The notes under the pieces: generated by a model
What the model saw: only the letters and a program-made list of their open reading frames with translations
The model's database searches: none
What the model was told of the DNA's origin: nothing
Made by a program: the position numbers and the translations under genes
Shown here: positions 1-64,000 of the stretch, in pieces
Position numbering within the stretch: the first letter of the stretch is position 1
Layout: every line of letters begins with the position of its first letter
Origin: Prolixibacteraceae bacterium
Lineage (GTDB): Bacteria > Bacteroidota > Bacteroidia > Bacteroidales > Prolixibacteraceae
Reading direction: 5' to 3'
DNA length: 64,000 nucleotides
Assembly: GCA_028377305.1 (NCBI GenBank)
Contig: JAONJW010000010.1
Span: forward strand, 1-64,000

Positions 1-8
1 TACGACGC

Positions 9-16
9 TATTTTTG
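9..16 (+). promoter_or_regulatory. Possible -7 promoter box for the maltodextrin operon
   Basis: TATTTTTG fits the Bacteroidetes -7 consensus TAnnTTTG and lies about 110 nt before the MFS start codon. The -33 region falls outside the window, so only half of the promoter can be judged. The 125 nt leader shows no other clear structure. Confidence 0.35.
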
Positions 17-125
17 TATTAAGTAAATATTAAATAATGCTCCATTATATTAATCTCATGGAGGTAATAAGTTCGAAGTTAAGTGTAATCAGGTCTAACA
101 AACGGCCCAATTAACTAATAGCAAT

Positions 126-1487
126 ATGAGGACAAAACCAAAATTATCTTTTTGGCAGATATGGAATGTCAGCTTTGGGTTTTTAGGAATCCAAATGGGG
201 TTTGCTCTGCAAAGTGCAAACGTAAGTAGAATTCTATCCAACCTAGGAGCAGACTTACATTCACTACCTATTTTTTGGTTGGCAGCTCCATTGATGGGGC
301 TTATCGTTCAGCCCATTGTAGGAGCAGCATCTGACAGAACATGGAATAGATTTGGGCGAAGAGGTCCTTATATTTTAGGTGGTGCGATTGTAGCAACTCT
401 TTCTATGTGGCTTATGCCTAATGCATCATTGGTTGTAAGTTTGATTCCAGCATTAGTCTTTGGAGCTTTGATGTTTGCATTCATGGATGGATCATTTAAT
501 ATTACGATGCAACCTTTCCGTGCGTTGGTTGCCGATATGGTGCCTGAAAAACAGAGGACTTTAGGATATTCCGTTCAGAGTTTTCTTATCAATGCAGGAG
601 CTGTAATTGGGTCGATTCTTCCTTATGTATTAACCAATGTATTAGATGTTGCCAATGAAGCACCTGATGGTGAGGTTCCAGCCTCAGTAATTTGGTCGTT
701 CTACATTGGAGGTGCAATTCTTCTAGTTTCTGTTATATGGACCGTTTTCAGAACTAAAGAGTACAACCCTAAAACTTATTGTGAACAAAACGGTTTAGAT
801 CACGACCAGTGGATAAGTGAAAAGAATGAGAAGAAGAGTTTTGGTCAAAACTTATCCGAATTTGGTGGATTAATGAAGAAGATGCCAAAAACCATGATGC
901 AATTAGCCATTGTTCAATTTTTCTCATGGTTCGCATTATATATTATGTGGGTTTATACCACATCAGCAGTATCACAACATGTTTGGGGTACAGCTATCAG
1001 TGATACAAGTTCAAGTGCATACCAAGAGGCAGGTAACTGGGTAGGTGTAATGTTTGGTGCCTATAGTCTTTTTGCCGCAATATTCTCGATGTTAATGACT
1101 CGCATAGCAAATGCGATAGGTCGTAAGACCACCTACATGGTCAGCTTGCTTCTTGGAGGTATCGGGTATATCTCGATGTTCTACATCACGACTCCCAATG
1201 CACTTATTTTCTCTATGATCGGAGTAGGTATTGCATGGGCAGCAGTTTTAGCGATGCCATATTCTATTCTTTCGGAAGCACTTCCTGCAGATAAAATGGG
1301 GGTTTATATGGGGATATTCAATTTCACCATTGCAGGACCACAAATTATATCAGGTTTACTCGGAGGAGCAATATTGTCTTCATTATTTGGCAATCAAGCA
1401 ATCTATATGATGATCATATGTGGTGTTTCCATGTTATTGGCAGCAGCAGCTGTAAGTTTCGTAAAAATTCCTAAGCAACAAAATTAA
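126..1487 (+). CDS. MFS sugar transporter, SLC45/GPH-like, probable maltose importer
   Basis: The 453-residue protein is strongly hydrophobic with about 12 predicted membrane segments and belongs to the major facilitator superfamily. The loop after the second segment carries SDRTWNRFGRRGPY (about residues 69-82), the charged motif found in SLC45/sucrose-type and GPH sugar:cation symporters. A second loop has MTRIANAIGRKTTY. It opens a plus-strand cluster, 11 nt before a beta-phosphoglucomutase and upstream of a GH65 phosphorylase, so import of maltose or a related alpha-glucoside across the inner membrane is the likely role. The substrate is inferred from the neighbours only. No SusC/SusD pair is visible, although one could lie upstream of the window. 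Confidence 0.85.
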   Translation: MRTKPKLSFWQIWNVSFGFLGIQMGFALQSANVSRILSNLGADLHSLPIFWLAAPLMGLIVQPIVGAASDRTWNRFGRRGPYILGGAIVATLSMWLMPNASLVVSLIPALVFGALMFAFMDGSFNITMQPFRALVADMVPEKQRTLGYSVQSFLINAGAVIGSILPYVLTNVLDVANEAPDGEVPASVIWSFYIGGAILLVSVIWTVFRTKEYNPKTYCEQNGLDHDQWISEKNEKKSFGQNLSEFGGLMKKMPKTMMQLAIVQFFSWFALYIMWVYTTSAVSQHVWGTAISDTSSSAYQEAGNWVGVMFGAYSLFAAIFSMLMTRIANAIGRKTTYMVSLLLGGIGYISMFYITTPNALIFSMIGVGIAWAAVLAMPYSILSEALPADKMGVYMGIFNFTIAGPQIISGLLGGAILSSLFGNQAIYMMIICGVSMLLAAAAVSFVKIPKQQN

Positions 1488-1498
1488 AGGGTGATAAA

Positions 1499-2146
1499 AT
1501 GGTACAAATAAAAGCTTGTTTATTCGATTTAGATGGTGTGATAGTAGATACTGCTAAGTACCACTACATTGCATGGAAAGAGTTAGCTAATGAGTTAGGT
1601 TTCGATTTCACAGAAGATGATAATGAGAGACTAAAAGGGGTGAGTAGAATGCGCTCTTTGGACATATTGTTAGAAATTGGAAACAAAACGCTAACTGAAG
1701 AGGAGAAGCTTCACTATGCAGAAAAGAAGAATACGAACTATGTTTCTTACATCCAGAAGATGAAAGAAGATGAGATTCTTCCGGGTGTAACAACATTCTT
1801 AAATATACTACGAGAGAACGGTATAAAGATCGCTTTAGGATCGGCTAGTAAAAATGCTCCTTTAATTCTTACCCAAATAGGATTGACCTCATACTTTGAT
1901 GAGATAGTAGATGGAAACAGTGTGTCGAAAGCAAAACCAGATCCTGAGGTGTTCACAAAAGGGGCTTCGTTGTTAGGTGTTCCTGCGGAAGAGTGTGTCG
2001 TTTTTGAAGATGCCGTAGCAGGGATCGAAGCTGCTAAAGCAGGTGGCATGTTTTGTATTGGTGTAGGAGATCAAGAGACATTGTCAGAAGCAGATTTTGT
2101 GATCAAAGGTTTTGAAGAGATGAGCTTGGATCGTCTTAAGTTTTAA
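1499..2146 (+). CDS. pgmB: Beta-phosphoglucomutase
   Basis: This 215-residue HAD-superfamily protein starts with FDLDGVIVDT, giving the nucleophile Asp10 and the acid/base Asp12 expected in beta-phosphoglucomutase. The cap domain follows (about 16-90), then LGSASKNAP (HAD motif II) and KAKPDPEVF plus FEDAVAGIEAAKAG (motifs III and IV). It converts beta-glucose 1-phosphate, the product of an inverting GH65 phosphorylase, to glucose 6-phosphate. The GH65 gene starts 27 nt downstream, so the two are almost certainly co-transcribed and act in sequence in the cytoplasm. Length is normal for the family. Confidence 0.93.
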   Translation: MVQIKACLFDLDGVIVDTAKYHYIAWKELANELGFDFTEDDNERLKGVSRMRSLDILLEIGNKTLTEEEKLHYAEKKNTNYVSYIQKMKEDEILPGVTTFLNILRENGIKIALGSASKNAPLILTQIGLTSYFDEIVDGNSVSKAKPDPEVFTKGASLLGVPAEECVVFEDAVAGIEAAKAGGMFCIGVGDQETLSEADFVIKGFEEMSLDRLKF

Positions 2147-2173
2147 GGGTAACGAAAGAAAAAGAGATTAGAT

Positions 2174-4477
2174 ATGAAAGATTTTATCATACATGATAAT
2201 TGGAAAGTAATTGAGGACCAATATCACCCAGAATGGAATGAGATTAGCGAGAGTTTAATGAGTCTTGGAAATGGACGCATGGGAGGTCGCGCTAATTTTG
2301 AGGAGAAATTTACAGGAAAGACCCTACAAGGAAACTATGTAGCAGGTGTTTACTATCCAGATAAAACTCGTGTGGGTTGGTGGAAAAATGGATATCCTGA
2401 GTACTTCGCTAAAGTTCTTAATGGAGCAAATTGGATTGGTATCGATGTCACTATTGGTGATGAAAATCTAGACCTAGCAACTTGTGAAGTATTGGATTTC
2501 CACAGAGAGCTTGACATGAAAGAGGGACACTTGGTTCGTCGTTTCACAGCGAAGCTTCCTAGTGGTAAAATCGTAGAAGTACATGCACAACGTTTTATGA
2601 GTATTGTAGACTCTGAAACAGGTGCCATTAGATATAGTATTAAGGCTGTAAACTTCTCTGATCGTATCACAATTAAACCTTACGTGGATTTCGACGTAAT
2701 GAACAAGGATACAAACTACGATGAGAAGTTTTGGGATGAAGTGGAGAAGCAAGTCACTACTAGCGAAGGGTATATTACCGCAGAGACAAGAAAAACGCTA
2801 TTCCACGTCACTTCTGGTATGAAATTCCAGATCTTTATAGATAAAACGAAATTAGATTTTAGTGCTGACCTAGAAGAGCGTAACAAATATATTGCAAACA
2901 TCGTTTCTCAAGATATTAAAGAGGGACAAACTTTTACTATTGAAAAGTTTGGTGTAAATCTTTCATCAGAATATACTTCGAAGAGTGAATTGATGAACAA
3001 TGCAAAGCAGTTTTTGCATAAAGCTTTCGATAAAGGATTCGACCAGATGCTTAAAGAGCACAAAGATGCTTGGGCAGTTAAATGGGAGACGAGTGATGTA
3101 ATTATCGAAGGTGATGCTGCTGCACAACAAGGTATTCGTTTTAATATCTTCCAGTTGAACCAGACATATACCGGTGAGGATCCACGATTGAATATTGGAC
3201 CTAAAGGGTTTACTGGAGAGAAGTACGGAGGAAGTACATATTGGGATACTGAGGCATACTGTTTGCCATTCTATTTGGCAACAGCTCCAGAAGAGATTTC
3301 AAAGAACCTTCTTCTTTTTCGTCATAAACATTTGGATAGAGCTATTGAAAATGCAGGTAAATTAGGTTTTACTAATGGTGCTGCACTATATCCAATGGTT
3401 ACAATGAATGGAGAAGAGTGTCACAACGAGTGGGAGATTACATTTGAAGAGATTCATCGTAATGGAGCAATTGCTTTTGCAATTTATGAATATATCCGCT
3501 ACACTAATGACTTTGAATATCTAGCTCCTCATGGATTTGAAGTATTGCTAGGAATCTCTCGTTTTTGGGCACAACGTGTGAATTGGTCAAACCACCTTAA
3601 CAAGTATGTGATGTTAGGAGTAACTGGACCAAATGAGTACGAAAACAATGTGGATAACAACTACCATACGAACCGTTTGGCTCAATGGACACTTAAATAT
3701 ACGAAAGAGGTTGTTGACTACTTGAAAGAGAGTCATGCTGCAGAGTATGAGACACTAAAAGAGAAGTGGAACTTCGATGAAGCAAAAGAGGTAGAGAAGT
3801 GGTTACATATTGTTGATAACATGCATTTCCCTTATGATGAGACTCGTCAGATCTACCTTCAGCAGGATAACTTCTTAAACAAAGAGATTGTCCCTACGGC
3901 AGAGATGGGAGAGGTTAATCGTCCAATTAACCAGAAATGGTCTTGGGATAGAATTCTTCGTTCTTGTTATATCAAGCAAGCTGATACGCTTCAGAGTCTA
4001 TACCTTTTCGAAGATGAGTTTGATACAGAAACGATCAAAAGACACTTTGATTTCTATGAACCAATTACAGTTCATGAATCGTCTTTATCACCATGTATCC
4101 ATAATATCTTAGCGGCAAAAATTGGTAATCATGACAAAGCTTATGAGATGTACCTTCGTACTGCTCGTTTAGACTTGGATGATTATAACAACGATACAGA
4201 AGATGGTCTACACATCACTTCGATGGGTGGAACCTGGATGGGATTCGTTATGGGATTCGGTGGTTTCCGTGCAAGAAACAACCGTCTTATCCTTAACCCA
4301 TTCTTACCAAAAGAGTGGAAAGGCTATAGCTTTAAAGTTAACTTCAGAGGTGCACACCTTAAAGTTCAAGCTACTCACGACAATATCATCATTGAAAATA
4401 TCTCTGATGTACCATGTGAATTGACTGTATTTGACAAAGAGTATACTTTAGCTGGAAACGATACGCTAAAGTTGTAA
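2174..4477 (+). CDS. mapA: GH65 glycoside phosphorylase, probable maltose phosphorylase
   Basis: The 767-residue protein has no signal peptide and shows the three GH65 regions: an N-terminal beta-sandwich (about 10-260), the (alpha/alpha)6 catalytic barrel (about 310-690) and a short C-terminal beta domain. GPNEYENN contains Glu488, equivalent to the catalytic acid of characterised maltose phosphorylases, and KGFTGEKYGGSTYWDTE is the conserved phosphate/sugar-site region. It should split maltose with phosphate to glucose and beta-glucose 1-phosphate, which the adjacent pgmB uses. Kojibiose, nigerose or trehalose phosphorylases have the same fold; maltose is preferred because of the amylase and glucosidase next to it. 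Confidence 0.88.
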   Translation: MKDFIIHDNWKVIEDQYHPEWNEISESLMSLGNGRMGGRANFEEKFTGKTLQGNYVAGVYYPDKTRVGWWKNGYPEYFAKVLNGANWIGIDVTIGDENLDLATCEVLDFHRELDMKEGHLVRRFTAKLPSGKIVEVHAQRFMSIVDSETGAIRYSIKAVNFSDRITIKPYVDFDVMNKDTNYDEKFWDEVEKQVTTSEGYITAETRKTLFHVTSGMKFQIFIDKTKLDFSADLEERNKYIANIVSQDIKEGQTFTIEKFGVNLSSEYTSKSELMNNAKQFLHKAFDKGFDQMLKEHKDAWAVKWETSDVIIEGDAAAQQGIRFNIFQLNQTYTGEDPRLNIGPKGFTGEKYGGSTYWDTEAYCLPFYLATAPEEISKNLLLFRHKHLDRAIENAGKLGFTNGAALYPMVTMNGEECHNEWEITFEEIHRNGAIAFAIYEYIRYTNDFEYLAPHGFEVLLGISRFWAQRVNWSNHLNKYVMLGVTGPNEYENNVDNNYHTNRLAQWTLKYTKEVVDYLKESHAAEYETLKEKWNFDEAKEVEKWLHIVDNMHFPYDETRQIYLQQDNFLNKEIVPTAEMGEVNRPINQKWSWDRILRSCYIKQADTLQSLYLFEDEFDTETIKRHFDFYEPITVHESSLSPCIHNILAAKIGNHDKAYEMYLRTARLDLDDYNNDTEDGLHITSMGGTWMGFVMGFGGFRARNNRLILNPFLPKEWKGYSFKVNFRGAHLKVQATHDNIIIENISDVPCELTVFDKEYTLAGNDTLKL

Positions 4478-4489
4478 TATACCTATTTT

Positions 4490-4544
4490 AATAAACCCTA
4501 TCCTCCTTCTCTTGTTATAAAAGAAGTGAGGTATAGGGTTTATT
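4490..4544 (+). promoter_or_regulatory. Long intercistronic hairpin between mapA and the amylase gene
   Basis: AATAAACCCTA (4490-4500) pairs perfectly with TAGGGTTTATT (4534-4544), and inner bases CCTC/GAGG and CTTCT/AGAAG extend the helix with small bulges. No run of T follows, so this is more likely an mRNA processing or stability element, or a weak attenuator, than a strong terminator. It ends 23 nt before the amylase start codon and may set unequal levels of the cytoplasmic and exported halves of the cluster. Confidence 0.7.
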
Positions 4545-4567
4545 TGCATTAAAAAATACATACAGAG

Positions 4568-6484
4568 ATGAAAAGAAAAAATATATTATGCCTACTTCTA
4601 TCCTTCTTTGTTAGCTTTAATCTTATCGCAGCAAAGCCTAAATTGGATAGAGTAGAACCGATGTTTTGGTGGGCAGGGATGCATAATCCCCATCTACAAT
4701 TGATGGTACATGGTCAAGATATTGCCTTAACTCAGGTGTCCATCAATTACCCAGGAGTGGAGATAAAAGGTGTTACTCAATTAGATAGCAAGAACTATAT
4801 TTTTATTGATTTAAACATCTCCAAAGATGCTAAAGCTGGGGTGTTTGATATTCTTTTTAAGCAGAAGAATAAGGTTATTGCAAAATATGCTTATGAGCTA
4901 CGTTCTCGTGAAGCTGGTTCCGCTATGCGAGAAGGTTTCAACACCAAAGATGCGCTCTATCTAATTATGCCTGACCGCTTTGCGAATGGGAATACCTTCA
5001 ATGATAATATCAAAGTTATGCGAGAGAACCTTAACCGTGAGAACTCTTTAGGGCGTCATGGTGGAGATATCGCAGGTATAGTAAAGAACTTAGACTATAT
5101 TATCGATCAAGGATACACTGCGATTTGGTTAAATCCCGTGATTGAAAACGATATGCCAGCCAACTCATATCATGGCTATGCAGTGACTGATTTTTATCAA
5201 ATTGACCGTCACTATGGTTCAAACGAAGATTATAGGACTTTTGCAAAAGATGCTAAAGACAAAAACATTAAGTTGATCATGGACATGATCTTTAACCATT
5301 GTGGTGCATTACACTGGTGGATGAAAGATCTCCCATCGAATGATTGGATCAACAATATGCCTGAAGGGGTAGATATGGCTAAAATTGAATATACAGACGA
5401 GGCCATGAATAAAATGGACAAGTCTGCATTTACCATTACAACCCATAGAAAGACAGTAATCCAAGACCCTCATGTGGCAAAAGGAGATCAAGATCATATG
5501 GTAGATGGATGGTTTGTTCCTTCTATGCCAGACCTAAACCAAAAGAATCCATATGTTGCTAGATATCTTATCCAAAACTCGATATGGTGGATAGAGTATG
5601 CTCATCTTGCAGGTATCCGTATGGACACTTACCCATACCCTGACAAGAACATGATGGCACAATGGAATAAAGAGGTGTTGGAAGCATATCCAAACTTCAC
5701 GATTGTAGGAGAAGAGATGTTCTTTGATCCATCTATCGTATCATACTGGGAGGGAAATGAAGCCAATAAAGATGGTTATATCCCTTACACACCTTCAATG
5801 ATGGACTTCCCTCTTCAAGGTGCATTGTGTCAAGGATTCACTGAAGAAGAAGGTTGGGAAAATGGGTTAATGAGAATTTACTTAACGTTAGCCAAAGACT
5901 TTCTTTATAGCAATCCATATAACCTTGTTACTTTCCCAGATAATCACGACCTATCTCGTTACTACTCAGTATTGAATAAAGATCTAGATCTTTGGAAAAT
6001 GGGGATAGCAACAGTACTTACAACAAGAGGTATCCCTCAGATATTTTATGGGACAGAGACGTTAATGGAAGGGTTTGCTCATGATGGACATGGTAAGATG
6101 AGGGCAGACTTCCCTGGTGGTTGGAGTGGTGATAAGGTCAACGCTTTCACAGGAGAAGGTCTAAATAAAGATCAAAAAGATGCTCAAAAATATATCCGTA
6201 CACTATTAAAATGGAGAAAAGGATCTAAGGCGATCACTGAAGGTAAACTTATTCACTTTATCCCAGAGAACGGCATATACCTATATTCTCGTTATACTGA
6301 TAGTGAGAGAGTCGTAGTCATTCTAAATAAGAATGAGGAGGCTAAAGATGTGGATCCACTACGTTATGAACAAGTACTAAAAGGTTTTACAAAAGGACAT
6401 TCTGTACTTGATAATAAAGAGGTGGATGTGACAACTCCTATCCACATCGACGGAAAGAGTGTAATAATTCTTGAACTTCACTAA
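4568..6484 (+). CDS. Exported GH13 alpha-amylase/neopullulanase, SusA-like
   Basis: Residues 1-22 form a signal peptide (lysine-rich start, hydrophobic core, cut near LIAA). An N-terminal cyclomaltodextrinase-type beta domain (about 25-110) precedes the GH13 barrel. The four GH13 regions are present: DMIFNH (239-244), GIRMD with nucleophile Asp353, GEE with acid/base Glu382, and FPDNHD (456-461) with the third acid Asp461. The 638-residue length and layout match the SusA/neopullulanase group of Bacteroides. It should cut maltodextrins or pullulan in the periplasm or outside, feeding the importer and phosphorylase upstream. A weak inverted repeat, GAGAAGAA/TTCTTCTC (6495-6527), follows the stop. 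Confidence 0.92.
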   Translation: MKRKNILCLLLSFFVSFNLIAAKPKLDRVEPMFWWAGMHNPHLQLMVHGQDIALTQVSINYPGVEIKGVTQLDSKNYIFIDLNISKDAKAGVFDILFKQKNKVIAKYAYELRSREAGSAMREGFNTKDALYLIMPDRFANGNTFNDNIKVMRENLNRENSLGRHGGDIAGIVKNLDYIIDQGYTAIWLNPVIENDMPANSYHGYAVTDFYQIDRHYGSNEDYRTFAKDAKDKNIKLIMDMIFNHCGALHWWMKDLPSNDWINNMPEGVDMAKIEYTDEAMNKMDKSAFTITTHRKTVIQDPHVAKGDQDHMVDGWFVPSMPDLNQKNPYVARYLIQNSIWWIEYAHLAGIRMDTYPYPDKNMMAQWNKEVLEAYPNFTIVGEEMFFDPSIVSYWEGNEANKDGYIPYTPSMMDFPLQGALCQGFTEEEGWENGLMRIYLTLAKDFLYSNPYNLVTFPDNHDLSRYYSVLNKDLDLWKMGIATVLTTRGIPQIFYGTETLMEGFAHDGHGKMRADFPGGWSGDKVNAFTGEGLNKDQKDAQKYIRTLLKWRKGSKAITEGKLIHFIPENGIYLYSRYTDSERVVVILNKNEEAKDVDPLRYEQVLKGFTKGHSVLDNKEVDVTTPIHIDGKSVIILELH

Positions 6485-6581
6485 ACATAGCATAGAGAAG
6501 AAGGCATTTTAGTGGTGTTTTCTTCTCATCTTTTCAAGGTGAAAACCATTATACGTCAACAGATGACATCTATGAGAAGGG

Positions 6582-6616
6582 GGTTGAATTTGCAGCAATG
6601 CATTCAACCTTTTTTT
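6582..6616 (+). terminator. Intrinsic terminator after the amylase gene
   Basis: GGTTGAAT (6582-6589) and ATTCAACC (6602-6609) form an 8-bp stem with a 12-nt loop, followed directly by seven T. It closes the mfs-pgmB-mapA-amylase unit and implies a separate promoter for the GH31 gene. Confidence 0.85.
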
Positions 6617-6670
6617 GTATCTAAAAGAAGGATTACAAAATTCCCATCAGTCAATCCGTTGTATTCAGAA

Positions 6671-6692
6671 TACTGGTAATACCAATTGGTAT
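6671..6692. promoter_or_regulatory. Overlapping palindromes, candidate operator of the GH31 gene
   Basis: ATACCAATTGGTAT (6679-6692) is a perfect 14-bp palindrome, and TGGTAATACCA (6674-6684) is a second dyad overlapping it. Both sit 36-55 nt before the GH31 start codon, where a dimeric repressor or activator would act. No TAnnTTTG box was found between them and the start. Confidence 0.5.
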
Positions 6693-6728
6693 CATACGAT
6701 TATTTAAACCATATAGATACACTATCTT

Positions 6729-9110
6729 ATGAAAAAAATTCATATAAAGTACTACCTATTACTTTTTGTAGCACTCTACTCATGGCGTGTTCAAGCACAA
6801 GTAAGTCATGTGAAGGTTACGGATAAAAAGGTGTTATCCTTTCAATTAAACGAACTCCCTATAGAGATCTCGATATTCAACCCTCACACCATCGAAGTAA
6901 AAGCTTTAGAGGCAAACAAAGCACTGGAGACTTACGCTCTGGTTGGACAGAATCAACATGTTGATAACATCACTGAGATCGATGGACAGGTTGTATTAGA
7001 GGGAGAGGAGTGGATAGCAAAGTTGACCAAACAACCATTTCAATTGGTTTTCTATAACAAAGTTGACTTAACCACCCCTATTGCTACGTTAGTAGATATA
7101 TCTTTTCAAAACCAACAGCTATCCTTTGATTTCAAACTGTCTCCATCGGAGCAGATATATGGAGGAGGATCAAGGGCTCTAGACATGAATCGTAGGGGAG
7201 AGAAATTGAAGCTTCATAATGAACCTCACTACTCTTATGGGTGGGGTGAGAAGAATTTAAACTTTTCACAACCGCTTTTTATCTCATCGAATAACTACAA
7301 TATTTTCTACAATAGTGGTGCTACCGGAGAGGTGGATATTGCCAGTACGAAGAGAGATATTCTAAGTATTGGTTCTGGCTTTAGTGGTAATACCATCTAC
7401 ATCACCATTGGTAACTCTCCAATAGATTTACATCATAAATTCGCAAGTCTAGTTGGAACAGCTCCACTTCCTCCACGTTGGGCAATGGGTAATTTGATGT
7501 CTCGTTTTGGATATACTAGTCAGAAACAAGCTGAAGAGATGTTGGATAAAATGCAACAAGAGCAAATACCTGTAGATGCTATTATTTTGGATCTTTATTG
7601 GTTTGGATATGGACAAGATAATTGGAGAATGGGAGATCTAAAATGGAATACCGATTCGTTTCCTACACACCGAAATATGATCCGTAATTTTAAACGTAAG
7701 GGAGTCGAAACAATTCTTATTGCTGAGCCTTTTATTTTAGAATCAACAGCAAGTCACAAAAGTGCGACCAAAGCAAATGCATTGGGGCTCTCGGAAGATG
7801 GCAAGCCATTTGTTATTGAGAAGTTTTGGTTTGGTAAAGCGTCATTGGTGGATGTCTTCTCAAAACAAGGACAAGAGTGGCTATGGCAAAAATATCAACC
7901 TCTTATCAAAGAGGGAGTGTCGGCTTGGTGGGGAGACCTTGGAGAGCCAGAGATGCATCCTAATGGTATTCATTATAGCCTTGGAACAACAAACGAAGTA
8001 CACAATATTTATGGACACTATTGGAGTAAACTTCTTTCTGACAAATACCATAAGTTATATCCAAACAAGAGGTTGTTTCATTTAAATAGAGCTGGGTTCG
8101 TAGGGACACAACGATTCTCCAGCTATCCTTGGTCTGGAGATGTTTCAAGAAGTTGGAGAGGACTACGTCCTCAAGTACCAATCATGTTAGGATTGAGCAT
8201 GGGGCAGATGCCTTACGCTAGTTCAGATTTAGGCGGATTTTGTGCAGGACCACAGAATAATGAACTGTATACAAGGTGGCTTCAATTTGGTGTATTTAAT
8301 CCAATATATCGCCCACACGGAGCCGATGTACCATCAGAAGTAGTTGAGTATCCAGATTCGGTGAAAAGCATCGTTAAGAAGGCCATTGAGCTTAGATACC
8401 AGTTGATGCCATATAACTACACATTGGCATGGGAACAGGCAGTAGATGGTACACCATTGGCTAGACCTTGGTTTTATGAGAACAGTATTCCCAAAAATAT
8501 GTGGAATAGAAGTGATGTCTATATGTGGGGACCAAGCTTCTTGGTATATCCAATCCTAAATAAAGAGGTTAAAAGAAAAGAGTTATTTCTACCCAATGGG
8601 ATATGGTTTGACTTCTTTACAGGGGAACGTTACCTTGGAAACAGCAATATAAACATGGATATTACTTTAGAAAATATACCCGTATTTGTCAAAGCTGGTA
8701 GCTTTATTCCGATGGTTGATACTTTTCAAAATAGTATCGAGTATAGCACGAAGAAACTTTATGTCCACTACTATGCAGATCATACAATTCCTCAAAGTAC
8801 TTATACTTGGTTTAACGATGATGGAGAGAATAAGAATAGTATCAAAAACAACTTGTTTGAAACAATCAAAATGGAAGCAAAACAAAGTTATGATCTAATG
8901 ATCATTAGCTTCGATTCTAAAGGGCATCTCTATCAAGTAGGAAAAAATAAATATCGAGAGATTGATCTTGTTATTCACAATGTGGATAACCCAACAAAGG
9001 TATTAATAGGAAATAAAGACAGAGTAGAAAATAGTACTTGGAATAGTACACAAAGAACCATTACGATCACCATTTCAGATAATGTAAAAGAGGTGAAATT
9101 GATATTCTAA
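6729..9110 (+). CDS. Exported GH31 alpha-glucosidase
   Basis: A signal peptide (about residues 1-23, ending VQAQ) is followed by a galactose-mutarotase-like N-domain (to about 245), the (beta/alpha)8 barrel (about 250-590) and C-terminal beta domains including a DUF5110-like end. WWGDLGEPE carries the GH31 nucleophile Asp403 and WSGDVSRSW the acid/base Asp471. In the maltodextrin context the enzyme should trim alpha-linked gluco-oligosaccharides from the non-reducing end in the periplasm; alpha-1,6 or alpha-xyloside activity cannot be excluded from sequence. It lies behind a terminator and its own palindromic leader, so it is probably a separate transcription unit of the same regulon. Confidence 0.9.
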   Translation: MKKIHIKYYLLLFVALYSWRVQAQVSHVKVTDKKVLSFQLNELPIEISIFNPHTIEVKALEANKALETYALVGQNQHVDNITEIDGQVVLEGEEWIAKLTKQPFQLVFYNKVDLTTPIATLVDISFQNQQLSFDFKLSPSEQIYGGGSRALDMNRRGEKLKLHNEPHYSYGWGEKNLNFSQPLFISSNNYNIFYNSGATGEVDIASTKRDILSIGSGFSGNTIYITIGNSPIDLHHKFASLVGTAPLPPRWAMGNLMSRFGYTSQKQAEEMLDKMQQEQIPVDAIILDLYWFGYGQDNWRMGDLKWNTDSFPTHRNMIRNFKRKGVETILIAEPFILESTASHKSATKANALGLSEDGKPFVIEKFWFGKASLVDVFSKQGQEWLWQKYQPLIKEGVSAWWGDLGEPEMHPNGIHYSLGTTNEVHNIYGHYWSKLLSDKYHKLYPNKRLFHLNRAGFVGTQRFSSYPWSGDVSRSWRGLRPQVPIMLGLSMGQMPYASSDLGGFCAGPQNNELYTRWLQFGVFNPIYRPHGADVPSEVVEYPDSVKSIVKKAIELRYQLMPYNYTLAWEQAVDGTPLARPWFYENSIPKNMWNRSDVYMWGPSFLVYPILNKEVKRKELFLPNGIWFDFFTGERYLGNSNINMDITLENIPVFVKAGSFIPMVDTFQNSIEYSTKKLYVHYYADHTIPQSTYTWFNDDGENKNSIKNNLFETIKMEAKQSYDLMIISFDSKGHLYQVGKNKYREIDLVIHNVDNPTKVLIGNKDRVENSTWNSTQRTITITISDNVKEVKLIF

Positions 9111-9119
9111 ACATCATAT

Positions 9120-9170
9120 ATTAGGAGCTAATTATTTTGTTTTAGCTCCTAGTATAGGTCTATTATTTTT
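9120..9170 (+). terminator. Terminator between the convergent GH31 and lipoprotein genes
   Basis: TAGGAGCTAA (9122-9131) and TTAGCTCCTA (9142-9151) form a perfect 10-bp stem, extendable by a T-G and an A-T pair, with a 10-nt loop. A T-rich stretch follows about 10 nt later. It ends the GH31 transcript and could block transcription from the opposite strand. Confidence 0.75.
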
Positions 9171-10032
9171 ATTTCGCATCAAATGTGACTTGGTACTTCG
9201 CCTCGTTAGTACCATCACCTAGATCTACCGAGTAATCTACCCCTTTTATCGCATCCACATGAATGAGCCCTTGTAGTGCAAGTGGGCAAAAACGTTTATG
9301 AACAATTGGTTCAATAATCGTTCGTTCATAACAATCTTGTTTGGTGTTAATCACATCACTTCCTGTTATCTCCCAAACATCATCTTTCCATATAAACGGC
9401 GTATCTACTCCCTGGTTCCATGTTGATATATATTTTGCATCTCTTCTAAGCAAAAGGCTTTTGTTTCTACTAAACGACAACCTTGAATCTGTAGATATAC
9501 GAATAGAACTATTAACATCTAAAAGAAGATTCTTAATGATCAAACCCTTTGCACAAATATTATCAACAGTAAAGTCATTCAAAGCAATGGTACGTATAGA
9601 TCCAATCCCATTTGTGTATTTTCTTACTGTAATTGCAATCTGTCCGGAAATATTAGTCCCAGAAAGCAACTTAATACCAGAAAGGTAATCAATTGTAATT
9701 CTATATTCAAATAAGTCGTCTGAACCCAACTGAACCGATATAAAGGGCATTTTCCCATCCATGTAACGTTCACTCCATTCAATCGCACTTTCTCCAACAT
9801 CTAAATCCGTGTTATTTAGCTTATTTAATTCATTGGTATCAGCTTCTCGCAATGAATAGACATCCACCTCTGTGTCTAATACGACATCTACTAAATTCAC
9901 TTCCATTGCACTCTTTTGATCCATAGATGTAATACGCCTTGGGCTCACAGAGACCTCGTTTACTACATCTTCATTTCTTTCACATGACCATAGAGATAGA
10001 CACAACAACAACACAACACATGCTTTTCTCAT
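9169..10032 (-). CDS. Hypothetical lipoprotein with a GDGT-type C-terminus
   Basis: Residues 1-17 form a lipoprotein signal (CLSLWSC, lipidated Cys17), so the 287-residue product is probably envelope-anchored. The rest is beta-rich without recognised catalytic motifs. The C-terminal part (an ITG-like segment, then a CPLALQG strand and YSVDLGDGTNEAKYQVTF) resembles a family of Bacteroidetes lipoproteins that end in a DYGDGTCDN-like motif; the usual CDN is missing here. That resemblance is from memory and needs a profile search. No function can be given. A -7 box lies 32 nt upstream. Confidence 0.75.
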   Translation of the reverse strand: MRKACVVLLLCLSLWSCERNEDVVNEVSVSPRRITSMDQKSAMEVNLVDVVLDTEVDVYSLREADTNELNKLNNTDLDVGESAIEWSERYMDGKMPFISVQLGSDDLFEYRITIDYLSGIKLLSGTNISGQIAITVRKYTNGIGSIRTIALNDFTVDNICAKGLIIKNLLLDVNSSIRISTDSRLSFSRNKSLLLRRDAKYISTWNQGVDTPFIWKDDVWEITGSDVINTKQDCYERTIIEPIVHKRFCPLALQGLIHVDAIKGVDYSVDLGDGTNEAKYQVTFDAK

Positions 10033-10063
10033 AAACTGAACCCATTAAACTATTTGATTAAAG

Positions 10064-10071
10064 CAAATTTA
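10064..10071 (-). promoter_or_regulatory. Possible -7 box for the lipoprotein gene
   Basis: On the minus strand the bases read TAAATTTG, matching TAnnTTTG, 32 nt before the start codon at 10032. No good TTG element is visible at the expected distance. Confidence 0.4.
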
Positions 10072-10137
10072 TCAAGTTTCAATGAATTATCATACTATAC
10101 ATAGCAATTATTTATGAACAATAAAATTCAGCCTCCA

Positions 10138-11988
10138 TTAGCCTAGTTTTTCTAAAAGAATATCTTTTGCTGTTATATCCCCCAAATCTGATGCTTGCCT
10201 CAAAAGAGATATACCATTCTCTTCACTAGCTCCAGACATATGTTTATCTAAATGCAGACTACCCAATAAAACCATCGCAGGGACAAACTCTTTGCTAACA
10301 GCATACTGTAGTAATTCAATAGCCTTGAGATCTTTTTCTGGAACAGACAACTGGATCAGCAATACAGCATAATTATAATAGGCATGAACAACATAGTGTT
10401 CTATAGCCTTTAAGTAATTTGATTCTGCTCTATCAAGATCAATAATCCCATCCTTACCATAATGAAATATTACCCCAATATTATTGAATGACTCTGGATA
10501 CCCATTAGTTGCTGCAATATTGTAATATACAATTGCTTCCGATATACGTGAAATACGCCATTGTTGCATTTCATGTCCATAACCCAAATGCCATGCAGCA
10601 GCAAAGTATCCTTTTGAAAAAGACCTTTCAAAACATCTTTTTGCTTCTTCTTTATTCTGCTCCATGTTTATAATCCCTAGGTGGAATAAAGCATACTTGC
10701 TCATTGGTCCCGTTACTTGGGAAAACATTGTTTTGGCTTGCATCATATTCTGAACAACAAGCTTTCCTTTCTGGTAAAGAAGTGCTAAAACATACCTTGA
10801 CAACTGATGTTCCTCGGAAGCTGCTCGTCTCAAATAAAGTAGTGCTTGATTTTTATCCGCAGCTGTACCCCTTCCTATCCAATGGTATTTTGCCATCATC
10901 TTCAATGCTTCTTTATTCGAGTGTAGTGCTGCCCTAGAGAAAAAAGCATACGCTTGTTCCCAATCTTTATCTTTAGCATATCTCACTCCTTGATGAAACA
11001 GTGCTTTTACATGTCGTGATTCAACTGCTAGATCTAAATATTCATAAGCTCTAACAATCTCTCCCTTCTGTTGATAAAGTAAATAAAGATCAAAATATGC
11101 ATCCGTACAATTCTTCTCTGCAGACAAATAAAGATACTTTTCTCTCTCTTCTGATTCTTGTATTGTAGCATACAGATAAAAGACTTCTCCAGTAGCATGA
11201 TCTAAGATAGGGGTTAATATTTGCATCGCTACATCTATTTCCCCTCTATCGATATGCTCTCTTGCAATCACTAATGCAGCTTGCACATTACCAGATTTAG
11301 TTGCTCTAAGAAACCAATATCTAGACTTCTTAGGCTGATCATACTTTAATAGCTCCCCTAGTTTAAGCTGCGCAGATTCACTATTTTCTGCTGCTTTCTC
11401 ATACCACTGAATAGCAAGTTTCTTAGAAACTTCCACAGTAACACCATCTTCAAAAATAGAAGCAACAGGTTCATAAGCCTCTTTTATGCCTTCCTTCGCT
11501 GCATAAAAATAAAGGTCCACTTTCTCTTCAATAGTTATATGATGCACCGAATATGGGTAAATATCTGCAATATGTGCCGCCTTGAATGCACAATAGGCAT
11601 CATGATCCTTTACTCCTTTCATGTAACATGATACAGCTTCTTCTAAATTATTACGAGCCTCATGTGCATCCCCAAGTATCGGCCATATATTTTTAGCCCC
11701 TTTCTTTATCGCAAAACGAAACCACCGATCCGCCTTTGCTATATGGTCAGTATTTAAAAAATTATACGCAACAAACAATATCTTATTCAAGAGTGTCTTT
11801 CCCTCAAATTCTTTCCATTCACTACTATTAAAATCATATATCTCATGAAAAGCCAGAACACACTTTGCTTCAACGTACTTCTTTTCTGATGCAGCATATA
11901 GGTAACCTAACGCTTTTTTATTTTTTCCTCTGTCAATGTATCGAAGAGCTGCTTGATGTAACTTCTCTCCATTCTTGAACCATTTCAT
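10138..11988 (-). CDS. Large Sel1/TPR-like repeat protein
   Basis: The 616-residue protein has no signal peptide or membrane segment and consists almost wholly of helical pairs of about 36 residues with Sel1-like signatures, such as AIQWYEKAAENSESAQLKLGELL, ALLYLRRAASEEHQLSRYVLALLYQKG and AESNYLKAIEHYVVHAYYNYAVLL. Such solenoids are protein-protein scaffolds, and nothing here suggests an enzyme. It stands alone on the minus strand between the unknown lipoprotein (about 100 nt away) and a divergent barrel protein. The partner is unknown. Confidence 0.8.
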   Translation of the reverse strand: MKWFKNGEKLHQAALRYIDRGKNKKALGYLYAASEKKYVEAKCVLAFHEIYDFNSSEWKEFEGKTLLNKILFVAYNFLNTDHIAKADRWFRFAIKKGAKNIWPILGDAHEARNNLEEAVSCYMKGVKDHDAYCAFKAAHIADIYPYSVHHITIEEKVDLYFYAAKEGIKEAYEPVASIFEDGVTVEVSKKLAIQWYEKAAENSESAQLKLGELLKYDQPKKSRYWFLRATKSGNVQAALVIAREHIDRGEIDVAMQILTPILDHATGEVFYLYATIQESEEREKYLYLSAEKNCTDAYFDLYLLYQQKGEIVRAYEYLDLAVESRHVKALFHQGVRYAKDKDWEQAYAFFSRAALHSNKEALKMMAKYHWIGRGTAADKNQALLYLRRAASEEHQLSRYVLALLYQKGKLVVQNMMQAKTMFSQVTGPMSKYALFHLGIINMEQNKEEAKRCFERSFSKGYFAAAWHLGYGHEMQQWRISRISEAIVYYNIAATNGYPESFNNIGVIFHYGKDGIIDLDRAESNYLKAIEHYVVHAYYNYAVLLIQLSVPEKDLKAIELLQYAVSKEFVPAMVLLGSLHLDKHMSGASEENGISLLRQASDLGDITAKDILLEKLG

Positions 11989-12141
11989 TCACGAAATTTA
12001 TTACAATATCAACCCTCTTAAAAACAATGATAAAACTCTTTTCTACAGATAATTGAACATATATACTCAAGTTATCATAAAAACATCTTTCAAAACTGCT
12101 ATAATTGTTCTATTTTTAAGAGAATAATAATTGATTATCAA

Positions 12142-12149
12142 TATATTTG
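12142..12149 (+). promoter_or_regulatory. Possible -7 box for the barrel protein gene
   Basis: TATATTTG matches TAnnTTTG, 85 nt before the start codon at 12235. No TTG is well placed for a -33 element, so the call is tentative. Confidence 0.35.
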
Positions 12150-12234
12150 TCTTACTATTGTGTCAAAAATAATGTAATTTAGAAAACTTTCATCACAAGA
12201 GATTGTTTACAGATCACTTTAATGAATCTAAACC

Positions 12235-12849
12235 ATGGGGAATACCATCAAAAAACATATTTGTAAGGTCCTTTTTATTCTATGCCTTTCTTTGGGCTTT
12301 TTGGTTAAAAACACTAATGCTCAAGTTAAGTATGAGATAACACCACAAGCAGGTGTCTCTTACTTTGGAGGAAATAATAATTCTAATAACTCTTTTGGTT
12401 TTGCTGCAGGAGTAGATGGGTATGTTCAGTATGATCTAAATAAATTTTGGGGTATTAAGGGAGGATTAGGTTATGACTTCAACCACAACACGATAGACTA
12501 TCATGGCCCATTGGCTCCTAAGGTATCAGAAACAATCAATAATAACTTTATTACTATTCCTATTGAACTAGTGATATCTCCTAATGGAAAGTGGAATATC
12601 TCAATAGGGGCTGAATATAGAATGCTTTTAAATAATAAAGATTCAATTAACGAGGAAGATTTAAAGTATGCTTTAAACTTTGGAGTTTCACAGAAACTAG
12701 GCAAAGGTGCTTTAGGTGTCAAACTTAGCTATGGGCTTAATGATATAAAGATAAAGTCAAAGAACAATCCTTCTCTAAACTACCAAGGATCTCCAATTAC
12801 CATAAAACTTCTTTACCGTATACCTCTGAAAAGTCAGAAAATGGATTAG
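12235..12849 (+). CDS. Small outer-membrane beta-barrel protein
   Basis: The 204-residue product starts with a signal peptide (KVLFILCLSLGFL core, cut near TNAQ). The mature part alternates polar and hydrophobic residues in glycine-rich strands typical of eight-stranded OmpX/PorT-like barrels (for example FWGIKGGLGYDF, WNISIGAEYRM and GALGVKLSYGLNDI). Location in the outer membrane is inferred from this pattern. It has no operon partner: the gene converges on a SPOR protein and is divergent from the Sel1 protein. Function is unknown. Confidence 0.75.
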   Translation: MGNTIKKHICKVLFILCLSLGFLVKNTNAQVKYEITPQAGVSYFGGNNNSNNSFGFAAGVDGYVQYDLNKFWGIKGGLGYDFNHNTIDYHGPLAPKVSETINNNFITIPIELVISPNGKWNISIGAEYRMLLNNKDSINEEDLKYALNFGVSQKLGKGALGVKLSYGLNDIKIKSKNNPSLNYQGSPITIKLLYRIPLKSQKMD

Positions 12850-12874
12850 AACTACTGTTTCTTAGCCTTCTTTA

Positions 12875-13390
12875 TTATCTTAGTTCAGACCATACTTTAT
12901 TCCAACTAACGGGTAGGTTATCACGAAATGGTACAATGAAAGCATCGATGTATCCTTCTTGTTTTAAATCGTCAAGCACTTTATTCGATTCTTCCAATGT
13001 CACAAAATGTCCAATAAAGTATCGATACCTACTGTCTTTATACTCGTCGACACCGCCTACTTGAAAAGACCTTCCAATCAACTCTGGATGTCTTGTAACA
13101 TAAGAACCGATTTGTATACGGAAATAGACAACATTAAACTGATGTTTTAGTACTTCTGTACTCTGTTCGTTTATTGGTTTTTTGTATTCTATCTCATTTA
13201 GAATATTATTCTTAAACTGAAATACTAGCAGCAACAAACCTACAACCAAACTTATTAAAACAGAAAATAACACTCTATTCTTTAGACCCAACTTACTGTT
13301 ATTGGTCTTTAAACGACTCATTTCGTTAATAATAGCCTCTTCTCTCAACCTCTTTCGTGTTTCTAATAACTCTTTTTCCTCTAACATCAT
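12875..13390 (-). CDS. Membrane-anchored SPOR-domain protein
   Basis: The 171-residue protein has a charged cytoplasmic N-terminus, one membrane helix (about residues 42-61, VLFSVLISLVVGLLLLVF) and a C-terminal SPOR-like domain (about 85-160) with YFRIQIGSY at its start and RYFIGHFVTLEESNKVLDDL. SPOR domains bind denuded septal peptidoglycan, so a cell-envelope or division role is likely. The topology resembles FtsN, but the protein is too short to call FtsN. It lies downstream of the M3 peptidase, separated by a strong terminator. Confidence 0.72.
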   Translation of the reverse strand: MMLEEKELLETRKRLREEAIINEMSRLKTNNSKLGLKNRVLFSVLISLVVGLLLLVFQFKNNILNEIEYKKPINEQSTEVLKHQFNVVYFRIQIGSYVTRHPELIGRSFQVGGVDEYKDSRYRYFIGHFVTLEESNKVLDDLKQEGYIDAFIVPFRDNLPVSWNKVWSELR

Positions 13391-13478
13391 AATTATTTGG
13401 TAAGAATAGTTAGGAGTGATGTGTAAAGGAGTAAATATAAAAAATGATCTTTAGTATTCACCTAAAATTATAACATAA

Positions 13479-13511
13479 AAAAAGATCATGTTTAATAAAC
13501 ATGATCTTTTT
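13479..13511 (-). terminator. Terminator of the M3 peptidase gene
   Basis: A perfect 15-bp inverted repeat (AAAAAGATCATGTTT, 13479-13493, and its complement, 13497-13511) has a 3-nt loop and T runs on both strands. It lies just after the peptidase stop codon and should work in either direction. Confidence 0.9.
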
Positions 13512-13537
13512 ATTATATTTTAAAGAGTTAAGATACT

Positions 13538-15634
13538 CTATAACAATCCACTTCTTTCCAAAAGAGCATCCACAGATGGCTCGGACCCTTTGAAATCAAT
13601 ATATAATTTCATAGGATGCTCTGTTCCACCTTTTTCAAGAATAGTATGACGGAAACGTTCTGCAGTCTCACTGTTAAACAGACCTTCTTTTTTAAACACA
13701 CTGAAAGCATCTGCATCTAATACTTCAGCCCACTTGTATCCATAATATCCTGCAGCATACCCACCTGAAAAGATATGAGAGAATCCTGTACTGAAGCAAC
13801 TACCGTCAACTGGAGGGAAAAGCTCCATTGGAGACATTGCTTTGTCTTCCATCTCTTTTACATCCCCACTAAATGGCTCAGTAATTGAGTGCCAATTCAT
13901 ATCATTTATCCCAAAGCTTAACTGTCTTTCCGAAAGGTAACCGGCAAGATAGTTCTGTGAACGAATCAGTTTCTTAACTAACTCTTCAGGAATCTTCTCT
14001 CCTGTTTGATAATGAACAGCAAAAAGGTCTAACCACTCTTTCTCAGCACCCCAGTTCTCCAATACTTGCGAAGGTAGCTCCACAAAATCACGGTAAACAC
14101 TAGTTCCTGAAAGATCTTCATAGGTCGTGTTAGCGAACATTCCATGAAGTCCATGTCCAAACTCATGTAGGAAAGTAGTCACTTCTCTAAATGTAAGAAG
14201 AGAAGGGGTATCCTTTGTTGGCTTCGTGAAGTTTGTCACCAATGAAACAAAAGGAATTACACGTTTCCCATCCACCTTCTTTTCATCACGATAAGTCGTC
14301 ATCCAAGCACCAGAACTTTTGCTTTTACGTGGAAAGAAATCAAGATAAAGAATTGAAAGAAGTGTTCCATCTTTATCGTAAACTTCGTATGCATCTACAT
14401 CAGGATGATATTTATCGATAGATTTATTCTCCTTAAATTCAATACCATAAAGTCTATTGGCCAATGTAAATACACCTGCTTTTACTTTAGATAGCTCGAA
14501 ATATGGTTTAATATCTTGTTCATTGAAACCATATTTTTCTTGCATCAATTTCTCAGTATAATACGACCAGTCCCATCTTTGAAGCTCACCTTTGAAACCA
14601 TTTTTCTTTGCAAAGGCCAACACCTCGTTATACTCTCGTTGAGCAGCAGGACTAGACTTTTCATGCAGTTCACTCAAGAAAGCGTTCACTTTTTCAGGAG
14701 TTTCTGCCATACGTCTCTCCAATTGATAGGACGAATAGTTCTTATATCCCAATAGTTGTGCCTTCTCTAATCGTAGGTTAACTATATTTCGGATAATCTC
14801 CGTGTTGTTATGCTCATTATCATGATTGGCCATTGACGTATACATACGATAAATCTTTTCTCTCAACTCACGATTGTCCGAATACTTTAGGAAAGGACCA
14901 AACGAAGGACCATGCATCGTAAATAACCAACCTTCTTTATCCGCTTCTTTTGCAGATTCAGCTGCTGCATCAATAACAAATTGAGGAAGGCCTGCAAGAT
15001 CTTCTTTATTTTCAACGAACATAGTATAAGCATTCGTTTCATGAAGATCATTCTGTCCGAATTTTAAACTACATTCAGATAGCTTTTTATTTATTACAGC
15101 TAGCTTCTTCTTATCTTCTTCATTCAGCTCAGCACCACTTCTTACAAAACCTATGTAGGTATCTTCTAAAAGTTTTTTCTGCTCAGCATTCAGTGATTCA
15201 TCACCTTCGTATACTGCCTTAACTTTCTTAAATAAACCCTCATTAAGGTTACAATAACTACTATAATCAGATATAATTGGATTAATATCTTCAAGAAACT
15301 GTTGTAGCTCAGGAGATGTCTCGGCACCATCTAAATTATAAAGTACGCCCATGATTCGACCTAACCTATCACCAGCATCAGAAAGAGCCAAGATAGTATT
15401 GTCAAAAGTAGGTTTATCTTTTGAATTAATGATCGCATCTACCTCTTCACGAGCTTCTTTAATAGCGACATCAAACGCAGGTCTATAGTGCTCTGGTTTG
15501 ATAGATGTAAAAGGTGGAGTTTGATATGGCGTTGACCATACTTCCAATAATGGGTTATTCACAGACTTAGTTTTTTGTTGACATGCACTCATACTCATCA
15601 GTATCAAAGCACCTGCAATTAGTTTTGTTCTCAT
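13538..15634 (-). CDS. dcp: M3-family peptidyl-dipeptidase (Dcp-like) lipoprotein
   Basis: The M3 zinc motif HEFGH is at residues 490-494, in TFLHEFGHGLHGMF, with the following DLSGTS/ELPSQVLENW glutamate region typical of thimet oligopeptidase/Dcp enzymes. Start choice: the frame opens at 15673, but the methionine at 15634 begins a clear lipoprotein signal (ILMSMSAC, Cys18), so 698 residues are annotated. Bacteroidetes often export Dcp-like peptidases as lipoproteins that degrade short peptides in the envelope. It is probably monocistronic, as a terminator follows directly. Confidence 0.92.
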   Translation of the reverse strand: MRTKLIAGALILMSMSACQQKTKSVNNPLLEVWSTPYQTPPFTSIKPEHYRPAFDVAIKEAREEVDAIINSKDKPTFDNTILALSDAGDRLGRIMGVLYNLDGAETSPELQQFLEDINPIISDYSSYCNLNEGLFKKVKAVYEGDESLNAEQKKLLEDTYIGFVRSGAELNEEDKKKLAVINKKLSECSLKFGQNDLHETNAYTMFVENKEDLAGLPQFVIDAAAESAKEADKEGWLFTMHGPSFGPFLKYSDNRELREKIYRMYTSMANHDNEHNNTEIIRNIVNLRLEKAQLLGYKNYSSYQLERRMAETPEKVNAFLSELHEKSSPAAQREYNEVLAFAKKNGFKGELQRWDWSYYTEKLMQEKYGFNEQDIKPYFELSKVKAGVFTLANRLYGIEFKENKSIDKYHPDVDAYEVYDKDGTLLSILYLDFFPRKSKSSGAWMTTYRDEKKVDGKRVIPFVSLVTNFTKPTKDTPSLLTFREVTTFLHEFGHGLHGMFANTTYEDLSGTSVYRDFVELPSQVLENWGAEKEWLDLFAVHYQTGEKIPEELVKKLIRSQNYLAGYLSERQLSFGINDMNWHSITEPFSGDVKEMEDKAMSPMELFPPVDGSCFSTGFSHIFSGGYAAGYYGYKWAEVLDADAFSVFKKEGLFNSETAERFRHTILEKGGTEHPMKLYIDFKGSEPSVDALLERSGLL

Positions 15635-15722
15635 AAGATCTATTTGTATTAAAAAAGATGTCCTAAAATACATTTATATGACGAACAACGAATGAAATTC
15701 GTTACAACTAAGCAGGTTTATT

Positions 15723-16313
15723 TCATTTTTTCTTTTTCTTGGTATTTTTCTTTTTCTGAACACTGTGTCCAAACCTTCCTAGAGGCTCTCCTATTGTAAA
15801 ATAATGACCATGAGAATATGCCAAAGGGTTAGACTGTGAAAGATCAAATGATCCAGTTACAGGGTCTAGGTATTTATCGTCTGCAACCACGTTTACAACA
15901 TCAGCGATAAACATATCATGAGAGCCTAGTGAGACAATCTCTTTGACTCTACATTCAATAGATATCGGAGCCTCTTCTATCAAAGGTGCTTTAACGACTG
16001 TTGCAGCAATAGGTGTTAGACCTGTCTCTTTAAACTTATCGAAATCTCTTCCAGACTTAACACCACACCAGTCAGTTTCTTTTGCTATCTCCTTTGTTGT
16101 TACATTTATTACAAACTCTCCAGACTCTTTTATTAAATCGTAACTATGACGTTCTGGTCTTACTGAGATATATGCCATAGGTGGATTGGTACAAACTGTT
16201 CCAGTCCATGAAATCGTAATCAAATTATAATTTTCCGGAGTCCATCCACATGACACAAGTGCTGCTGGTAGGGGATAAATCATATTTCCCGGTTTCCAAT
16301 TTACTTTACCCAT
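15723..16313 (-). CDS. Flavin reductase-like FMN-binding protein (flavoredoxin type)
   Basis: The 196-residue protein has the FMN-binding split-barrel pattern: PLPAALVSCG near the N-terminus, NLITISWTGTVCTNPPMAYISVRPERHSYDLI, then EFVINV and WCGVKSGRDFDKF. This group includes flavoredoxin and related NAD(P)H:flavin or FMN electron carriers in anaerobes. The last 10 residues are nearly all lysine, an unusual tail that may be a lineage feature. No partner gene points to a specific substrate. A minus-strand -7 box lies 28 nt upstream of the start. Confidence 0.85.
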   Translation of the reverse strand: MGKVNWKPGNMIYPLPAALVSCGWTPENYNLITISWTGTVCTNPPMAYISVRPERHSYDLIKESGEFVINVTTKEIAKETDWCGVKSGRDFDKFKETGLTPIAATVVKAPLIEEAPISIECRVKEIVSLGSHDMFIADVVNVVADDKYLDPVTGSFDLSQSNPLAYSHGHYFTIGEPLGRFGHSVQKKKNTKKKKK

Positions 16314-16340
16314 AAAAAACGCTTCTATTTTTAGTCTTCA

Positions 16341-16348
16341 CAAAGATA
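16341..16348 (-). promoter_or_regulatory. Possible -7 box for the flavin reductase gene
   Basis: The minus strand reads TATCTTTG, matching TAnnTTTG, 28 nt before the start codon at 16313. The -33 element is not evident. Confidence 0.45.
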
Positions 16349-16474
16349 TATAAAACCCCTTTAAATATCTCTAAACCTCATTATTACAGCGTATATAAAC
16401 AACATAATATATTCATCTTTTTCCCGTTATATTTATAAGAATATTGTAATTTTTCCTTTTTTTTGTAGACATAT

Positions 16475-16496
16475 ATTATACACGTTATTGTATAAT
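16475..16496. promoter_or_regulatory. Dyad upstream of the DUF5686 gene
   Basis: ATTATAC (16475-16481) and GTATAAT (16490-16496) form a 7-bp inverted repeat with an 8-nt spacer, 49 nt before the TTG start. It may be an operator or simply AT-rich promoter DNA. Confidence 0.3.
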
Positions 16497-16544
16497 GTGT
16501 CCAGCAATTCGATTGAGCAATAAAGACATAACAAATCAACAATT

Positions 16545-19055
16545 TTGAAGAAGATAGCAATTACACTATTATCTTGTCTTTTGCTGTGCATTAATCTATA
16601 TGCACAACATAAGATCAAGATATCAGGAGTCGTAAAGGATGCGAAAACCAAAGAGTCTCTACCTTTTGTTAATATGATGATTAAAGGAACAACTAGAGGT
16701 GCTACATCTAATGTCGATGGGAATTTTCGTATTGAGGGGTTGACATCAAAAGATACAATATTAGTATCTGCCATTGGTTACAAACAGAGAGAGTATATCG
16801 TGAAGAAAATGTTTGGGAAATACATTGGTAAAAAGTTTATTATCAAACTAACTCCTGCAATAACAGAACTTGGAGAGGTGAAGATTCTACCTAGGGAGAA
16901 CCCAGCATTTCGTATAGTTAGGAAGATAAGTGACCATCGTAAGCAAAATAATCCTGAACGATTTGAAAGTACTGACTATCAAACTTACACTAAGCTAACA
17001 GCGACACTAACAAACCTTTCGGATATGATTCGGAAGAACTCTCTTTTCAAAAACCATCAAAGTGTATTTATCAAAAGCCAAGATAGTACCCAAAGTGATC
17101 AGCTACCTATTCTTTTCATGGAGAGATTAACTCATAACGTGAAGCAAAAAGATCCTAATATTAATTACACCAAAGAGTTGACACAAAACAAAAGTGCTCT
17201 AGGTTTTCTTGAAGATGCGGACATCAGTGGCTATGCAGAGCAGATGACTGCAAGAATTAACTTTTATGATCGATTTATTGAGCTTTTCGGAAAATCTTTT
17301 GCTAGCCCAGTTAGAAAACGTGGGTTGATGTACTACAAATACCTCATTACAGACAGCCTTTTTACAGATGATGGATGGCAATATACCGTATCTTTCCGCC
17401 CTAAGAACCCCTTAGATCCTCTATTTACTGGAGAATTCAAAGTTCGTGAAGACTCTTGGGCTATTATGGAGATTGATGCAAAACTACCAGACGAAGCACA
17501 AATTAACTTTGTTAATAAGTTGCAGTTTCGCCAATCTTTTCAGTATCTTAATGACACAACTCTGTTCTGGAAAACGAGTCAGATGGAGGCTGATTTTGAG
17601 CTACTAGATAAAGATAAAAACTTTCTTGCACCGAAAGAGAAATTTCATGTAAGGCAAACAAATCACTACAGTGATGTACATATAAATCACCATAAGCTTG
17701 ATCCTAAAGATGATAAAAATGACTTCAAAGATCCTCTTAAAATAACAAGTAACTATAAAGAGTCCATCTCATTAGAGGATTACCGTCCCGAAAAATTAGA
17801 TCTAGTAGAGCAACAGGTAACAGGAGCTCTTGATTCACTAAACAATCACTGGTTCATTAAACTAGGGGATCTCGTGACCAAGACTGTCATTACGGGTTAT
17901 GTCGAAGGAAAATATATTGACTTTGGTCCTTATACAGAGTGGCTATTGAAGAATAGAGTAGAAGGCTTTCGTTTTAATGCAAACTTTAGGACAAGCGAAG
18001 GGCTTATCAAGAACACCATGCTTACAGGGCAAGTTGGATATGGATTTAAAGACAAGAAGATTAAATATTCATCAGGGGTTAAGTATCGAACAAGTAAAAA
18101 ACGGTGGAGATTTCTTACATTAAATTACAAAGATGATCTTGTAAAAGTAGGTGATAATGGAAGTATTAAATTGCTTAGAGAAAATACAGAATATGCAGGA
18201 GAGCAGAACATTATCTACTCTTTAATTTCAAGAAAAGAGATCGATAAGCTCATTCGAGATAAGTCAATATCTGCAGGAGTGATTCATGAATGGAAAAAAG
18301 GTCTAATTTCAAAACTCAATGTCTCGCATCACGAAGTATATTCTGGGATGTATGTTCCTTTTACAATCAATGGAGCTCCTTTAGCTTCTTACAAAAATAA
18401 TGAAGCATCGCTAGTCACACGCTTCAGTTGGGACGAAAAACTTGATCAGACCTATTTTAGAAGATACTATGTTGGCTCTCTTTATCCTATTATTAACCTA
18501 AAACTTACTGCTGGAAATTACGACATTGGAACAAAAAAAGGAGATTACTATAAGATTCGTGCAACATGGAAACACAAATTCAACATTGGATTAACCAAGT
18601 TGAAATATGTGGCAGAGGCAGGATATCAGTTTGGGAAGGTACCATTTACTCTTCTAGAAATTCATAGATCAAATCAAAGTTATGGTCTTGCGAGATACAA
18701 CTTTAATACGATGAATGATATGGAATTTGCGAGTACCCAATTTGCGAGTTTATTTCTTGATTATAACCTAAACGGGTTGGTATTTAAACATGTTCCATTA
18801 ATTAAAAGATGGGATTGGAGAGAGTCTTTCTCTGCGAAACTCCTTCAAGGACAACTTGATCAAAATAAAATAACGGGGCTAGACAAACCTCTTTATATGA
18901 ACTCTCTAAATAACACTCCTTTTATTGAATTTGGCGCAGGAGTTAGCAATATCCTTCAATTTTTGAGAGTTGAAGCTATTTACCGTGCAACACATCAATC
19001 ACCAATACAAAAAAACAACTTTGGATTTAGATTCCGAGCAGAAATATCGTTTTAA
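16545..19055 (+). CDS. DUF5686 / carboxypeptidase-regulatory-like outer-membrane protein
   Basis: The 836-residue protein has a signal peptide (residues 1-20, cut near LYAQ), an N-terminal carboxypeptidase-regulatory-like beta domain (about 24-105, ISGVVKDAKTKESLPFVNMMIKGTTRGATS) and a long DUF5686 region that ends in strands closing with FRFRAEISF. A final phenylalanine is the usual end of an outer-membrane barrel. The layout is like the plug extension of SusC/TonB receptors but without a TonB receptor domain. Start choice: the codon is TTG; the first in-frame ATG is at residue 43, beyond the signal peptide, so TTG must be used. Substrate unknown. Confidence 0.87.
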   Translation: MKKIAITLLSCLLLCINLYAQHKIKISGVVKDAKTKESLPFVNMMIKGTTRGATSNVDGNFRIEGLTSKDTILVSAIGYKQREYIVKKMFGKYIGKKFIIKLTPAITELGEVKILPRENPAFRIVRKISDHRKQNNPERFESTDYQTYTKLTATLTNLSDMIRKNSLFKNHQSVFIKSQDSTQSDQLPILFMERLTHNVKQKDPNINYTKELTQNKSALGFLEDADISGYAEQMTARINFYDRFIELFGKSFASPVRKRGLMYYKYLITDSLFTDDGWQYTVSFRPKNPLDPLFTGEFKVREDSWAIMEIDAKLPDEAQINFVNKLQFRQSFQYLNDTTLFWKTSQMEADFELLDKDKNFLAPKEKFHVRQTNHYSDVHINHHKLDPKDDKNDFKDPLKITSNYKESISLEDYRPEKLDLVEQQVTGALDSLNNHWFIKLGDLVTKTVITGYVEGKYIDFGPYTEWLLKNRVEGFRFNANFRTSEGLIKNTMLTGQVGYGFKDKKIKYSSGVKYRTSKKRWRFLTLNYKDDLVKVGDNGSIKLLRENTEYAGEQNIIYSLISRKEIDKLIRDKSISAGVIHEWKKGLISKLNVSHHEVYSGMYVPFTINGAPLASYKNNEASLVTRFSWDEKLDQTYFRRYYVGSLYPIINLKLTAGNYDIGTKKGDYYKIRATWKHKFNIGLTKLKYVAEAGYQFGKVPFTLLEIHRSNQSYGLARYNFNTMNDMEFASTQFASLFLDYNLNGLVFKHVPLIKRWDWRESFSAKLLQGQLDQNKITGLDKPLYMNSLNNTPFIEFGAGVSNILQFLRVEAIYRATHQSPIQKNNFGFRFRAEISF

Positions 19056-19068
19056 ATCGTACTAGAAC

Positions 19069-19127
19069 ATTACATGAATGGTCCAAAACAGTGTGTTCGA
19101 CACAAACTATTCGACCATTCATGTAAT
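19069..19127 (+). terminator. Long inverted repeat after the DUF5686 gene
   Basis: A perfect 15-bp stem (ATTACATGAATGGTC, 19069-19083, with its complement at 19113-19127) encloses a 29-nt loop that holds its own small hairpin TGTGT-TCG-ACACA. No T run follows, so it may be a transcript-end or mRNA-stabilising structure rather than a classical terminator. The 350-nt interval it opens also holds a dyad and a promoter of the next gene. Confidence 0.6.
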
Positions 19128-19269
19128 ATAAAAAACAAACTACCGATCTGGTGCAACAAGATAGTGACTCTCATCCGACTTGACGTAGATATACAAAATC
19201 TATTTATCAAAATAATATCCTATTTATAACCACATTGAGATTGTTCATATATATGTACTTTTTTTTTGC

Positions 19270-19283
19270 GTGACTTTTGTCAC
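19270..19283. promoter_or_regulatory. GTGAC-N4-GTCAC dyad, candidate operator of the sulfur-relay gene
   Basis: GTGAC TTTT GTCAC is a perfect 5-4-5 inverted repeat about 62 nt upstream of the predicted -33 element. Its geometry resembles sites of Crp/Fnr-family activators. The regulator is not known; a Crp/Fnr gene is at 41.0 kb. Confidence 0.45.
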
Positions 19284-19344
19284 AAAGCAACTTTTACACC
19301 AACATAAACAACTACACATCAACATATTACAACATTTGCATTTA

Positions 19345-19376
19345 TTTGTTTGTTATTATTTTGTAGCATATCTTTG
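19345..19376 (+). promoter_or_regulatory. Bacteroidetes-type promoter of the CoA-disulfide reductase fusion
   Basis: TTTG (19345-19348) and TATCTTTG (19369-19376) match the -33 and -7 consensus with a 20-nt spacer. The ATG at 19407 lies 30 nt after the -7 box. The promoter overlaps the upstream in-frame TTG, which argues against a longer protein. Confidence 0.75.
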
Positions 19377-19406
19377 CTATCATCAAATAAATTAGCCTTA
19401 GACAAA

Positions 19407-21845
19407 ATGAAGTACCTTATTATTGGGGGTGTAGCAGGAGGAGCCACTACTGCAGCACGATTAAGAAGAGTAGATGAGCAAAGTGAAATCATCATGTTAG
19501 AGAAAGGACCTTACATATCTTATGCTAACTGTGGTCTCCCATACTACATTGGTGGCATAATCAAAGATCGTAGCAAACTTCTAGTTCAAACACCAGAAGG
19601 TTTCGGCAAACGATTTAATATTGATGTCAGAACATATTCTGAAGCTGTTGAAATCGATAGTGAAAATAAAGAAGTTACTGTCTTAAACCATCAAACAGAT
19701 GAAACTTATAAACTTTCATACGACAAGCTAGTACTTTCACCTGGAGCAAAACCTGTTGTTCCACCTATACCTGGTATTAATAGTCCTAAGATTTTAACCC
19801 TAAGAAACGTTGAAGATACAGATAGAATTAAAGAGTTTGTTGACAAAGTAACTCCTAAAAAAGCGGTTGTTATTGGAGCTGGATTTATTGGGCTTGAAAT
19901 GGCAGAGAACCTACATCATCGTAATATCCAAGTATCAGTCGTTGAAGCTGCACCACAGGTAATGAATATGATTGATCCTGAGATGGCATCTATTATTCAC
20001 CAGCATTTCAAGGAACAAGAAGTTGGACTGATCTTAGGTGATGCTGTTGCTGCTTTTGATGAGATAAACAATCAAGTTCACATTACATTAAACAGTGGGA
20101 GAGTGCTAATTGCAGATCTTGCCATTTTATCAATTGGTGTACGCCCAGATACGACACTGGCTCAAAAAGCAGGAATTGAACTTGGAGTAACAGGAGGAGT
20201 AAAAGTGGATGAATTCCTACAAACCTCAATAAAAGATATTTATTCTCTTGGAGATAGTATGGAGTTTTCTCATCCAATAACCAAAAAACCTACTATTGCC
20301 TTTTTAGCTGGACCGGCAAACAAACAAGGTCGTCTACTTGCTGACAATATGACTTTTGGTCACAAAAGAGCATATAAAGGAGCTATTGCAACTGCGATTG
20401 CAAAAATATTTGACTTAACTGTTGCAACAACAGGTCTAAGCGAGAAGCAGTTGATTAAAGAAGACATCCAATATAAGGTCTCTATAACGATCAATGGATC
20501 TCATGCAGGGTACTATCCTGGAGCAACTCAAATGACAACTAAAATTCTATTCTCACCAGAGGATGGTAGAGTCCTCGGTGCACAGATTGTAGGAGAGAAA
20601 GGGGTCGACAAAAGAATGGATATGCTCGCAACCATCATTGGAATGAATGGGGACATTTATGAGCTACAGGAAGTAGAACATGCCTATGCACCTCCTTTTT
20701 CTTCTGCTAAAGATCCAGTAAATCAAGTCGCATTCAATGCCGAAAATATATTAAAAGGGTTATCAAACCATCTTTCGCCATACGATATGGTAAACCGAGA
20801 TGATGATGTATTTGTACTAGATGTTAGAACACAGATGGAATACGAACTTGGCCATATTGATGGCGCAGTTCAAATTGAAGTAGATGAACTAAGAAGAAAT
20901 CTAAACAGGATTCCTAAAGATAAAACCATATATCTATATTGTGGAATTGGTTTAAGAGGTTATATTGCCACAAGAATCCTGCTTCAAAATGATTATAAAC
21001 ATGTTTATAACCTTTCAGGTGGATACAAACTGTACAAGACAGCCATTGATAATCAAGAAAATCCAATCTTGATTGAAAAAGACAACAACAAAGAAAGTGC
21101 ACCCCAAAAATTAAATACCAACCATATGCATAAAGTAGATGCTACAGGCCTTCAGTGTCCTGGTCCTATTTCTTTACTAAAAGAAGAAGTTGACAAGATC
21201 CAGCCAAATGAGGTTCTAGAAATAGTTGCTTCAGATATGGGCTTCTACAGAGATGTTGAAAGCTGGTGTAATGTTACAGGTAATACTTTACTTTCAAAGT
21301 CAAAGAAAGACAGAATTATCTCCGCACAAATCCTGAAAACAGAAAGTAGCGATGGATTCTCTATATCATCCAAAGGTGATGACAAAACAATAGTTGTTTT
21401 CAGTGATGATTTAGATAAAGCATTGGCTAGTTTTGTTATAGCTAATGGCGCTGCAGCAATGGGTAAAAATGTAACGATGTTCTTTACTTTTTGGGGACTT
21501 AATATCATCAAAAATCCTAAAGCACCTAAGGCTCCCAAAGACTTAATGGGTAAAATGTTTGGATGGATGATGCCCAGCAGCTCAAAAGCTTTAACCTTAT
21601 CTAAGATGAATATGATGGGAATGGGGTCAAAGATGATGAGATACAGAATGTCATCTAAAAAGGTAGATACACTTGAGACAATGATTGGAAAAGCAAAACT
21701 TTCTGGAATCAACCTTATTGGTTGTCAAATGAGTATGGATGTCATGGGTGTTGATGCACAGGAATTTATTTCAGGAGTTAAAGTTGGAGGGGTAGCAAAC
21801 TACCTTGAAGCAGCAGAAAAATCGAATGTCAACCTGTTTATTTAA
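19407..21845 (+). CDS. CoA-disulfide reductase-like flavoprotein fused to rhodanese, TusA and DsrE modules
   Basis: This 812-residue cytoplasmic protein joins four modules. Residues 1-445 are a pyridine nucleotide-disulfide oxidoreductase of the CoA-disulfide/polysulfide reductase type, with IIGGVAGGATTAARLRR binding FAD and the single redox cysteine Cys42 in YANCGLPYY. A rhodanese domain (about 455-550) has Cys512 in YCGIGLRG. A TusA domain (about 570-640) has Cys584 in LQCPGPI. A DsrE-like domain (about 655-812) has Cys773 in GCQMSMD. The cysteines could pass sulfane sulfur along the chain or to CoA. The ATG is chosen because the promoter covers the upstream TTG. A MarR gene follows. Confidence 0.9.
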   Translation: MKYLIIGGVAGGATTAARLRRVDEQSEIIMLEKGPYISYANCGLPYYIGGIIKDRSKLLVQTPEGFGKRFNIDVRTYSEAVEIDSENKEVTVLNHQTDETYKLSYDKLVLSPGAKPVVPPIPGINSPKILTLRNVEDTDRIKEFVDKVTPKKAVVIGAGFIGLEMAENLHHRNIQVSVVEAAPQVMNMIDPEMASIIHQHFKEQEVGLILGDAVAAFDEINNQVHITLNSGRVLIADLAILSIGVRPDTTLAQKAGIELGVTGGVKVDEFLQTSIKDIYSLGDSMEFSHPITKKPTIAFLAGPANKQGRLLADNMTFGHKRAYKGAIATAIAKIFDLTVATTGLSEKQLIKEDIQYKVSITINGSHAGYYPGATQMTTKILFSPEDGRVLGAQIVGEKGVDKRMDMLATIIGMNGDIYELQEVEHAYAPPFSSAKDPVNQVAFNAENILKGLSNHLSPYDMVNRDDDVFVLDVRTQMEYELGHIDGAVQIEVDELRRNLNRIPKDKTIYLYCGIGLRGYIATRILLQNDYKHVYNLSGGYKLYKTAIDNQENPILIEKDNNKESAPQKLNTNHMHKVDATGLQCPGPISLLKEEVDKIQPNEVLEIVASDMGFYRDVESWCNVTGNTLLSKSKKDRIISAQILKTESSDGFSISSKGDDKTIVVFSDDLDKALASFVIANGAAAMGKNVTMFFTFWGLNIIKNPKAPKAPKDLMGKMFGWMMPSSSKALTLSKMNMMGMGSKMMRYRMSSKKVDTLETMIGKAKLSGINLIGCQMSMDVMGVDAQEFISGVKVGGVANYLEAAEKSNVNLFI

Positions 21846-21881
21846 TTACCACTGTCATTCATTACCTATAGTAATAATGCA

Positions 21882-21914
21882 AAGCACCTACCGAATGGTG
21901 GGTGCTTCTTTTTG
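21882..21914 (+). terminator. Terminator of the sulfur-relay gene
   Basis: AAGCACC (21882-21888) pairs with GGTGCTT (21901-21907), followed by CTTTTTG. It ends transcription before the MarR gene, so the two are separate units. Confidence 0.82.
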
Positions 21915-22354
21915 CCTTTACTCTTCATAAAATTCACGCTCAATCAAACAGCACAAATGCTCCAATACGCTGAGACTCCCTCCCGAAATAGTTATCTTGT
22001 AAATTAGATTAAATCCCACCTTAAAAAGAACTAGCATTGATAATTCAGTTCATTTGATCACCCGGCAATATTTTTCCTTCTATTCTAAATAGACCTTAAG
22101 GGTTTACTCTTTAAATTATCACCCAGAACACTTATATATAAATCAATCTAAGACACAACACATTATCCGGATATCAATACACTCTTTGATCAATCATTGA
22201 AAAGAAATCACTCTTATTATTACATATGGTACTTTATTGAAAAGAGAAACACTCTCTAATAATTAAATATTCTAATTGATTATTCCAATAAAGTAAAAAC
22301 ATATCACATTTCTTAAGATTTATCATAACAAAAGCCCAATATTTTCTTAAACCA
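21915..22354. other. Intergenic interval between the fusion gene and marR
   Basis: This 440-nt AT-rich stretch has no convincing coding frame or RNA gene. It contains an imperfect direct repeat: ATTGAAAAGA at 22196-22205 and again at 22236-22245, exactly 40 bp apart, each followed by a similar CACTCT segment. The repeat ends about 100 nt before the marR promoter and could be an operator pair. Nothing else was recognised. Confidence 0.4.
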
Positions 22355-22385
22355 TTGAATTTATTTGTGCTATTTATTATTTTTG
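22355..22385 (+). promoter_or_regulatory. Promoter of the MarR-family gene
   Basis: TTG (22355-22357) and TATTTTTG (22378-22385) fit the -33/-7 consensus with a 20-nt spacer. The ATG at 22425 is 39 nt after the -7 box. An earlier in-frame TTG at 22365 lies inside the promoter and is rejected as a start. Confidence 0.7.
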
Positions 22386-22424
22386 CAAGACAAACAACAA
22401 CACAACATAATAACGTCAAGTTCT

Positions 22425-22847
22425 ATGGAACAAAGTTCTAAAACTATCTTAGAAATGATTTTTGAGCTAAAAAAAAGATGCTCAATGATGGATGTAGAGA
22501 TCATGAATAGAATGGGTCTATCACACTCCGAATTACAATTTTTTTCAACATTAAAAGAATGCAGCAATATATCTAGCTCTGAGCTTGGGAAAAAAATGAA
22601 CCTTTCCCCATCTAGAGTTAGTAGAATTGTTGACAGGTTAGTGACAAATGATTTTCTTGACCGTTCAATATCTGTAGCAGATAGACGTGCAATTACTCTT
22701 AAATTGACCGATAAAGGTGAAGGTGTTGCACAGCAAATTGATGATGTAAGAACAAACTGTAACAATAAAATCAACAAGGCACTATCGCCATCTGAAATTG
22801 ACGCATTTAGCAATGCTCTAAATAAGATCGTGAAAGTAGTTGATTAA
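22425..22847 (+). CDS. MarR-family transcriptional regulator
   Basis: The 140-residue protein has the winged-helix MarR layout: an N-terminal dimerisation helix, the recognition region SSSELGKKMNLSPSRVSRIVDRLVTNDFL (about 50-80), and the wing with SVADRRAITLKLTDKGEGV, in which DRR is the family hallmark. It lies alone behind the sulfur-relay fusion gene, so control of that gene or of itself is a reasonable guess, supported only by position. Members of this family often respond to oxidants or small aromatic ligands; one cysteine is present near residue 19, but no ligand can be inferred. Confidence 0.88.
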   Translation: MEQSSKTILEMIFELKKRCSMMDVEIMNRMGLSHSELQFFSTLKECSNISSSELGKKMNLSPSRVSRIVDRLVTNDFLDRSISVADRRAITLKLTDKGEGVAQQIDDVRTNCNNKINKALSPSEIDAFSNALNKIVKVVD

Positions 22848-22860
22848 TACATCAAACGAC

Positions 22861-22896
22861 AAAAACCATCATACGATTTTGTATGATGGTTTTTTT
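22861..22896 (+). terminator. Bidirectional terminator between marR and the SIMPL gene
   Basis: A perfect 14-bp stem (AAAAACCATCATAC, 22861-22874, with its complement 22881-22894), a 6-nt loop and T runs on both strands separate these convergent genes. Confidence 0.92.
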
Positions 22897-22908
22897 AGTT
22901 GTTTACAA

Positions 22909-23619
22909 TTAATCCATCGAAAGAGACATTCGCACTCTTGATTCTACTTTTATATTCTTTACTTGTAGATCATATGTCTTAGGCATTACTGCATTTGAAG
23001 CATCCATGCTCACAGCCCCATACGATTTTACAAAACGAGGAGCTCTATAATCCTGTTGACGGCTACTATTCACATCAACACTTACAATTCTTAAAATATG
23101 GTTCCCCAAAGCATTGATTATCTTTTCTCCTTTAGATTTTGCCTTCAACGTTGCCTTTACCGCCAACGCATTCTCTATCTCTGTTAAATCACCATAATCG
23201 AATCGACCTAGATTAACTTCCATATAACGATTTTGACTAAACTCATAGAACAGCTCATCTAATAATGACAAATCTTTTATTTCTAATTCATAAGAACGTA
23301 TCTCTTTAACACCTAGTTGATGCTTCCTTTTAGTTACTACTTGATTTTCAACATCCACAACTTTTAGATAAGACTTATCAATATCATATCGTTTAAGAAT
23401 AGTATAGCAACCTTTCTCCAATTGATTAATCGATTCTGTATCCTTCATTTTTGGATCACTAGATAGAACAATATTCAAGTAGACCTTTGTTGGAGCCACC
23501 ATCTGTTCAGCCGTACCTGAAACCCAAACAACACTCTCTTTATTAATACTCTCATTTTGTCCATAAGATGTCGACACCATAAAACACAGCATCAATACAC
23601 TCAATAATTGCTTAATCAT
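22909..23619 (-). CDS. SIMPL (DUF541) domain envelope protein
   Basis: The 236-residue protein has a signal peptide (residues 1-20, ending STSYGQ) and a SIMPL/DUF541 fold: VWVSGTAEQMVAPTKVYLNIVLSSDP near the N-terminus, where the family usually has VSGxG, and a C-terminal KNIKVESRVRMSLSMD strand. SIMPL proteins are periplasmic or outer-membrane proteins; some affect oxidative-stress tolerance, but the biochemical role is unclear. It is transcribed on the minus strand downstream of a small unknown gene, with a 64-nt gap. Confidence 0.82.
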   Translation of the reverse strand: MIKQLLSVLMLCFMVSTSYGQNESINKESVVWVSGTAEQMVAPTKVYLNIVLSSDPKMKDTESINQLEKGCYTILKRYDIDKSYLKVVDVENQVVTKRKHQLGVKEIRSYELEIKDLSLLDELFYEFSQNRYMEVNLGRFDYGDLTEIENALAVKATLKAKSKGEKIINALGNHILRIVSVDVNSSRQQDYRAPRFVKSYGAVSMDASNAVMPKTYDLQVKNIKVESRVRMSLSMD

Positions 23620-23683
23620 ACCACCTTAATTTAGTTTATTAACATTGTTAATAGACCAATTTTCATGCCATAAATTAAACTAT

Positions 23684-24028
23684 CTACAATCTCCAAACCT
23701 TATTAAAATAGATAATCGCAGCCTTTTTTAACTCTGATATTTTTTGTGCCTCGGTCCAATTAACAGTGACACTTGGTTCTTTAAAAACTGGCCACCCATC
23801 ACGATCTATTGTAACTTTATCCACCCGACCAATTTCACACAGAAGAGTAGCTGTCCCAAGATGTATTAAATTCATCTTCTCTTCTTTTGTAAACTCTCGG
23901 AATCCCCAACCTCTCTCTCTAATTCCAATAAGCATAAAAACACCATTATCATCTAGATCCATTCTGAACATCTCACCTAGGCGAAAGCACAGTTGGGTCC
24001 AATTCTGTATTTTATTATTTGACATCAC
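23684..24028 (-). CDS. Conserved-looking small protein of unknown function
   Basis: The 114-residue product is not recognised. It is soluble, without signal or membrane segment, and rich in tryptophan and charged residues. A central GIRERGWGFREFTKEEKMNLIHLGTATLL segment and DRDGWPVF look like conserved family blocks rather than random sequence. Either of two adjacent ATGs (24028 or 24025) could be the start. It may form a transcription unit with the SIMPL gene. Confidence 0.65.
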   Translation of the reverse strand: MMSNNKIQNWTQLCFRLGEMFRMDLDDNGVFMLIGIRERGWGFREFTKEEKMNLIHLGTATLLCEIGRVDKVTIDRDGWPVFKEPSVTVNWTEAQKISELKKAAIIYFNKVWRL

Positions 24029-24429
24029 ATTACTGTTTAAATAAATAGTTCAAAGAGGAATTTTGATATAAAAAGATCCCCATTTACAATTAACACGATT
24101 AGTTCAACCTAACGGATTATCTAATAAGGAAAATAATCTGTTTTTGTTCTACTTAAACCTTAATATATACGACAATAAATCAATTATTCGCTACCTATAC
24201 TAACTAAATGTACAAAAAAAAGTCAGTTAATGCCTCTAATGAAAAAAGATCAAAACAAAATTGTACATTTGTAACTTGACACATAACTAAAACTTAAAGT
24301 TATATGATGTCACACCTTAACTAAAAAATTTGTCTCCTCTTAATCATTGAACTTTAGCATGTAGCAAAGTGCACATAGATACGTGTTTTATGTATTAACG
24401 AAGAGAATTATTGCATAATATATCATAGG
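24029..24429. other. Intergenic interval and leader upstream of asnS
   Basis: This 401-nt stretch has no supported gene. A -7-like box TACATTTG lies at 24264-24271, without a good -33 element, giving a leader of about 150 nt. Just after it, TGACA-ATAACT (24277-24288) can pair with AGTTAT and TGTCA (24298-24312) to form a small interrupted hairpin. No T-box specifier or antiterminator consensus was seen. Confidence 0.35.
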
Positions 24430-25869
24430 ATGAAAAGAACATTAATCAAAGAAATCCTTCTTTCGGGACAACCAGGTACTGAAGTAAATATTAAAGGATG
24501 GGTAAGAACCAAAAGAGGAAGTAAGAGTGTCAACTTCATAGCAATGAATGATGGAACTTGCCTAGGTAATCTTCAAGTGGTTGCTGATGTTGCATCTTTT
24601 GAAGAGGAGACACTTAGAGATACTACTACTGGTGCTGCTCTTTCAGTTACAGGTAAATTGGTTGCATCTCAAGGTAGTGGACAATCGGTTGAGTTACAAG
24701 CTGAAAATATAGAAGTATTAGGGAAAGCAGATCCAGAAAAATACCCTATACAGCCTAAAAAACATACTTTAGAATTTCTACGTGAGAATGCACACCTAAG
24801 AATGCGTACCAACACTTTTAGTGCAGTATTCCGCATCCGTCACGCTATGATCTTTGCAGTTCATAAATTCTTTAGCGAGAAAAACTTCTACAATATTCAC
24901 ACTCCAATCATCACAAGTTCAGACGCTGAAGGTGCAGGAGAGATGTTTAGAGTAACAACACTTCCATTTAACGACACACCTAGAACAGAAGAGGGGGACG
25001 TTGATTTTACACAAGACTTCTTTTGCAAATCAACAAACCTTACTGTATCAGGGCAGTTGGAAGGTGAATTAGCTGCAATGGCTTTAGGTCAGATTTATAC
25101 TTTTGGACCTACATTCCGTGCTGAGAACTCAAATACATCACGTCACTTGGCTGAGTTCTGGATGATCGAGCCTGAGGTAGCATTTGCTGATCTTAATGAC
25201 AATATGGATCTTGCAGAAGAGTTCTTAAGATACCTTATTCAATACGCTTTAGACAACTGTAAAGAGGATGTTGAATTCCTAGCGAAGCGTCAAGAAGAAG
25301 AGGAGAAGAACAAGCCTAAAGAGGAGCGTAATATGAACCTAATCGAAAAACTTAAGCTTGTAGCTGACAATGATTTCGTAAGGTTAACCTATACAGAGGC
25401 TATTGAAATTTTACGTAATTCGAAGCCAAACAAGAAAGGTAAATTCAAATATCCTATTGAAGGATTCGGAACCGATCTTCAAAGCGAACACGAAAGATAT
25501 CTAGTAGAGAAGAAATTCCAAAAACCAGTAATTCTTACTGACTATCCAGCTAACATTAAAGCTTTCTATATGAGAGTAAATGAGGATGGTAAAACTGTTG
25601 CTGCAATGGATATTCTCTTCCCACAAATTGGAGAAATTGTTGGTGGTTCGCAACGTGAAGAGCGTCTAGATGTTCTTGAAGCAAAGATGGATGAGATGAA
25701 AATTCCTAAAGATGAAATGAGCTGGTATCTTGATACCCGTCGTTTTGGTGGAGCTCCTCACTCTGGATTTGGGCTAGGATTTGAAAGACTGATTACTTTC
25801 GTTACGGGTATGGGTAATATTCGTGATGTAATCCCTTTCCCTCGTGCACCAAAAACTTGTGAATTCTAA
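24430..25869 (+). CDS. asnS: Asparagine--tRNA ligase
   Basis: This 479-residue class II synthetase attaches asparagine to tRNA-Asn in the cytoplasm. It has an N-terminal OB-fold anticodon-binding domain (about 17-110, [25 protein letters not shown]), class II motif 1, motif 2 ([25 protein letters not shown]) and motif 3 ([16 protein letters not shown]), ending [13 protein letters not shown] as in bacterial AsnRS. An insertion rich in Glu and Lys (about 290-305) is within normal variation. It is monocistronic, with its own terminator. Confidence 0.96.
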
Positions 25870-25895
25870 TCTATTCAAGAATAGAATATATAATA

Positions 25896-25937
25896 AAGGC
25901 TGTTCCAATATTTTTTGGGAACAGCCTTCACTTTTAG
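25896..25937 (+). terminator. Terminator of asnS
   Basis: AAGGCTGTTCC (25896-25906) pairs with GGAACAGCCTT (25918-25928) in an 11-bp stem, followed by a short T-rich tail. It separates asnS from a convergent gene. Confidence 0.88.
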
Positions 25938-25950
25938 TAATAACCATTAC

Positions 25951-27066
25951 TTATGGGTTAACTCTTTTCCCATTTTTCAACAATTCAATCTTATATAGTT
26001 TAGGCCAATACTTGCCTGTTACATACAAATAATTATCTGAAGGATTGTATGCTATCCCATTCATGACATCAATGGTCTTTTTGCTCTCCATCTGTGCGGA
26101 TCTGGATAGTCCTGTTAAGGAGATGATAGCAACAACCTCTCCTGTTCGGCTATCTATCTTGACAATATCTTCGGTGGTCCATACATTGGCGTATATATAA
26201 TCATTCACAAACTCTAGCTCATTAAGATGAATAAACTCTCGCTGGTTAGAGAATACATGAATTCTACGAGTTTCTTGAAAATTGGTTGGATCAAGAAAAT
26301 ATATTGTAGATGAACCATCACTCATTATTAACTCTTTTCCATTATTCGTTAATCCCCAACCTTCCTTGTTTGAATACGAAAAACTACCAACCTGTTTCAT
26401 TGTCTTATTATCATACACAAAAGCCTTCTGTTTCTTATAAGTCAACTGGAACACGTTTCCATTTAGTAGTGTTAACCCTTCTCCAAAAAACGTTTTATCT
26501 AAAGGTGTGATGGAAACAATTTCTCCATTATGATATTTAGTTTTATAGATAAATGATGTCCCATGTTCACCAGTACTTTCATAAAGCAAGCCATCATTGA
26601 ACTCCAATCCTTCTGTAAAATGTTCAGGAGAGTGATCATAGCTTTTAACTACCCTATAATTAAGACTTTCTGGTGCATTAGACGCAAAAAGAACAAGATC
26701 TTTACGAGTAATTCCAGTCTTTCCATTATCTTTTTGTGCTTCAACACGAACGCTATTTTTCCCTAGTCGAAAAAGATCTTTTGAAAGGGTCTCATTACAC
26801 TCAAAGCTTTCTAGTTCCTTTACCTTAACATTATTCACATAGAGTGATGCCTTCTCAATTTGCCCACCTTTAGGTAGAATTTTTATTGATACGGATACAT
26901 CCTTTCCAAGGATTGATTGTTTCTGCAATCGAAGAACAGTGACTGGCTTTCTAGTATTAGAGGTCGTTTTGCAAGAAATGTTTCCGAACAAAAGTGACGT
27001 AATAATCATTAAAAAATATAGTGTACTCAATTGTCTCATTCGTCTCATAATCATTTTAAATAGCAT
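25951..27066 (-). CDS. Glutaminyl-peptide cyclotransferase-like lipoprotein
   Basis: The 371-residue protein matches the bacterial/plant glutamine cyclotransferase family, a five-bladed beta-propeller, with SPEHFTEGLEFNDGLLYESTGEHGTS, FGEGLTLLNGNVFQLTYKKQKAFVYD, EGWGLTNNGKELIMSDGSS and the final NGIAYNPSDNYLYVTGKYWPKLY. Such enzymes form N-terminal pyroglutamate on exported proteins. The first 32 residues hold a hydrophobic segment ending in GNISC, so lipidation at Cys32 is likely; about 150 residues precede the propeller. Several ATGs (27066, 27054, 27048, 27039) are possible starts. Confidence 0.88.
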   Translation of the reverse strand: MLFKMIMRRMRQLSTLYFLMIITSLLFGNISCKTTSNTRKPVTVLRLQKQSILGKDVSVSIKILPKGGQIEKASLYVNNVKVKELESFECNETLSKDLFRLGKNSVRVEAQKDNGKTGITRKDLVLFASNAPESLNYRVVKSYDHSPEHFTEGLEFNDGLLYESTGEHGTSFIYKTKYHNGEIVSITPLDKTFFGEGLTLLNGNVFQLTYKKQKAFVYDNKTMKQVGSFSYSNKEGWGLTNNGKELIMSDGSSTIYFLDPTNFQETRRIHVFSNQREFIHLNELEFVNDYIYANVWTTEDIVKIDSRTGEVVAIISLTGLSRSAQMESKKTIDVMNGIAYNPSDNYLYVTGKYWPKLYKIELLKNGKRVNP

Positions 27067-27151
27067 TCTATACGATAAAGATAAAAAAGAGTATTAGAAC
27101 AAAATAGGGAAAAGAGATTATCCATGATAAAAAAATTATTTCATTGTAATC

Positions 27152-27184
27152 TTGTCGTCAAAAATTAATTATAAGTTACTTTTG
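27152..27184 (+). promoter_or_regulatory. Promoter of the flippase-dut operon
   Basis: TTG (27152-27154) and TACTTTTG (27177-27184) fit the -33/-7 consensus with a 22-nt spacer, slightly long. The start codon at 27224 follows 39 nt after the -7 box. Confidence 0.65.
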
Positions 27185-27223
27185 TATCTTTAATAGAAGT
27201 AATCTTATTGATATATAATATAT

Positions 27224-28699
27224 ATGAGTACCATCAAGAAATTAGCAGGACAGACTGTGATTTATGGATTGAGTTCAATTCTTCCAAGGTTTCTCAACTA
27301 TTTCCTAGCACTATTCTATACACGTATATTTCTCCCTGAATCATTAGGAGAGATTACTAACATGTTTGCCTGGGTTGCTATTCTCTTGGCTCTATTAACC
27401 TATGGAATGGAAACGGCATTCTTCAGGTATGCTTCACAAAAAGGGCAAGACCAAGTCTCTGTCTTTACCACTTCATTCCTTACTATGGTAGGGACATCGC
27501 TTATTTTTCTGTTTCTTACTTTTATTTTCAATACGCAACTTGCAGATTTCTTTGGTTACAATAATGCCGATAAGTATGTTAGATGGTTAGCATATATTCT
27601 AGTGTTAGATGCGGCTGCAACTATTCCATTTGCAAAATTAAGGCTAGAAGGACGTCCTATAAAGTTTATGATGATAAAACTTTTAAACGTAGGAATTAAT
27701 ATCGGTTTTAACATCTTCTTCTTAGTAATTTGTCCATGGCTAATAAAAGAAGCTCCGAACAGTACTCTACTTCATATATATGAAGAAAACATAGGGGTAG
27801 GCTATGTGTTGATCGCCAATGTTATTGCATCCATTTTTTCATTAGTCATGTTAACTTCGGAGATGCAAATATCGTTTAAGAAATACGATCCTAAACTTTT
27901 AAAACAACTTTTAGTCTATGGTATTCCAATACTAGTCGTTTCTGTGGCAGGTATGATCAATCAGAATATAGACAAAGTATTAATTCCTAAATTGATATCT
28001 CCTCATGCAGATGCCATGCATCAATTAGGGATTTATGGCGCCAATGTTAAGCTCGCAGTAATCATGACACTTTTTGTTCAGGCCTTTAGATATGCTTTTG
28101 AACCATTCTTCTTCGCAAGACAAAAAGAGACCAACGACAAAAAAATATATGCTGAAATTCTCACTTATTTTATAGTATTCTGTTTAACTGTATTTCTTGG
28201 AATCACCCTATTCATAGATCAAATAAAGTTGATATTAGACGAAAGATATTATGAAGGCTTAGGGGTAGTCCCTTATATTCTTATTGCAAATATGCTGGTC
28301 GGGATATATTACAATTTGTCACTTTGGTACAAATTAACCGACAAAACCTATTTTGGTGCTTATTTTTCTATTGGTGGTGCATTAGTAACCATTACAATTA
28401 ATTCTCTATTTTTGTCACTTTATGGATATAAGGTAGCGGCCATAGCCCAAGTGGTATGTTTTGCCCTAATGACTATAGCTAGTTATTTCTATATGCGGAA
28501 GTATTACCCTATCGACTATAAAGTTAAGAGAGTCTTATTTTCAATGCTCTTTGCTTTGATATTATTCTTTGTTGGTCAATATCTTCCTGACGTTAACACT
28601 ATCTTGGGATTTGTTCTCAGGGGATTTACTATCTTAGTGTTTATTGTACTTTCATTATTTCCAGAAATGAAAGTAGAAATGAATAAAAGAAGAAGATAA
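27224..28699 (+). CDS. Lipid-linked oligosaccharide flippase-like MOP/PST membrane protein
   Basis: The 491-residue protein has about 14 hydrophobic segments and the polysaccharide-transporter opening KLAGQTVIYGLSSILPRFLNYFLALFYTRIFLPESLGEI of the MOP flippase superfamily (Wzx/MviN/MATE). It should flip a lipid-linked saccharide across the inner membrane, but no glycosyltransferases flank it, so the substrate is unknown. It begins an apparent operon with dut, two lipoprotein genes and an EnvC-like gene, which suggests a general envelope job rather than a strain-specific capsule. Confidence 0.87.
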   Translation: MSTIKKLAGQTVIYGLSSILPRFLNYFLALFYTRIFLPESLGEITNMFAWVAILLALLTYGMETAFFRYASQKGQDQVSVFTTSFLTMVGTSLIFLFLTFIFNTQLADFFGYNNADKYVRWLAYILVLDAAATIPFAKLRLEGRPIKFMMIKLLNVGINIGFNIFFLVICPWLIKEAPNSTLLHIYEENIGVGYVLIANVIASIFSLVMLTSEMQISFKKYDPKLLKQLLVYGIPILVVSVAGMINQNIDKVLIPKLISPHADAMHQLGIYGANVKLAVIMTLFVQAFRYAFEPFFFARQKETNDKKIYAEILTYFIVFCLTVFLGITLFIDQIKLILDERYYEGLGVVPYILIANMLVGIYYNLSLWYKLTDKTYFGAYFSIGGALVTITINSLFLSLYGYKVAAIAQVVCFALMTIASYFYMRKYYPIDYKVKRVLFSMLFALILFFVGQYLPDVNTILGFVLRGFTILVFIVLSLFPEMKVEMNKRRR

Positions 28700-28717
28700 G
28701 TAAAAGTAAACACTCAT

Positions 28718-28738
28718 TGTGACATATATGTGATCACA
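28718..28738. promoter_or_regulatory. Overlapping palindromes upstream of dut
   Basis: TGTGA (28718-28722) and TCACA (28734-28738) are inverted repeats with an 11-nt spacer that itself forms ACATATATGT (28722-28731); TGTGATCACA (28729-28738) is a perfect palindrome. The half-site equals that of Crp-type regulators but the standard 6-nt spacer is absent. The site lies 36 nt before the dut start. Confidence 0.45.
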
Positions 28739-28773
28739 CAAGTTATCTTATTCTCGAATAAAAAAAATTACAT

Positions 28774-29211
28774 ATGACTAAAGTTAACATTATAAACAAA
28801 TCTAACAATAGCCTGCCTCACTATGGTACAGAAGCTGCCGCAGGAATGGATATAAGAGCAAACCTTGACAACCCAATTACTTTAAAACCGCTTCAGAGAA
28901 CATTGGTTCCTACTGGATTGTTTATTGAATTACCAGTAGGATATGAGGCTCAAGTTCGTCCTCGTAGTGGTTTAGCTATCAAACATGGAATATCTGTTTT
29001 AAACAGTCCTGGGACCATCGATGCAGATTATAGGGGAGAGGTTTGTATCATACTCGTAAATCTTTCTGAAGAACCATTTGTTATTGAACATGGAGAGCGA
29101 ATTGCACAAATGGTGGTTGCGAAACATGAAACAGTTAGGTGGGAAGAGGTGGAAATACTAAACGAAACTGAAAGAGGTGAAGGTGGCTTTGGCCACACCG
29201 GTAAAAAATAA
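28774..29211 (+). CDS. dut: dUTP diphosphatase
   Basis: The 145-residue trimeric dUTPase hydrolyses dUTP to dUMP, keeping uracil out of DNA and supplying thymidylate synthesis. All five family motifs are visible: [30 protein letters not shown] (with the catalytic Asp), RIAQMVV, and the C-terminal [12 protein letters not shown] that closes over the nucleotide. It sits 75 nt after the flippase gene and 33 nt before a TPR lipoprotein gene. Confidence 0.97.
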
Positions 29212-29243
29212 GAATCCCTTATCATCAAAAAAACATTAGCATT

Positions 29244-31016
29244 ATGATGAAAATACACAAAGTACTCATAGGAGCAACGCTATTCGTAGCCTTACTCTCA
29301 TGCAGTACGAGTAAAAAGGTTACATCCTCAAAAAATAAAGCTAATCCTGTGGCATTGAAAGGTAAAGTCTCCGATATAAAATTATCAGAAGAGATGAGCC
29401 TCCAGTTCGAATACCTCTTTATTGAAGGGTTAAAACAGCGCATGCTTGGTAATTTTGATGGAGCAACGGCTCTATTCTCTAAATGTCTTGAGATAGATCC
29501 CAATTCTGCCATTTCAATGTACGAGTTATCAACCATTCACATTGCAAAAAATGATATGACTAGTGCCTTAGGGCTTCTTGAGAAAGCCTACCAGCTAGAA
29601 CCAAATAATGACACCTATGCAATGCTGTTAGCTCAGGTATTTGAGCAACGTAAAAGGTATGATAAAGCAGCGAAAATCTATGAACAACTTGTTGAAAAAC
29701 ACCCAACTAACCTCGACTACATATATCGAAATGCAGCACTATATGCCTCCTCTAATCAGTTCGAGGAAGCCATTGAGATGTACGATAAGTTAGAGAAAGA
29801 GATGGGGCTCAATGAACGCATATCTGTTGCAAAAGAACAGATATATCTCACCTTGGGAGAAACAAAGAAAGCGAAAGAAGAGATCCAAAAACTAATTGAT
29901 AGTAATCCCAAAGAGACCAAATACTATGGTCTTATGGCAGACCTATACCTCAAGTCAAACGATCGTGAAAAAGCGCTAGAGTATTACAATAAAGTTCTTG
30001 AAATAGACCCAACAGATGGGTTTGTTCACATCTCTTTAGCAAACTACTACCGTGAAGGGAAAGACACACAAAAGGCCCTTTTCCATGTTGAGAAGGCAAT
30101 GCAGAGCACTACTTTAGATATTGGAACAAAGATCCAGATGTTCCTGCTACTAACTGCTCCAAAAAGTGAGTTTGTCATCTCTGATCAAGAAAAAGAGAAA
30201 CTTCTTGAGTATATGATTGCTGCAGATCCTAGTGAAAGTCGACCTCACGCTCTATTTGCTGAATACTTAATCCAGAGTCAAGACTATAAAAGAGCACGAG
30301 AACAAGTTCGATATGCCATCGACCTTGAAGGAGATAATTACCTCTATTGGGAAAGACTTATCATGTTGGACAACCAGCTTCTTGAATGGAAGGCTATGAA
30401 GGAAGATACTGAAAATGCATTGGAGAAGTTTCCAAACAAGCCTCTACTATACGTTTTTAAAACTCTAACATTGCTTCAAGACAAGAAATATGAAGAGATG
30501 CTTCCATTACTTGAAAAAGCCGAGCTCCTACCTGATGTAGATAAAGCGATGCTTTCTCAGATCTATACTTATAAGGCCGAAGCACTATATAACTTGAATA
30601 AGTTTGATGAAGCATGGAAAGCCTATGATAAAGTGATTGAGTTAGACCCAAATAATTATATGGCAATGAACAACTATGCATACTATTTATCTCTGAGAGG
30701 TGAGCACCTTGAAAAAGCAGAGAGACTCAGTGGGCTAGTTGTCGAAAAAAACCCTAATAATCCAACATATCTCGACACTTATGCTTGGGTATTATTCATG
30801 AAAAAGGACTTTAGATTAGCAAAGTTCTATATGAAGAATGCCATCGACAGCATGGAAAATGTTAATCCAACGCTTTATGAACACTATGGAGATATCCTCT
30901 TTTTCTTAGAAGATTTTGATGGAGCTTTAAGTAATTGGAAGAAGGCAAAGGAAAAAGGAATAGAATCTGATATTCTAAATAAAAAAATTAAAGATATGAA
31001 GTATTACTCTGAGTAA
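29244..31016 (+). CDS. TPR-repeat lipoprotein
   Basis: A lipoprotein signal ends LFVALLSC, with Cys20 lipidated. The 590-residue product is then a long array of TPR units, for example AISMYELSTIHIAKNDMTSALGLLEKAYQLEPNN, KYYGLMADLYLKSNDREKALEYYNKVLEIDPTD and YLDTYAWVLFMKKDFRLAKFYMKNAID. It is probably a periplasmic scaffold on the inner or outer membrane. Position between dut and a DUF4292 lipoprotein matches a gene order I recall from many Bacteroidetes. The adjacent ATG at 29247 is an equally possible start. Confidence 0.85.
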   Translation: MMKIHKVLIGATLFVALLSCSTSKKVTSSKNKANPVALKGKVSDIKLSEEMSLQFEYLFIEGLKQRMLGNFDGATALFSKCLEIDPNSAISMYELSTIHIAKNDMTSALGLLEKAYQLEPNNDTYAMLLAQVFEQRKRYDKAAKIYEQLVEKHPTNLDYIYRNAALYASSNQFEEAIEMYDKLEKEMGLNERISVAKEQIYLTLGETKKAKEEIQKLIDSNPKETKYYGLMADLYLKSNDREKALEYYNKVLEIDPTDGFVHISLANYYREGKDTQKALFHVEKAMQSTTLDIGTKIQMFLLLTAPKSEFVISDQEKEKLLEYMIAADPSESRPHALFAEYLIQSQDYKRAREQVRYAIDLEGDNYLYWERLIMLDNQLLEWKAMKEDTENALEKFPNKPLLYVFKTLTLLQDKKYEEMLPLLEKAELLPDVDKAMLSQIYTYKAEALYNLNKFDEAWKAYDKVIELDPNNYMAMNNYAYYLSLRGEHLEKAERLSGLVVEKNPNNPTYLDTYAWVLFMKKDFRLAKFYMKNAIDSMENVNPTLYEHYGDILFFLEDFDGALSNWKKAKEKGIESDILNKKIKDMKYYSE

Positions 31017-31051
31017 TACTTCATTAAATCTTAAAGATTAATTCAACAGTA

Positions 31052-31960
31052 GTGTTTAGATTTTTAAAACCAAAGATAGTTATCTCTATTGCTCTCATAG
31101 CAATTATAACTAGTTGTAGTACAACAAAAAGATTATCCAGAAGTGTTTCCCCTTCAGCTAGTACAGTGGCACTAAAACCAATCAGCTGTTCAAAACTAAT
31201 GAGGAATGTAAAGAATGCTGAAAGCTCCTATGAAACATATGGAGCAAAGAGAGCATCCATTTCTGCAACAATAAATGGGGAGAAAAACACATTCTCAGCC
31301 TCCTTTAGAGCGATGATTGATAGTGTCATTATTATCTCTGCGCAAAAAGGAATTCTACCAATTGGGAAACTTCTTGCAACCCAAGATACCCTAGTATTAG
31401 TGAATATCCTTGGTAGAGAAACAATACATACTAATTATGATCGTATTGATAAGAATATTGGTGTTCATCTCTCTTTAAATAAGCTGCAGGATATATTCAT
31501 GGGGAATGCATTGACATTGCAGACTAGTCCGAATGGAAGAATATTGAAAAAATATAAATGCTTTATCGAAGAAGGATACTATGTTATTACTTCTGTAAAG
31601 GAGACGAGTTCAAGAAAAGAGAAAAACAATAAAAGAAAAAGAAAGATAATTCTTAAGAAAGGGAATAAGATATATATCGGAGAAAATATGGTAGAAGAAC
31701 GTCTCTATTTTGATCCACACAACTTCAAACTATCCAAAGTTGTATACAATAATCTAGAGAATAACTCTTCGTCAACCATAAATATTGACAAATATGTCAA
31801 TATGGAAGGATTTTTATACCCTTCATTGGTAACATTGACCTCTCGAAAGCAAGAGAATATTATCTTTGAACTGAAAGTAAAGTTGTATAAGATGTGGGTG
31901 AACAAAGAAAGCTCGTTTAAATTCACCATTCCATCTGCATACAAAAGCAAAGTGTTGTAG
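31052..31960 (+). CDS. DUF4292 lipoprotein
   Basis: The 302-residue protein has a lipoprotein signal (ALIAIITSC, Cys22) and a beta-rich DUF4292 domain with repeated strands such as RASISATINGEKNTFSASFRAMIDSVIIISA. That fold resembles LolA/LolB-like half-barrels that bind lipid acyl chains, so a part in lipoprotein or lipid traffic is a plausible inference. The start codon is GTG at 31052; no ATG precedes the signal peptide. It is followed after 3 nt by the EnvC-like gene, indicating tight coupling. Confidence 0.82.
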   Translation: MFRFLKPKIVISIALIAIITSCSTTKRLSRSVSPSASTVALKPISCSKLMRNVKNAESSYETYGAKRASISATINGEKNTFSASFRAMIDSVIIISAQKGILPIGKLLATQDTLVLVNILGRETIHTNYDRIDKNIGVHLSLNKLQDIFMGNALTLQTSPNGRILKKYKCFIEEGYYVITSVKETSSRKEKNNKRKRKIILKKGNKIYIGENMVEERLYFDPHNFKLSKVVYNNLENNSSSTINIDKYVNMEGFLYPSLVTLTSRKQENIIFELKVKLYKMWVNKESSFKFTIPSAYKSKVL

Positions 31961-31963
31961 ATT

Positions 31964-33130
31964 ATGTGTAAAAACTCTCTTCTAAAATATTTTTTATGGG
32001 TATGTTGTATCCTGTCCTTCATGACCAGTGAAGGACAGGATATCTCTTCCGTGAGAAAACAACAACGTAAAATACTTAGAGAGTTACAAACAACACAAAA
32101 ACTACTTAATAAGGCACAGCAAAATGCAGACATATCACTGTCTCAGCTTAAGCTAATAAAGAATAGTATAAAGCAACGTCAGAATCTTATTACTAGATAT
32201 GAAGATCAAATAATGATCTACAACAACTGTATTGAAGATTACAATTATGTCATCTCTTCTCTAAATGAAGATCTGACTAAAGCCAAACAATCTTACTCTC
32301 AGTTCTTAAACAAGATGAACCTGGAAGGGGCTACAGATCAGAAACTAGTTACACTTTTCTCCTCCAAGAACATCAAAGATTTCTATATGAAAGAGGGAGA
32401 GGCTGCACAATTCCAAAAAATTCAAGCTCGAAAGATTAAGTTTATCAGTTCTCTTTCCAAAACGATCTCAAGAAGCAAAGAGAGAATGCAAAAGAATCGT
32501 GATGAGGTCAAACAGATGACCCATAAAATATCTCACGAATGTAAGGTCCTTAATAATGAATTTGTAATTGAGAATTCATACTATCAAAACCTTAAGGACA
32601 AAGAAACTGAGCTTACAGCTATCGTTTCTCAACAAAAAAGCATTTCTATCAAACTTAGAAGAAAAGTTGTGTCTGAAGGAGCAAACCATTCTGGGAATAA
32701 CAAAGCACATCAATTTGAATTTGAAAAACACAAAGGAAAACTAACTTGGCCTGTTGATGGGATCGTAATCGATCACTTCGGAGTACACCACCATACAGTG
32801 GTCAAAAAACTGAAAGTAAACAACAAGTGGATTACCATATCCACTCTACCCAAAACAAAAGTCAAAGCAGTATATGATGGGATTGTTACAGCTGTAATGG
32901 CAATAAAACATGGAAATCTATCGGTATTCATTCGACATGGGAACTACATCACAGTTTACTCAAACTTAAAGACCGTCTACGTTAAGAAAAACCAAAAAAT
33001 TAAACTCGGAGAGAAGATAGGTGATGTCTATACCGACAAAACAAATGGAACAACGACACTCTTGAAATTTCAAGTATGGAAAATGACCGAATGTCTAAAC
33101 CCTGAAGAGTGGCTATTAGATAAAATATAG
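31964..33130 (+). CDS. EnvC-like murein hydrolase activator with degenerate LytM domain
   Basis: The 388-residue protein has a signal peptide (to about residue 25), two long coiled-coil stretches (about 27-110 and 150-230) and a C-terminal LytM/M23-type domain (about 250-388). This is the EnvC/NlpD layout. The zinc ligands of active M23 peptidases are missing: the final HxH element reads LKFQVW. It is therefore likely an activator of N-acetylmuramoyl-L-alanine amidases at the septum rather than a peptidase. It is the last gene of its operon, before a strong terminator. Confidence 0.86.
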   Translation: MCKNSLLKYFLWVCCILSFMTSEGQDISSVRKQQRKILRELQTTQKLLNKAQQNADISLSQLKLIKNSIKQRQNLITRYEDQIMIYNNCIEDYNYVISSLNEDLTKAKQSYSQFLNKMNLEGATDQKLVTLFSSKNIKDFYMKEGEAAQFQKIQARKIKFISSLSKTISRSKERMQKNRDEVKQMTHKISHECKVLNNEFVIENSYYQNLKDKETELTAIVSQQKSISIKLRRKVVSEGANHSGNNKAHQFEFEKHKGKLTWPVDGIVIDHFGVHHHTVVKKLKVNNKWITISTLPKTKVKAVYDGIVTAVMAIKHGNLSVFIRHGNYITVYSNLKTVYVKKNQKIKLGEKIGDVYTDKTNGTTTLLKFQVWKMTECLNPEEWLLDKI

Positions 33131-33141
33131 CCTTTACAGCT

Positions 33142-33185
33142 AAAAAGAGCGACTATAATGGAATATCCTTATAGTCGCTCTTTTT
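33142..33185 (+). terminator. Bidirectional terminator between the EnvC-like gene and lspA
   Basis: A perfect 17-bp inverted repeat (33142-33158 and 33169-33185, core AGAGCGACTATAA) with a 10-nt loop starts with A5 and ends with T5, so it can stop both convergent transcripts. Confidence 0.94.
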
Positions 33186-33190
33186 CTGCC

Positions 33191-33808
33191 TTATTTGGTC
33201 TCTTTAGCCTCATCAAATATGTTCCTATAGAACAATAGTAAAATAGCAATACCTATAGATATTGATGAATCTGCAATATTAAATACGGGACTAAAGAACA
33301 GAAAATGCTCTCCACCATACTTTGGTATCCATGCAGGAAAGTTCCCCTCGATCAAAGGGAAATAAAGCATATCCACAACTTTACCATAAAAGAATGTTTC
33401 ATAGCCTCCTCCTTCAGGAAGTAGTGTTGCAACTTGACCAAAACTATGATCAAAGATTACCCCATAGAATGCACAGTCGATAATATTTCCAATGGCTCCG
33501 GCCAATATTAATGCGACACTGATAACTGCTCCTGTTGGTATCTCTTTTTTGATCATTTTGTTCAAGTAGACAATGATAGCTCCTGAAGCAAAAATTCTAA
33601 AGATTGTAAGAAAGGGTTTTCCATAAGCTCCTGCAAACTCAAACCCAAAAGCCATACCATTGTTCTCTACAAAATGTATTCGGAACCAATCTCCCAATAC
33701 ATTAAACTCTTCTCCGAGCGTCATATTGGTTTTAATCCAAATCTTAGACCCTTGATCAATTATAAGAAGTAGCAGAACAACGATGACCGCTATTTTACGC
33801 TTTGACAT
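33191..33808 (-). CDS. lspA: Lipoprotein signal peptidase (signal peptidase II)
   Basis: The 205-residue inner-membrane aspartyl protease cleaves lipoprotein signal peptides. It has four hydrophobic segments and the two catalytic motifs: NIIDCAFYG (Asp111) and FNIADSSI (Asp180). These are 69 residues apart instead of about 20, because of an insertion of roughly 50 residues (about 120-170) that I recall as common in Bacteroidetes LspA. It follows ileS and a dksA-like gene, a familiar gene order in the phylum. A strong terminator hairpin ends just 13 nt before its start codon. Confidence 0.95.
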   Translation of the reverse strand: MSKRKIAVIVVLLLLIIDQGSKIWIKTNMTLGEEFNVLGDWFRIHFVENNGMAFGFEFAGAYGKPFLTIFRIFASGAIIVYLNKMIKKEIPTGAVISVALILAGAIGNIIDCAFYGVIFDHSFGQVATLLPEGGGYETFFYGKVVDMLYFPLIEGNFPAWIPKYGGEHFLFFSPVFNIADSSISIGIAILLLFYRNIFDEAKETK

Positions 33809-33821
33809 AAAGATTCAATAT

Positions 33822-33859
33822 TAAAAAAAAATCCGAGGAGTAATACCTCTCCTCGGATT
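33822..33859 (-). terminator. Terminator between the dksA-like gene and lspA
   Basis: AATCCGAGGAG (33830-33840) and CTCCTCGGATT (33849-33859) form a perfect 11-bp stem with an 8-nt loop, followed on the minus strand by about nine T. It has all the marks of a strong intrinsic terminator but leaves only 13 nt before the lspA start. Confidence 0.9.
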
Positions 33860-33881
33860 ATCAATTTCTATTATGAAAGAA

Positions 33882-34259
33882 TTACTTTCGATTATTTTTC
33901 GCATCAATACTTAAAGTTGCGTGAGGAACAGCTAACAATCGCTCCTTTGCAATTAATTTTCCTGTTTCACGACAAACACCATAAGTCTTGTTCTCAATAC
34001 GTATAAGTGCTGCCTCTAAGTGCTGAATAAATTTCTGCTGTCTCTGAGCTAACTTACCAGCTTCCTCTTTTGATAAAGTTGCTGCCCCTTCTTCTAACAC
34101 TTTGAAAGTAGGAGAAGTGTCCTGCGTGTCGTTACCGTCTCTTTGGGTAATGGCATCTTTGTACAACTCATAATCATTTCTTGCCTTGTCAAGTTTCTTT
34201 AGAATAACCGCTCTAAATACCTCAAGGTCTACATCTGAGTATCTTACTTTTTCCACCAT
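33882..34259 (-). CDS. TraR/DksA-family protein lacking most zinc cysteines
   Basis: The 125-residue protein has an N-terminal coiled coil with an acidic tip region (QRDGNDTQDTSP) and a C-terminal DksA-type segment YGVCRETGKLIAKERLLAVPHATL. DksA normally has four zinc cysteines; only one is left here (in GVCRE). I recall the same degenerate form in many Bacteroidetes. It may enter the RNA polymerase secondary channel and affect the stringent response, but this is family inference. It lies between ileS and lspA on the minus strand. Confidence 0.87.
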   Translation of the reverse strand: MVEKVRYSDVDLEVFRAVILKKLDKARNDYELYKDAITQRDGNDTQDTSPTFKVLEEGAATLSKEEAGKLAQRQQKFIQHLEAALIRIENKTYGVCRETGKLIAKERLLAVPHATLSIDAKNNRK

Positions 34260-34368
34260 ATAATTAAAAGGTTAAGAATAATTTTATGAGTTCTTATTAG
34301 ATTTGATCCACTAATTTAATAAAATTATCTTTAAAACGACACACCACAACAGACGCAAGCTTCAATTA

Positions 34369-37300
34369 TTAAACACGTTTAACATCAATTTTAGTTACCA
34401 CGTCAGCTTCGATCTCAACCTCTTGTCCGCTATCATTTGCGATCTCGTCCACCAAGCTAAGTTCTGATGCTAGTGTCTGTTTAGAGATATAATCTGCAAA
34501 GTTCTCTAATGCACTATTTAAATTATCGTGACGTTGAATTGTAATCACCACCTTGTCGGTTACATCAAAATCACTCTCTTTTCTGATATTTTGGATACGG
34601 TTGATGAACTCACGAGCAATACCTTCTTCCCTCAATGATTCCGTAATGGTAATATCCAATGCAACAGTCAATGCACCCTCGTTTGCTACCAACCATCCTG
34701 GAATATCTTCCGACATGATTTCTACATCCTCTAGGGTCAAATCAACTTGTTGTTCCTGCACTAACAATTGAAAGCTACCATTTGTTTCAAAAAGATTGAT
34801 ATCGTCTTGCGATAATTTATTCACTGCTCCTGCAATGCCTTTCATGATCTTACCATACTTAGGACCTAGAGTCTTAAAATTAGGCTTAATCTTCTTCTTA
34901 ATAACACCTGAATTGGCAGTAATATACTCTACCTCTTTCACGTTCACCTCTGTCAGTATAATATCTTTCACAGCCTCAAATTGAGCCTCGAAGTCATTAT
35001 CTAGAATAGGAACCATAATCTTCTGAAGTGGTTGTCTCACTTTCAACTTCTCCTTACGACGTAGACTCAAAACCATTGAACAAACTTTCTGAGCAATTGT
35101 CATACGCTCTTCTAGCTTCTCATCAATCAATGTTGCATCTACAGTAGGATAATTCGCCAAGTGTACTGAACCTTCAAAATCTTTGTTTGTAATACTATTA
35201 AGATCTCGGTACAACTGATCCATAAAGAATGGTGCAATTGGCGCAGACAACTTAGCAATAGTCGACAAACAAGTATACAAGGTTTGGTATGCTGAGATCT
35301 TATCCTCATCATATTCTCCACCCCAGAATCTCTTTCTACATAGGCGAACATACCAGTTAGATAGGTTCTCTGTAACAAAATCATTAATCGCACGACCAGC
35401 TCTTGTTGGTTCGTAAGCTTCTAATGCTACGTTCACTTCTTTCACCAAACTGTTCAATAGAGATAGTACCCAGCGATCAATCTCTGGTCGTTTCTCCATG
35501 GCCACATCAGCTTCACTATATGTAAATCTATCGATATTTGCATACAATGAGAAGAAGCTATATGTATTATATAGTGTACCGAAGAACTTTCTACGAACCT
35601 CTTCCACACCATTTACATCAAATTTCAAATTATCCCATGGTTGAGAGTTTGTAATCATATACCAACGAAGTGGGTCTGATCCATATTTCTCAATCGTCTC
35701 AAATGGATCTACCGCATTACCAAGACGCTTTGACATCTTGTTCCCTTTTGCATCCAACACCAAGCCATTCGAAATAATATTCTTAAAGGCAACCGAATCA
35801 TTGATCATCGTAGAGATTGCGTGTAAAGTAAAGAACCATCCACGTGTTTGATCTACCCCTTCTGCGATAAAGTCAGCTGGATAAACCTCTCCGAAGTTCT
35901 CTTTGTTCTCAAATGGATAGTGCATCTGGGCAAATGGCATCGCTCCAGAATCAAACCACACATCAATCAAATCCGTTTCACGTGTCATCTTATGACCACT
36001 CTCTGAAACTAGATAGATATCATCGACATAAGGACGATGAAGGTCGATCTTCTCATAATTCTCTTTAGAGTACTCCCCAACGATAAACTCGTCATATGGG
36101 TTTTTATCCATAAAACCAGCTTCAATGGCTTTCTTGATCTCGGCCATCAACTCTTCAACTGATCCAATACACTTCTGCTCCGTTCCATCTTCTGTTCGCC
36201 AAATAGGAAGTGGTGTTCCCCAGTAACGAGATCTTGAAAGGTTCCAGTCTACTAGGTTTTCTAACCAATTTCCAAAACGACCTGTACCTGTCGATGCTGG
36301 TTTCCAGTTAATGGTTTTATTTAGTTCGATCAAACGATCTTTAACTGCTGTTGTTTTAATAAACCAGCTATCCAATGGATAATATAGAATTGGCTTATCT
36401 GTTCTCCAACAATGAGGGTAGTTGTGAACATGCTTCTCCACACGGAAAGCCTTGTTCTCTTTCTTCAACATTACAGAGATATCCACATCCAATGTAGCAT
36501 CTTTCTCTGTTAGATCTGCATCATATGCATTTTTCACATAACGACCAGAGAACTCGTTATAAAGATCAACATCTACATTTGCTGCAACCCAAGCTGCATC
36601 TAAATCCTCAATAGGAAATAGACGACCTTGTTTATCCACCATAGGTTGTTGCTTTCCTTCTTTGTCTAAAAGAAGCATTGGAGCAATACCAGCAACTTTC
36701 GCTACACGGTCATCGTCCGCACCAAAAGTCGGAGCAATATGAACAATACCAGTACCGTCTTCTGTAGTAACATAGTCTCCTAGGATCACACGGAAAGCAT
36801 CACCATCCGGCTTCATCCAAGGAATTAACTGCTCATATTGAATGCCTTCTAAATCTGTTCCTTTATACTCCGCAACTGCTTCGAAAGGAATATTCTTTGC
36901 ACCTGCCTCATAACTGTCAAAATCTAACGCCTCGTTCTTCTCTGGGAAGAATTTACGATATAGATCTTTGGCCACCATTACAGACACCGGAGTTCCTGTA
37001 TATGGGTTATAAGTACGAACCTGAACATACTGAATGTTTGGACCTACTGCCAAAGCTGTGTTTGAAGGCAAAGTCCATGGTGTAGTTGTCCATGCCAAGA
37101 AATATAGATCTTCATTACCGAAGAATTTCTCCGATATCTCGTTACGAACCACCTTAAACTGCCCCACACAAGTGGTGTCTTTCACATCACGGTAAGTACC
37201 TGGTTGATTCAACTCGTGAGAACTCAAACCAGTACCTGCTGCAGGAGAGAATGGTTGAATGGTATAGCCTTTATAAAGCATCCCTTTATCAAACAACTCC

Positions 37301-37797
37301 TTCAACAAGTTCCACAATGTCTCAATATATCGGTTATCGTATGTGATATATGGATCATCCATATTCACCCAATATCCCATTTTGTGCGTCAAGTCTTCCC
37401 ATAGATCCGTGTATTTCATCACCTCCCTACGACAAGCTGCATTATATTCTTCTACAGTAATTTTCTTACCAATATCTTCTTTTGTAATACCAAGAGTTTT
37501 TTCCACACCCAACTCTACTGGTAAACCATGTGTATCCCATCCAGCTTTACGCTTCACTTGGAACCCTGTCATTGTCTTATAACGACATATAAGGTCTTTT
37601 AGTGAACGAGAGATAACGTGGTGAATACCTGGTTGGCCGTTAGCTGAAGGTGGTCCTTCATAAAATACAAAGGTTGGCTTACCTTCTCGCGTAGACATAC
37701 TCTTATGGAAAGTATCATCATTCTCCCAAAACTTTAATACATCTTTGTTGATTTGAGAGAGATCGAAATTTTTATATTCTCGAAACTTATTACTCAT
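34369..37797 (-). CDS. ileS: Isoleucine--tRNA ligase
   Basis: The 1142-residue class I synthetase has the first signature as GIHH (residues 57-60, in PPSANGQPGIHHVIS) and the second as KMSKR (687-691). The CP1 editing domain lies between (about 190-420, with TTPWTLPSN and TEDGTGIVHIAPTFG), and an anticodon-binding helical domain plus C-terminal extension follow. No C-terminal zinc-finger cysteines are seen, as in the long eukaryote-like IleS type, which is often linked to mupirocin tolerance; that link is not tested here. It charges tRNA-Ile and heads the ileS-dksA-lspA group. Confidence 0.96.
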   Translation of the reverse strand: MSNKFREYKNFDLSQINKDVLKFWENDDTFHKSMSTREGKPTFVFYEGPPSANGQPGIHHVISRSLKDLICRYKTMTGFQVKRKAGWDTHGLPVELGVEKTLGITKEDIGKKITVEEYNAACRREVMKYTDLWEDLTHKMGYWVNMDDPYITYDNRYIETLWNLLKELFDKGMLYKGYTIQPFSPAAGTGLSSHELNQPGTYRDVKDTTCVGQFKVVRNEISEKFFGNEDLYFLAWTTTPWTLPSNTALAVGPNIQYVQVRTYNPYTGTPVSVMVAKDLYRKFFPEKNEALDFDSYEAGAKNIPFEAVAEYKGTDLEGIQYEQLIPWMKPDGDAFRVILGDYVTTEDGTGIVHIAPTFGADDDRVAKVAGIAPMLLLDKEGKQQPMVDKQGRLFPIEDLDAAWVAANVDVDLYNEFSGRYVKNAYDADLTEKDATLDVDISVMLKKENKAFRVEKHVHNYPHCWRTDKPILYYPLDSWFIKTTAVKDRLIELNKTINWKPASTGTGRFGNWLENLVDWNLSRSRYWGTPLPIWRTEDGTEQKCIGSVEELMAEIKKAIEAGFMDKNPYDEFIVGEYSKENYEKIDLHRPYVDDIYLVSESGHKMTRETDLIDVWFDSGAMPFAQMHYPFENKENFGEVYPADFIAEGVDQTRGWFFTLHAISTMINDSVAFKNIISNGLVLDAKGNKMSKRLGNAVDPFETIEKYGSDPLRWYMITNSQPWDNLKFDVNGVEEVRRKFFGTLYNTYSFFSLYANIDRFTYSEADVAMEKRPEIDRWVLSLLNSLVKEVNVALEAYEPTRAGRAINDFVTENLSNWYVRLCRKRFWGGEYDEDKISAYQTLYTCLSTIAKLSAPIAPFFMDQLYRDLNSITNKDFEGSVHLANYPTVDATLIDEKLEERMTIAQKVCSMVLSLRRKEKLKVRQPLQKIMVPILDNDFEAQFEAVKDIILTEVNVKEVEYITANSGVIKKKIKPNFKTLGPKYGKIMKGIAGAVNKLSQDDINLFETNGSFQLLVQEQQVDLTLEDVEIMSEDIPGWLVANEGALTVALDITITESLREEGIAREFINRIQNIRKESDFDVTDKVVITIQRHDNLNSALENFADYISKQTLASELSLVDEIANDSGQEVEIEADVVTKIDVKRV

Positions 37798-38118
37798 GAT
37801 ATTATATGGTATTACCTCTATTTTTTTCGTTAATCACACAAAGATATAATTTTTTTCTATCCATACACCTAGAACGTTTTGACTCCTAAGTGTTTTGAAT
37901 TAACAAATATCAGTTTAAACTTACAATTCCATGTTGATGAGCTCAAGAAATGAGAGCTGAAGCTATTCCAAAGGATGAGTTTCATAAAAAGGATGAGTTT
38001 AAAAAGAAGGAAGCTAGGTGTAATCATATTCAATGTTTCCACATTAATAAAAAAGCAAACTCGATATTTTTAAAATGATCATCGAATATGAATTAACGAT
38101 CTAAAACTTAAGACCAAA
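37798..38118. other. Intergenic interval upstream of ileS
   Basis: This 321-nt AT-rich stretch carries no supported gene. A minus-strand -7 box TATCTTTG (37839-37846) lies about 42 nt before the ileS start and is the probable promoter, though no -33 TTG is evident. A short direct repeat of AAAGGATGAGTTT is at 37970-38002. Nothing else was recognised. Confidence 0.4.
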
Positions 38119-39030
38119 CTACTCTATTGGGATACAGAGATCAACAGTTGCAATCTTATTGGGATGCTTCGTAAAATCATTATGAAATATCTCAAAAGGT
38201 TCACTATCTGTTTGTTTATAACCATTTTGATTCATCCAAAGAAATAGACTAGTCCATGATTTTTCAAATTCATCAATTTGTATTACAAATCTTGCAACAA
38301 TATATTTTCCAGCTAATATTTTTGTTTTTGAAATAATCCCATCTGTAGTGATAGAATCATTAATTTCAATACATACACCCATTCTTACTTTTTGAGCTTC
38401 AGTAATTTTGAAACTGTCGTAATAGATGGTTATAAGCTTAGTAGTATCATCAAATAAATCCACTGATTTAGCCCATTTTATAAGATCATTGTATGTATCT
38501 TTTAAATTCTGTTCTCCAATACATGATATATATGCTAATTGCTTTTGTTTAAGTTCTAGGACTTGTATATCTGCTTTCATATCGCACCATTTTTCTAAGT
38601 TTTCCATTGAACGAAGATATTCCTTCTTATTAGGATAAGTTTGACAATTCTTGCGAATTATTTGAAAAACTCGAGTATGCCTATAGGGATTCTGAACAAT
38701 AAATACTGAGGGACTGGTTCCATAATATTGTTTAAACAATCTTGAGAAGCTACTTATATCTTCAAATCCATACTTAAATGCAATATCTGAAATAAGCTTT
38801 TTATCATGTAATAATTCTAATGCTGCTTTCTCTATTCGTTTACGTGTAACATATTCATTCAACGTTTCGTTAGTAATACATCTAAAGATTCGATGAAAGT
38901 GATAAGGAGAAAAAGCAGCTATTGAAGATAGTTTTTCTAGAGATAGTTTTTCGTCTAAATTTTCCTCAATATATTTGAGAACAAGATCAACTCTTCGTTT
39001 ATAATTATCATTAGTTGCTTTCATATCCAT
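38119..39030 (-). CDS. AraC-family regulator with GyrI-like ligand domain
   Basis: Residues about 10-110 hold the two AraC helix-turn-helix units: LSLEKLSSIAAFSPYHFHRIFRCITNETLNEYVTRKRIEKAALEL, then ISDIAFKYGFEDISSFSRLFKQYYGTSPSVF. The C-terminal half (about 145-303) is a GyrI-like effector-binding domain (VLELKQKQLAYISCIG, AGKYIVARF, DLCIPIE end). This order is that of Rob/SoxS-related multidrug or stress regulators that bind small amphipathic molecules. No efflux gene lies next to it, so the target is unknown. The region before it has no clear promoter apart from a distant minus-strand CAAACTTA box at 39200. Confidence 0.87.
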   Translation of the reverse strand: MDMKATNDNYKRRVDLVLKYIEENLDEKLSLEKLSSIAAFSPYHFHRIFRCITNETLNEYVTRKRIEKAALELLHDKKLISDIAFKYGFEDISSFSRLFKQYYGTSPSVFIVQNPYRHTRVFQIIRKNCQTYPNKKEYLRSMENLEKWCDMKADIQVLELKQKQLAYISCIGEQNLKDTYNDLIKWAKSVDLFDDTTKLITIYYDSFKITEAQKVRMGVCIEINDSITTDGIISKTKILAGKYIVARFVIQIDEFEKSWTSLFLWMNQNGYKQTDSEPFEIFHNDFTKHPNKIATVDLCIPIE

Positions 39031-39290
39031 CTTGCATTATGTTCTAACCCCAATATTCTTAAAGTATCATCTAGTTATTCATATAATGAATAAAGATGAC
39101 ATACTATCCCTTGAAATGGGATCACCTTCAGTACAATGTAGTGACAAAGAAAAAATGGATTTTTTATAATAAATACCTGTCTCAAACATGTGAATGAACC
39201 AAACTTAATTGACCCATACAGATACCAGTCATGCATATAAGAAACCTCAAAAAGATTTCTGTTTTAGAAGTGAAGGTAGTCAAATAATCC

Positions 39291-39665
39291 TTACCACTTC
39301 ATAAGTATATCCGTATGTTCCTTAAGGAAATCCCTACTATAATAATCCGCATCCACCACTTGATCGTTCCAAACAACAATATCCAAGTCTATGGTTCTAG
39401 GACCAAATTTATCGGCCGTTCGATCTCTATAAAGAAAATCCTCTACCTCCTTCAAAAACAAATTAAACCCCTCCTTGGAATACCATGTCTCTACTTTCAT
39501 TGCCGCATTATGAAAATTAGGCTGATCTTCTATCCCGATAGGCTTTGTCTCTACAACAGGAGTAACTTCTACCAAACGATGTCTTATGGAAACCGCCAAA
39601 ATTGCCTCAGGAATATTAAATTCAGGAGAAATATTTGAACCGATCGATACAATCACTTTATTCAT
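39291..39665 (-). CDS. folK: Short 2-amino-4-hydroxy-6-hydroxymethyldihydropteridine pyrophosphokinase
   Basis: The 124-residue protein has HPPK hallmarks: VIVSIGSN at the N-terminus, PVVETKPIG, FHNAAMKVET and the magnesium/ATP motif KFGPRTIDLDIVVWND. It stops soon after, lacking the usual C-terminal PHP...R.FVL segment, so it is about 30-40 residues shorter than typical FolK. It transfers pyrophosphate to 6-hydroxymethyl-dihydropterin in folate synthesis. Start choice: the frame opens at 39719, but the Met at 39665 begins the conserved fold and overlaps the folB stop by 8 nt, a usual sign of translational coupling. Confidence 0.85.
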   Translation of the reverse strand: MNKVIVSIGSNISPEFNIPEAILAVSIRHRLVEVTPVVETKPIGIEDQPNFHNAAMKVETWYSKEGFNLFLKEVEDFLYRDRTADKFGPRTIDLDIVVWNDQVVDADYYSRDFLKEHTDILMKW

Positions 39666-40014
39666 GAATATTATTTTTTTGAACCGTAATGGAAACCGTT
39701 TTAGAGAATCGTAGTGCACAAGGCTTCTCTATCTCTACCTCTACGCTGAAAACCCTTCTGTCTTCCAATATCAAGTTCGCGATATCATCAGTTAGCTTCT
39801 CTAAAAGAAGAAAACGACCATTCTCAACAAAGCTTATAATATGCTTTGTTATAGTTTTATAATTATAAATATTTGAAATATCATCCTCTGACATGGATGA
39901 ATCAAAAGGAACATCTATCTTAAGATGAATATAGACATCTTGCTTTTTCTCTTGTTCCCCATCATGAAAACCGATATAGGTTCTTAAATGAAGTTTCTTT
40001 ATACTTATTCGCAT
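39658..40014 (-). CDS. folB: Dihydroneopterin aldolase
   Basis: The 118-residue protein matches FolB: KLHLRTYIGFHDGEQEKKQDVYIHLKIDV contains the conserved glutamate at about residue 22 that holds the pterin, and FLLLEKLTDDIANLIL plus VEVEIEKPCALRFSKTVSITVQK form the C-terminal half. It makes 6-hydroxymethyl-dihydropterin, the direct substrate of FolK, whose gene overlaps its 3' end. The SDR gene lies 21 nt upstream in the same direction. Confidence 0.92.
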   Translation of the reverse strand: MRISIKKLHLRTYIGFHDGEQEKKQDVYIHLKIDVPFDSSMSEDDISNIYNYKTITKHIISFVENGRFLLLEKLTDDIANLILEDRRVFSVEVEIEKPCALRFSKTVSITVQKNNIHE

Positions 40015-40035
40015 CTAGTTTTATTTAGTTAGTGA

Positions 40036-40755
40036 TTACATTAAATGTTCTCCGCCATTACAGAACAAGGTTTGTCCAGTTGCCCATTCATTATTTATTA
40101 GAAACTCTAAAGAGGATAAAATCGATTTAACACCTGGTGCTACTCGTAATGGTGTGTCTAGAACACCTTGATGGAACATCTCAGCATTACCATGTTTTGA
40201 TGGGAGTATCATTCCTGGTAGAATCGCGTTAATTCGAAACTCAGGAGCAAAAGAGAGAGACATCATATAAGTTAACTCCAACAACGACTTCTTTGATAAG
40301 ATGTAAGACAAATAAGAACTCTTGTGTTTTTTCACTGCTTCATCCACAATCGTTATAACCTGTCCTTTAATCGCTTGAGAGCAAAACCACTTGGTTATTA
40401 ACAATGGTTGAAAAAGATGAATACTAAAGTGATCTTGTAAAGAATTATAGGAGATGGTCTTAAAATCATCAGGTTCAAACATCGAAGCATTGTGTATTAA
40501 TAGATTCACAATAACACACTGCTTCTCACAGAATACAGACAACTCGTCCACAAAAGTTGGACATCTCAAGTCGCCTTGAAAAACAAAAAATTGCAAATTA
40601 GAATAACTATCTTCTAACTCATTTTTTAATAATTCCACTCCATTTTGGTCGCTACAATAGTGTAATATTAAAGAGTAGCCCATAGAAGCTAATTTTAAAC
40701 TTATCTCCCTTCCAATTCGTTTACTACTACCTGTTACTAAAGCAAGCTTATGCAT
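40036..40755 (-). CDS. SDR pteridine-reductase-like protein, probable FolM-type
   Basis: The 239-residue short-chain dehydrogenase has TGSSKRIG (8-15), the TGxxxRxG form seen in pteridine reductase PTR1 and FolM rather than the classical TGxxxGxG. HNAS (88-91), YxxxK (Tyr151, Lys155) and the C-terminal RINAILPGMILP are in place. With folB and folK directly downstream, reduction of dihydropterin or dihydrofolate is the likely role; it may back up or replace a DHFR. No folA is visible in the window. A general SDR with another substrate remains possible. Confidence 0.82.
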   Translation of the reverse strand: MHKLALVTGSSKRIGREISLKLASMGYSLILHYCSDQNGVELLKNELEDSYSNLQFFVFQGDLRCPTFVDELSVFCEKQCVIVNLLIHNASMFEPDDFKTISYNSLQDHFSIHLFQPLLITKWFCSQAIKGQVITIVDEAVKKHKSSYLSYILSKKSLLELTYMMSLSFAPEFRINAILPGMILPSKHGNAEMFHQGVLDTPLRVAPGVKSILSSLEFLINNEWATGQTLFCNGGEHLM

Positions 40756-40870
40756 ATCAAATTGTCTTATGATTTCTCTTTTTTATTTATAAAACAATCA
40801 TCGAAATGCAAAAGTTCTTACCTAATGATATATTTCATGATTTACATAACTGAAAGCTATGATACTAAAT

Positions 40871-40914
40871 CTGTTATACAACAGTAATATCCTTATAAAT
40901 AACTAGTTATTTAT
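40871..40914. promoter_or_regulatory. Two palindromes in the folM-like/crp divergent region
   Basis: ATAAATAACTAGTTATTTAT (40895-40914) is a perfect 20-bp palindrome, and CTGTT-N4-AACAG (40871-40884) is a second dyad just before it. They lie 79-122 nt before the Crp/Fnr gene and 116-160 nt before the divergent folate operon. An operator for the adjacent regulator, acting on itself or both units, is the simplest reading. Confidence 0.55.
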
Positions 40915-40992
40915 CCATTTTCCCCCTTTTTTTCTCCAACCTTTTATTATACTTTTACATTAAACGAGTGATCCAATAAACGAATACTTACT

Positions 40993-41691
40993 ATGAAGAA
41001 TTATATTCACCCCCTCCAAGAAGAGTATGATTTATCGACTTTTAATTTCTTTAAATCTCTTACACCTGATGAATTAAAGACATTGGATGGTCAAATTTCT
41101 GCTAGCCAATATAAAAAAGGCGATGTAATTTATCATGAAGGGAAACGCCTAACAGGCTTCTATTGTATTATGAGCGGAGTGCTCAAAGTAATCAAAACGG
41201 GTAGTGATGGTAAAGAGCAAATTATTCGCTTTGTTACCAAAGGCGATATTATTGCATATCGTTCTCTTTTAAGTAAAGAAGGCGCGTGCACTACTGCCAA
41301 GGTAATTGAACAAGCTGTTCTAGTTCACGTACCATATAACACACTAACTTCGATTCTTTCATCCAATCACAAGTTCACTCTAAACACACTCCAAGTGGTT
41401 TGTAAAGAGCTTAAAGATGCAAACAACTACATTACCGACATCGCACACAAAACGGTTCGAGAAAGAGTCGCTGAAGTTCTCATTATGCTTCGTGATAAGT
41501 TTGGTGTGAATAAAGATAATGTATTGCAAGTATCGCTTACAAGGGAAGAGATTGCCAATATGGTTGGAACTGCAACAGAATCTGTAATTCGATTACTTTC
41601 TGAATTTAAACACGACAAGATTATTGAAATCAAAGGCCGTGAAATTAAATTCGTAAACCTCCCTAGATTAACACGAATAGCTAATATGTGA
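40993..41691 (+). CDS. Crp/Fnr-family transcriptional regulator
   Basis: The 232-residue protein has the cyclic-nucleotide-binding fold (about 20-135, KKGDVIYHEGKRLTGFYCIMSGVLKV and EQIIRFVTKGDIIAYRSLL) and a C-terminal Crp winged helix (about 160-225) with VSLTREEIANMVGTATESVIRLLSEFK as the recognition unit. The four N-terminal iron-sulfur cysteines of Fnr are absent, so it is not an Fnr-type oxygen sensor; a cAMP-binding RxS motif is also not evident. It is monocistronic with its own terminator and a palindromic upstream region. Confidence 0.9.
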   Translation: MKNYIHPLQEEYDLSTFNFFKSLTPDELKTLDGQISASQYKKGDVIYHEGKRLTGFYCIMSGVLKVIKTGSDGKEQIIRFVTKGDIIAYRSLLSKEGACTTAKVIEQAVLVHVPYNTLTSILSSNHKFTLNTLQVVCKELKDANNYITDIAHKTVRERVAEVLIMLRDKFGVNKDNVLQVSLTREEIANMVGTATESVIRLLSEFKHDKIIEIKGREIKFVNLPRLTRIANM

Positions 41692-41723
41692 TTAATTCAC
41701 CTATACCCCAAAATAAACCTAAG

Positions 41724-41757
41724 AAAGGGCTTACAATCAACACTGTAAGCCCTTTTA
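41724..41757 (+). terminator. Terminator of the Crp/Fnr gene
   Basis: AAAGGGCTTACA (41724-41735) and TGTAAGCCCTTT (41744-41755) form a perfect 12-bp stem with an 8-nt loop and a short T tail. Confidence 0.88.
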
Positions 41758-42241
41758 TATATCACATCTATCACGATAATGTAACCATATATAAAACATA
41801 ACCACTAAAACAATTACAAATCATCTTCCATTTCAACCAATCACTATTTTATACACACTAATCACAGCCTTTCTCAATGAATAAAAGATATAATCATTAT
41901 ATAAACATATTATTATCTAAAATAACTATAAACCATTATGCATTCCAAACAATCACGACGACTACATCAAGAAAGACTACAATCAAGTTTATCCCCACCA
42001 CTCCCTATCCATCAAATGATAGAAGTTAGATGTAGCACCTTCATTTTTAATCTCACAACATTTTCACTCTCCATGACAAAAATAGACATTCTCATCATAC
42101 CCCTAACCGCCAAAAAAAACGATTGATTGACACTCTTTAGATAATGTGCACACCCATACAATCGTAATTCGTAAACAACACCAATCCACTATACACACCT
42201 ATCTTTTACACCCAGACGGACAGTTTAAAAGTAACACAGAT

Positions 42242-42391
42242 AGAGTTTAATTTACACTACCCTGTTAGATTACCTCCGTTGCGGATCTGATCTAAAGCCT
42301 TAACTCTTACTTCTTCTAAATCAACTCTTTTCATATATCCTAAATTTAAGAAAATCTAGACAGAGTTAATTTTACACCGTCTTACACCGTC
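42242..42391 (-). mobile_element. IS256-like element scar: end sequences and transposase N-terminal fragment
   Basis: On the minus strand, ATG at 42334 opens 25 codons (MKRVDLEEVRVKALDQIRNG, then GNLTG and a stop at about 42257) resembling the N-terminus of IS256-family transposases, which usually read LKxKALEQLRxGxSLTGKDG. Just upstream on that strand lies AACTCTGT preceded by two tandem copies of a 10-bp TTACACCGTC unit (42372-42391), like an IS end. A similar end-like sequence AGAGTTTAATTTACACTACC (42242-42261) is 15/20 identical to AGAGTTAATTTTACACCGTC (42362-42381) and lies in the same orientation. The rest of the transposase is gone. The family assignment is from memory. Confidence 0.55.
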
Positions 42392-42408
42392 ATTAACAAT
42401 ACATAAAT

Positions 42409-42680
42409 ACCCCTATCATAAACACCTTCCCCTACTTTAGCAAGTACTTAACAGCCACCTAATCCGTACAAAATCCGTCTCTAATCCGTCCCTAATCTGT
42501 ACTTTCTTCATGGTTATCACATCTTTCCTTCATGGTTCCTCCATCGATTATTCATTTTGGATGGAGGAACCATGAAGGAAGGATGGCTGATTCTTGGTTA
42601 AGAGACGGATTAGGGACGGATTAGGGATAGATTAGGGACGGATTAAGTGCTTACTAGGTCAGGGTTGAATAGGGGTTTAG
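42409..42680. repeat. Large symmetric dyad built from 11-bp repeats around a 24-bp hairpin
   Basis: Four 11-bp units of type CCCTAATCCGT (42457-42500) are mirrored by four inverted units of type ACGGATTAGGG (42605-42648). Midway, 42525-42544 pairs perfectly with 42561-42580 (20 bp, core GGTTCCTCCAT), growing to 24 bp with one G-T pair, around a 16-nt loop. Both layers share one centre at 42552.5. Weaker pairing (for example ACCCCTAT near 42410 and ATAGGGGT near 42675) extends it to about 270 bp. TTCATGGTT is also directly repeated (42507, 42529). No coding frame crosses it. Role unknown; a MITE, an architectural site or a structured RNA are options. Confidence 0.75.
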
Positions 42681-42736
42681 GGTGTGAGAATATAGAATCA
42701 GATAGAGAACGGATACTTGAAATAAGAAGAGAGTAA

Positions 42737-42910
42737 AAAAATAGGGATCGTTCTAATCAAATTATTGAGACACTTGCACGGAAGTCAATAACAAGACCAG
42801 TAACACTTAATATCAAACACTTACAACAGTTATCAACATGTTTAAATCAGCATCTAAAGAGGTTTATGAATCTTTATACAAAACAGATTGCTCTCAAATC
42901 AATCGTTTAG
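42737..42910 (+). pseudogene. Open frame without a start, possible gene remnant
   Basis: A stop-free frame of about 57 codons runs to TAG at 42908 and reads like a protein fragment (for example NQIIETLARKSITRPVTL), but has no usable start codon at its 5' side and no recognised family. It lies between the dyad and the PiT terminator, next to IS debris, so it may be the tail of a deleted gene. In an AT-rich window the length could also be chance. Confidence 0.2.
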
Positions 42911-42987
42911 AATGGAGGGTAATAAGATAGTGGTATAGGGTCAAGAATTGCCTGAGAATAAACATTAGTTTCTAGGATTTAGTGGCA

Positions 42988-43032
42988 AAGAGATAAAAAT
43001 AAAGAGAGTCCATCATGATGAACTCTCTTTAT
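42988..43032 (-). terminator. Terminator of the PiT transporter gene
   Basis: ATAAAGAGAGT (42999-43009) and ACTCTCTTTAT (43022-43032) form an 11-bp stem. On the minus strand the stem is followed by a T-rich tail, and it lies about 50 nt after the transporter stop codon. Confidence 0.85.
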
Positions 43033-43083
43033 CGTATTTAATCATTAATCGATTTCAATGATTGCAGTAGGCAAGCTGCTATC

Positions 43084-45318
43084 TTATATCGATTTCTTTG
43101 AATATCGAACAAAGTCTCTATATGATTTAGCGACATTGACTGAGTGGAAGAGTAGGTTCTTAGACTCAGAAAGGACATTAAAGAAAAGTACGGAATTACG
43201 AGTGTTAACTTCTTTACCTTTAATTCTTCGGATCTGAAGTTTTTCAAGTTCAGCCATGAATAAGGTGATTTGATCTCTCTCGTTGATAAGTTCGTCAATC
43301 TTGTCGAAACGTTCTTCCTTAACAATATGAATTACTGAGTTATAGAAGTCGTTTACTTTATTAACAAGTTGGTTGAGTTCTTCTGCTTGGACATCCACAA
43401 ATGGTCTGTGGTTATTGCTGATGTGTTCATACAGAGGAGTGATAATATAGTTTAATGAGTGAGACAACTCTCTAAGGTAGTCGACAATCTGAACGTAATA
43501 GTGACCAGTCTCTACAGAATCTGCTTGAAGCCTTATTACCACGCTATTTACATTGTTTTTCCACTTCTTCGTTTTCTTGCTTAAGTAGTCAACCTCTTCT
43601 AATATCTCTTTAATGTTTTTACGATCTTCCTTCAAGAAGCTTTCAATTGCAACAAGGTAGCCTTTTGTAGCAATCAAAATGGAATTGGTTACCCTCTGCT
43701 TACTCTTCTCTAAAACTTTGGTTGTTTGTAACACCTCTTCGGTAAACTCTTCTTCTTCTTCGTTTTTAACTTCGTCTTTCTTTTTAAAAGTAGATTTAAA
43801 TACCAGGAATAAAGCCAATGCTAAGAAGACGAACACTGTTGCATCACCAACAAGACTAATGGTAGCTCCAATGAACGCAGCACTAGAGAATGCAACAATA
43901 GCTGTCATAAACCAACCTCCGACCACTGTAAACACACCAGAGATACGATAAACGGCAGACTCTCTATCCCATGCTTTATCAGAAAGAGAAGTACCCATGG
44001 CAACCATGAAGGTTACATAAGTGGTTGAAAGAGGTAGTTTATATGAGGTACCAATAGAGATCAATATACTTGCAACCACAAGGTTTACAGAAGCACGAAT
44101 AAGATCAAATGCCGTATCATCATCTGTTTTTTCAGGCTTCTTAAAACGTTTACTCACGCGATTTTTAACCCCTTCAGCGATAATTGCACCAAATCTTTGG
44201 GATACAGATATGGATGATCTAACAATTGCTCTAGAGACAGAAGAAGATTCAAAACGCTCTTCTGATTCGCCTTGATTAGATAGGTTTAGTGATGTTGCGA
44301 TAACCTTCTTTGCTTTTTTGGAGGTGATCAACGTTACGATCATAATAATACCTGCAATCAAAAGCATGTAGGTTTCTGTCTTAACAGGCTCTGTAAGAAT
44401 TTCCATGCTCATTGCATCTGGAGCCATTCCAGAAGCTTTCCAAGCATTGAATGATTCAAAACCAGCCAATGGAACACCAATAAAGTTCACGAGGTCATTC
44501 CCTGCGAATGCCATCGCCAACGCAAATGTACCAATCATTACTACCACTTTCAGAATGTTTACTTTTCTGAAAATCATTGAGATTACTTGGAGTAGTATTG
44601 TACAAGAGACAAAACAAATAGCAATGATTGAAGTCGTATGTGTTTTAATATATGTTATTTGCTCAGGAGCAATCCATGAAGCTCCTTTAGCACCTTTAAT
44701 CAAAATAAAGTATGTGATAAAAGCCAAACATAGTCCACCGAAGATAGAACCATAGTATTTGATTTTTTTATCAAATTTAAATGTAAAGATCAGTCGGGTA
44801 ATCCACTGTACTAATGCACCAATAGAGAAGGCTATAACCACAGAGAAGAGTATTCCAAATATAATGGCCAACGCTTTATCGGTATTGATATATTGGTGAA
44901 TATCAGCTATGGATTGATTTAGGTTTGAAATCTTTACTAATGCGACTGCAACCGAAGAACCTAACAATTCGAATACAATTGATACGGTTGTGGATGTCGG
45001 AAGTCCCAATGAGTTAAAGAGATCAAGGAGAATAATGTCCGTGATCATTACGGTTACAAATATGATCATTATCTCGTTGAACATGAACATATTCGGAATC
45101 ATAATACCTTTTCGTGCAACCTCCATCATACCACTAGAGAATGTGGCTCCAACAAGGATACCTAAACTAGCAACGGTGAAAATGACCCACTTTGGTGCAG
45201 CCTTTGATCCAATAGCTGAATTTAAGAAGTTTACTGCATCATTACTAACCCCTACGATGAGATCAGAAATTGCTAATGCAAACAGTATAACTACTAGCGT
45301 TAAATAAAACGTTTCCAT
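43084..45318 (-). CDS. PiT-family inorganic phosphate transporter with C-terminal PhoU-like domain
   Basis: The 744-residue protein has about 10-12 membrane segments and the two PHO4 repeats: ISDLIVGVSNDAVNFLNSAIGS near the N-terminus and FALAMAFAGNDLVNFIGVPLAG in the middle, the GxNDxxN signature of phosphate:cation symporters. After about residue 500 the membrane part ends; a charged linker leads to a helical PhoU/DUF47-like domain (about 540-735). PiT proteins and PhoU-like partners are usually separate, and the fusion probably couples uptake to control. It is divergent from a PhoR/PhoB-like pair, which fits phosphate homeostasis. Confidence 0.9.
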   Translation of the reverse strand: METFYLTLVVILFALAISDLIVGVSNDAVNFLNSAIGSKAAPKWVIFTVASLGILVGATFSSGMMEVARKGIMIPNMFMFNEIMIIFVTVMITDIILLDLFNSLGLPTSTTVSIVFELLGSSVAVALVKISNLNQSIADIHQYINTDKALAIIFGILFSVVIAFSIGALVQWITRLIFTFKFDKKIKYYGSIFGGLCLAFITYFILIKGAKGASWIAPEQITYIKTHTTSIIAICFVSCTILLQVISMIFRKVNILKVVVMIGTFALAMAFAGNDLVNFIGVPLAGFESFNAWKASGMAPDAMSMEILTEPVKTETYMLLIAGIIMIVTLITSKKAKKVIATSLNLSNQGESEERFESSSVSRAIVRSSISVSQRFGAIIAEGVKNRVSKRFKKPEKTDDDTAFDLIRASVNLVVASILISIGTSYKLPLSTTYVTFMVAMGTSLSDKAWDRESAVYRISGVFTVVGGWFMTAIVAFSSAAFIGATISLVGDATVFVFLALALFLVFKSTFKKKDEVKNEEEEEFTEEVLQTTKVLEKSKQRVTNSILIATKGYLVAIESFLKEDRKNIKEILEEVDYLSKKTKKWKNNVNSVVIRLQADSVETGHYYVQIVDYLRELSHSLNYIITPLYEHISNNHRPFVDVQAEELNQLVNKVNDFYNSVIHIVKEERFDKIDELINERDQITLFMAELEKLQIRRIKGKEVNTRNSVLFFNVLSESKNLLFHSVNVAKSYRDFVRYSKKSI

Positions 45319-45383
45319 GAATAAATGATTAATTTGGTTTTTTTATTTTCTGACTGCAATAACCTCAATTGAAATTACTTGAA

Positions 45384-45443
45384 TGTTAAGGCAACTTGAT
45401 TTATTTGTTAGTCATTTTAAGACTGTTAAGTTTAGGTTAACAG
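45384..45443. promoter_or_regulatory. TGTTAAG repeats and dyad between pit and the histidine kinase
   Basis: TGTTAAG occurs at 45384-45390 and again at 45424-45430, exactly 40 bp apart on the same face of the helix. The second copy is part of a dyad CTGTTAA (45423-45429) / TTAACAG (45437-45443). The site lies between the divergent transporter and two-component genes and could bind the PhoB-like regulator. No TAnnTTTG box was found here. Confidence 0.4.
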
Positions 45444-45512
45444 GTGTATTTTTATATTTTTTTTATTCATCTTTGGGTACCAAAATGGTTTTATAATAAT
45501 TCATATAACTAC

Positions 45513-46544
45513 ATGAAATCCTATACGTTAAAAAGCCTATCAGTGTATTTGTCACTAGCACTGACTCTTATATTCGTTGTATTTCTTACAATCAACTTTG
45601 TATATCATCGATTATGGTTTCTTTGTATATCCGTACCAATTCTTCTTGTCGTTACCATACTCATTGTTAATTATATCTTAAACAGTTTAGTTTACGATAA
45701 GTTGAAACCTATATATAAAATTGTGCGTTCGATTCCATTATCAGAAAGAAAGAACAAGAGTAATCTTACAAATTCGATTGATTTGATTAATGAAGTGCAT
45801 AGAGAAGTAGAGGAGTGGTCGCATCTGAAAATAGCTGAGATAAAAAGACTTAAAGGGTTGGAGAAATATAGGAAAGACTATATTGGGAATGTATCCCACG
45901 AACTTAGAACACCAATATTCAATATACAAGGTTATGTATTAACTTTACTAGATGGTGGTATGGATGATCCCAAAATTAACAAACTCTATCTAGAGAGGAC
46001 AGAGAAGAGTGTGGATCGAATGATATCGATTGTTGATGATTTGGAATCCATTACAAAACTAGAAGCAGGAGAACTTAAGTTAAACAAAACCAGATTCGAT
46101 ATCGTTCAACTAGCACAAGAGGTTTTTGATTTAGAAGAGAGAGAATCAACGGAAAGAAATATAACACTTCGTTTTGGTAAGGAGTTTGACAAGCCGATCA
46201 CAGTGTATGCAGACCGAATGAAGATCTTTGATGTCCTAAGAAATCTTATTGGAAACGGTGTTAAGTATGGTTCAAAAGGGGGGTTTGTAAAGGTTGGTTT
46301 CTACGATATGATGGATCATATCATGGTTGAAATCACAGATAATGGAGTTGGTATAGAAAACGATCACGTACATCGAATATTTGAGAGGTTCTATCGAATA
46401 GATAAAAGCAGGTCACGAAAAGAGGGAGGAACAGGATTAGGATTGGCTATCGTAAAACACATACTAGAAGCTCATAACCAATCGATTCAAGTGAAGAGTG
46501 CTCTAGATCAGGGAAGCACTTTTACTTTTACCTTAGAGAAGTAG
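45513..46544 (+). CDS. Membrane histidine kinase, PhoR-like
   Basis: The 343-residue kinase has two adjacent membrane helices (about 9-28 and 32-53) with almost no periplasmic loop, a HisKA domain with YIGNVSHELRTPIFNIQGY (His129 is phosphorylated) and an HATPase domain with LRNLIGNGVKYG, EITDNGVGI, FERFYRIDKSRSRKEGGTGLGLAIVKHI. The short loop suggests sensing inside the membrane or through a partner, as PhoR senses PiT/Pst-PhoU status. An upstream GTG at 45444 is less likely than the ATG at 45513. The response regulator follows, and a PiT phosphate transporter is divergent. Confidence 0.88.
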   Translation: MKSYTLKSLSVYLSLALTLIFVVFLTINFVYHRLWFLCISVPILLVVTILIVNYILNSLVYDKLKPIYKIVRSIPLSERKNKSNLTNSIDLINEVHREVEEWSHLKIAEIKRLKGLEKYRKDYIGNVSHELRTPIFNIQGYVLTLLDGGMDDPKINKLYLERTEKSVDRMISIVDDLESITKLEAGELKLNKTRFDIVQLAQEVFDLEERESTERNITLRFGKEFDKPITVYADRMKIFDVLRNLIGNGVKYGSKGGFVKVGFYDMMDHIMVEITDNGVGIENDHVHRIFERFYRIDKSRSRKEGGTGLGLAIVKHILEAHNQSIQVKSALDQGSTFTFTLEK

Positions 46545-46571
46545 TTACCTTATTTTATCATCTTTTTTATG

Positions 46572-46579
46572 TATATTTG
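46572..46579 (+). promoter_or_regulatory. Possible -7 box for the response regulator gene
   Basis: TATATTTG matches TAnnTTTG, 24 nt before the ATG at 46604. It overlaps an in-frame TTG that would otherwise lengthen the protein. The -33 element is not evident, so a separate promoter inside the two-component unit is only possible. Confidence 0.4.
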
Positions 46580-46603
46580 ATTACATCCAAAATAAAAATA
46601 AAA

Positions 46604-47305
46604 ATGAGTGAAGATTACAGCAAATACACGATTCTACTTGTGGATGACGAAGAGGATATTCTTGAATTCATTAGCTATAATTTAAGAAGAGAAGGTTTTA
46701 TTGTTCATACTGCTAAGAATGGAGAAGAAGCAATTCAACAAGCTAGTAAGCATAGTCCTCATCTAATCATCTTAGATGTGATGATGCCAGAGATGGATGG
46801 TATTGTTGCTTGTGAAGAGATTCGTAAGATCCCATCGTTAAAAGGATGTATTATTGCTTTCTTGACTGCAAGAGGAGAGGATTATTCTCAAATTGCAGGC
46901 TTTGAAGCTGGAGCAGATGATTATATAACAAAACCTATTCGACCAAAGGTTTTGATCAGTCGTGTTAAAGCACTTCTAAAACGACATGATTCGAATATGG
47001 TTGAAGCAATCGATGATAAAAATATTCTAAAAATAAGTGATCTTATCATTGATAAGGAGAAATATCTTTTGATCAAAGATGACAAAGAGATGATTCTTCC
47101 ACGTAAAGAGTTTGAATTACTGTCTTTGTTGGTTTCAAAATCAGGAAAAGTGTTTACACGAGAGGAAATATATAACACGGTTTGGGGGGACAATGTAATC
47201 GTTGGTGACCGTACCATTGATGTTCATATCCGTAAGTTAAGAGAAAAGATTGGAAGTGATCATATTAAAACTCTTAAAGGTGTTGGATATAAATTTGTTG
47301 AATAA
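46604..47305 (+). CDS. OmpR/PhoB-family response regulator
   Basis: The 233-residue protein has a receiver domain (about 5-125) with acidic pocket VDDEED, phospho-acceptor Asp58 in LDVMMPEMDG, the conserved LTARGED and KPIRPKVL lysine, then an OmpR/PhoB winged helix (about 135-232, LPRKEFELLSLLVSKSGKVFTREEIYNTVWG, VGDRTIDVHIRKLREKIG). It is the partner of the kinase immediately upstream. Together with the divergent PiT gene it is probably the local phosphate-response regulator; the name phoB is not used because target evidence is absent. Confidence 0.92.
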   Translation: MSEDYSKYTILLVDDEEDILEFISYNLRREGFIVHTAKNGEEAIQQASKHSPHLIILDVMMPEMDGIVACEEIRKIPSLKGCIIAFLTARGEDYSQIAGFEAGADDYITKPIRPKVLISRVKALLKRHDSNMVEAIDDKNILKISDLIIDKEKYLLIKDDKEMILPRKEFELLSLLVSKSGKVFTREEIYNTVWGDNVIVGDRTIDVHIRKLREKIGSDHIKTLKGVGYKFVE

Positions 47306-47450
47306 CATATTTATATCTCAGTAATTCGTTACATTCTTTATTTACTTTACAATAGGAAGAAAAAGGAATCAAACTTTTAATTGGTATGGATTGTTATATA
47401 GGTTAAGTACCATACTAGTTTAGTCTATGTCAAGAATTAAAGAATACGCT

Positions 47451-47906
47451 ATGAAACATTTTTTTTCACTTTTCGCCATTGTACTTTTCCTTTCACTTTT
47501 GGGGTGTAAAGAAAAGAAAGTAAAAGAAGTTCCTAAAGAGGTCCCTGTTATTGAAGAAGTAGCAACAGAGGTTGTTACACCTGATGATAAGAAAGAAGAC
47601 ATTAAAGAAGAGGTGGTTATTCGAGGGGTCAACCTGAAGGATAGATACTTTATTATTGTAGGTAGTTATAATATCTATAACAATGCCGATATATTAAAAA
47701 AGAAGCTTTTGAAAATGGATTACAAGCCTGTTATTTTTATGCAAGATGAAAACGGGCAATTCAAAGTAGCAATAGAATCGTTCCAGTCATTGAAACAAGC
47801 AGAAAGTGAGATGACTGATTTAATGAATGGTAAAAAACTTTTTAAGCACAGTTGGATTTTCAAAAGAAAAGGAGAGGTCCGAGAATTCCATAAAGATCCA
47901 ATTTAA
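47451..47906 (+). CDS. SPOR-domain lipoprotein
   Basis: The 151-residue product has a lipoprotein signal (LFLSLLGC, Cys19), a charged Glu/Lys/Val-rich linker (about 20-65) and a C-terminal SPOR domain (about 68-145; YFIIVGSYNIYNNADILKKKLLKMDYKPVIFMQDENGQFKVAI). It should bind septal or remodelled peptidoglycan from the outer or inner membrane. The frame opens at 47427, but the ATG at 47451 fits the signal peptide better. It is the second SPOR protein of the window. Location behind the two-component pair looks incidental, with a 145-nt gap. Confidence 0.83.
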   Translation: MKHFFSLFAIVLFLSLLGCKEKKVKEVPKEVPVIEEVATEVVTPDDKKEDIKEEVVIRGVNLKDRYFIIVGSYNIYNNADILKKKLLKMDYKPVIFMQDENGQFKVAIESFQSLKQAESEMTDLMNGKKLFKHSWIFKRKGEVREFHKDPI

Positions 47907-47929
47907 TAAGGGCTTTGTGGTAATTATTG

Positions 47930-47963
47930 AAAAGGAGTATGGACATAATCTATACTCCTTTTT
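47930..47963 (+). terminator. Terminator after the SPOR lipoprotein gene
   Basis: AAAAGGAGTAT (47930-47940) and ATACTCCTTTT (47952-47962) form a perfect 11-bp stem with T runs in both directions, before the convergent rpoN. Confidence 0.9.
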
Positions 47964-48081
47964 ATGTTATATACATTGTCAACAACTATTATAATAGACT
48001 CTATTCATGCATTTTAATCTTTACATGCATCAAAATGATTAATACGATCCCATAAGTTATCAACATTGTGAATACTATCCT

Positions 48082-49539
48082 TTATATCTCTTTCCGTAAG
48101 CGAGCTACAGGAAACCCCATCTGTTCACGGTATTTTGCAATGGTTCGTCGAGCAACATTATAACTCTTCTCTTTCAATATATCTGAAAGTTTCTGATCTG
48201 TTAACGGCTTCTTCTTATCTTCTTTCTCTATACACTCCTTAAGAATCTGTTTTATTTCTCTAGTTGAGACTTCTTCACCGTCTTCCTTTTGCATGGCTTC
48301 AGAAAAGAAATATTTAACTTGAAATGTTCCAAAATGAGTTTGTATGTATTTGCTGTTAGAAACTCTCGAAATGGTTGATACGTCTAAACCTGTTCTATCG
48401 GCAATGTCTTTAAGTATCATTGGCCTTAATTTGGTCTCATCACCGTCAATGAAATACTCTTTCTGGTAACTGATAATTGCATTCATGACCAATAACAGAG
48501 TCTGCTGACGTTGTCTCACTGCATCTATAAACCACTTTGCTGAATCTAACTTCTGTTTTACGAAGAGTGCTGTATCCTTTTGTTGAGAACTACTCTTCTT
48601 CCCCGATATTTTGTAATCCTTTAGAATATTAGAGTAGGTGTTATTAACCCTTAATTCTGGAACATTACGCTGGTTTAAAGACAATATTAACTCACCATCC
48701 ATAAGATCAAGAATAAAGTCAGGAATAATGGTTTGACTGGTTCTACTAATGGTATTGCTATATGAACTACCAGGCTTTGGATTGAGTCTTAATATCTCTT
48801 TTATTGCTTCTTTAAGCATATCATTATCGATATCCATACGCTTAATAAGCTTGTCGTAGTGTTTCTTTGAGAATTCATCAAAATGATCTCTAATGAGCTC
48901 CACTGCAATCTGAATAGCTGGGTCTGTTAGGTCTTTTCTTAATAATTGAATAAGTAAGCATTCTCTTAGATCATAAGCACCTACTCCAGCAGGATCTAAT
49001 GTTTGAATTTTAACCAATACTTTTTCCAATTCTTTTTCGTCGGTATGAATATTCTGCATAAAAAGCATATCATCCATAATGGATTCCAAGTCACGTCTTA
49101 AATATCCATCTTCATCAATATTTCCAACAATATTCTCAGCAAGCACTATTTCCTCTTCATTCAAATCAATAAGACTAAGCTGCTCCATTAATATTTCATG
49201 AAAAGAAGCACCATCAGTCAATGGCATTTCTTGTGCCTTATCATCAGAAGAGTAATTGTTCGATTGATACTTGTAAGAAGGGACATCTTCTTCATTAAGA
49301 TAGTCTTCAACAGAAAATTCTGTATTTTCAGTATCCGAATTAGATTTTAATTCTCCATTATAATCATCATCTATATCGTCTGTAGTAGATCTTTCTAATT
49401 CCAATACAGGATTCTCCTCTAACTCTTTTTTAATTCTTTGCTCTAATTGCATCGTTGGCAACTCAAGCAGTTTAATTACTTGTATTTGCTGAGGAGACAA
49501 CTTCTGAAGAAGTTTTTGTTGTAAACTTAACTTTTGCAT
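48082..49539 (-). CDS. rpoN: RNA polymerase sigma-54 factor
   Basis: The 485-residue protein has the sigma-54 layout: glutamine/leucine-rich region I (LQQKLLQKLSPQQIQVIKLLELPTMQLEQRI), an acidic region II (about 50-115), the core-binding region and the C-terminal DNA-binding part, ending with the RpoN box ARRTIAKYRE (463-472). It directs RNA polymerase to -24/-12 promoters with the help of AAA+ activators, none of which lies in this window. The gene is alone on the minus strand. Confidence 0.96.
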   Translation of the reverse strand: MQKLSLQQKLLQKLSPQQIQVIKLLELPTMQLEQRIKKELEENPVLELERSTTDDIDDDYNGELKSNSDTENTEFSVEDYLNEEDVPSYKYQSNNYSSDDKAQEMPLTDGASFHEILMEQLSLIDLNEEEIVLAENIVGNIDEDGYLRRDLESIMDDMLFMQNIHTDEKELEKVLVKIQTLDPAGVGAYDLRECLLIQLLRKDLTDPAIQIAVELIRDHFDEFSKKHYDKLIKRMDIDNDMLKEAIKEILRLNPKPGSSYSNTISRTSQTIIPDFILDLMDGELILSLNQRNVPELRVNNTYSNILKDYKISGKKSSSQQKDTALFVKQKLDSAKWFIDAVRQRQQTLLLVMNAIISYQKEYFIDGDETKLRPMILKDIADRTGLDVSTISRVSNSKYIQTHFGTFQVKYFFSEAMQKEDGEEVSTREIKQILKECIEKEDKKKPLTDQKLSDILKEKSYNVARRTIAKYREQMGFPVARLRKEI

Positions 49540-49863
49540 ATATAATTTCCCTTACTTACGCTCTTCAACTTAATAACTCTTGTTTAATAATTATTCAATG
49601 ACGATAACTATTAAACGAAACAAGTAGGCTTGTAAAACTGTTTCGATTAAATATTTATATCATAAGTAAAATACATTGTGTTGTATTTAGTTTACAAGAT
49701 TATCTACTTCTCTATTGGAACAAAATACCAATAAATACGGAACTAAACTAATCCGTTTGAGTAAAAACAACTATGTGCTTTTACCCAACGTAGACAATTA
49801 TATAAACAAAAAGGGATTACCTTTTGAAGATAATCCCTCTTGTCTGCTTATCAGCAAAACTAC
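49540..49863. other. Intergenic interval between rpoN and the membrane-protein gene
   Basis: The 324-nt stretch lacks a supported gene. It contains the terminator of the upstream minus-strand gene at 49807-49838 and otherwise AT-rich sequence that must hold the rpoN promoter, but no TAnnTTTG box was identified. Confidence 0.4.
49807..49838 (-). terminator. Terminator of the unknown membrane-protein gene
   Basis: AGGGATTA (49812-49819) and TAATCCCT (49831-49838) form an 8-bp stem. On the minus strand five T follow, 26 nt after the stop codon of the 49864-50472 gene. Confidence 0.82.
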
Positions 49864-50472
49864 TTATTTAATACTAGAGTGGCTTCCACCATCTTTTTGA
49901 CCAATCACTTTGTCATATTCTCTCCACATAATATCCCTCAGCTGTTGATTATCTGGGTTCCTTTGAACTGCTTTATACGCTTTGATGAATACAGGATGCT
50001 TACGATAGATAATCTCAATCGACTTCTCTCCCGAAATATGCCAAACAAAAGCTCCTACAAACATCCAACAGAATACACGTTTAAATACCCTTGAGATGTA
50101 AACTCTCTTCTCTTTTTTGTATACTATGATTTCAGATATCGCAACATAAAGCAATATTAACATACCGGCTAGTACAGCGATATTATTACTGGTAATAAAA
50201 ATTAAATGCTCTGCTGCACCCATACAAGTGATAAAAAGTCCAACCCCCGCTAAGATGGACATTTTTTTAGTTATTGGGTCATACTGACAAGTGGCCTTAT
50301 CATTATTGATAAAACTGTAATCTCTAAATCGCCTGAAGCTCCAAATAAGGTAGAATAAACCTAATGCACCTAAAGCTATTCCTTCAAAGAGATATCCATT
50401 TTTTACCAGCATAACACGAAGAACAATACCTATAAATAGTAATAGTTCTAAAATTTTCTCTATCGTTCTCAT
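49864..50472 (-). CDS. Unknown integral membrane protein
   Basis: The 202-residue protein is not recognised. It has four or five predicted membrane helices (about 7-25, 27-45, 72-90, 96-112 and possibly 130-147), basic loops (RRFRD, KKEKRVYISRVFKR) and a soluble C-terminal tail of about 50 residues with HPVFIKAYKAVQRNPDNQQLRDI. Coding is supported by the hydrophobic pattern and by its own terminator. Neighbours rpoN and ruvB give no hint of function. Confidence 0.7.
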   Translation of the reverse strand: MRTIEKILELLLFIGIVLRVMLVKNGYLFEGIALGALGLFYLIWSFRRFRDYSFINNDKATCQYDPITKKMSILAGVGLFITCMGAAEHLIFITSNNIAVLAGMLILLYVAISEIIVYKKEKRVYISRVFKRVFCWMFVGAFVWHISGEKSIEIIYRKHPVFIKAYKAVQRNPDNQQLRDIMWREYDKVIGQKDGGSHSSIK

Positions 50473-50571
50473 TTGTGAAGTGATATTTCTTTTCGAATTT
50501 TAACTGTAAAGTTGATAACTGTTGAGAACAAAAATATATATTTTACATCAATTATTATTATGTTCTAATTA

Positions 50572-51600
50572 TTAAAATAATCTGTAATTCGAATCATCAT
50601 TCATATTAGAACGTCCAAGATGAGTATATGCTAACTCTGTTACTTCTCTTCCACGCGGAGTTCTCTTGATAAATCCTTCCTTGATTAAGAATGGTTCGTA
50701 TACCTCTTCAATGGTTCCTGCATCCTCACCAACAGCAGTGGCAATAGTAGAAATACCAACAGGTCCCCCTTTAAATTTATCAATGACAGTCGCTAAGATC
50801 TTGTTATCCATCTCATCTAGACCGTATTTATCAATATTCAATGCTTCTAAAGCAAAACGTGTTATTTCCAAATCAATATGCCCATTTCCTTTTACCATTG
50901 CGAAGTCACGGACCCTTCTCAGAAGACTATTTACAATACGAGGTGTACCTCTACTCCTAAAAGCTATCTCATGAGCAGACGCTTCATTGATAGGTATATT
51001 TAATAATGCTGCAGATCTAATTACAATCTTCGTTAGTATTCCAATATCATAATACTCCAAATGGCAGTTAATCCCAAATCTAGCCCTCAAGGGACTAGTC
51101 AATAATCCAGAACGAGTCGTTGCTCCGATAAGAGTAAAAGGATTAACCTCAATTTGAATTGAACGTGCACTAGGTCCTTTATCTATCATGATATCGATTC
51201 TAAAATCTTCCATTGCAGAATATAAATATTCTTCTACAATAGGGGATAAGCGGTGGATCTCATCAATAAATAGAACATCATGAGGTTCTAGATTTGTTAA
51301 TAACCCGGCCAAATCACCTGGCTTATCTAATACAGGCCCAGAAGTAATCTTAAGTCCTACGTTTAGTTCGTTGGCAATAATATTAGAGAGGGTCGTTTTA
51401 CCCAACCCAGGAGGTCCATGAAGAAGAACATGATCTAGAGCTTCTTCTCTCATTTTTGCAGCCTGAACAAAAATCTCTAGATTATCAACGATCTTTTTTT
51501 GACCTTTAAAGTCATCGAAAGATAATGGACGCAACTTATTATTCAAGTCACTATCAGAATCAAATGTCTTATCGTCTCTAAAATCAAAATTATCGTTCAT
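50572..51600 (-). CDS. ruvB: Holliday junction branch migration ATPase RuvB
   Basis: The 342-residue AAA+ motor drives branch migration with RuvA and RuvC. It has Walker [10 protein letters not shown], Walker [10 protein letters not shown], sensor [11 protein letters not shown], the [13 protein letters not shown]-terminal signature and a C-terminal winged helix ending [15 protein letters not shown]. The frame runs back to 51675, but the ATG at 51600 starts the normal RuvB N-terminus, and a minus-strand -7 box lies just upstream inside the longer frame, which supports the shorter protein. Confidence 0.96.
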
Positions 51601-51620
51601 ATCTCTAAAAATGTTTTTTA

Positions 51621-51628
51621 CAAAAATA
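51621..51628 (-). promoter_or_regulatory. Possible -7 box for ruvB
   Basis: The minus strand reads TATTTTTG, matching TAnnTTTG, 20 nt before the ATG at 51600. No -33 TTG lies at the expected spacing. Confidence 0.5.
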
Positions 51629-52179
51629 GTGGTTATTGATTTAACTAGTGAATTTTTCCACAAGAAGTTATTCATCGTTTTTCCCCACTATTAATATTAT
51701 ATCATTACAATTAGTTTTCTTTTTAATAGAATGAATAAATGAAATATAATATAATAATAATAGGCTGTTGATGCAGTGTAAAAAAATATCATTCTTGATT
51801 TTGAATTTACAAGATCAACGCTTAATTAACAATTAGCACCTAGTTTATACACATTGTAAGTATTTGGTAATGAGTGAAAATCCAAATGTAACCGACAGTG
51901 TTCCTGAAAGGTTATGAATAGTTGTTAGTGTAGGTTTTAGGACAAATTATATGTGTGTTTTAGGTTAGATTAATGTCATTAAATTACGATGTAATAAAAC
52001 TATCGATTTGAGATTTTAACCTAACCAAATAAAATATCGTTTTTTTGTAATCACTTTTCCCCATGCTATTCACTAGTTATTTCACAAGTTTATAACAACG
52101 GTTGTTGACTTTTTTGATTAATTCACTAATTGGTAAACGATTATTACCTTATAATTAAGATTGTTTTATCTCTTTTTAT
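51629..52179. other. Long ruvB-rpiB divergent interval
   Basis: About 550 nt between divergent genes contain no supported protein gene. An 8-bp inverted repeat TTAGGTTA (51960-51967) / TAACCTAA (52017-52024) encloses 49 nt. The remainder is AT-rich without an obvious terminator. A small RNA or long leader could be here but was not recognised. Confidence 0.35.
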
Positions 52180-52187
52180 TAGATTTG
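52180..52187 (+). promoter_or_regulatory. Possible -7 box for rpiB
   Basis: TAGATTTG matches TAnnTTTG, with a TTG at 52161-52163 giving a short 16-nt spacer. The ATG at 52209 lies 21 nt downstream; an earlier in-frame TTG coincides with the upstream element and is rejected as a start. Confidence 0.5.
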
Positions 52188-52208
52188 TACTTTAAAATAA
52201 AATACGAG

Positions 52209-52652
52209 ATGGATAAAATTGCAATTGCTTGCGATCATGCAGGATATGAAAGAAAGATAGAAATTATCAAGTATTTAAATGAGCAAGGTTTTGAAGTGGT
52301 TGATTTTGGATGTAATTCTTTGGAAAGCTGTGATTATGCTGACTTTATACATCCTTTAGCTTCAAAAATTGATAAGGGTGAGCTAAAGAGAGGGATCATC
52401 TTATGTGGAAGTGCTAATGGGGTTAACATTACCGCGAATAAATATCAAAATGTAAGATCGGCTCTTTGTTGGCAAAAAGAGATTGCAGAATTAGGACGAT
52501 CACATAATGATGCAAATGTTTGTGCAATTCCAGCGAGATTTACGTTATTGGAAGAATCAATAGATATCGTAAAGTCTTTTTTGAACACTAATTTTGAAGG
52601 TGGTCGTCATACTCGTAGAGTAGAGAAAATTGCAATTCGAAAGCAGGGATAA
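52209..52652 (+). CDS. rpiB: Ribose-5-phosphate isomerase B
   Basis: The 147-residue RpiB/LacAB-family enzyme interconverts ribose 5-phosphate and ribulose 5-phosphate in the pentose phosphate pathway. It opens with IAIACDHAGYE and has ILCGSANGVNITANK, where the family usually reads CGTGxGxxIxANK, and the HNDANV/GGRHxxRV end. The ATG at 52209 is chosen over an upstream TTG because the conserved fold begins there. An Rrf2 regulator follows after 38 nt. Confidence 0.93.
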   Translation: MDKIAIACDHAGYERKIEIIKYLNEQGFEVVDFGCNSLESCDYADFIHPLASKIDKGELKRGIILCGSANGVNITANKYQNVRSALCWQKEIAELGRSHNDANVCAIPARFTLLEESIDIVKSFLNTNFEGGRHTRRVEKIAIRKQG

Positions 52653-52690
52653 TATATCATTGAAATTATCTATTTAAATACTCTGAACTT

Positions 52691-53140
52691 ATGTTGTCAA
52701 ATACATGTAAATATGCTGTTAGAGCTGTAATATATCTAGCTTCTGGTTTCGATGGAGATCATAAGTATGGAATCAAGAAGATTTCGGAAGACTTAAAGAT
52801 ACCATCACCTTTCTTAGGAAAGATATTACAAAAGTTAGTAAAATCTGGTGTTTTAAACTCAAATAAAGGACCTAATGGAGGTTTTTGTTTGGCTAAAGAT
52901 CCCAATCTAATTACTTTATTTGATGTGGTTAATGTTATTGATGGGAAAGAGTTTTTTGAACAATGTTTGATTTGCGATATGACTTGTTCTGAAAGAGAAG
53001 AACATGATGATTTCTGTGCAATACATCTTAATTTTAAGGAAATTAGAGAAAATATCACCAACCTTTTTAAGAATAAAACGATTGGTGAGTTATTAGATGA
53101 CGCTAGTAAGGATGATACACCTGCTAGCTTAAGATTTTGA
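52691..53140 (+). CDS. Rrf2-family regulator with four cysteines
   Basis: The 149-residue protein has the Rrf2 winged helix (KYAVRAVIYLAS, ISEDLKIPSPFLGKILQKLVKSGVLNSNKGPNGGF) and a C-terminal segment with Cys92, Cys95, Cys99 and Cys109 in the region where IscR and NsrR hold their iron-sulfur cluster. It is therefore likely a redox, nitric oxide or iron-sulfur responsive regulator. Regulation targets are not evident; rpiB is 38 nt upstream in the same direction. Its 3' end overlaps the convergent VanZ-like gene by 12 nt. Confidence 0.88.
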   Translation: MLSNTCKYAVRAVIYLASGFDGDHKYGIKKISEDLKIPSPFLGKILQKLVKSGVLNSNKGPNGGFCLAKDPNLITLFDVVNVIDGKEFFEQCLICDMTCSEREEHDDFCAIHLNFKEIRENITNLFKNKTIGELLDDASKDDTPASLRF

Positions 53141-53509
53141 TATTCGACTCTTATTAAAGAGTGTTTTAAATAGCATTATGCCGATGATTGCGCCTAAACT
53201 ATTGGCTGCAGCATCGGCAAAACTAGGAGAGCGTTCGATTGGAAGCACTCCTTGTGCGACCTCAATACCTATGCCAAAAAATATTGCAATCAGAAGAGTG
53301 TATCGCGCTTTCCATTTCTTATATGAAGATGCACAAAGAAGGTAAGTGAAACCAGTGTAAAATATCATATGAACAACCTTGTCAAGGTTTGGTATTTTAA
53401 CATTTGGAATATCATTGGAGGGCATCAGGCATCCATAAAGAATTACACCGCACCATAAAACAAAAAAGTATTTGGCATACTTAATAGAGATGTCAATTAA
53501 TTTTATCAT
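53129..53509 (-). CDS. VanZ-like membrane protein
   Basis: The 126-residue protein has four membrane segments and the VanZ-like pattern: LYGCLMPSNDIP, NLDKVVHMIFYTGFTYLLCA, then IGIEVAQGVLPIERSPSFADAAANSLGAIIGIML, where the E...Q...R..s..D..aN signature is complete. VanZ relatives are linked to glycopeptide tolerance in some hosts, but most are uncharacterised. The frame could start at 53587, but that would run into the divergent hemW; the ATG at 53509 leaves a 15-nt gap and fits the family length. Confidence 0.85.
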   Translation of the reverse strand: MIKLIDISIKYAKYFFVLWCGVILYGCLMPSNDIPNVKIPNLDKVVHMIFYTGFTYLLCASSYKKWKARYTLLIAIFFGIGIEVAQGVLPIERSPSFADAAANSLGAIIGIMLFKTLFNKSRISKS

Positions 53510-53524
53510 ATACGTACTTATTAT

Positions 53525-54658
53525 ATGTCTGGAATTTATTTTCATATTCCTTTTTGTAAAACTAGATGTTTTTATTGTGATTTCCACACTAGTACAAACT
53601 TAGGATTAGTTGAGCCTATGTTTGATGCGATGAAGAAGGAACTGTCTCTTCGTAAGGATTATTTAATGAATAATACAATGATCCATACGATCTATTTTGG
53701 AGGGGGAACACCATCTTTACTTACACCGGAACAAATTGGGGAATTAATATCTTTGGTAAAAAATTATTATGTAGTCTCAGAGGCGGTTGAGATTACTGTA
53801 GAGGCCAATCCAGATGATTTATCCAAAAAGTATTTACGAGAGTTATATGCTCATGGTGTGAATAGGCTCAGTATTGGAGTACAGTCTACAAATGGCCATA
53901 TTCTCAAAGAGATGAACCGACGACATGGGGTTAAGGATGTGTTTGATGCTGTATATAATGCACTTGAAATAGGAATTAATAATATCTCAATCGATCTAAT
54001 TTATGGGGTGCCAAACTTATCATCTCTTTTATGGAAAGAGACGATTGATAGTATTATATCATTGCCGATAACTCATATTTCAGCTTATCATCTCACTTAT
54101 CATGAAGGAACTGTTTTTCATCGTCGTTTAACAAAAGGACAGCTTAAACCGGTGGATGAACATGAAAGTCTTGAGCATTATGAGATATTGGTTAATTCTT
54201 TAAAAAAGGTTGGTTTTGAGCAATATGAAATATCAAACTTTTGTAAAGACAGTAAAATATCTAATCATAATAGTTCGTATTGGAACGGTGCTTCATATTT
54301 AGGAATAGGGCCATCGGCTCACTCCTATGATGGTAATAGTCGTCAGTGGAACATTGCAGACAACAAGCAATATATAGATGCATTGAATCAAAATAAAAGT
54401 TATTTCGAGGAAGAACTTCTCTCTAATGTAGATAAATTTAATGATTATATTATTACGTCATTTCGAACTAAATGGGGAGTTCAGAAGCGAATGATAGAAT
54501 CTTTTGGTTCACATTTCTTAGATCACTTTGTAGCGCAGGTACAACCATTTATTCAAAGTAATGAAGTGGAGTTTAATGGAGACGGATGGGAGATGACTTC
54601 TACTGGATTTATTCGCTCGGATTTAATAATTGAAAAAGTATTCTACTGTGAACAATGA
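53525..54658 (+). CDS. hemW: Radical SAM protein HemW (heme chaperone, coproporphyrinogen III oxidase-like)
   Basis: The 377-residue protein begins SGIYFHIPFCKTRCFYCDFH with the radical-SAM cysteines Cys11, Cys15 and Cys18 in the HemN/HemW spacing. YFGGGTPSLL, VEANPDDL, RLSIGVQS and SIDLIYGVPN are in place, and the HemW-type C-terminal winged helix follows. HemW binds and delivers heme; it lacks the N-terminal extension of true HemN, so oxygen-independent coproporphyrinogen oxidase activity is not assumed. It is monocistronic and divergent from the VanZ-like gene. Confidence 0.92.
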   Translation: MSGIYFHIPFCKTRCFYCDFHTSTNLGLVEPMFDAMKKELSLRKDYLMNNTMIHTIYFGGGTPSLLTPEQIGELISLVKNYYVVSEAVEITVEANPDDLSKKYLRELYAHGVNRLSIGVQSTNGHILKEMNRRHGVKDVFDAVYNALEIGINNISIDLIYGVPNLSSLLWKETIDSIISLPITHISAYHLTYHEGTVFHRRLTKGQLKPVDEHESLEHYEILVNSLKKVGFEQYEISNFCKDSKISNHNSSYWNGASYLGIGPSAHSYDGNSRQWNIADNKQYIDALNQNKSYFEEELLSNVDKFNDYIITSFRTKWGVQKRMIESFGSHFLDHFVAQVQPFIQSNEVEFNGDGWEMTSTGFIRSDLIIEKVFYCEQ

Positions 54659-54768
54659 TTGTTTATAACTATGTATCTATTTGATATACAGTGTTTGATT
54701 CGAGGTTTTATTTGTTCATTTCTTGTAAATCCTTTTAAGTTATTATATTCGAATTAGTTTTTATTTTT

Positions 54769-54776
54769 TACTTTTG
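54769..54776 (+). promoter_or_regulatory. -7 box for the ybeY-mnmG-apt-uvrC group
   Basis: TACTTTTG matches TAnnTTTG, 47 nt before the GTG start of ybeY. The -33 element is weak. Confidence 0.5.
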
Positions 54777-54823
54777 TTTCTAAACTAGGGTTTTCTTAGT
54801 TTCATAAATAAAAGAAAAGGAAA

Positions 54824-55264
54824 GTGGCTATAGAGTTTTTTGCTGAGGATATTGATTTCCCTCTTTATAAAGAGGATTTTTTAGAGACGTTTATTGCTCG
54901 TTTGATAATTTCAAAAGATAAAGAAGTAGGGGAGATCTCCTATATTTTTTGTTCTGATGAATATCTTCTTAAGATAAATATAGATTATTTGCAGCATGAT
55001 TACTACACTGATATTATTACTTTTGATTATGTAGAGGACAACCTTATTTCTGGAGATGTCTTTTTAAGTATAGACAGAGTTGAAGATAATGCTCAAGTGT
55101 TAAGTGTTGATTTCGAATCGGAGTTTGCACGGGTTCTATCTCATGGGATTCTACACCTTATTGGATTCAAAGATAAAACAGATGAAGAGGCTGCTGAAAT
55201 GAGAAAAGAAGAAGATAAAGCAATTGCCCTTTTTAATGAGGTTAAGGCAGAAATGTCTTTATAA
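54824..55264 (+). CDS. ybeY: Endoribonuclease YbeY (rRNA maturation)
   Basis: The 146-residue metalloprotein matures 16S rRNA ends and aids ribosome quality control. The zinc motif reads HGILHLIGFKDKT (residues about 106-118); the third His of the classical HxxxHxxGHDH form is replaced, as I recall for other Bacteroidetes. The upstream YFCSDEYLLKINIDYLQHDYYTDIITFDY block is typical of the family. The start codon is GTG at 54824. mnmG follows after 12 nt. Confidence 0.93.
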   Translation: MAIEFFAEDIDFPLYKEDFLETFIARLIISKDKEVGEISYIFCSDEYLLKINIDYLQHDYYTDIITFDYVEDNLISGDVFLSIDRVEDNAQVLSVDFESEFARVLSHGILHLIGFKDKTDEEAAEMRKEEDKAIALFNEVKAEMSL

Positions 55265-55276
55265 TAATTATATTCT

Positions 55277-57154
55277 ATGTTACCATTTTATGATATAATT
55301 GTTGTTGGTGCTGGTCATGCAGGTTGTGAAGCAGCGGCAGCAGCAGCAAATCTTGGATCTAAAACTTTATTGATCACTATGGATCTCAATAAAGTAGCCC
55401 AAATGAGTTGCAATCCTGCGATAGGAGGTATTGCAAAAGGGCAGATTGTTAGAGAGATAGATGCATTGGGAGGGTATTGTGGAAAGATTACAGATCTTTC
55501 TTCAATACAGTTTAGAATGTTAAACAGATCCAAGGGGCCTGCGATGTGGAGTCCTAGGGCTCAGTGTGATAGAATGCGTTTTTCTGATAATTGGAGAAAT
55601 CATTTAGAGAAACTAGATAATTTAGATTTCTGGCAAGGAACAGTTCAAGAGCTAATCTTTGAAGGTGATATTATAACAGGAGTAAAGACTGAGCTAGGGG
55701 TTGTATTTAATTCTAAAGCTGTAGTTTTAACCAACGGTACATTTCTTTCAGGATTAATGCATTTTGGAAAAATACAACTTGAAGGAGGGCGTATCTCTGA
55801 ACCAACATCTCTAGGAATAACTGAGCAGTTGAAATCCAAAGGGTTAGTTGTAGATAGAATGAAAACAGGTACACCTGTTCGAATTGATGCTAGATCTGTT
55901 GATTTTTCTGTAATGGATGCTCAAGGTGGTGATAAGGATTTTCGTAAGTTTTCCTATGATCCAGATATAAAAACAAGTCTTCGTCAAAAGTCTTGTTTTA
56001 TCACATATACGAATCCTGATGTTCATGGTGAACTGGAAAAAGGGTTTACCGATTCTCCAATGTTTGATGGAACCATTGGGAGTACAGGTCCAAGATATTG
56101 TCCTAGTATCGAGTCGAAACTTGTTACTTTTGCCTCGAAAGATCAGCATCAATTGTTCTTAGAGCCAGAAGGAGAAACTACTATTGAATATTATTTGAAT
56201 GGATTTTCGTCTTCATTAGCTTGGGATGTTCAACTTGCTGGCTTGAAAAAAGTAAAAGGACTTGAAGATGTTCGTATTTTAAGACCTGGATATGCCATCG
56301 AATATGATTATTTCGATCCAACACAACTGTATCATACGTTAGAAGTTAAATCTTTACCCAATTTATATTTTGCTGGTCAAATAAATGGAACTACAGGTTA
56401 CGAAGAGGCTGGTGCTCAAGGTTTAATGGCTGGTATTAATGCTCACCTTAAAATTAATGATAAGCAAGAGTTTATTCTTGGAAGAAATGAGGCATATATT
56501 GGAGTATTGATAGATGATCTTGTCACAAAAGGTGTTGATGAGCCTTATAGAATGTTTACTAGTAGAGCAGAATACAGGATATTACTTAGACAAGATGATG
56601 CTGATATTAGGCTGACAAAAAAGAGTTATGATTTAGGTCTAGCTTCTGATCGTCAGGTTGATTTACTAGATGAAAAGGTGGCGCTGAGAGATAAGGTTAT
56701 AGATTTTTGCCAAACATATAGTATAAAGGCTAAATATATAAACGATTGGCTAGTGGATAATGGCACAACTGCGCTTAAACAAGGATGTAAATTGATCAAT
56801 CTAGTTCTTCGACCACAACTGTCTATTTTTAAGTTGATTGAGGTAATTCCCCCATTGGAAAGTCTTTACCTTTCATTACCTGAAAATCGTAGAACTGAGA
56901 TATTTGAGGCTGCCGAGATCTTGATGAAATATTCAGGTTATATCGAAAGAGAAAAAGCGATTGCTGATAAACTAAAAAGATTAGAACATATCAATATTTT
57001 TAATAAATTTGATTACGATAACATTCATATGCTATCAACAGAAGCTAGACAAAAGCTTACAAAGATAAATCCTAAGACAATTGGTCAGGCATCGCGCATT
57101 TCAGGAGTATCTCCCAGTGATATAAATGTCTTACTCGTCTTATTAGGACGATAA
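55277..57154 (+). CDS. mnmG: tRNA uridine-5-carboxymethylaminomethyl(34) synthesis enzyme MnmG
   Basis: The 625-residue FAD protein acts with MnmE on U34 of tRNAs reading split codon boxes. It has the FAD-binding [19 protein letters not shown] at the N-terminus, [23 protein letters not shown], the RAQCDRMRF block and the C-terminal [40 protein letters not shown]. Length is normal. It lies in a run ybeY-mnmG-apt-uvrC on the plus strand, 12 nt after ybeY. Confidence 0.97.
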
Positions 57155-57182
57155 TTAATAAATTAAGTGTTTCACAATATAG

Positions 57183-57218
57183 TGGGGAGCGAAGGATTTT
57201 TCTTCCCATTTTTTTTTT
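57183..57218 (+). terminator. Possible attenuator hairpin with T10 before apt
   Basis: TGGG (57183-57186) and AAG pair with CTTCCCA (57202-57208), leaving a 5-nt bulge, followed by ten T (57209-57218). It ends 2 nt before the apt ATG. The stem is weak, so partial termination between mnmG and apt is possible but unsure. Confidence 0.4.
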
Positions 57219-57220
57219 AC

Positions 57221-57760
57221 ATGGATTCTAAACAAATAAGCATCGAAGAAGTTAAATCATCGATTCGTGATGTAATTGATTTCCCAAAAGAGGGAATCGT
57301 TTTTAAAGATATTACTACGGCAATTAAAAACCCTGCTGTTCTAAAGTATTGTGTAGATAGACTATACGACTACTATAAAGATAAAGGGATTACAAAGGTG
57401 ATTGGAATCGAATCTAGAGGATTTATCCTTGGTAGTGCATTAGCTTATAGGTTAAATGCAGGATTTGTCCCTATTCGTAAACCAGGTAAATTACCTGCTG
57501 AAACTATTCAGCAAACATATGATTTAGAATATGGAACTGATACCATTGAAATTCATAAAGATGCACTATCTATTGATGATACTGTATTAATTCATGATGA
57601 TTTGTTAGCGACAGGTGGAACTGTTTGTGCAGCAACTACATTAGTGGAAAAAATCGGGGTGAAAAAAGCCTATGTAAATTTCATGGTGGAGTTAGACTTC
57701 TTGAAAGGTAGAGAAAGATTAGATGACATGTATGAAGTTTACTCCTTATTGAGGTTTTAA
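57221..57760 (+). CDS. apt: Adenine phosphoribosyltransferase
   Basis: The 179-residue salvage enzyme makes AMP from adenine and PRPP. It has IRDVIDFPKEGIVFKDITT, VIGIESRGFILGSALAYRLNAGFVPIRKPGKLP and the PRPP-binding VLIHDDLLATGGTVCAA, where the second Asp pair contacts ribose. The frame opens 54 nt earlier, but that part is low-complexity and contains the T10 run, so the ATG at 57221 is chosen. uvrC begins 10 nt after the stop. Confidence 0.95.
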   Translation: MDSKQISIEEVKSSIRDVIDFPKEGIVFKDITTAIKNPAVLKYCVDRLYDYYKDKGITKVIGIESRGFILGSALAYRLNAGFVPIRKPGKLPAETIQQTYDLEYGTDTIEIHKDALSIDDTVLIHDDLLATGGTVCAATTLVEKIGVKKAYVNFMVELDFLKGRERLDDMYEVYSLLRF

Positions 57761-57770
57761 ACATTTGTTT

Positions 57771-59576
57771 ATGAGTGATCCTTCTCACAAGAATCAAATA
57801 AAAGATAAGATTAAGTTACTCCCTAATGAGCCTGGAGTTTATCAATATTTCGATAAGCATAATACAATTATCTATATTGGTAAAGCGAAAAACTTAAAAA
57901 AGAGGGTTTCAAGTTATTTCAATAAATCACATGATAACTTGAAAACAGAGATCCTTGTGAGAAAGATCTATTCCATTCAACATATTGTTGTTGAAACGGA
58001 GGAGGATGCTCTTTTATTAGAGAATAATCTAATAAAAAAGTATAAACCAAAATACAATATATTATTAAAAGATGATAAGACTTACCCTTGGATTTGTGTA
58101 AGTAACGAAAACTTTCCTCGTGTATTTCTAACAAGAAATGTTGTAAAAGATGGATCGATATATTATGGTCCATATACTTCTACTTCTATGGTAAGAGCGT
58201 TACTTGATCTTATTCATAGAATTTTCAAACTCCGCAGTTGTCGTTTAAAGCTAACGAAAGATAATATTGACGATGGTAAATTTAAGATATGTCTAGAATA
58301 TCATATCAACAATTGTTATGGTCCTTGTGAAGGATATTATTCTGAAGAGAACTATAATCAAGACATTCAAAGGGTAAAACATATATTAAATGGAAATTTA
58401 GGAGAGGTGCTTGAGTATCTTCAAAGTACAATGATAAAATTATCTATTGAATTGAGATTTGAAGAAGCGAATGAGTTTAAACAGAAGTTTAACTTATTGA
58501 ATAACTATAAGAGTAGATCCACGGTAGTAAGTTCTAAAATAAAAGATGTCGATGTTTTTTCTGTAGATGCAGACGAAAAATCAGGTTATGTCAACTTCAT
58601 TAAAGTCAAGAATGGCGCAATTATTCAGTCTTATACATCAGAGTATAGAAAGAAATTGGATGAAAGTCTTGAGGAGATAATTGAAAAAGGAATCATTGAT
58701 ATTAGACAACGTTTTTTTAGTCTAGCTCGAGAAATATTAATTCCAATTGAAATAGATCTTTCCCTAGAGAATGTAAAGTTTATTATTCCCCAAATAGGGG
58801 ACAAAAAGAAACTGCTAGATCTGTCCAATAGAAATGTAAAGTATTACAAGTTAGAGCAGAAGAAGGCAAGATCTCTAAAGAATCCAGAAATAAAAACAGA
58901 TCGTCTTCTTGAGAAGATTAGAAAGGATCTACAACTTAGAGTGCTACCAAGACATATTGAGTGTTTTGATAATAGTAATATACAAGGTCATTACGCTGTT
59001 GCTGCTTGTGTCGTCTTTAAGAATGGAAAACCTTCAAAAAAAGAATATCGTCATTTTAATATTAAAACTGTTGAAGGACCTAATGACTTTGCTTCAATGG
59101 AAGAGATAATTTATCGTAGATACCACAGATTAATTCAAGAGGACCAGCCATTACCCGATGTGATCGTTATTGATGGAGGTAAAGGACAACTAAGTGCAGC
59201 CGTAAAAATATTAAGAGATCTCGAGATTATAAACAAGGTATGTGTGATAGGGCTTGCAAAACGATTAGAGGAAATATTTTTTCCTGGTGATCCAATTCCT
59301 TTATATCTTGACAAGAAGAGTGAAACCCTTAGGGTTATTCAGCATTTAAGAGATGAGGCCCATAGATTTGGAATTTCCTTTCATAGAAATCAGCGATCTA
59401 AAGGTTTTATTTCCTCTGAACTTGATGGTATTACTGGAGTTGGACCTAAAACAAAAGAAGCTCTTCTATCACATTTTAAGAGTGTTAATGCAATTAAAAG
59501 TGCTTCTTTAGATCATATACAGGATGTGATTGGTAATGTAAAAGGCAAATTAATTTTCCGTTATTTCAATAAATAG
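57771..59576 (+). CDS. uvrC: Excinuclease ABC subunit C
   Basis: The 601-residue protein makes the two incisions in nucleotide excision repair. It has an N-terminal GIY-YIG nuclease (GVYQYFDKHNTIIYIGKAKNLKKRV), a cysteine cluster (SCRL, KICLEYHINNCYGPC) where UvrC may hold a 4Fe-4S cluster, a UVR domain, the RNase H-like second nuclease (HIECFDNSNIQGHYAVAACVVF, PDVIVIDGGKGQL) and a C-terminal helix-hairpin-helix (LDGITGVGPKTKEALLSHF). The ATG at 57771 is preferred to a TTG two codons earlier. Confidence 0.96.
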   Translation: MSDPSHKNQIKDKIKLLPNEPGVYQYFDKHNTIIYIGKAKNLKKRVSSYFNKSHDNLKTEILVRKIYSIQHIVVETEEDALLLENNLIKKYKPKYNILLKDDKTYPWICVSNENFPRVFLTRNVVKDGSIYYGPYTSTSMVRALLDLIHRIFKLRSCRLKLTKDNIDDGKFKICLEYHINNCYGPCEGYYSEENYNQDIQRVKHILNGNLGEVLEYLQSTMIKLSIELRFEEANEFKQKFNLLNNYKSRSTVVSSKIKDVDVFSVDADEKSGYVNFIKVKNGAIIQSYTSEYRKKLDESLEEIIEKGIIDIRQRFFSLAREILIPIEIDLSLENVKFIIPQIGDKKKLLDLSNRNVKYYKLEQKKARSLKNPEIKTDRLLEKIRKDLQLRVLPRHIECFDNSNIQGHYAVAACVVFKNGKPSKKEYRHFNIKTVEGPNDFASMEEIIYRRYHRLIQEDQPLPDVIVIDGGKGQLSAAVKILRDLEIINKVCVIGLAKRLEEIFFPGDPIPLYLDKKSETLRVIQHLRDEAHRFGISFHRNQRSKGFISSELDGITGVGPKTKEALLSHFKSVNAIKSASLDHIQDVIGNVKGKLIFRYFNK

Positions 59577-59579
59577 TTT

Positions 59580-60518
59580 TTATAGAAGAAATCGTTCTAT
59601 TTCTGTAGCTATAGTATTGTCTCTATTGTTACTGAAATATTTTGGTAGTATAGTTTCTCTAAAAGGAATATGTTCCTCTTTGTTTATTATTTCTACATTA
59701 TTATTCAAAGCACTTGAGATATAACCTCTTTCCACGTGGAACATATAGTGCTCATTATTCTCCTTATTTTTGATATGAAAAGTGAATTTAGGTCCATATC
59801 CTATATTCCAATCCCACGTTGTATATTTTTCTTGACATAGTTTATCAATAACATTGAAGTCAATAATGTGTTCAATACTATCTTGAATATATCCCTTTCC
59901 TATAAAATACTGGATCATATCAGCTTTAAAATGATTGATGTTTGATGGAATATTATGAATCTCGCCAAGATTCATAATACGACTTCTTTTGGATTTTACT
60001 CCTTTACTATCAAACATCGCTGATGAAGATTTTAGAATATTAGAAATTTCTTTCAGATTGCTATTTATAAGAAGAGTACCATGTGCGATGATTCTTTTTT
60101 TGTAAATGTGAAATGCGGAACCTGTTACTTTTCTATTATTAATCTGTATGTCATTTCTTTCAGATAGAATGGCTTTAGCATCGTATTTTTCACAAAGAAA
60201 TTCTCTAATTGGCTCAATACATTTCTTATAGGATAAAGTTTCAATATTATCTTGATTTGTAATAAAACTAAAGTTTAAATTCCCTTCGTCGTGTACAACT
60301 GTTCCACCACCAGATATTCTTCGGATAAGAGGAATATTGTGATCTTTAATATATTTTGCTGATACTTCAGCAAAAGCATTTTGATGTTTTCCAATGATCA
60401 CTGATGAAGAATTAATATAGAGAAATAGGAATGATTCTTTGCAATTTTTCAATAAATACTCTTCTGTTGCAATATTTTTTATTGGATTGTTTGTGTTGCT
60501 ACAAATAATTTTTATCAT
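59580..60518 (-). CDS. lplA: Lipoate--protein ligase
   Basis: The 312-residue protein attaches lipoate to the E2 and GcvH carrier proteins. It has RRISGGGTVVHDEGNLNFSFI, the lipoyl-AMP binding motif, then GSAFHIYKKRIIAHGTLLIN with the catalytic lysine region, and a C-terminal accessory domain (WDWNIGYGPKFTFHI). It lies on the minus strand between plus-strand uvrC (3 nt away at the 3' side) and dtd, interrupting a block of housekeeping genes. Start at 60518 gives the full N-terminal fold. Confidence 0.92.
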   Translation of the reverse strand: MIKIICSNTNNPIKNIATEEYLLKNCKESFLFLYINSSSVIIGKHQNAFAEVSAKYIKDHNIPLIRRISGGGTVVHDEGNLNFSFITNQDNIETLSYKKCIEPIREFLCEKYDAKAILSERNDIQINNRKVTGSAFHIYKKRIIAHGTLLINSNLKEISNILKSSSAMFDSKGVKSKRSRIMNLGEIHNIPSNINHFKADMIQYFIGKGYIQDSIEHIIDFNVIDKLCQEKYTTWDWNIGYGPKFTFHIKNKENNEHYMFHVERGYISSALNNNVEIINKEEHIPFRETILPKYFSNNRDNTIATEIERFLL

Positions 60519-60538
60519 GTGTAATGTATTACTTTAAG

Positions 60539-60546
60539 TACCTTTG
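60539..60546 (+). promoter_or_regulatory. -7 box for the dtd-mazG-deoC operon
   Basis: TACCTTTG matches TAnnTTTG, 50 nt before the dtd ATG. The -33 region lacks a clear TTG. A new promoter is needed here because lplA on the other strand separates these genes from uvrC. Confidence 0.5.
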
Positions 60547-60596
60547 GTGAAAAGTATTTTAATATAACTGTTAAAACTCATTATTGTTTTTAATTT

Positions 60597-61046
60597 ATGA
60601 AAGTAGTTTTACAACGTGTATTGGAGTCTTCGGTAGAAATTGATCATCAGATACACTCAAGGATTGATAATGGTTTACTCGTACTATTGGGAATAGGAAA
60701 AGAAGACGATGCAGAAGATGTCAGATGGTTAGTAAATAAGATTAGTCAAATGAGGATCTTCGAGGATGAGAATGGTCAAATGAATCGTTCAATATTGGAT
60801 ATAAAAGGCGAGGTACTTGTAGTCTCTCAATTTACATTACTTGCACAAACTAAAAAAGGAAATCGTCCTTCATTTATAGATGCTGCACGAGCTGATGTTT
60901 CTATACCTTTGTATAATACATTTGTGGATGAAATAAAAAAAGTACTGCCCACGGAAGTGAAAACAGGTATCTTTGGTGCTGATATGAAGATATCATTAAT
61001 TAATGATGGTCCCGTAACCATCGTGATGGATTCAAAGAATAAATAA
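60597..61046 (+). CDS. dtd: D-aminoacyl-tRNA deacylase
   Basis: The 149-residue enzyme removes D-amino acids from mischarged tRNAs. It starts MKVVLQRVLESSVEID and has the two active-site motifs VSQFTLLAQTKKGNRPSF and, near the C-terminus, NDGPVTI, in which the cis Gly-Pro gives chiral selectivity. A MazG-like gene follows after 13 nt. Confidence 0.95.
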   Translation: MKVVLQRVLESSVEIDHQIHSRIDNGLLVLLGIGKEDDAEDVRWLVNKISQMRIFEDENGQMNRSILDIKGEVLVVSQFTLLAQTKKGNRPSFIDAARADVSIPLYNTFVDEIKKVLPTEVKTGIFGADMKISLINDGPVTIVMDSKNK

Positions 61047-61059
61047 TAATTGTTTTGTG

Positions 61060-61404
61060 ATGAAAGATGAAATGACGATCGGTGATTTACAATTTAAAGT
61101 TGATGATTGGATAAATCGTTATGGTGTGAGATACTTTTCCGAGCTTACAAATACAGCCATTTTGATGGAGGAGGTGGGAGAGTTAGCAAGGTTAATGTCT
61201 AGAACCTATGGTGATCAGTCATTCAAAGAGGGAGAGAATGCGAGTAAAGAGGCATTAGCCGATGAGATGGCTGATGTTTTGTGGGTGCTAGTTTGTTTAG
61301 CAAATCAGACAGAGGTTGATCTAGATGATGCTTTGAGAAGGAATATTGAGAAGAAAACTAAACGTGATTTAGAAAGACATATTAACAATAATAAATTAAA
61401 GTAG
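61060..61404 (+). CDS. MazG-like nucleotide pyrophosphohydrolase
   Basis: The 114-residue all-alpha protein has the NTP-PPase metal motif, MEEVGELARLMSR followed by KEALADEMADVLWVLVCLANQ (the EExxE plus ExxxD pattern). It should hydrolyse nucleoside triphosphates to monophosphates, probably as a house-cleaning enzyme. A GTG lies directly before the ATG at 61060 and could serve instead. It is two nt from deoC, so the trio dtd-mazG-deoC is clearly one operon. Confidence 0.9.
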   Translation: MKDEMTIGDLQFKVDDWINRYGVRYFSELTNTAILMEEVGELARLMSRTYGDQSFKEGENASKEALADEMADVLWVLVCLANQTEVDLDDALRRNIEKKTKRDLERHINNNKLK

Positions 61405-61406
61405 TT

Positions 61407-62291
61407 ATGAGTGAAACTAATTTTTCACAATGGAAAGATTTCGATAAGAAATTTTCAATAGAGGAGGTACGAACTGAGATCAAGAGTATTCTTACTTCCA
61501 AAAGAGGTGAATGTGATACATTAGATTTTTACAAGTTGGCTTTATCTTGTATTGATCTAACTACATTAAACTCTACAGATACTCAGGAAAAAGGCTTCCA
61601 TTTTACTCAGAAAGTAAATGAATTTAACAAAAGCTTTCCAGGGTTACCTAATGTAGCTGCTATTTGTGTATATCCTAAACTTGTTAAAACGGTTCGTCAA
61701 ACACTAAATGTAGATAACGTAAATTTAGCTGCTGTTTCTGGATGCTTTCCATCTTCAATGACTTTTATTGATGTAAAATGTAAAGAAACGGAGTTAACTG
61801 TAAATGCTGGAGCAAATGAAATCGATATCGTTATTCCTATTGGGGATATGTTATCAGGTGATTTCAATTCTGTCTATGAAGAAGTGAAGGCGCAAAAATT
61901 AGCTTGTGGTAATGCTCATTTGAAAGTAATACTAGAATCAGGTGTCTTAGAAGATCCGGATCTTATTTGGAAAGCAAGTTTGTTGTCTATGTATGCGGGT
62001 GCTGACTTTATCAAAACATCTACTGGGAAAATGAATCCTGCGGCTACTTTAGAAGCAGCATATGTTATGTGTAAAGCTATTGCTTACTATCAACAAGAAA
62101 CAGGTCTAAAAGTTGGGTTTAAACCTGCTGGAGGAGTTGCAGAAACTCATGAGGCTGTTGATTTCTTAACTGTAGTAAGAGATATTTTAGGTGACGATTG
62201 GATGAATTCAAAATTATTCAGATTTGGAGCAAGTAGACTTGCAAATAATTTATTGACATCAATTAAAGGAGAAGATATTAAGTTCTTTTAA
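61407..62291 (+). CDS. deoC: Deoxyribose-phosphate aldolase
   Basis: The 294-residue class I aldolase splits deoxyribose 5-phosphate to acetaldehyde and glyceraldehyde 3-phosphate. DFIKTSTGKMNPAAT carries the Schiff-base Lys203; AAVSGCFPSS, NAGANEIDIVIPIGDMLSG and LKVILESGVL complete the barrel motifs, and VGFKPAGGV holds the second active-site lysine. The protein is longer than E. coli DeoC at the N-terminus (about 50 extra residues), a form seen in other Bacteroidetes. It ends the operon. Confidence 0.94.
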   Translation: MSETNFSQWKDFDKKFSIEEVRTEIKSILTSKRGECDTLDFYKLALSCIDLTTLNSTDTQEKGFHFTQKVNEFNKSFPGLPNVAAICVYPKLVKTVRQTLNVDNVNLAAVSGCFPSSMTFIDVKCKETELTVNAGANEIDIVIPIGDMLSGDFNSVYEEVKAQKLACGNAHLKVILESGVLEDPDLIWKASLLSMYAGADFIKTSTGKMNPAATLEAAYVMCKAIAYYQQETGLKVGFKPAGGVAETHEAVDFLTVVRDILGDDWMNSKLFRFGASRLANNLLTSIKGEDIKFF

Positions 62292-62312
62292 TTTAAACTG
62301 ATGATCATTGAG

Positions 62313-62352
62313 CAGCAATAGTGCCATAATCTATGGTGTTATTGCTGTTTTT
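62313..62352 (+). terminator. Terminator of the dtd-mazG-deoC operon
   Basis: CAGCAATA (62313-62320) and TATTGCTG (62340-62347) form an 8-bp stem, capped by CCATA/TATGG, followed by five T. Confidence 0.88.
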
Positions 62353-62528
62353 ATGTCCTATTATTACATGTAAGTTATAAAAACACGTTTTATTTTTTAA
62401 ATTTGAATCATAATATTTGAACAATATATATTAACATACGTGACCGTATCGATTTACTTGTTGGTTAGATAATATTCAAGCCATATTCATAATAACATAT
62501 TTAATCTTGTCAATTTAATTTTTTGAGA

Positions 62529-63425
62529 ATGGGAAAAACAAAAATATTAGTTCTTATTAATCCAATTTCGGGCACAGGAAAGCAAAAGGGTATTGCAAAA
62601 GAAGTTGAGAAAAGACTAGATTTAAATTTCTTTGATCTTGAAATTAAAGAGACCGAGTATGCAGGTCATGCTATCTCTATTTCGAAAGAAGCTGTGGCTA
62701 ATGGAGTAGATATTGTAGTTGCTGTTGGTGGTGATGGTACTGTTAATGAAGTGGCGCAAGGTGTTCTATATTCAAATACAGCAATGGCGATTGTTCCTTG
62801 TGGTTCCGGGAATGGTTTTGCTCGTCATATTGGAGTATCCTGTTCCCCAATTAAGGCAATTGAGCAATTGAATAGCATGATAGCATGTGATATTGATACA
62901 TTAAAGGTTAATGATTACTTGTCTGTAAATGTGTCTGGGTTAGGTTATGATGCATTTATTAGCCATGAGTTTGCAAAGATGGATAGCAGAGGTCTTTCAT
63001 CATATCTAAAAGCGATCTTTGGAAGTTATTTTTCATATAAGAATAAGCTCTATAAACTCAGTCTGGAGAATCAACAAGAAGATGTTGAAGCCTTTATGGT
63101 TACTTTTGCGAACTCCTCTCAGTTCGGTAACAATGCTTATATCGCACCTAGAGCTAGTGTCCAAGATGGGTATTTTTCAGTAAGTACTATTGCAAAACCT
63201 AAATGGTATCAAATTCCGTATTTGACTTTTGCATTTTTCACGAAACGCCTAGATAGATGTGGTATCTACAAGGCATACGATTGCCAATCTTGTCTGGTAG
63301 AGCATGATGACACGATTCTTCATGTAGATGGAGAACCAGTTGTTTCTGGTAATAAATTGCAAGTAAAACTTCAAAAAAGATCCCTTAAAGTGATGATTCC
63401 AAGCAATATGATTAATAAAATATAG
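62529..63425 (+). CDS. Diacylglycerol kinase-family lipid kinase (YegS/BmrU type)
   Basis: The 298-residue protein has the DAGK catalytic signature: ILVLINPISGTGK at the N-terminus, VAVGGDGTVNEVAQGVLYS (nucleotide-binding loop) and IVPCGSGNGFARHIG, with a C-terminal beta-sandwich ending VDGEPVVSGNKLQVKLQK. It probably phosphorylates a lipid such as diacylglycerol or a sphingoid base at the inner membrane; sphingolipids occur in many Bacteroidetes, so a sphingosine-kinase-like role is possible. The ATG at 62529 is preferred over a TTG two codons upstream. Confidence 0.88.
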   Translation: MGKTKILVLINPISGTGKQKGIAKEVEKRLDLNFFDLEIKETEYAGHAISISKEAVANGVDIVVAVGGDGTVNEVAQGVLYSNTAMAIVPCGSGNGFARHIGVSCSPIKAIEQLNSMIACDIDTLKVNDYLSVNVSGLGYDAFISHEFAKMDSRGLSSYLKAIFGSYFSYKNKLYKLSLENQQEDVEAFMVTFANSSQFGNNAYIAPRASVQDGYFSVSTIAKPKWYQIPYLTFAFFTKRLDRCGIYKAYDCQSCLVEHDDTILHVDGEPVVSGNKLQVKLQKRSLKVMIPSNMINKI

Positions 63426-63430
63426 GAGTT

Positions 63431-64000
63431 CTATTTTTTTCTTATTGTAACGAATTTGATGTAGAGTTCCAGTGAATCACGATAAATTGATTTAGGGAAT
63501 TTCATGAGTCTAGTATGAGCACTATCTGTAAATTGATTCATCTGTTTTTCAGCGTGTTCTATACCTCCTCTACTAATCACAAATTCAGTTAATTCAGAAA
63601 TATCGTTATTGCTCTTTTTCTTTTTGCGTAGTTTTCGAAGAACCCGTTTTTGTTCTTTAGTAGTACTTTGTTCTAGTGCATATATTAATGGGAGAGTTAC
63701 TTTTCGTTCTCTTAGGTCATTACCTGTAGGTTTACCAATAATGCTGCTATTTTGATAATCGAGTAGATCATCCTTTATTTGAAACGCGATTCCTAGATCT
63801 TTTCCAAATTCCTTCATTTCTGTTATAATTTGGTCATTATCAGTGGTGGATGCAGCGCCTATTGCTGCACTACAAGCTAAAAGTGAGGCTGTCTTTTTCT
63901 CGATAATATCAAAATATACCTCTCTAGTAATATCAAGTTTTCGGGCTTTCTCTATTTGAATAATCTCACCCTCGCTCATAGCAGATACCGTCTCGGATAT
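63431..64000 (-). CDS. Polyprenyl synthetase, C-terminal part (cut by the window edge)
   Basis: Frame continues to the last base of the window without a stop, so the 5' part of the gene lies beyond 64000; 189 residues are visible. The second aspartate-rich motif of trans-prenyl diphosphate synthases is present (FQIKDDLLDYQN), followed by GNDLRERKVTLPLIYALE and the C-terminal helix with LELYIKFVTIRKK. MSEGEIIQI near the cut corresponds to the usual region between the two aspartate motifs. It makes a long isoprenoid chain, for quinone or undecaprenyl synthesis. It converges on the lipid kinase gene with 5 nt between stops. Confidence 0.9.
   Translation of the reverse strand: MSETVSAMSEGEIIQIEKARKLDITREVYFDIIEKKTASLLACSAAIGAASTTDNDQIITEMKEFGKDLGIAFQIKDDLLDYQNSSIIGKPTGNDLRERKVTLPLIYALEQSTTKEQKRVLRKLRKKKKSNNDISELTEFVISRGGIEHAEKQMNQFTDSAHTRLMKFPKSIYRDSLELYIKFVTIRKK

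Follow-up and report, generated by a model that had tools for sequence, protein, structure and literature searches.

What kind of element is the large dyad centered on position 42552.5 of the window, the whole 64,000-nucleotide stretch of Prolixibacteraceae DNA analyzed here, and does it stand alone? An earlier note had described two mirrored arrays of 11-bp units around a central stem and had considered a MITE, an integration site, a chromosome-organization site, or a structured RNA. The described architecture holds. The left array comprises four 11-bp units of the ACCTAATCCGT type (42457-42500, forward strand; the same unit and register occur in other copies in this genome), and the right array comprises four inverted units (42605-42648, reverse strand) that read as the ACGGATTAGGG type on the forward strand. 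Taken as 42456-42500 and 42605-42649, the array arms are 82% complementary. The central stem is a core (42520-42585, forward strand) whose 26-nt arms, 42520-42545 and 42560-42585, are 96% complementary and enclose a 14-nt loop; both array arms and the core stem are centered on 42552.5. An inner spacer (42501-42519, forward strand) carries TTCATGGTT at 42508-42516, which is repeated directly at 42530-42538, as had been reported. The 11-bp period runs on outwards as weaker units, placed on the right side at 42649-42690 (forward strand) by eye and by 11-bp autocorrelation over the copies of this genome. Folded as DNA, 42400-42700 reached –67.3 kcal/mol compared to –28.0 (SD 3.6) in shuffled sequences (z –11.0, with 0 of 100 shuffles as good), indicating an exact structure.

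The setting is also as first described. The gap that holds the dyad (41692-43083) is, at 1392 bp, the longest between called genes in the window, the next longest being 1063 bp. To its left lies a Crp-type regulator gene (40993-41691, forward strand) and to its right a phosphate transporter (PHO4) gene (43084-45318, reverse strand), and each has a terminator-like hairpin of its own outside the dyad: an inverted repeat with a T-rich stretch behind it for the left gene (41724-41755, forward strand) and an inverted repeat for the right gene (42999-43032, reverse strand). The neighbouring insertion-sequence debris resolves into two IS256-type end fragments (42226-42382, reverse strand), both with their tips towards the dyad. 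Compared with a broken element of this genome, the fragments agree at 98% over 122 bases and at 94% over 36 bases; against an intact element of a relative, the figures are 89% and 92%. Across 41700-43000 we additionally observed a G-over-C skew pointing outwards on both sides of the dyad. An origin of replication at this position, hinted at by the skew switch, was rejected because copies of the dyad are many.

The window copy is not unique. A search of its own genome (G000, a draft 77% complete) returned this copy and 20 further places at E < 0.001, with alignment restricted to the dyad. Pattern and model searches together gave at least 29 loci in G000, of which 29 of 29 were confirmed by the model; for two other loci, L062 and L196, the model check did not confirm a dyad. 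Three more genomes of the genus are available, and all have the dyad: 39 copies in G001 and 38 in G003, both complete chromosomes, and at least 62 in G002, a draft 99% complete in which a few may be missing. The model searches scored 150 candidates per genome; the counts for G000 and G002, which gave at least 66 and at least 130 two-strand matches, are lower bounds. The assumed centers of L232 and L233 are 20-32 bp off, with little effect on the counts. Searched by sequence, which arrays with other units would escape, the dyad was found in 4 of 140 Prolixibacteraceae genomes and 1 of 23 genera. A pattern scan of an 84,980-species collection gave 65 stretches, 59 of them in Prolixibacteraceae bacterium McBI.27 (which is G002), two in Marinifilaceae McD1.32, and one in Vallitalea McD1.14. 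The dyad contigs in the latter two (L084, L086, and L119) are binned with MAGs that have similar isolate names and are perhaps misbinned; three isolated matches in unrelated MAGs were taken as chance and left out. A search of 72,556 plasmid records gave no match, and viral contigs gave none to the dyad pattern. We conclude that the dyad is a member of a dispersed, genus-specific family. The earlier note had staked its proposal on copies in the host and related genomes and on conserved symmetric pairing: copies are present and conserved in all four genomes, and the core and unit array are kept, but strict pairing is not.

To compare the copies, we aligned 44 of them from the four genomes (the window core with 43 others), picked by the common core CATGGTT..TCCATCGATT. 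Loop sequences vary by species. Many copies in G000 and G003 have outer units of the ATCCGTCCCTA type, exact ones being present on both sides in 19 of the 29 G000 copies and in 17 of the 38 G003 copies; the units of G001 and G002 are of the CCATGGTTTGT type, which also occurs in some G000 and G003 copies. Autocorrelation over copies showed a strong 11-bp period to ~150 bp from the center in G000 and G003, and one that is strong within 60 bp and weak farther out in G001 and G002. Intervals between exact units were 11, 22, 33, 44, or 110 bp, all multiples of 11 (99 of 99 in G000 and 32 of 32 in G003). The spacer across the core kept one phase in 18 of the 19 measurable G000 copies and all 17 measurable G003 copies, and the distance between the innermost exact units was 104 bp in 17 of the 19 G000 copies. 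For G002, the distance across the core was 41 (51 cases) or 40 (seven cases). Such a register is what an array facing one side of the helix would require, although tandem duplication of units would preserve it too.

Is the pairing itself what is maintained? A hairpin or cruciform acting as an RNA structure, a terminator, or an attenuator would account for the highly stable fold (z –11), and arms within a copy were more alike than arms of different copies, beyond chance, in G000 (0.675 versus 0.595) and G003 (0.705 versus 0.659), with a weak pairing signal in the inner units of G000 (P 0.011). In G001 and G002, however, arms were less alike within a copy than between copies, which suggests correction between arms, or weak selection for pairing, in G000 and G003 only. 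Covariation among the aligned copies was almost nil (a term of –0.17 of –9.48 kcal/mol), the same mismatch is kept in 50 of 59 G002 copies, and Rfam returned no match at gathering score across 40000-44000; the sub-threshold matches were mostly to microRNA precursors, and an RNA family was rejected. The Rfam search, the covariation, and the conserved mismatch give no support to the structured RNA of the earlier note. Termination fares no better: both genes flanking the window copy come with a terminator-like hairpin each, and convergent genes are not in excess at dyads. With genes called by a simple codon-based script, the 154 detections were all intergenic except one weak in-gene match with three mismatches (L183), which was then dropped. 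Of these, 130 had a called gene on both sides, in convergent (24), tandem (61), or divergent (45) orientation, a count that excludes twelve loci added later; background gaps of at least 100 bp divided into 87, 288, and 150. Dyad gaps thus have no orientation bias, and on the convergent counts (24 of 130 versus 87 of 525) we rejected a bidirectional terminator between convergent genes. We consider it very improbable that the family acts through RNA structure or termination.

Dyad gaps are long, with medians of 804-1237 bp, whereas background gaps of 100 bp or more have medians of 238-302 bp, and the copies keep apart along the chromosome. We compared spacings with uniform placement on the chromosome, a null that treats genic and intergenic positions alike. 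For the 39 sites of G001, the coefficient of variation (CV) of the spacing was 0.432 versus 0.964 expected (0 of 100,000 simulations) and the ratio of adjacent spacings was 0.637 versus 0.386 (0 of 20,000 simulations). For the 38 sites of G003, the smallest spacing was 27.6 kb (P 0.0003) and the adjacent ratio 0.574 (P 0.0004); the overall CV of 0.80 was not below random (P 0.10), since one part of the chromosome is more densely populated with copies. Among the 62 tabulated G002 sites, the smallest spacing within a contig was 15.9 kb (0 of 20,000 simulations), and the adjacent ratio again departed from the null (P 0.002). The control, a 945-bp repeat of G003 that looks mobile and occurs as 21 copies or large fragments, was placed at random (CV 0.87, P 0.39; ratio P 0.51). 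A second, weaker class of G003 dyads was random-like in smallest spacing and CV, with a raised adjacent ratio (P 0.008). The 945-bp repeat (L218:250-1200 and 20 further places, near-full copies being 87-89% identical to the query) itself contains two dyad-like hairpins built from 11-bp units other than those of the main family, of the AAGTTCATTCG and GATACTTCATT types. Hairpins of these types also occur singly, and three of them sit 330-364 bp, center to center, from a dyad of the main family.

A link to replication is another candidate role, with sites that titrate the initiator, cause pausing, or act in segregation close to the origin, and G003 gives some indication of this. Its dyads crowd together around the skew-inferred origin (2.65-3.9 Mb; rho 0.46 between spacing and distance, P 0.0035), with 26 of 38 oriented in its direction (P 0.034). 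On average, G exceeds C on the outward-reading strand over several hundred bases to either side of the dyad in G000 and G003, a feature absent from 112 dyad-free gaps. Against this, G001 and G002 show the skew weakly or not at all, G001 has neither a density gradient towards its skew-inferred origin nor an orientation bias (19 of 39), so that we make no claim for orientation towards the origin, and all origin and terminus positions were placed from sampled skew only. We therefore give a replication-linked role little credence.

We next considered whether the sites are shared between species, counting a site as shared when dyads adjoin the same side of the same gene. By this measure, G000 and G003 have 11 locus pairs in common, G000 and G002 five, and G002 and G003 three; G001 shared two with G002 and one each with G000 and G003. 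One site is common to all four species, and the majority are not common between species. Adjacent genes were in excess over the next ones for G000-G002 and G000-G003, and pairs with G001 showed no excess at the adjacent gene. The window site is among those shared: G002 has a dyad between the same two genes, both flanking genes agreeing. The sequence of a shared site nevertheless tends to follow the species. For all five G000-G002 pairs and all three G002-G003 pairs, own-species copies were on average much more alike and the orthologue did not rank first; for the window copy, the G002 orthologue ranked 46 of 59, with a mean score of 86 for own-species copies against the orthologue's 38. The G000-G003 pairs do not agree among themselves: mean likeness was higher within the species than to the other species in 5 of 11 pairs, and two orthologues (of L046 and L031) ranked first. 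L046, on G000 contig C79, is 98.8% identical to L186 of G003 over 2.5 kb, compared to a median identity of 86% for the reciprocal best proteins of the two genomes, and this near-identity probably reflects either recent transfer or contamination of the draft. Thus, sequence follows species clearly for G002 and in a mixed manner between G000 and G003. Sites are also gained or lost. Of six comparisons of orthologous gaps, two had no dyad on either side and were left out; in the four that set a dyad gap against a dyad-free one, the dyad gap was 417-853 bp longer. One of these is in the window, where gap 51676-52160 has no detected dyad and its G002 counterpart (L128) has a dyad and is 853 bp longer. 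This empty-site alignment, the one inspected closely, shows no evident target duplication.

The debris beside the window dyad proved to be part of a pattern. In G000 and G003 together, IS256-type ends (at most two mismatches) lay within 400 bp of 28 of 67 dyads, and 30 of 35 ends pointed their tip at the dyad, with 97-319 bp separating them from the dyad center (P 2e-5, treating ends as independent though some dyads have several). Regions with an IS end were more frequent at dyads than in dyad-free gaps in both G003 (9 of 60 versus 1 of 119, P 0.0003) and G000 (9 of 39 versus 0 of 24, P 0.01). One intact IS256-type copy was found, in G003; it has a Transposase_mut gene and inverted ends, stops ~90 bp from a dyad center, and is bordered by an apparent 8-bp target duplication, read by eye. 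Transposase_mut is absent from G001 and G002, and therefore the IS256-type element cannot be spreading dyads there. We conclude that this element inserts beside dyads, mostly in one polarity, in two of the four species; the earlier suggestion of an integration site is thus borne out in part.

Could the dyads themselves be the mobile entity? The main alternative is a selfish REP- or MITE-like repeat that is mobilized in trans and returns to the same permissive gaps, its even spacing arising from target immunity or from purging of close copies. The family is dispersed and intergenic with species-specific variants, is gained or lost between species with longer gaps where a dyad is present, and has a second dyad family inside the mobile-looking 945-bp repeat. 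In G002 (L067-L131), two shared tails, of the AAGTACCTTT type and the AACCC..TAT type, adjoin the unit arrays on their outer side, and 100 of 118 arms have one or the other; the copies listed usually carry one of each, on opposite sides. Tails are less clear in G001. The two tails are, however, of different kinds and not inverted copies of each other. Direct repeats of at least 7 bp between left and right flanks showed no clear excess within single copies over pairings of different copies (14 of 58 versus 28 of 172 in G002; 2 of 31 versus 18 of 92 in G001), and farther than 160 bp out the G002 flanks are unique, with repeats in 0 of 84 regions. Of the two transposase families tested, neither is common to the four genomes: Transposase_mut is missing as described above, and Y1_Tnp (PF01797) is present in G001 and G003 and was not found in G000 (77% complete) or in G002, which has the most copies. 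Immunity would, moreover, have to reach across 16-28 kb. A selfish repeat with a spacing rule thus explains the dispersal, the turnover, and the G002 tails, but target duplications and, among the two families tested, a common transposase are missing. For the MITE of the earlier note, the shared tails speak in favor, and their two kinds, the lack of flanking-repeat excess, and the transposase distribution speak against. We regard a selfish origin as a genuine but doubtful possibility.

A bound protein with a chromosome-wide role best accounts for the even spacing, the register, the shared positions, and the species-specific sequence taken together. We propose, with a probability of a little under one half (roughly 0.46), that the dyad family is a repeated docking site for a putative DNA-binding protein that organizes the chromosome; intergenic position and lack of orientation bias fit this proposal. 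Each site would present a palindromic core flanked by inverted arrays of 11-bp units. Because a unit is about one helical turn, a protein on successive units would sit on one face of the DNA, and it could then oligomerize outwards in both directions from the core. With an array every 60-140 kb, such nucleoprotein hubs might organize the chromosome, tether it, or segregate it, broadly as centromere-like sites (parC/ParR, parS/ParB) or nucleoid-domain sites (MatS/MatP, Noc sites) do. Some sites persist by the same gene while their sequence follows the species, perhaps through gene conversion or a changing protein specificity, and the IS256-type element may use the hubs as landing pads in two species. 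Protein binding, oligomerization, and the organizing function are what we infer here; among the readings of the earlier note, a chromosome-organization site is the best supported, by even spacing, helical register, and partly conserved positions. Several observations count against the docking-site proposal: the unremarkable overall CV of G003 (0.80, P 0.10) and a density rise near the skew-inferred origin that is not seen in G001; the unshared majority of sites and the lack of adjacent-gene excess in G001 pairs; own-species likeness that is higher in only 5 of 11 G000-G003 pairs; the shared tails of G002 arms, as a mobile element might have; the likeness of arms within G000 and G003 copies; and a register that tandem duplication would also keep, with a G002 core distance of 41 or 40. 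More tentatively still, the family could represent a previously undescribed class of chromosomal centromere-like element, in which dozens of evenly spaced, satellite-like arrays of 11-bp iterons per chromosome keep their places while their sequence changes between species, and a putative oligomerizing protein sets domains of ~60-140 kb.

Dispersed palindromes in bacteria are usually viewed as scattered, possibly selfish repeats. A limited literature search returned no paper on evenly spaced palindromic repeats and none joining Prolixibacteraceae with palindromic repeats. The nearest repeat in a related bacteroidote that we compared is from Porphyromonas gingivalis. There, BrickBuilt is a minisatellite-MITE with 19 intergenic copies, 23-nt direct units, a leader, a tail, and small inverted ends (PMC4596501). 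The dyads resemble BrickBuilt in being intergenic and built from short tandem units, but differ in their 11-bp units, their two inverted arrays around a core, and their even spacing. REP/BIME palindromic repeats are targets of insertion sequences, and one of the elements listed is of IS256 type (ISRm5, 5 of 7) (PMC1525189). The dyads are likewise dispersed, intergenic, palindromic, and targeted by insertion sequences, but they are longer arrays of 11-bp units in one register, evenly spaced and partly conserved in position. REP elements of the type mobilized by RAYT are not supported as a model, Y1_Tnp (the RAYT domain) not having been found in two of the four dyad genomes. A further comparison is with parC of the ParMRC partition systems, which in plasmid R1 consists of 11-bp repeats bound by an oligomerizing protein. 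Like parC, the dyad has arrays of ~11-bp repeats in helical register; unlike parC, its arrays are inverted around a core, and each genome yielded 29-62 copies. MatS/MatP, Noc-binding sites, and chromosomal parS are many dispersed, single short palindromes with a role in organizing the chromosome. The dyads are similarly many and dispersed, with a role that would be comparable, but they are arrays of units and not single short palindromes. The combination of even spacing, helical register, and partly held places with a sequence that follows the species resembles a bacterial counterpart of centromeric satellite evolution, and the dyad family would offer a direct handle on the organization of a bacteroidote chromosome.
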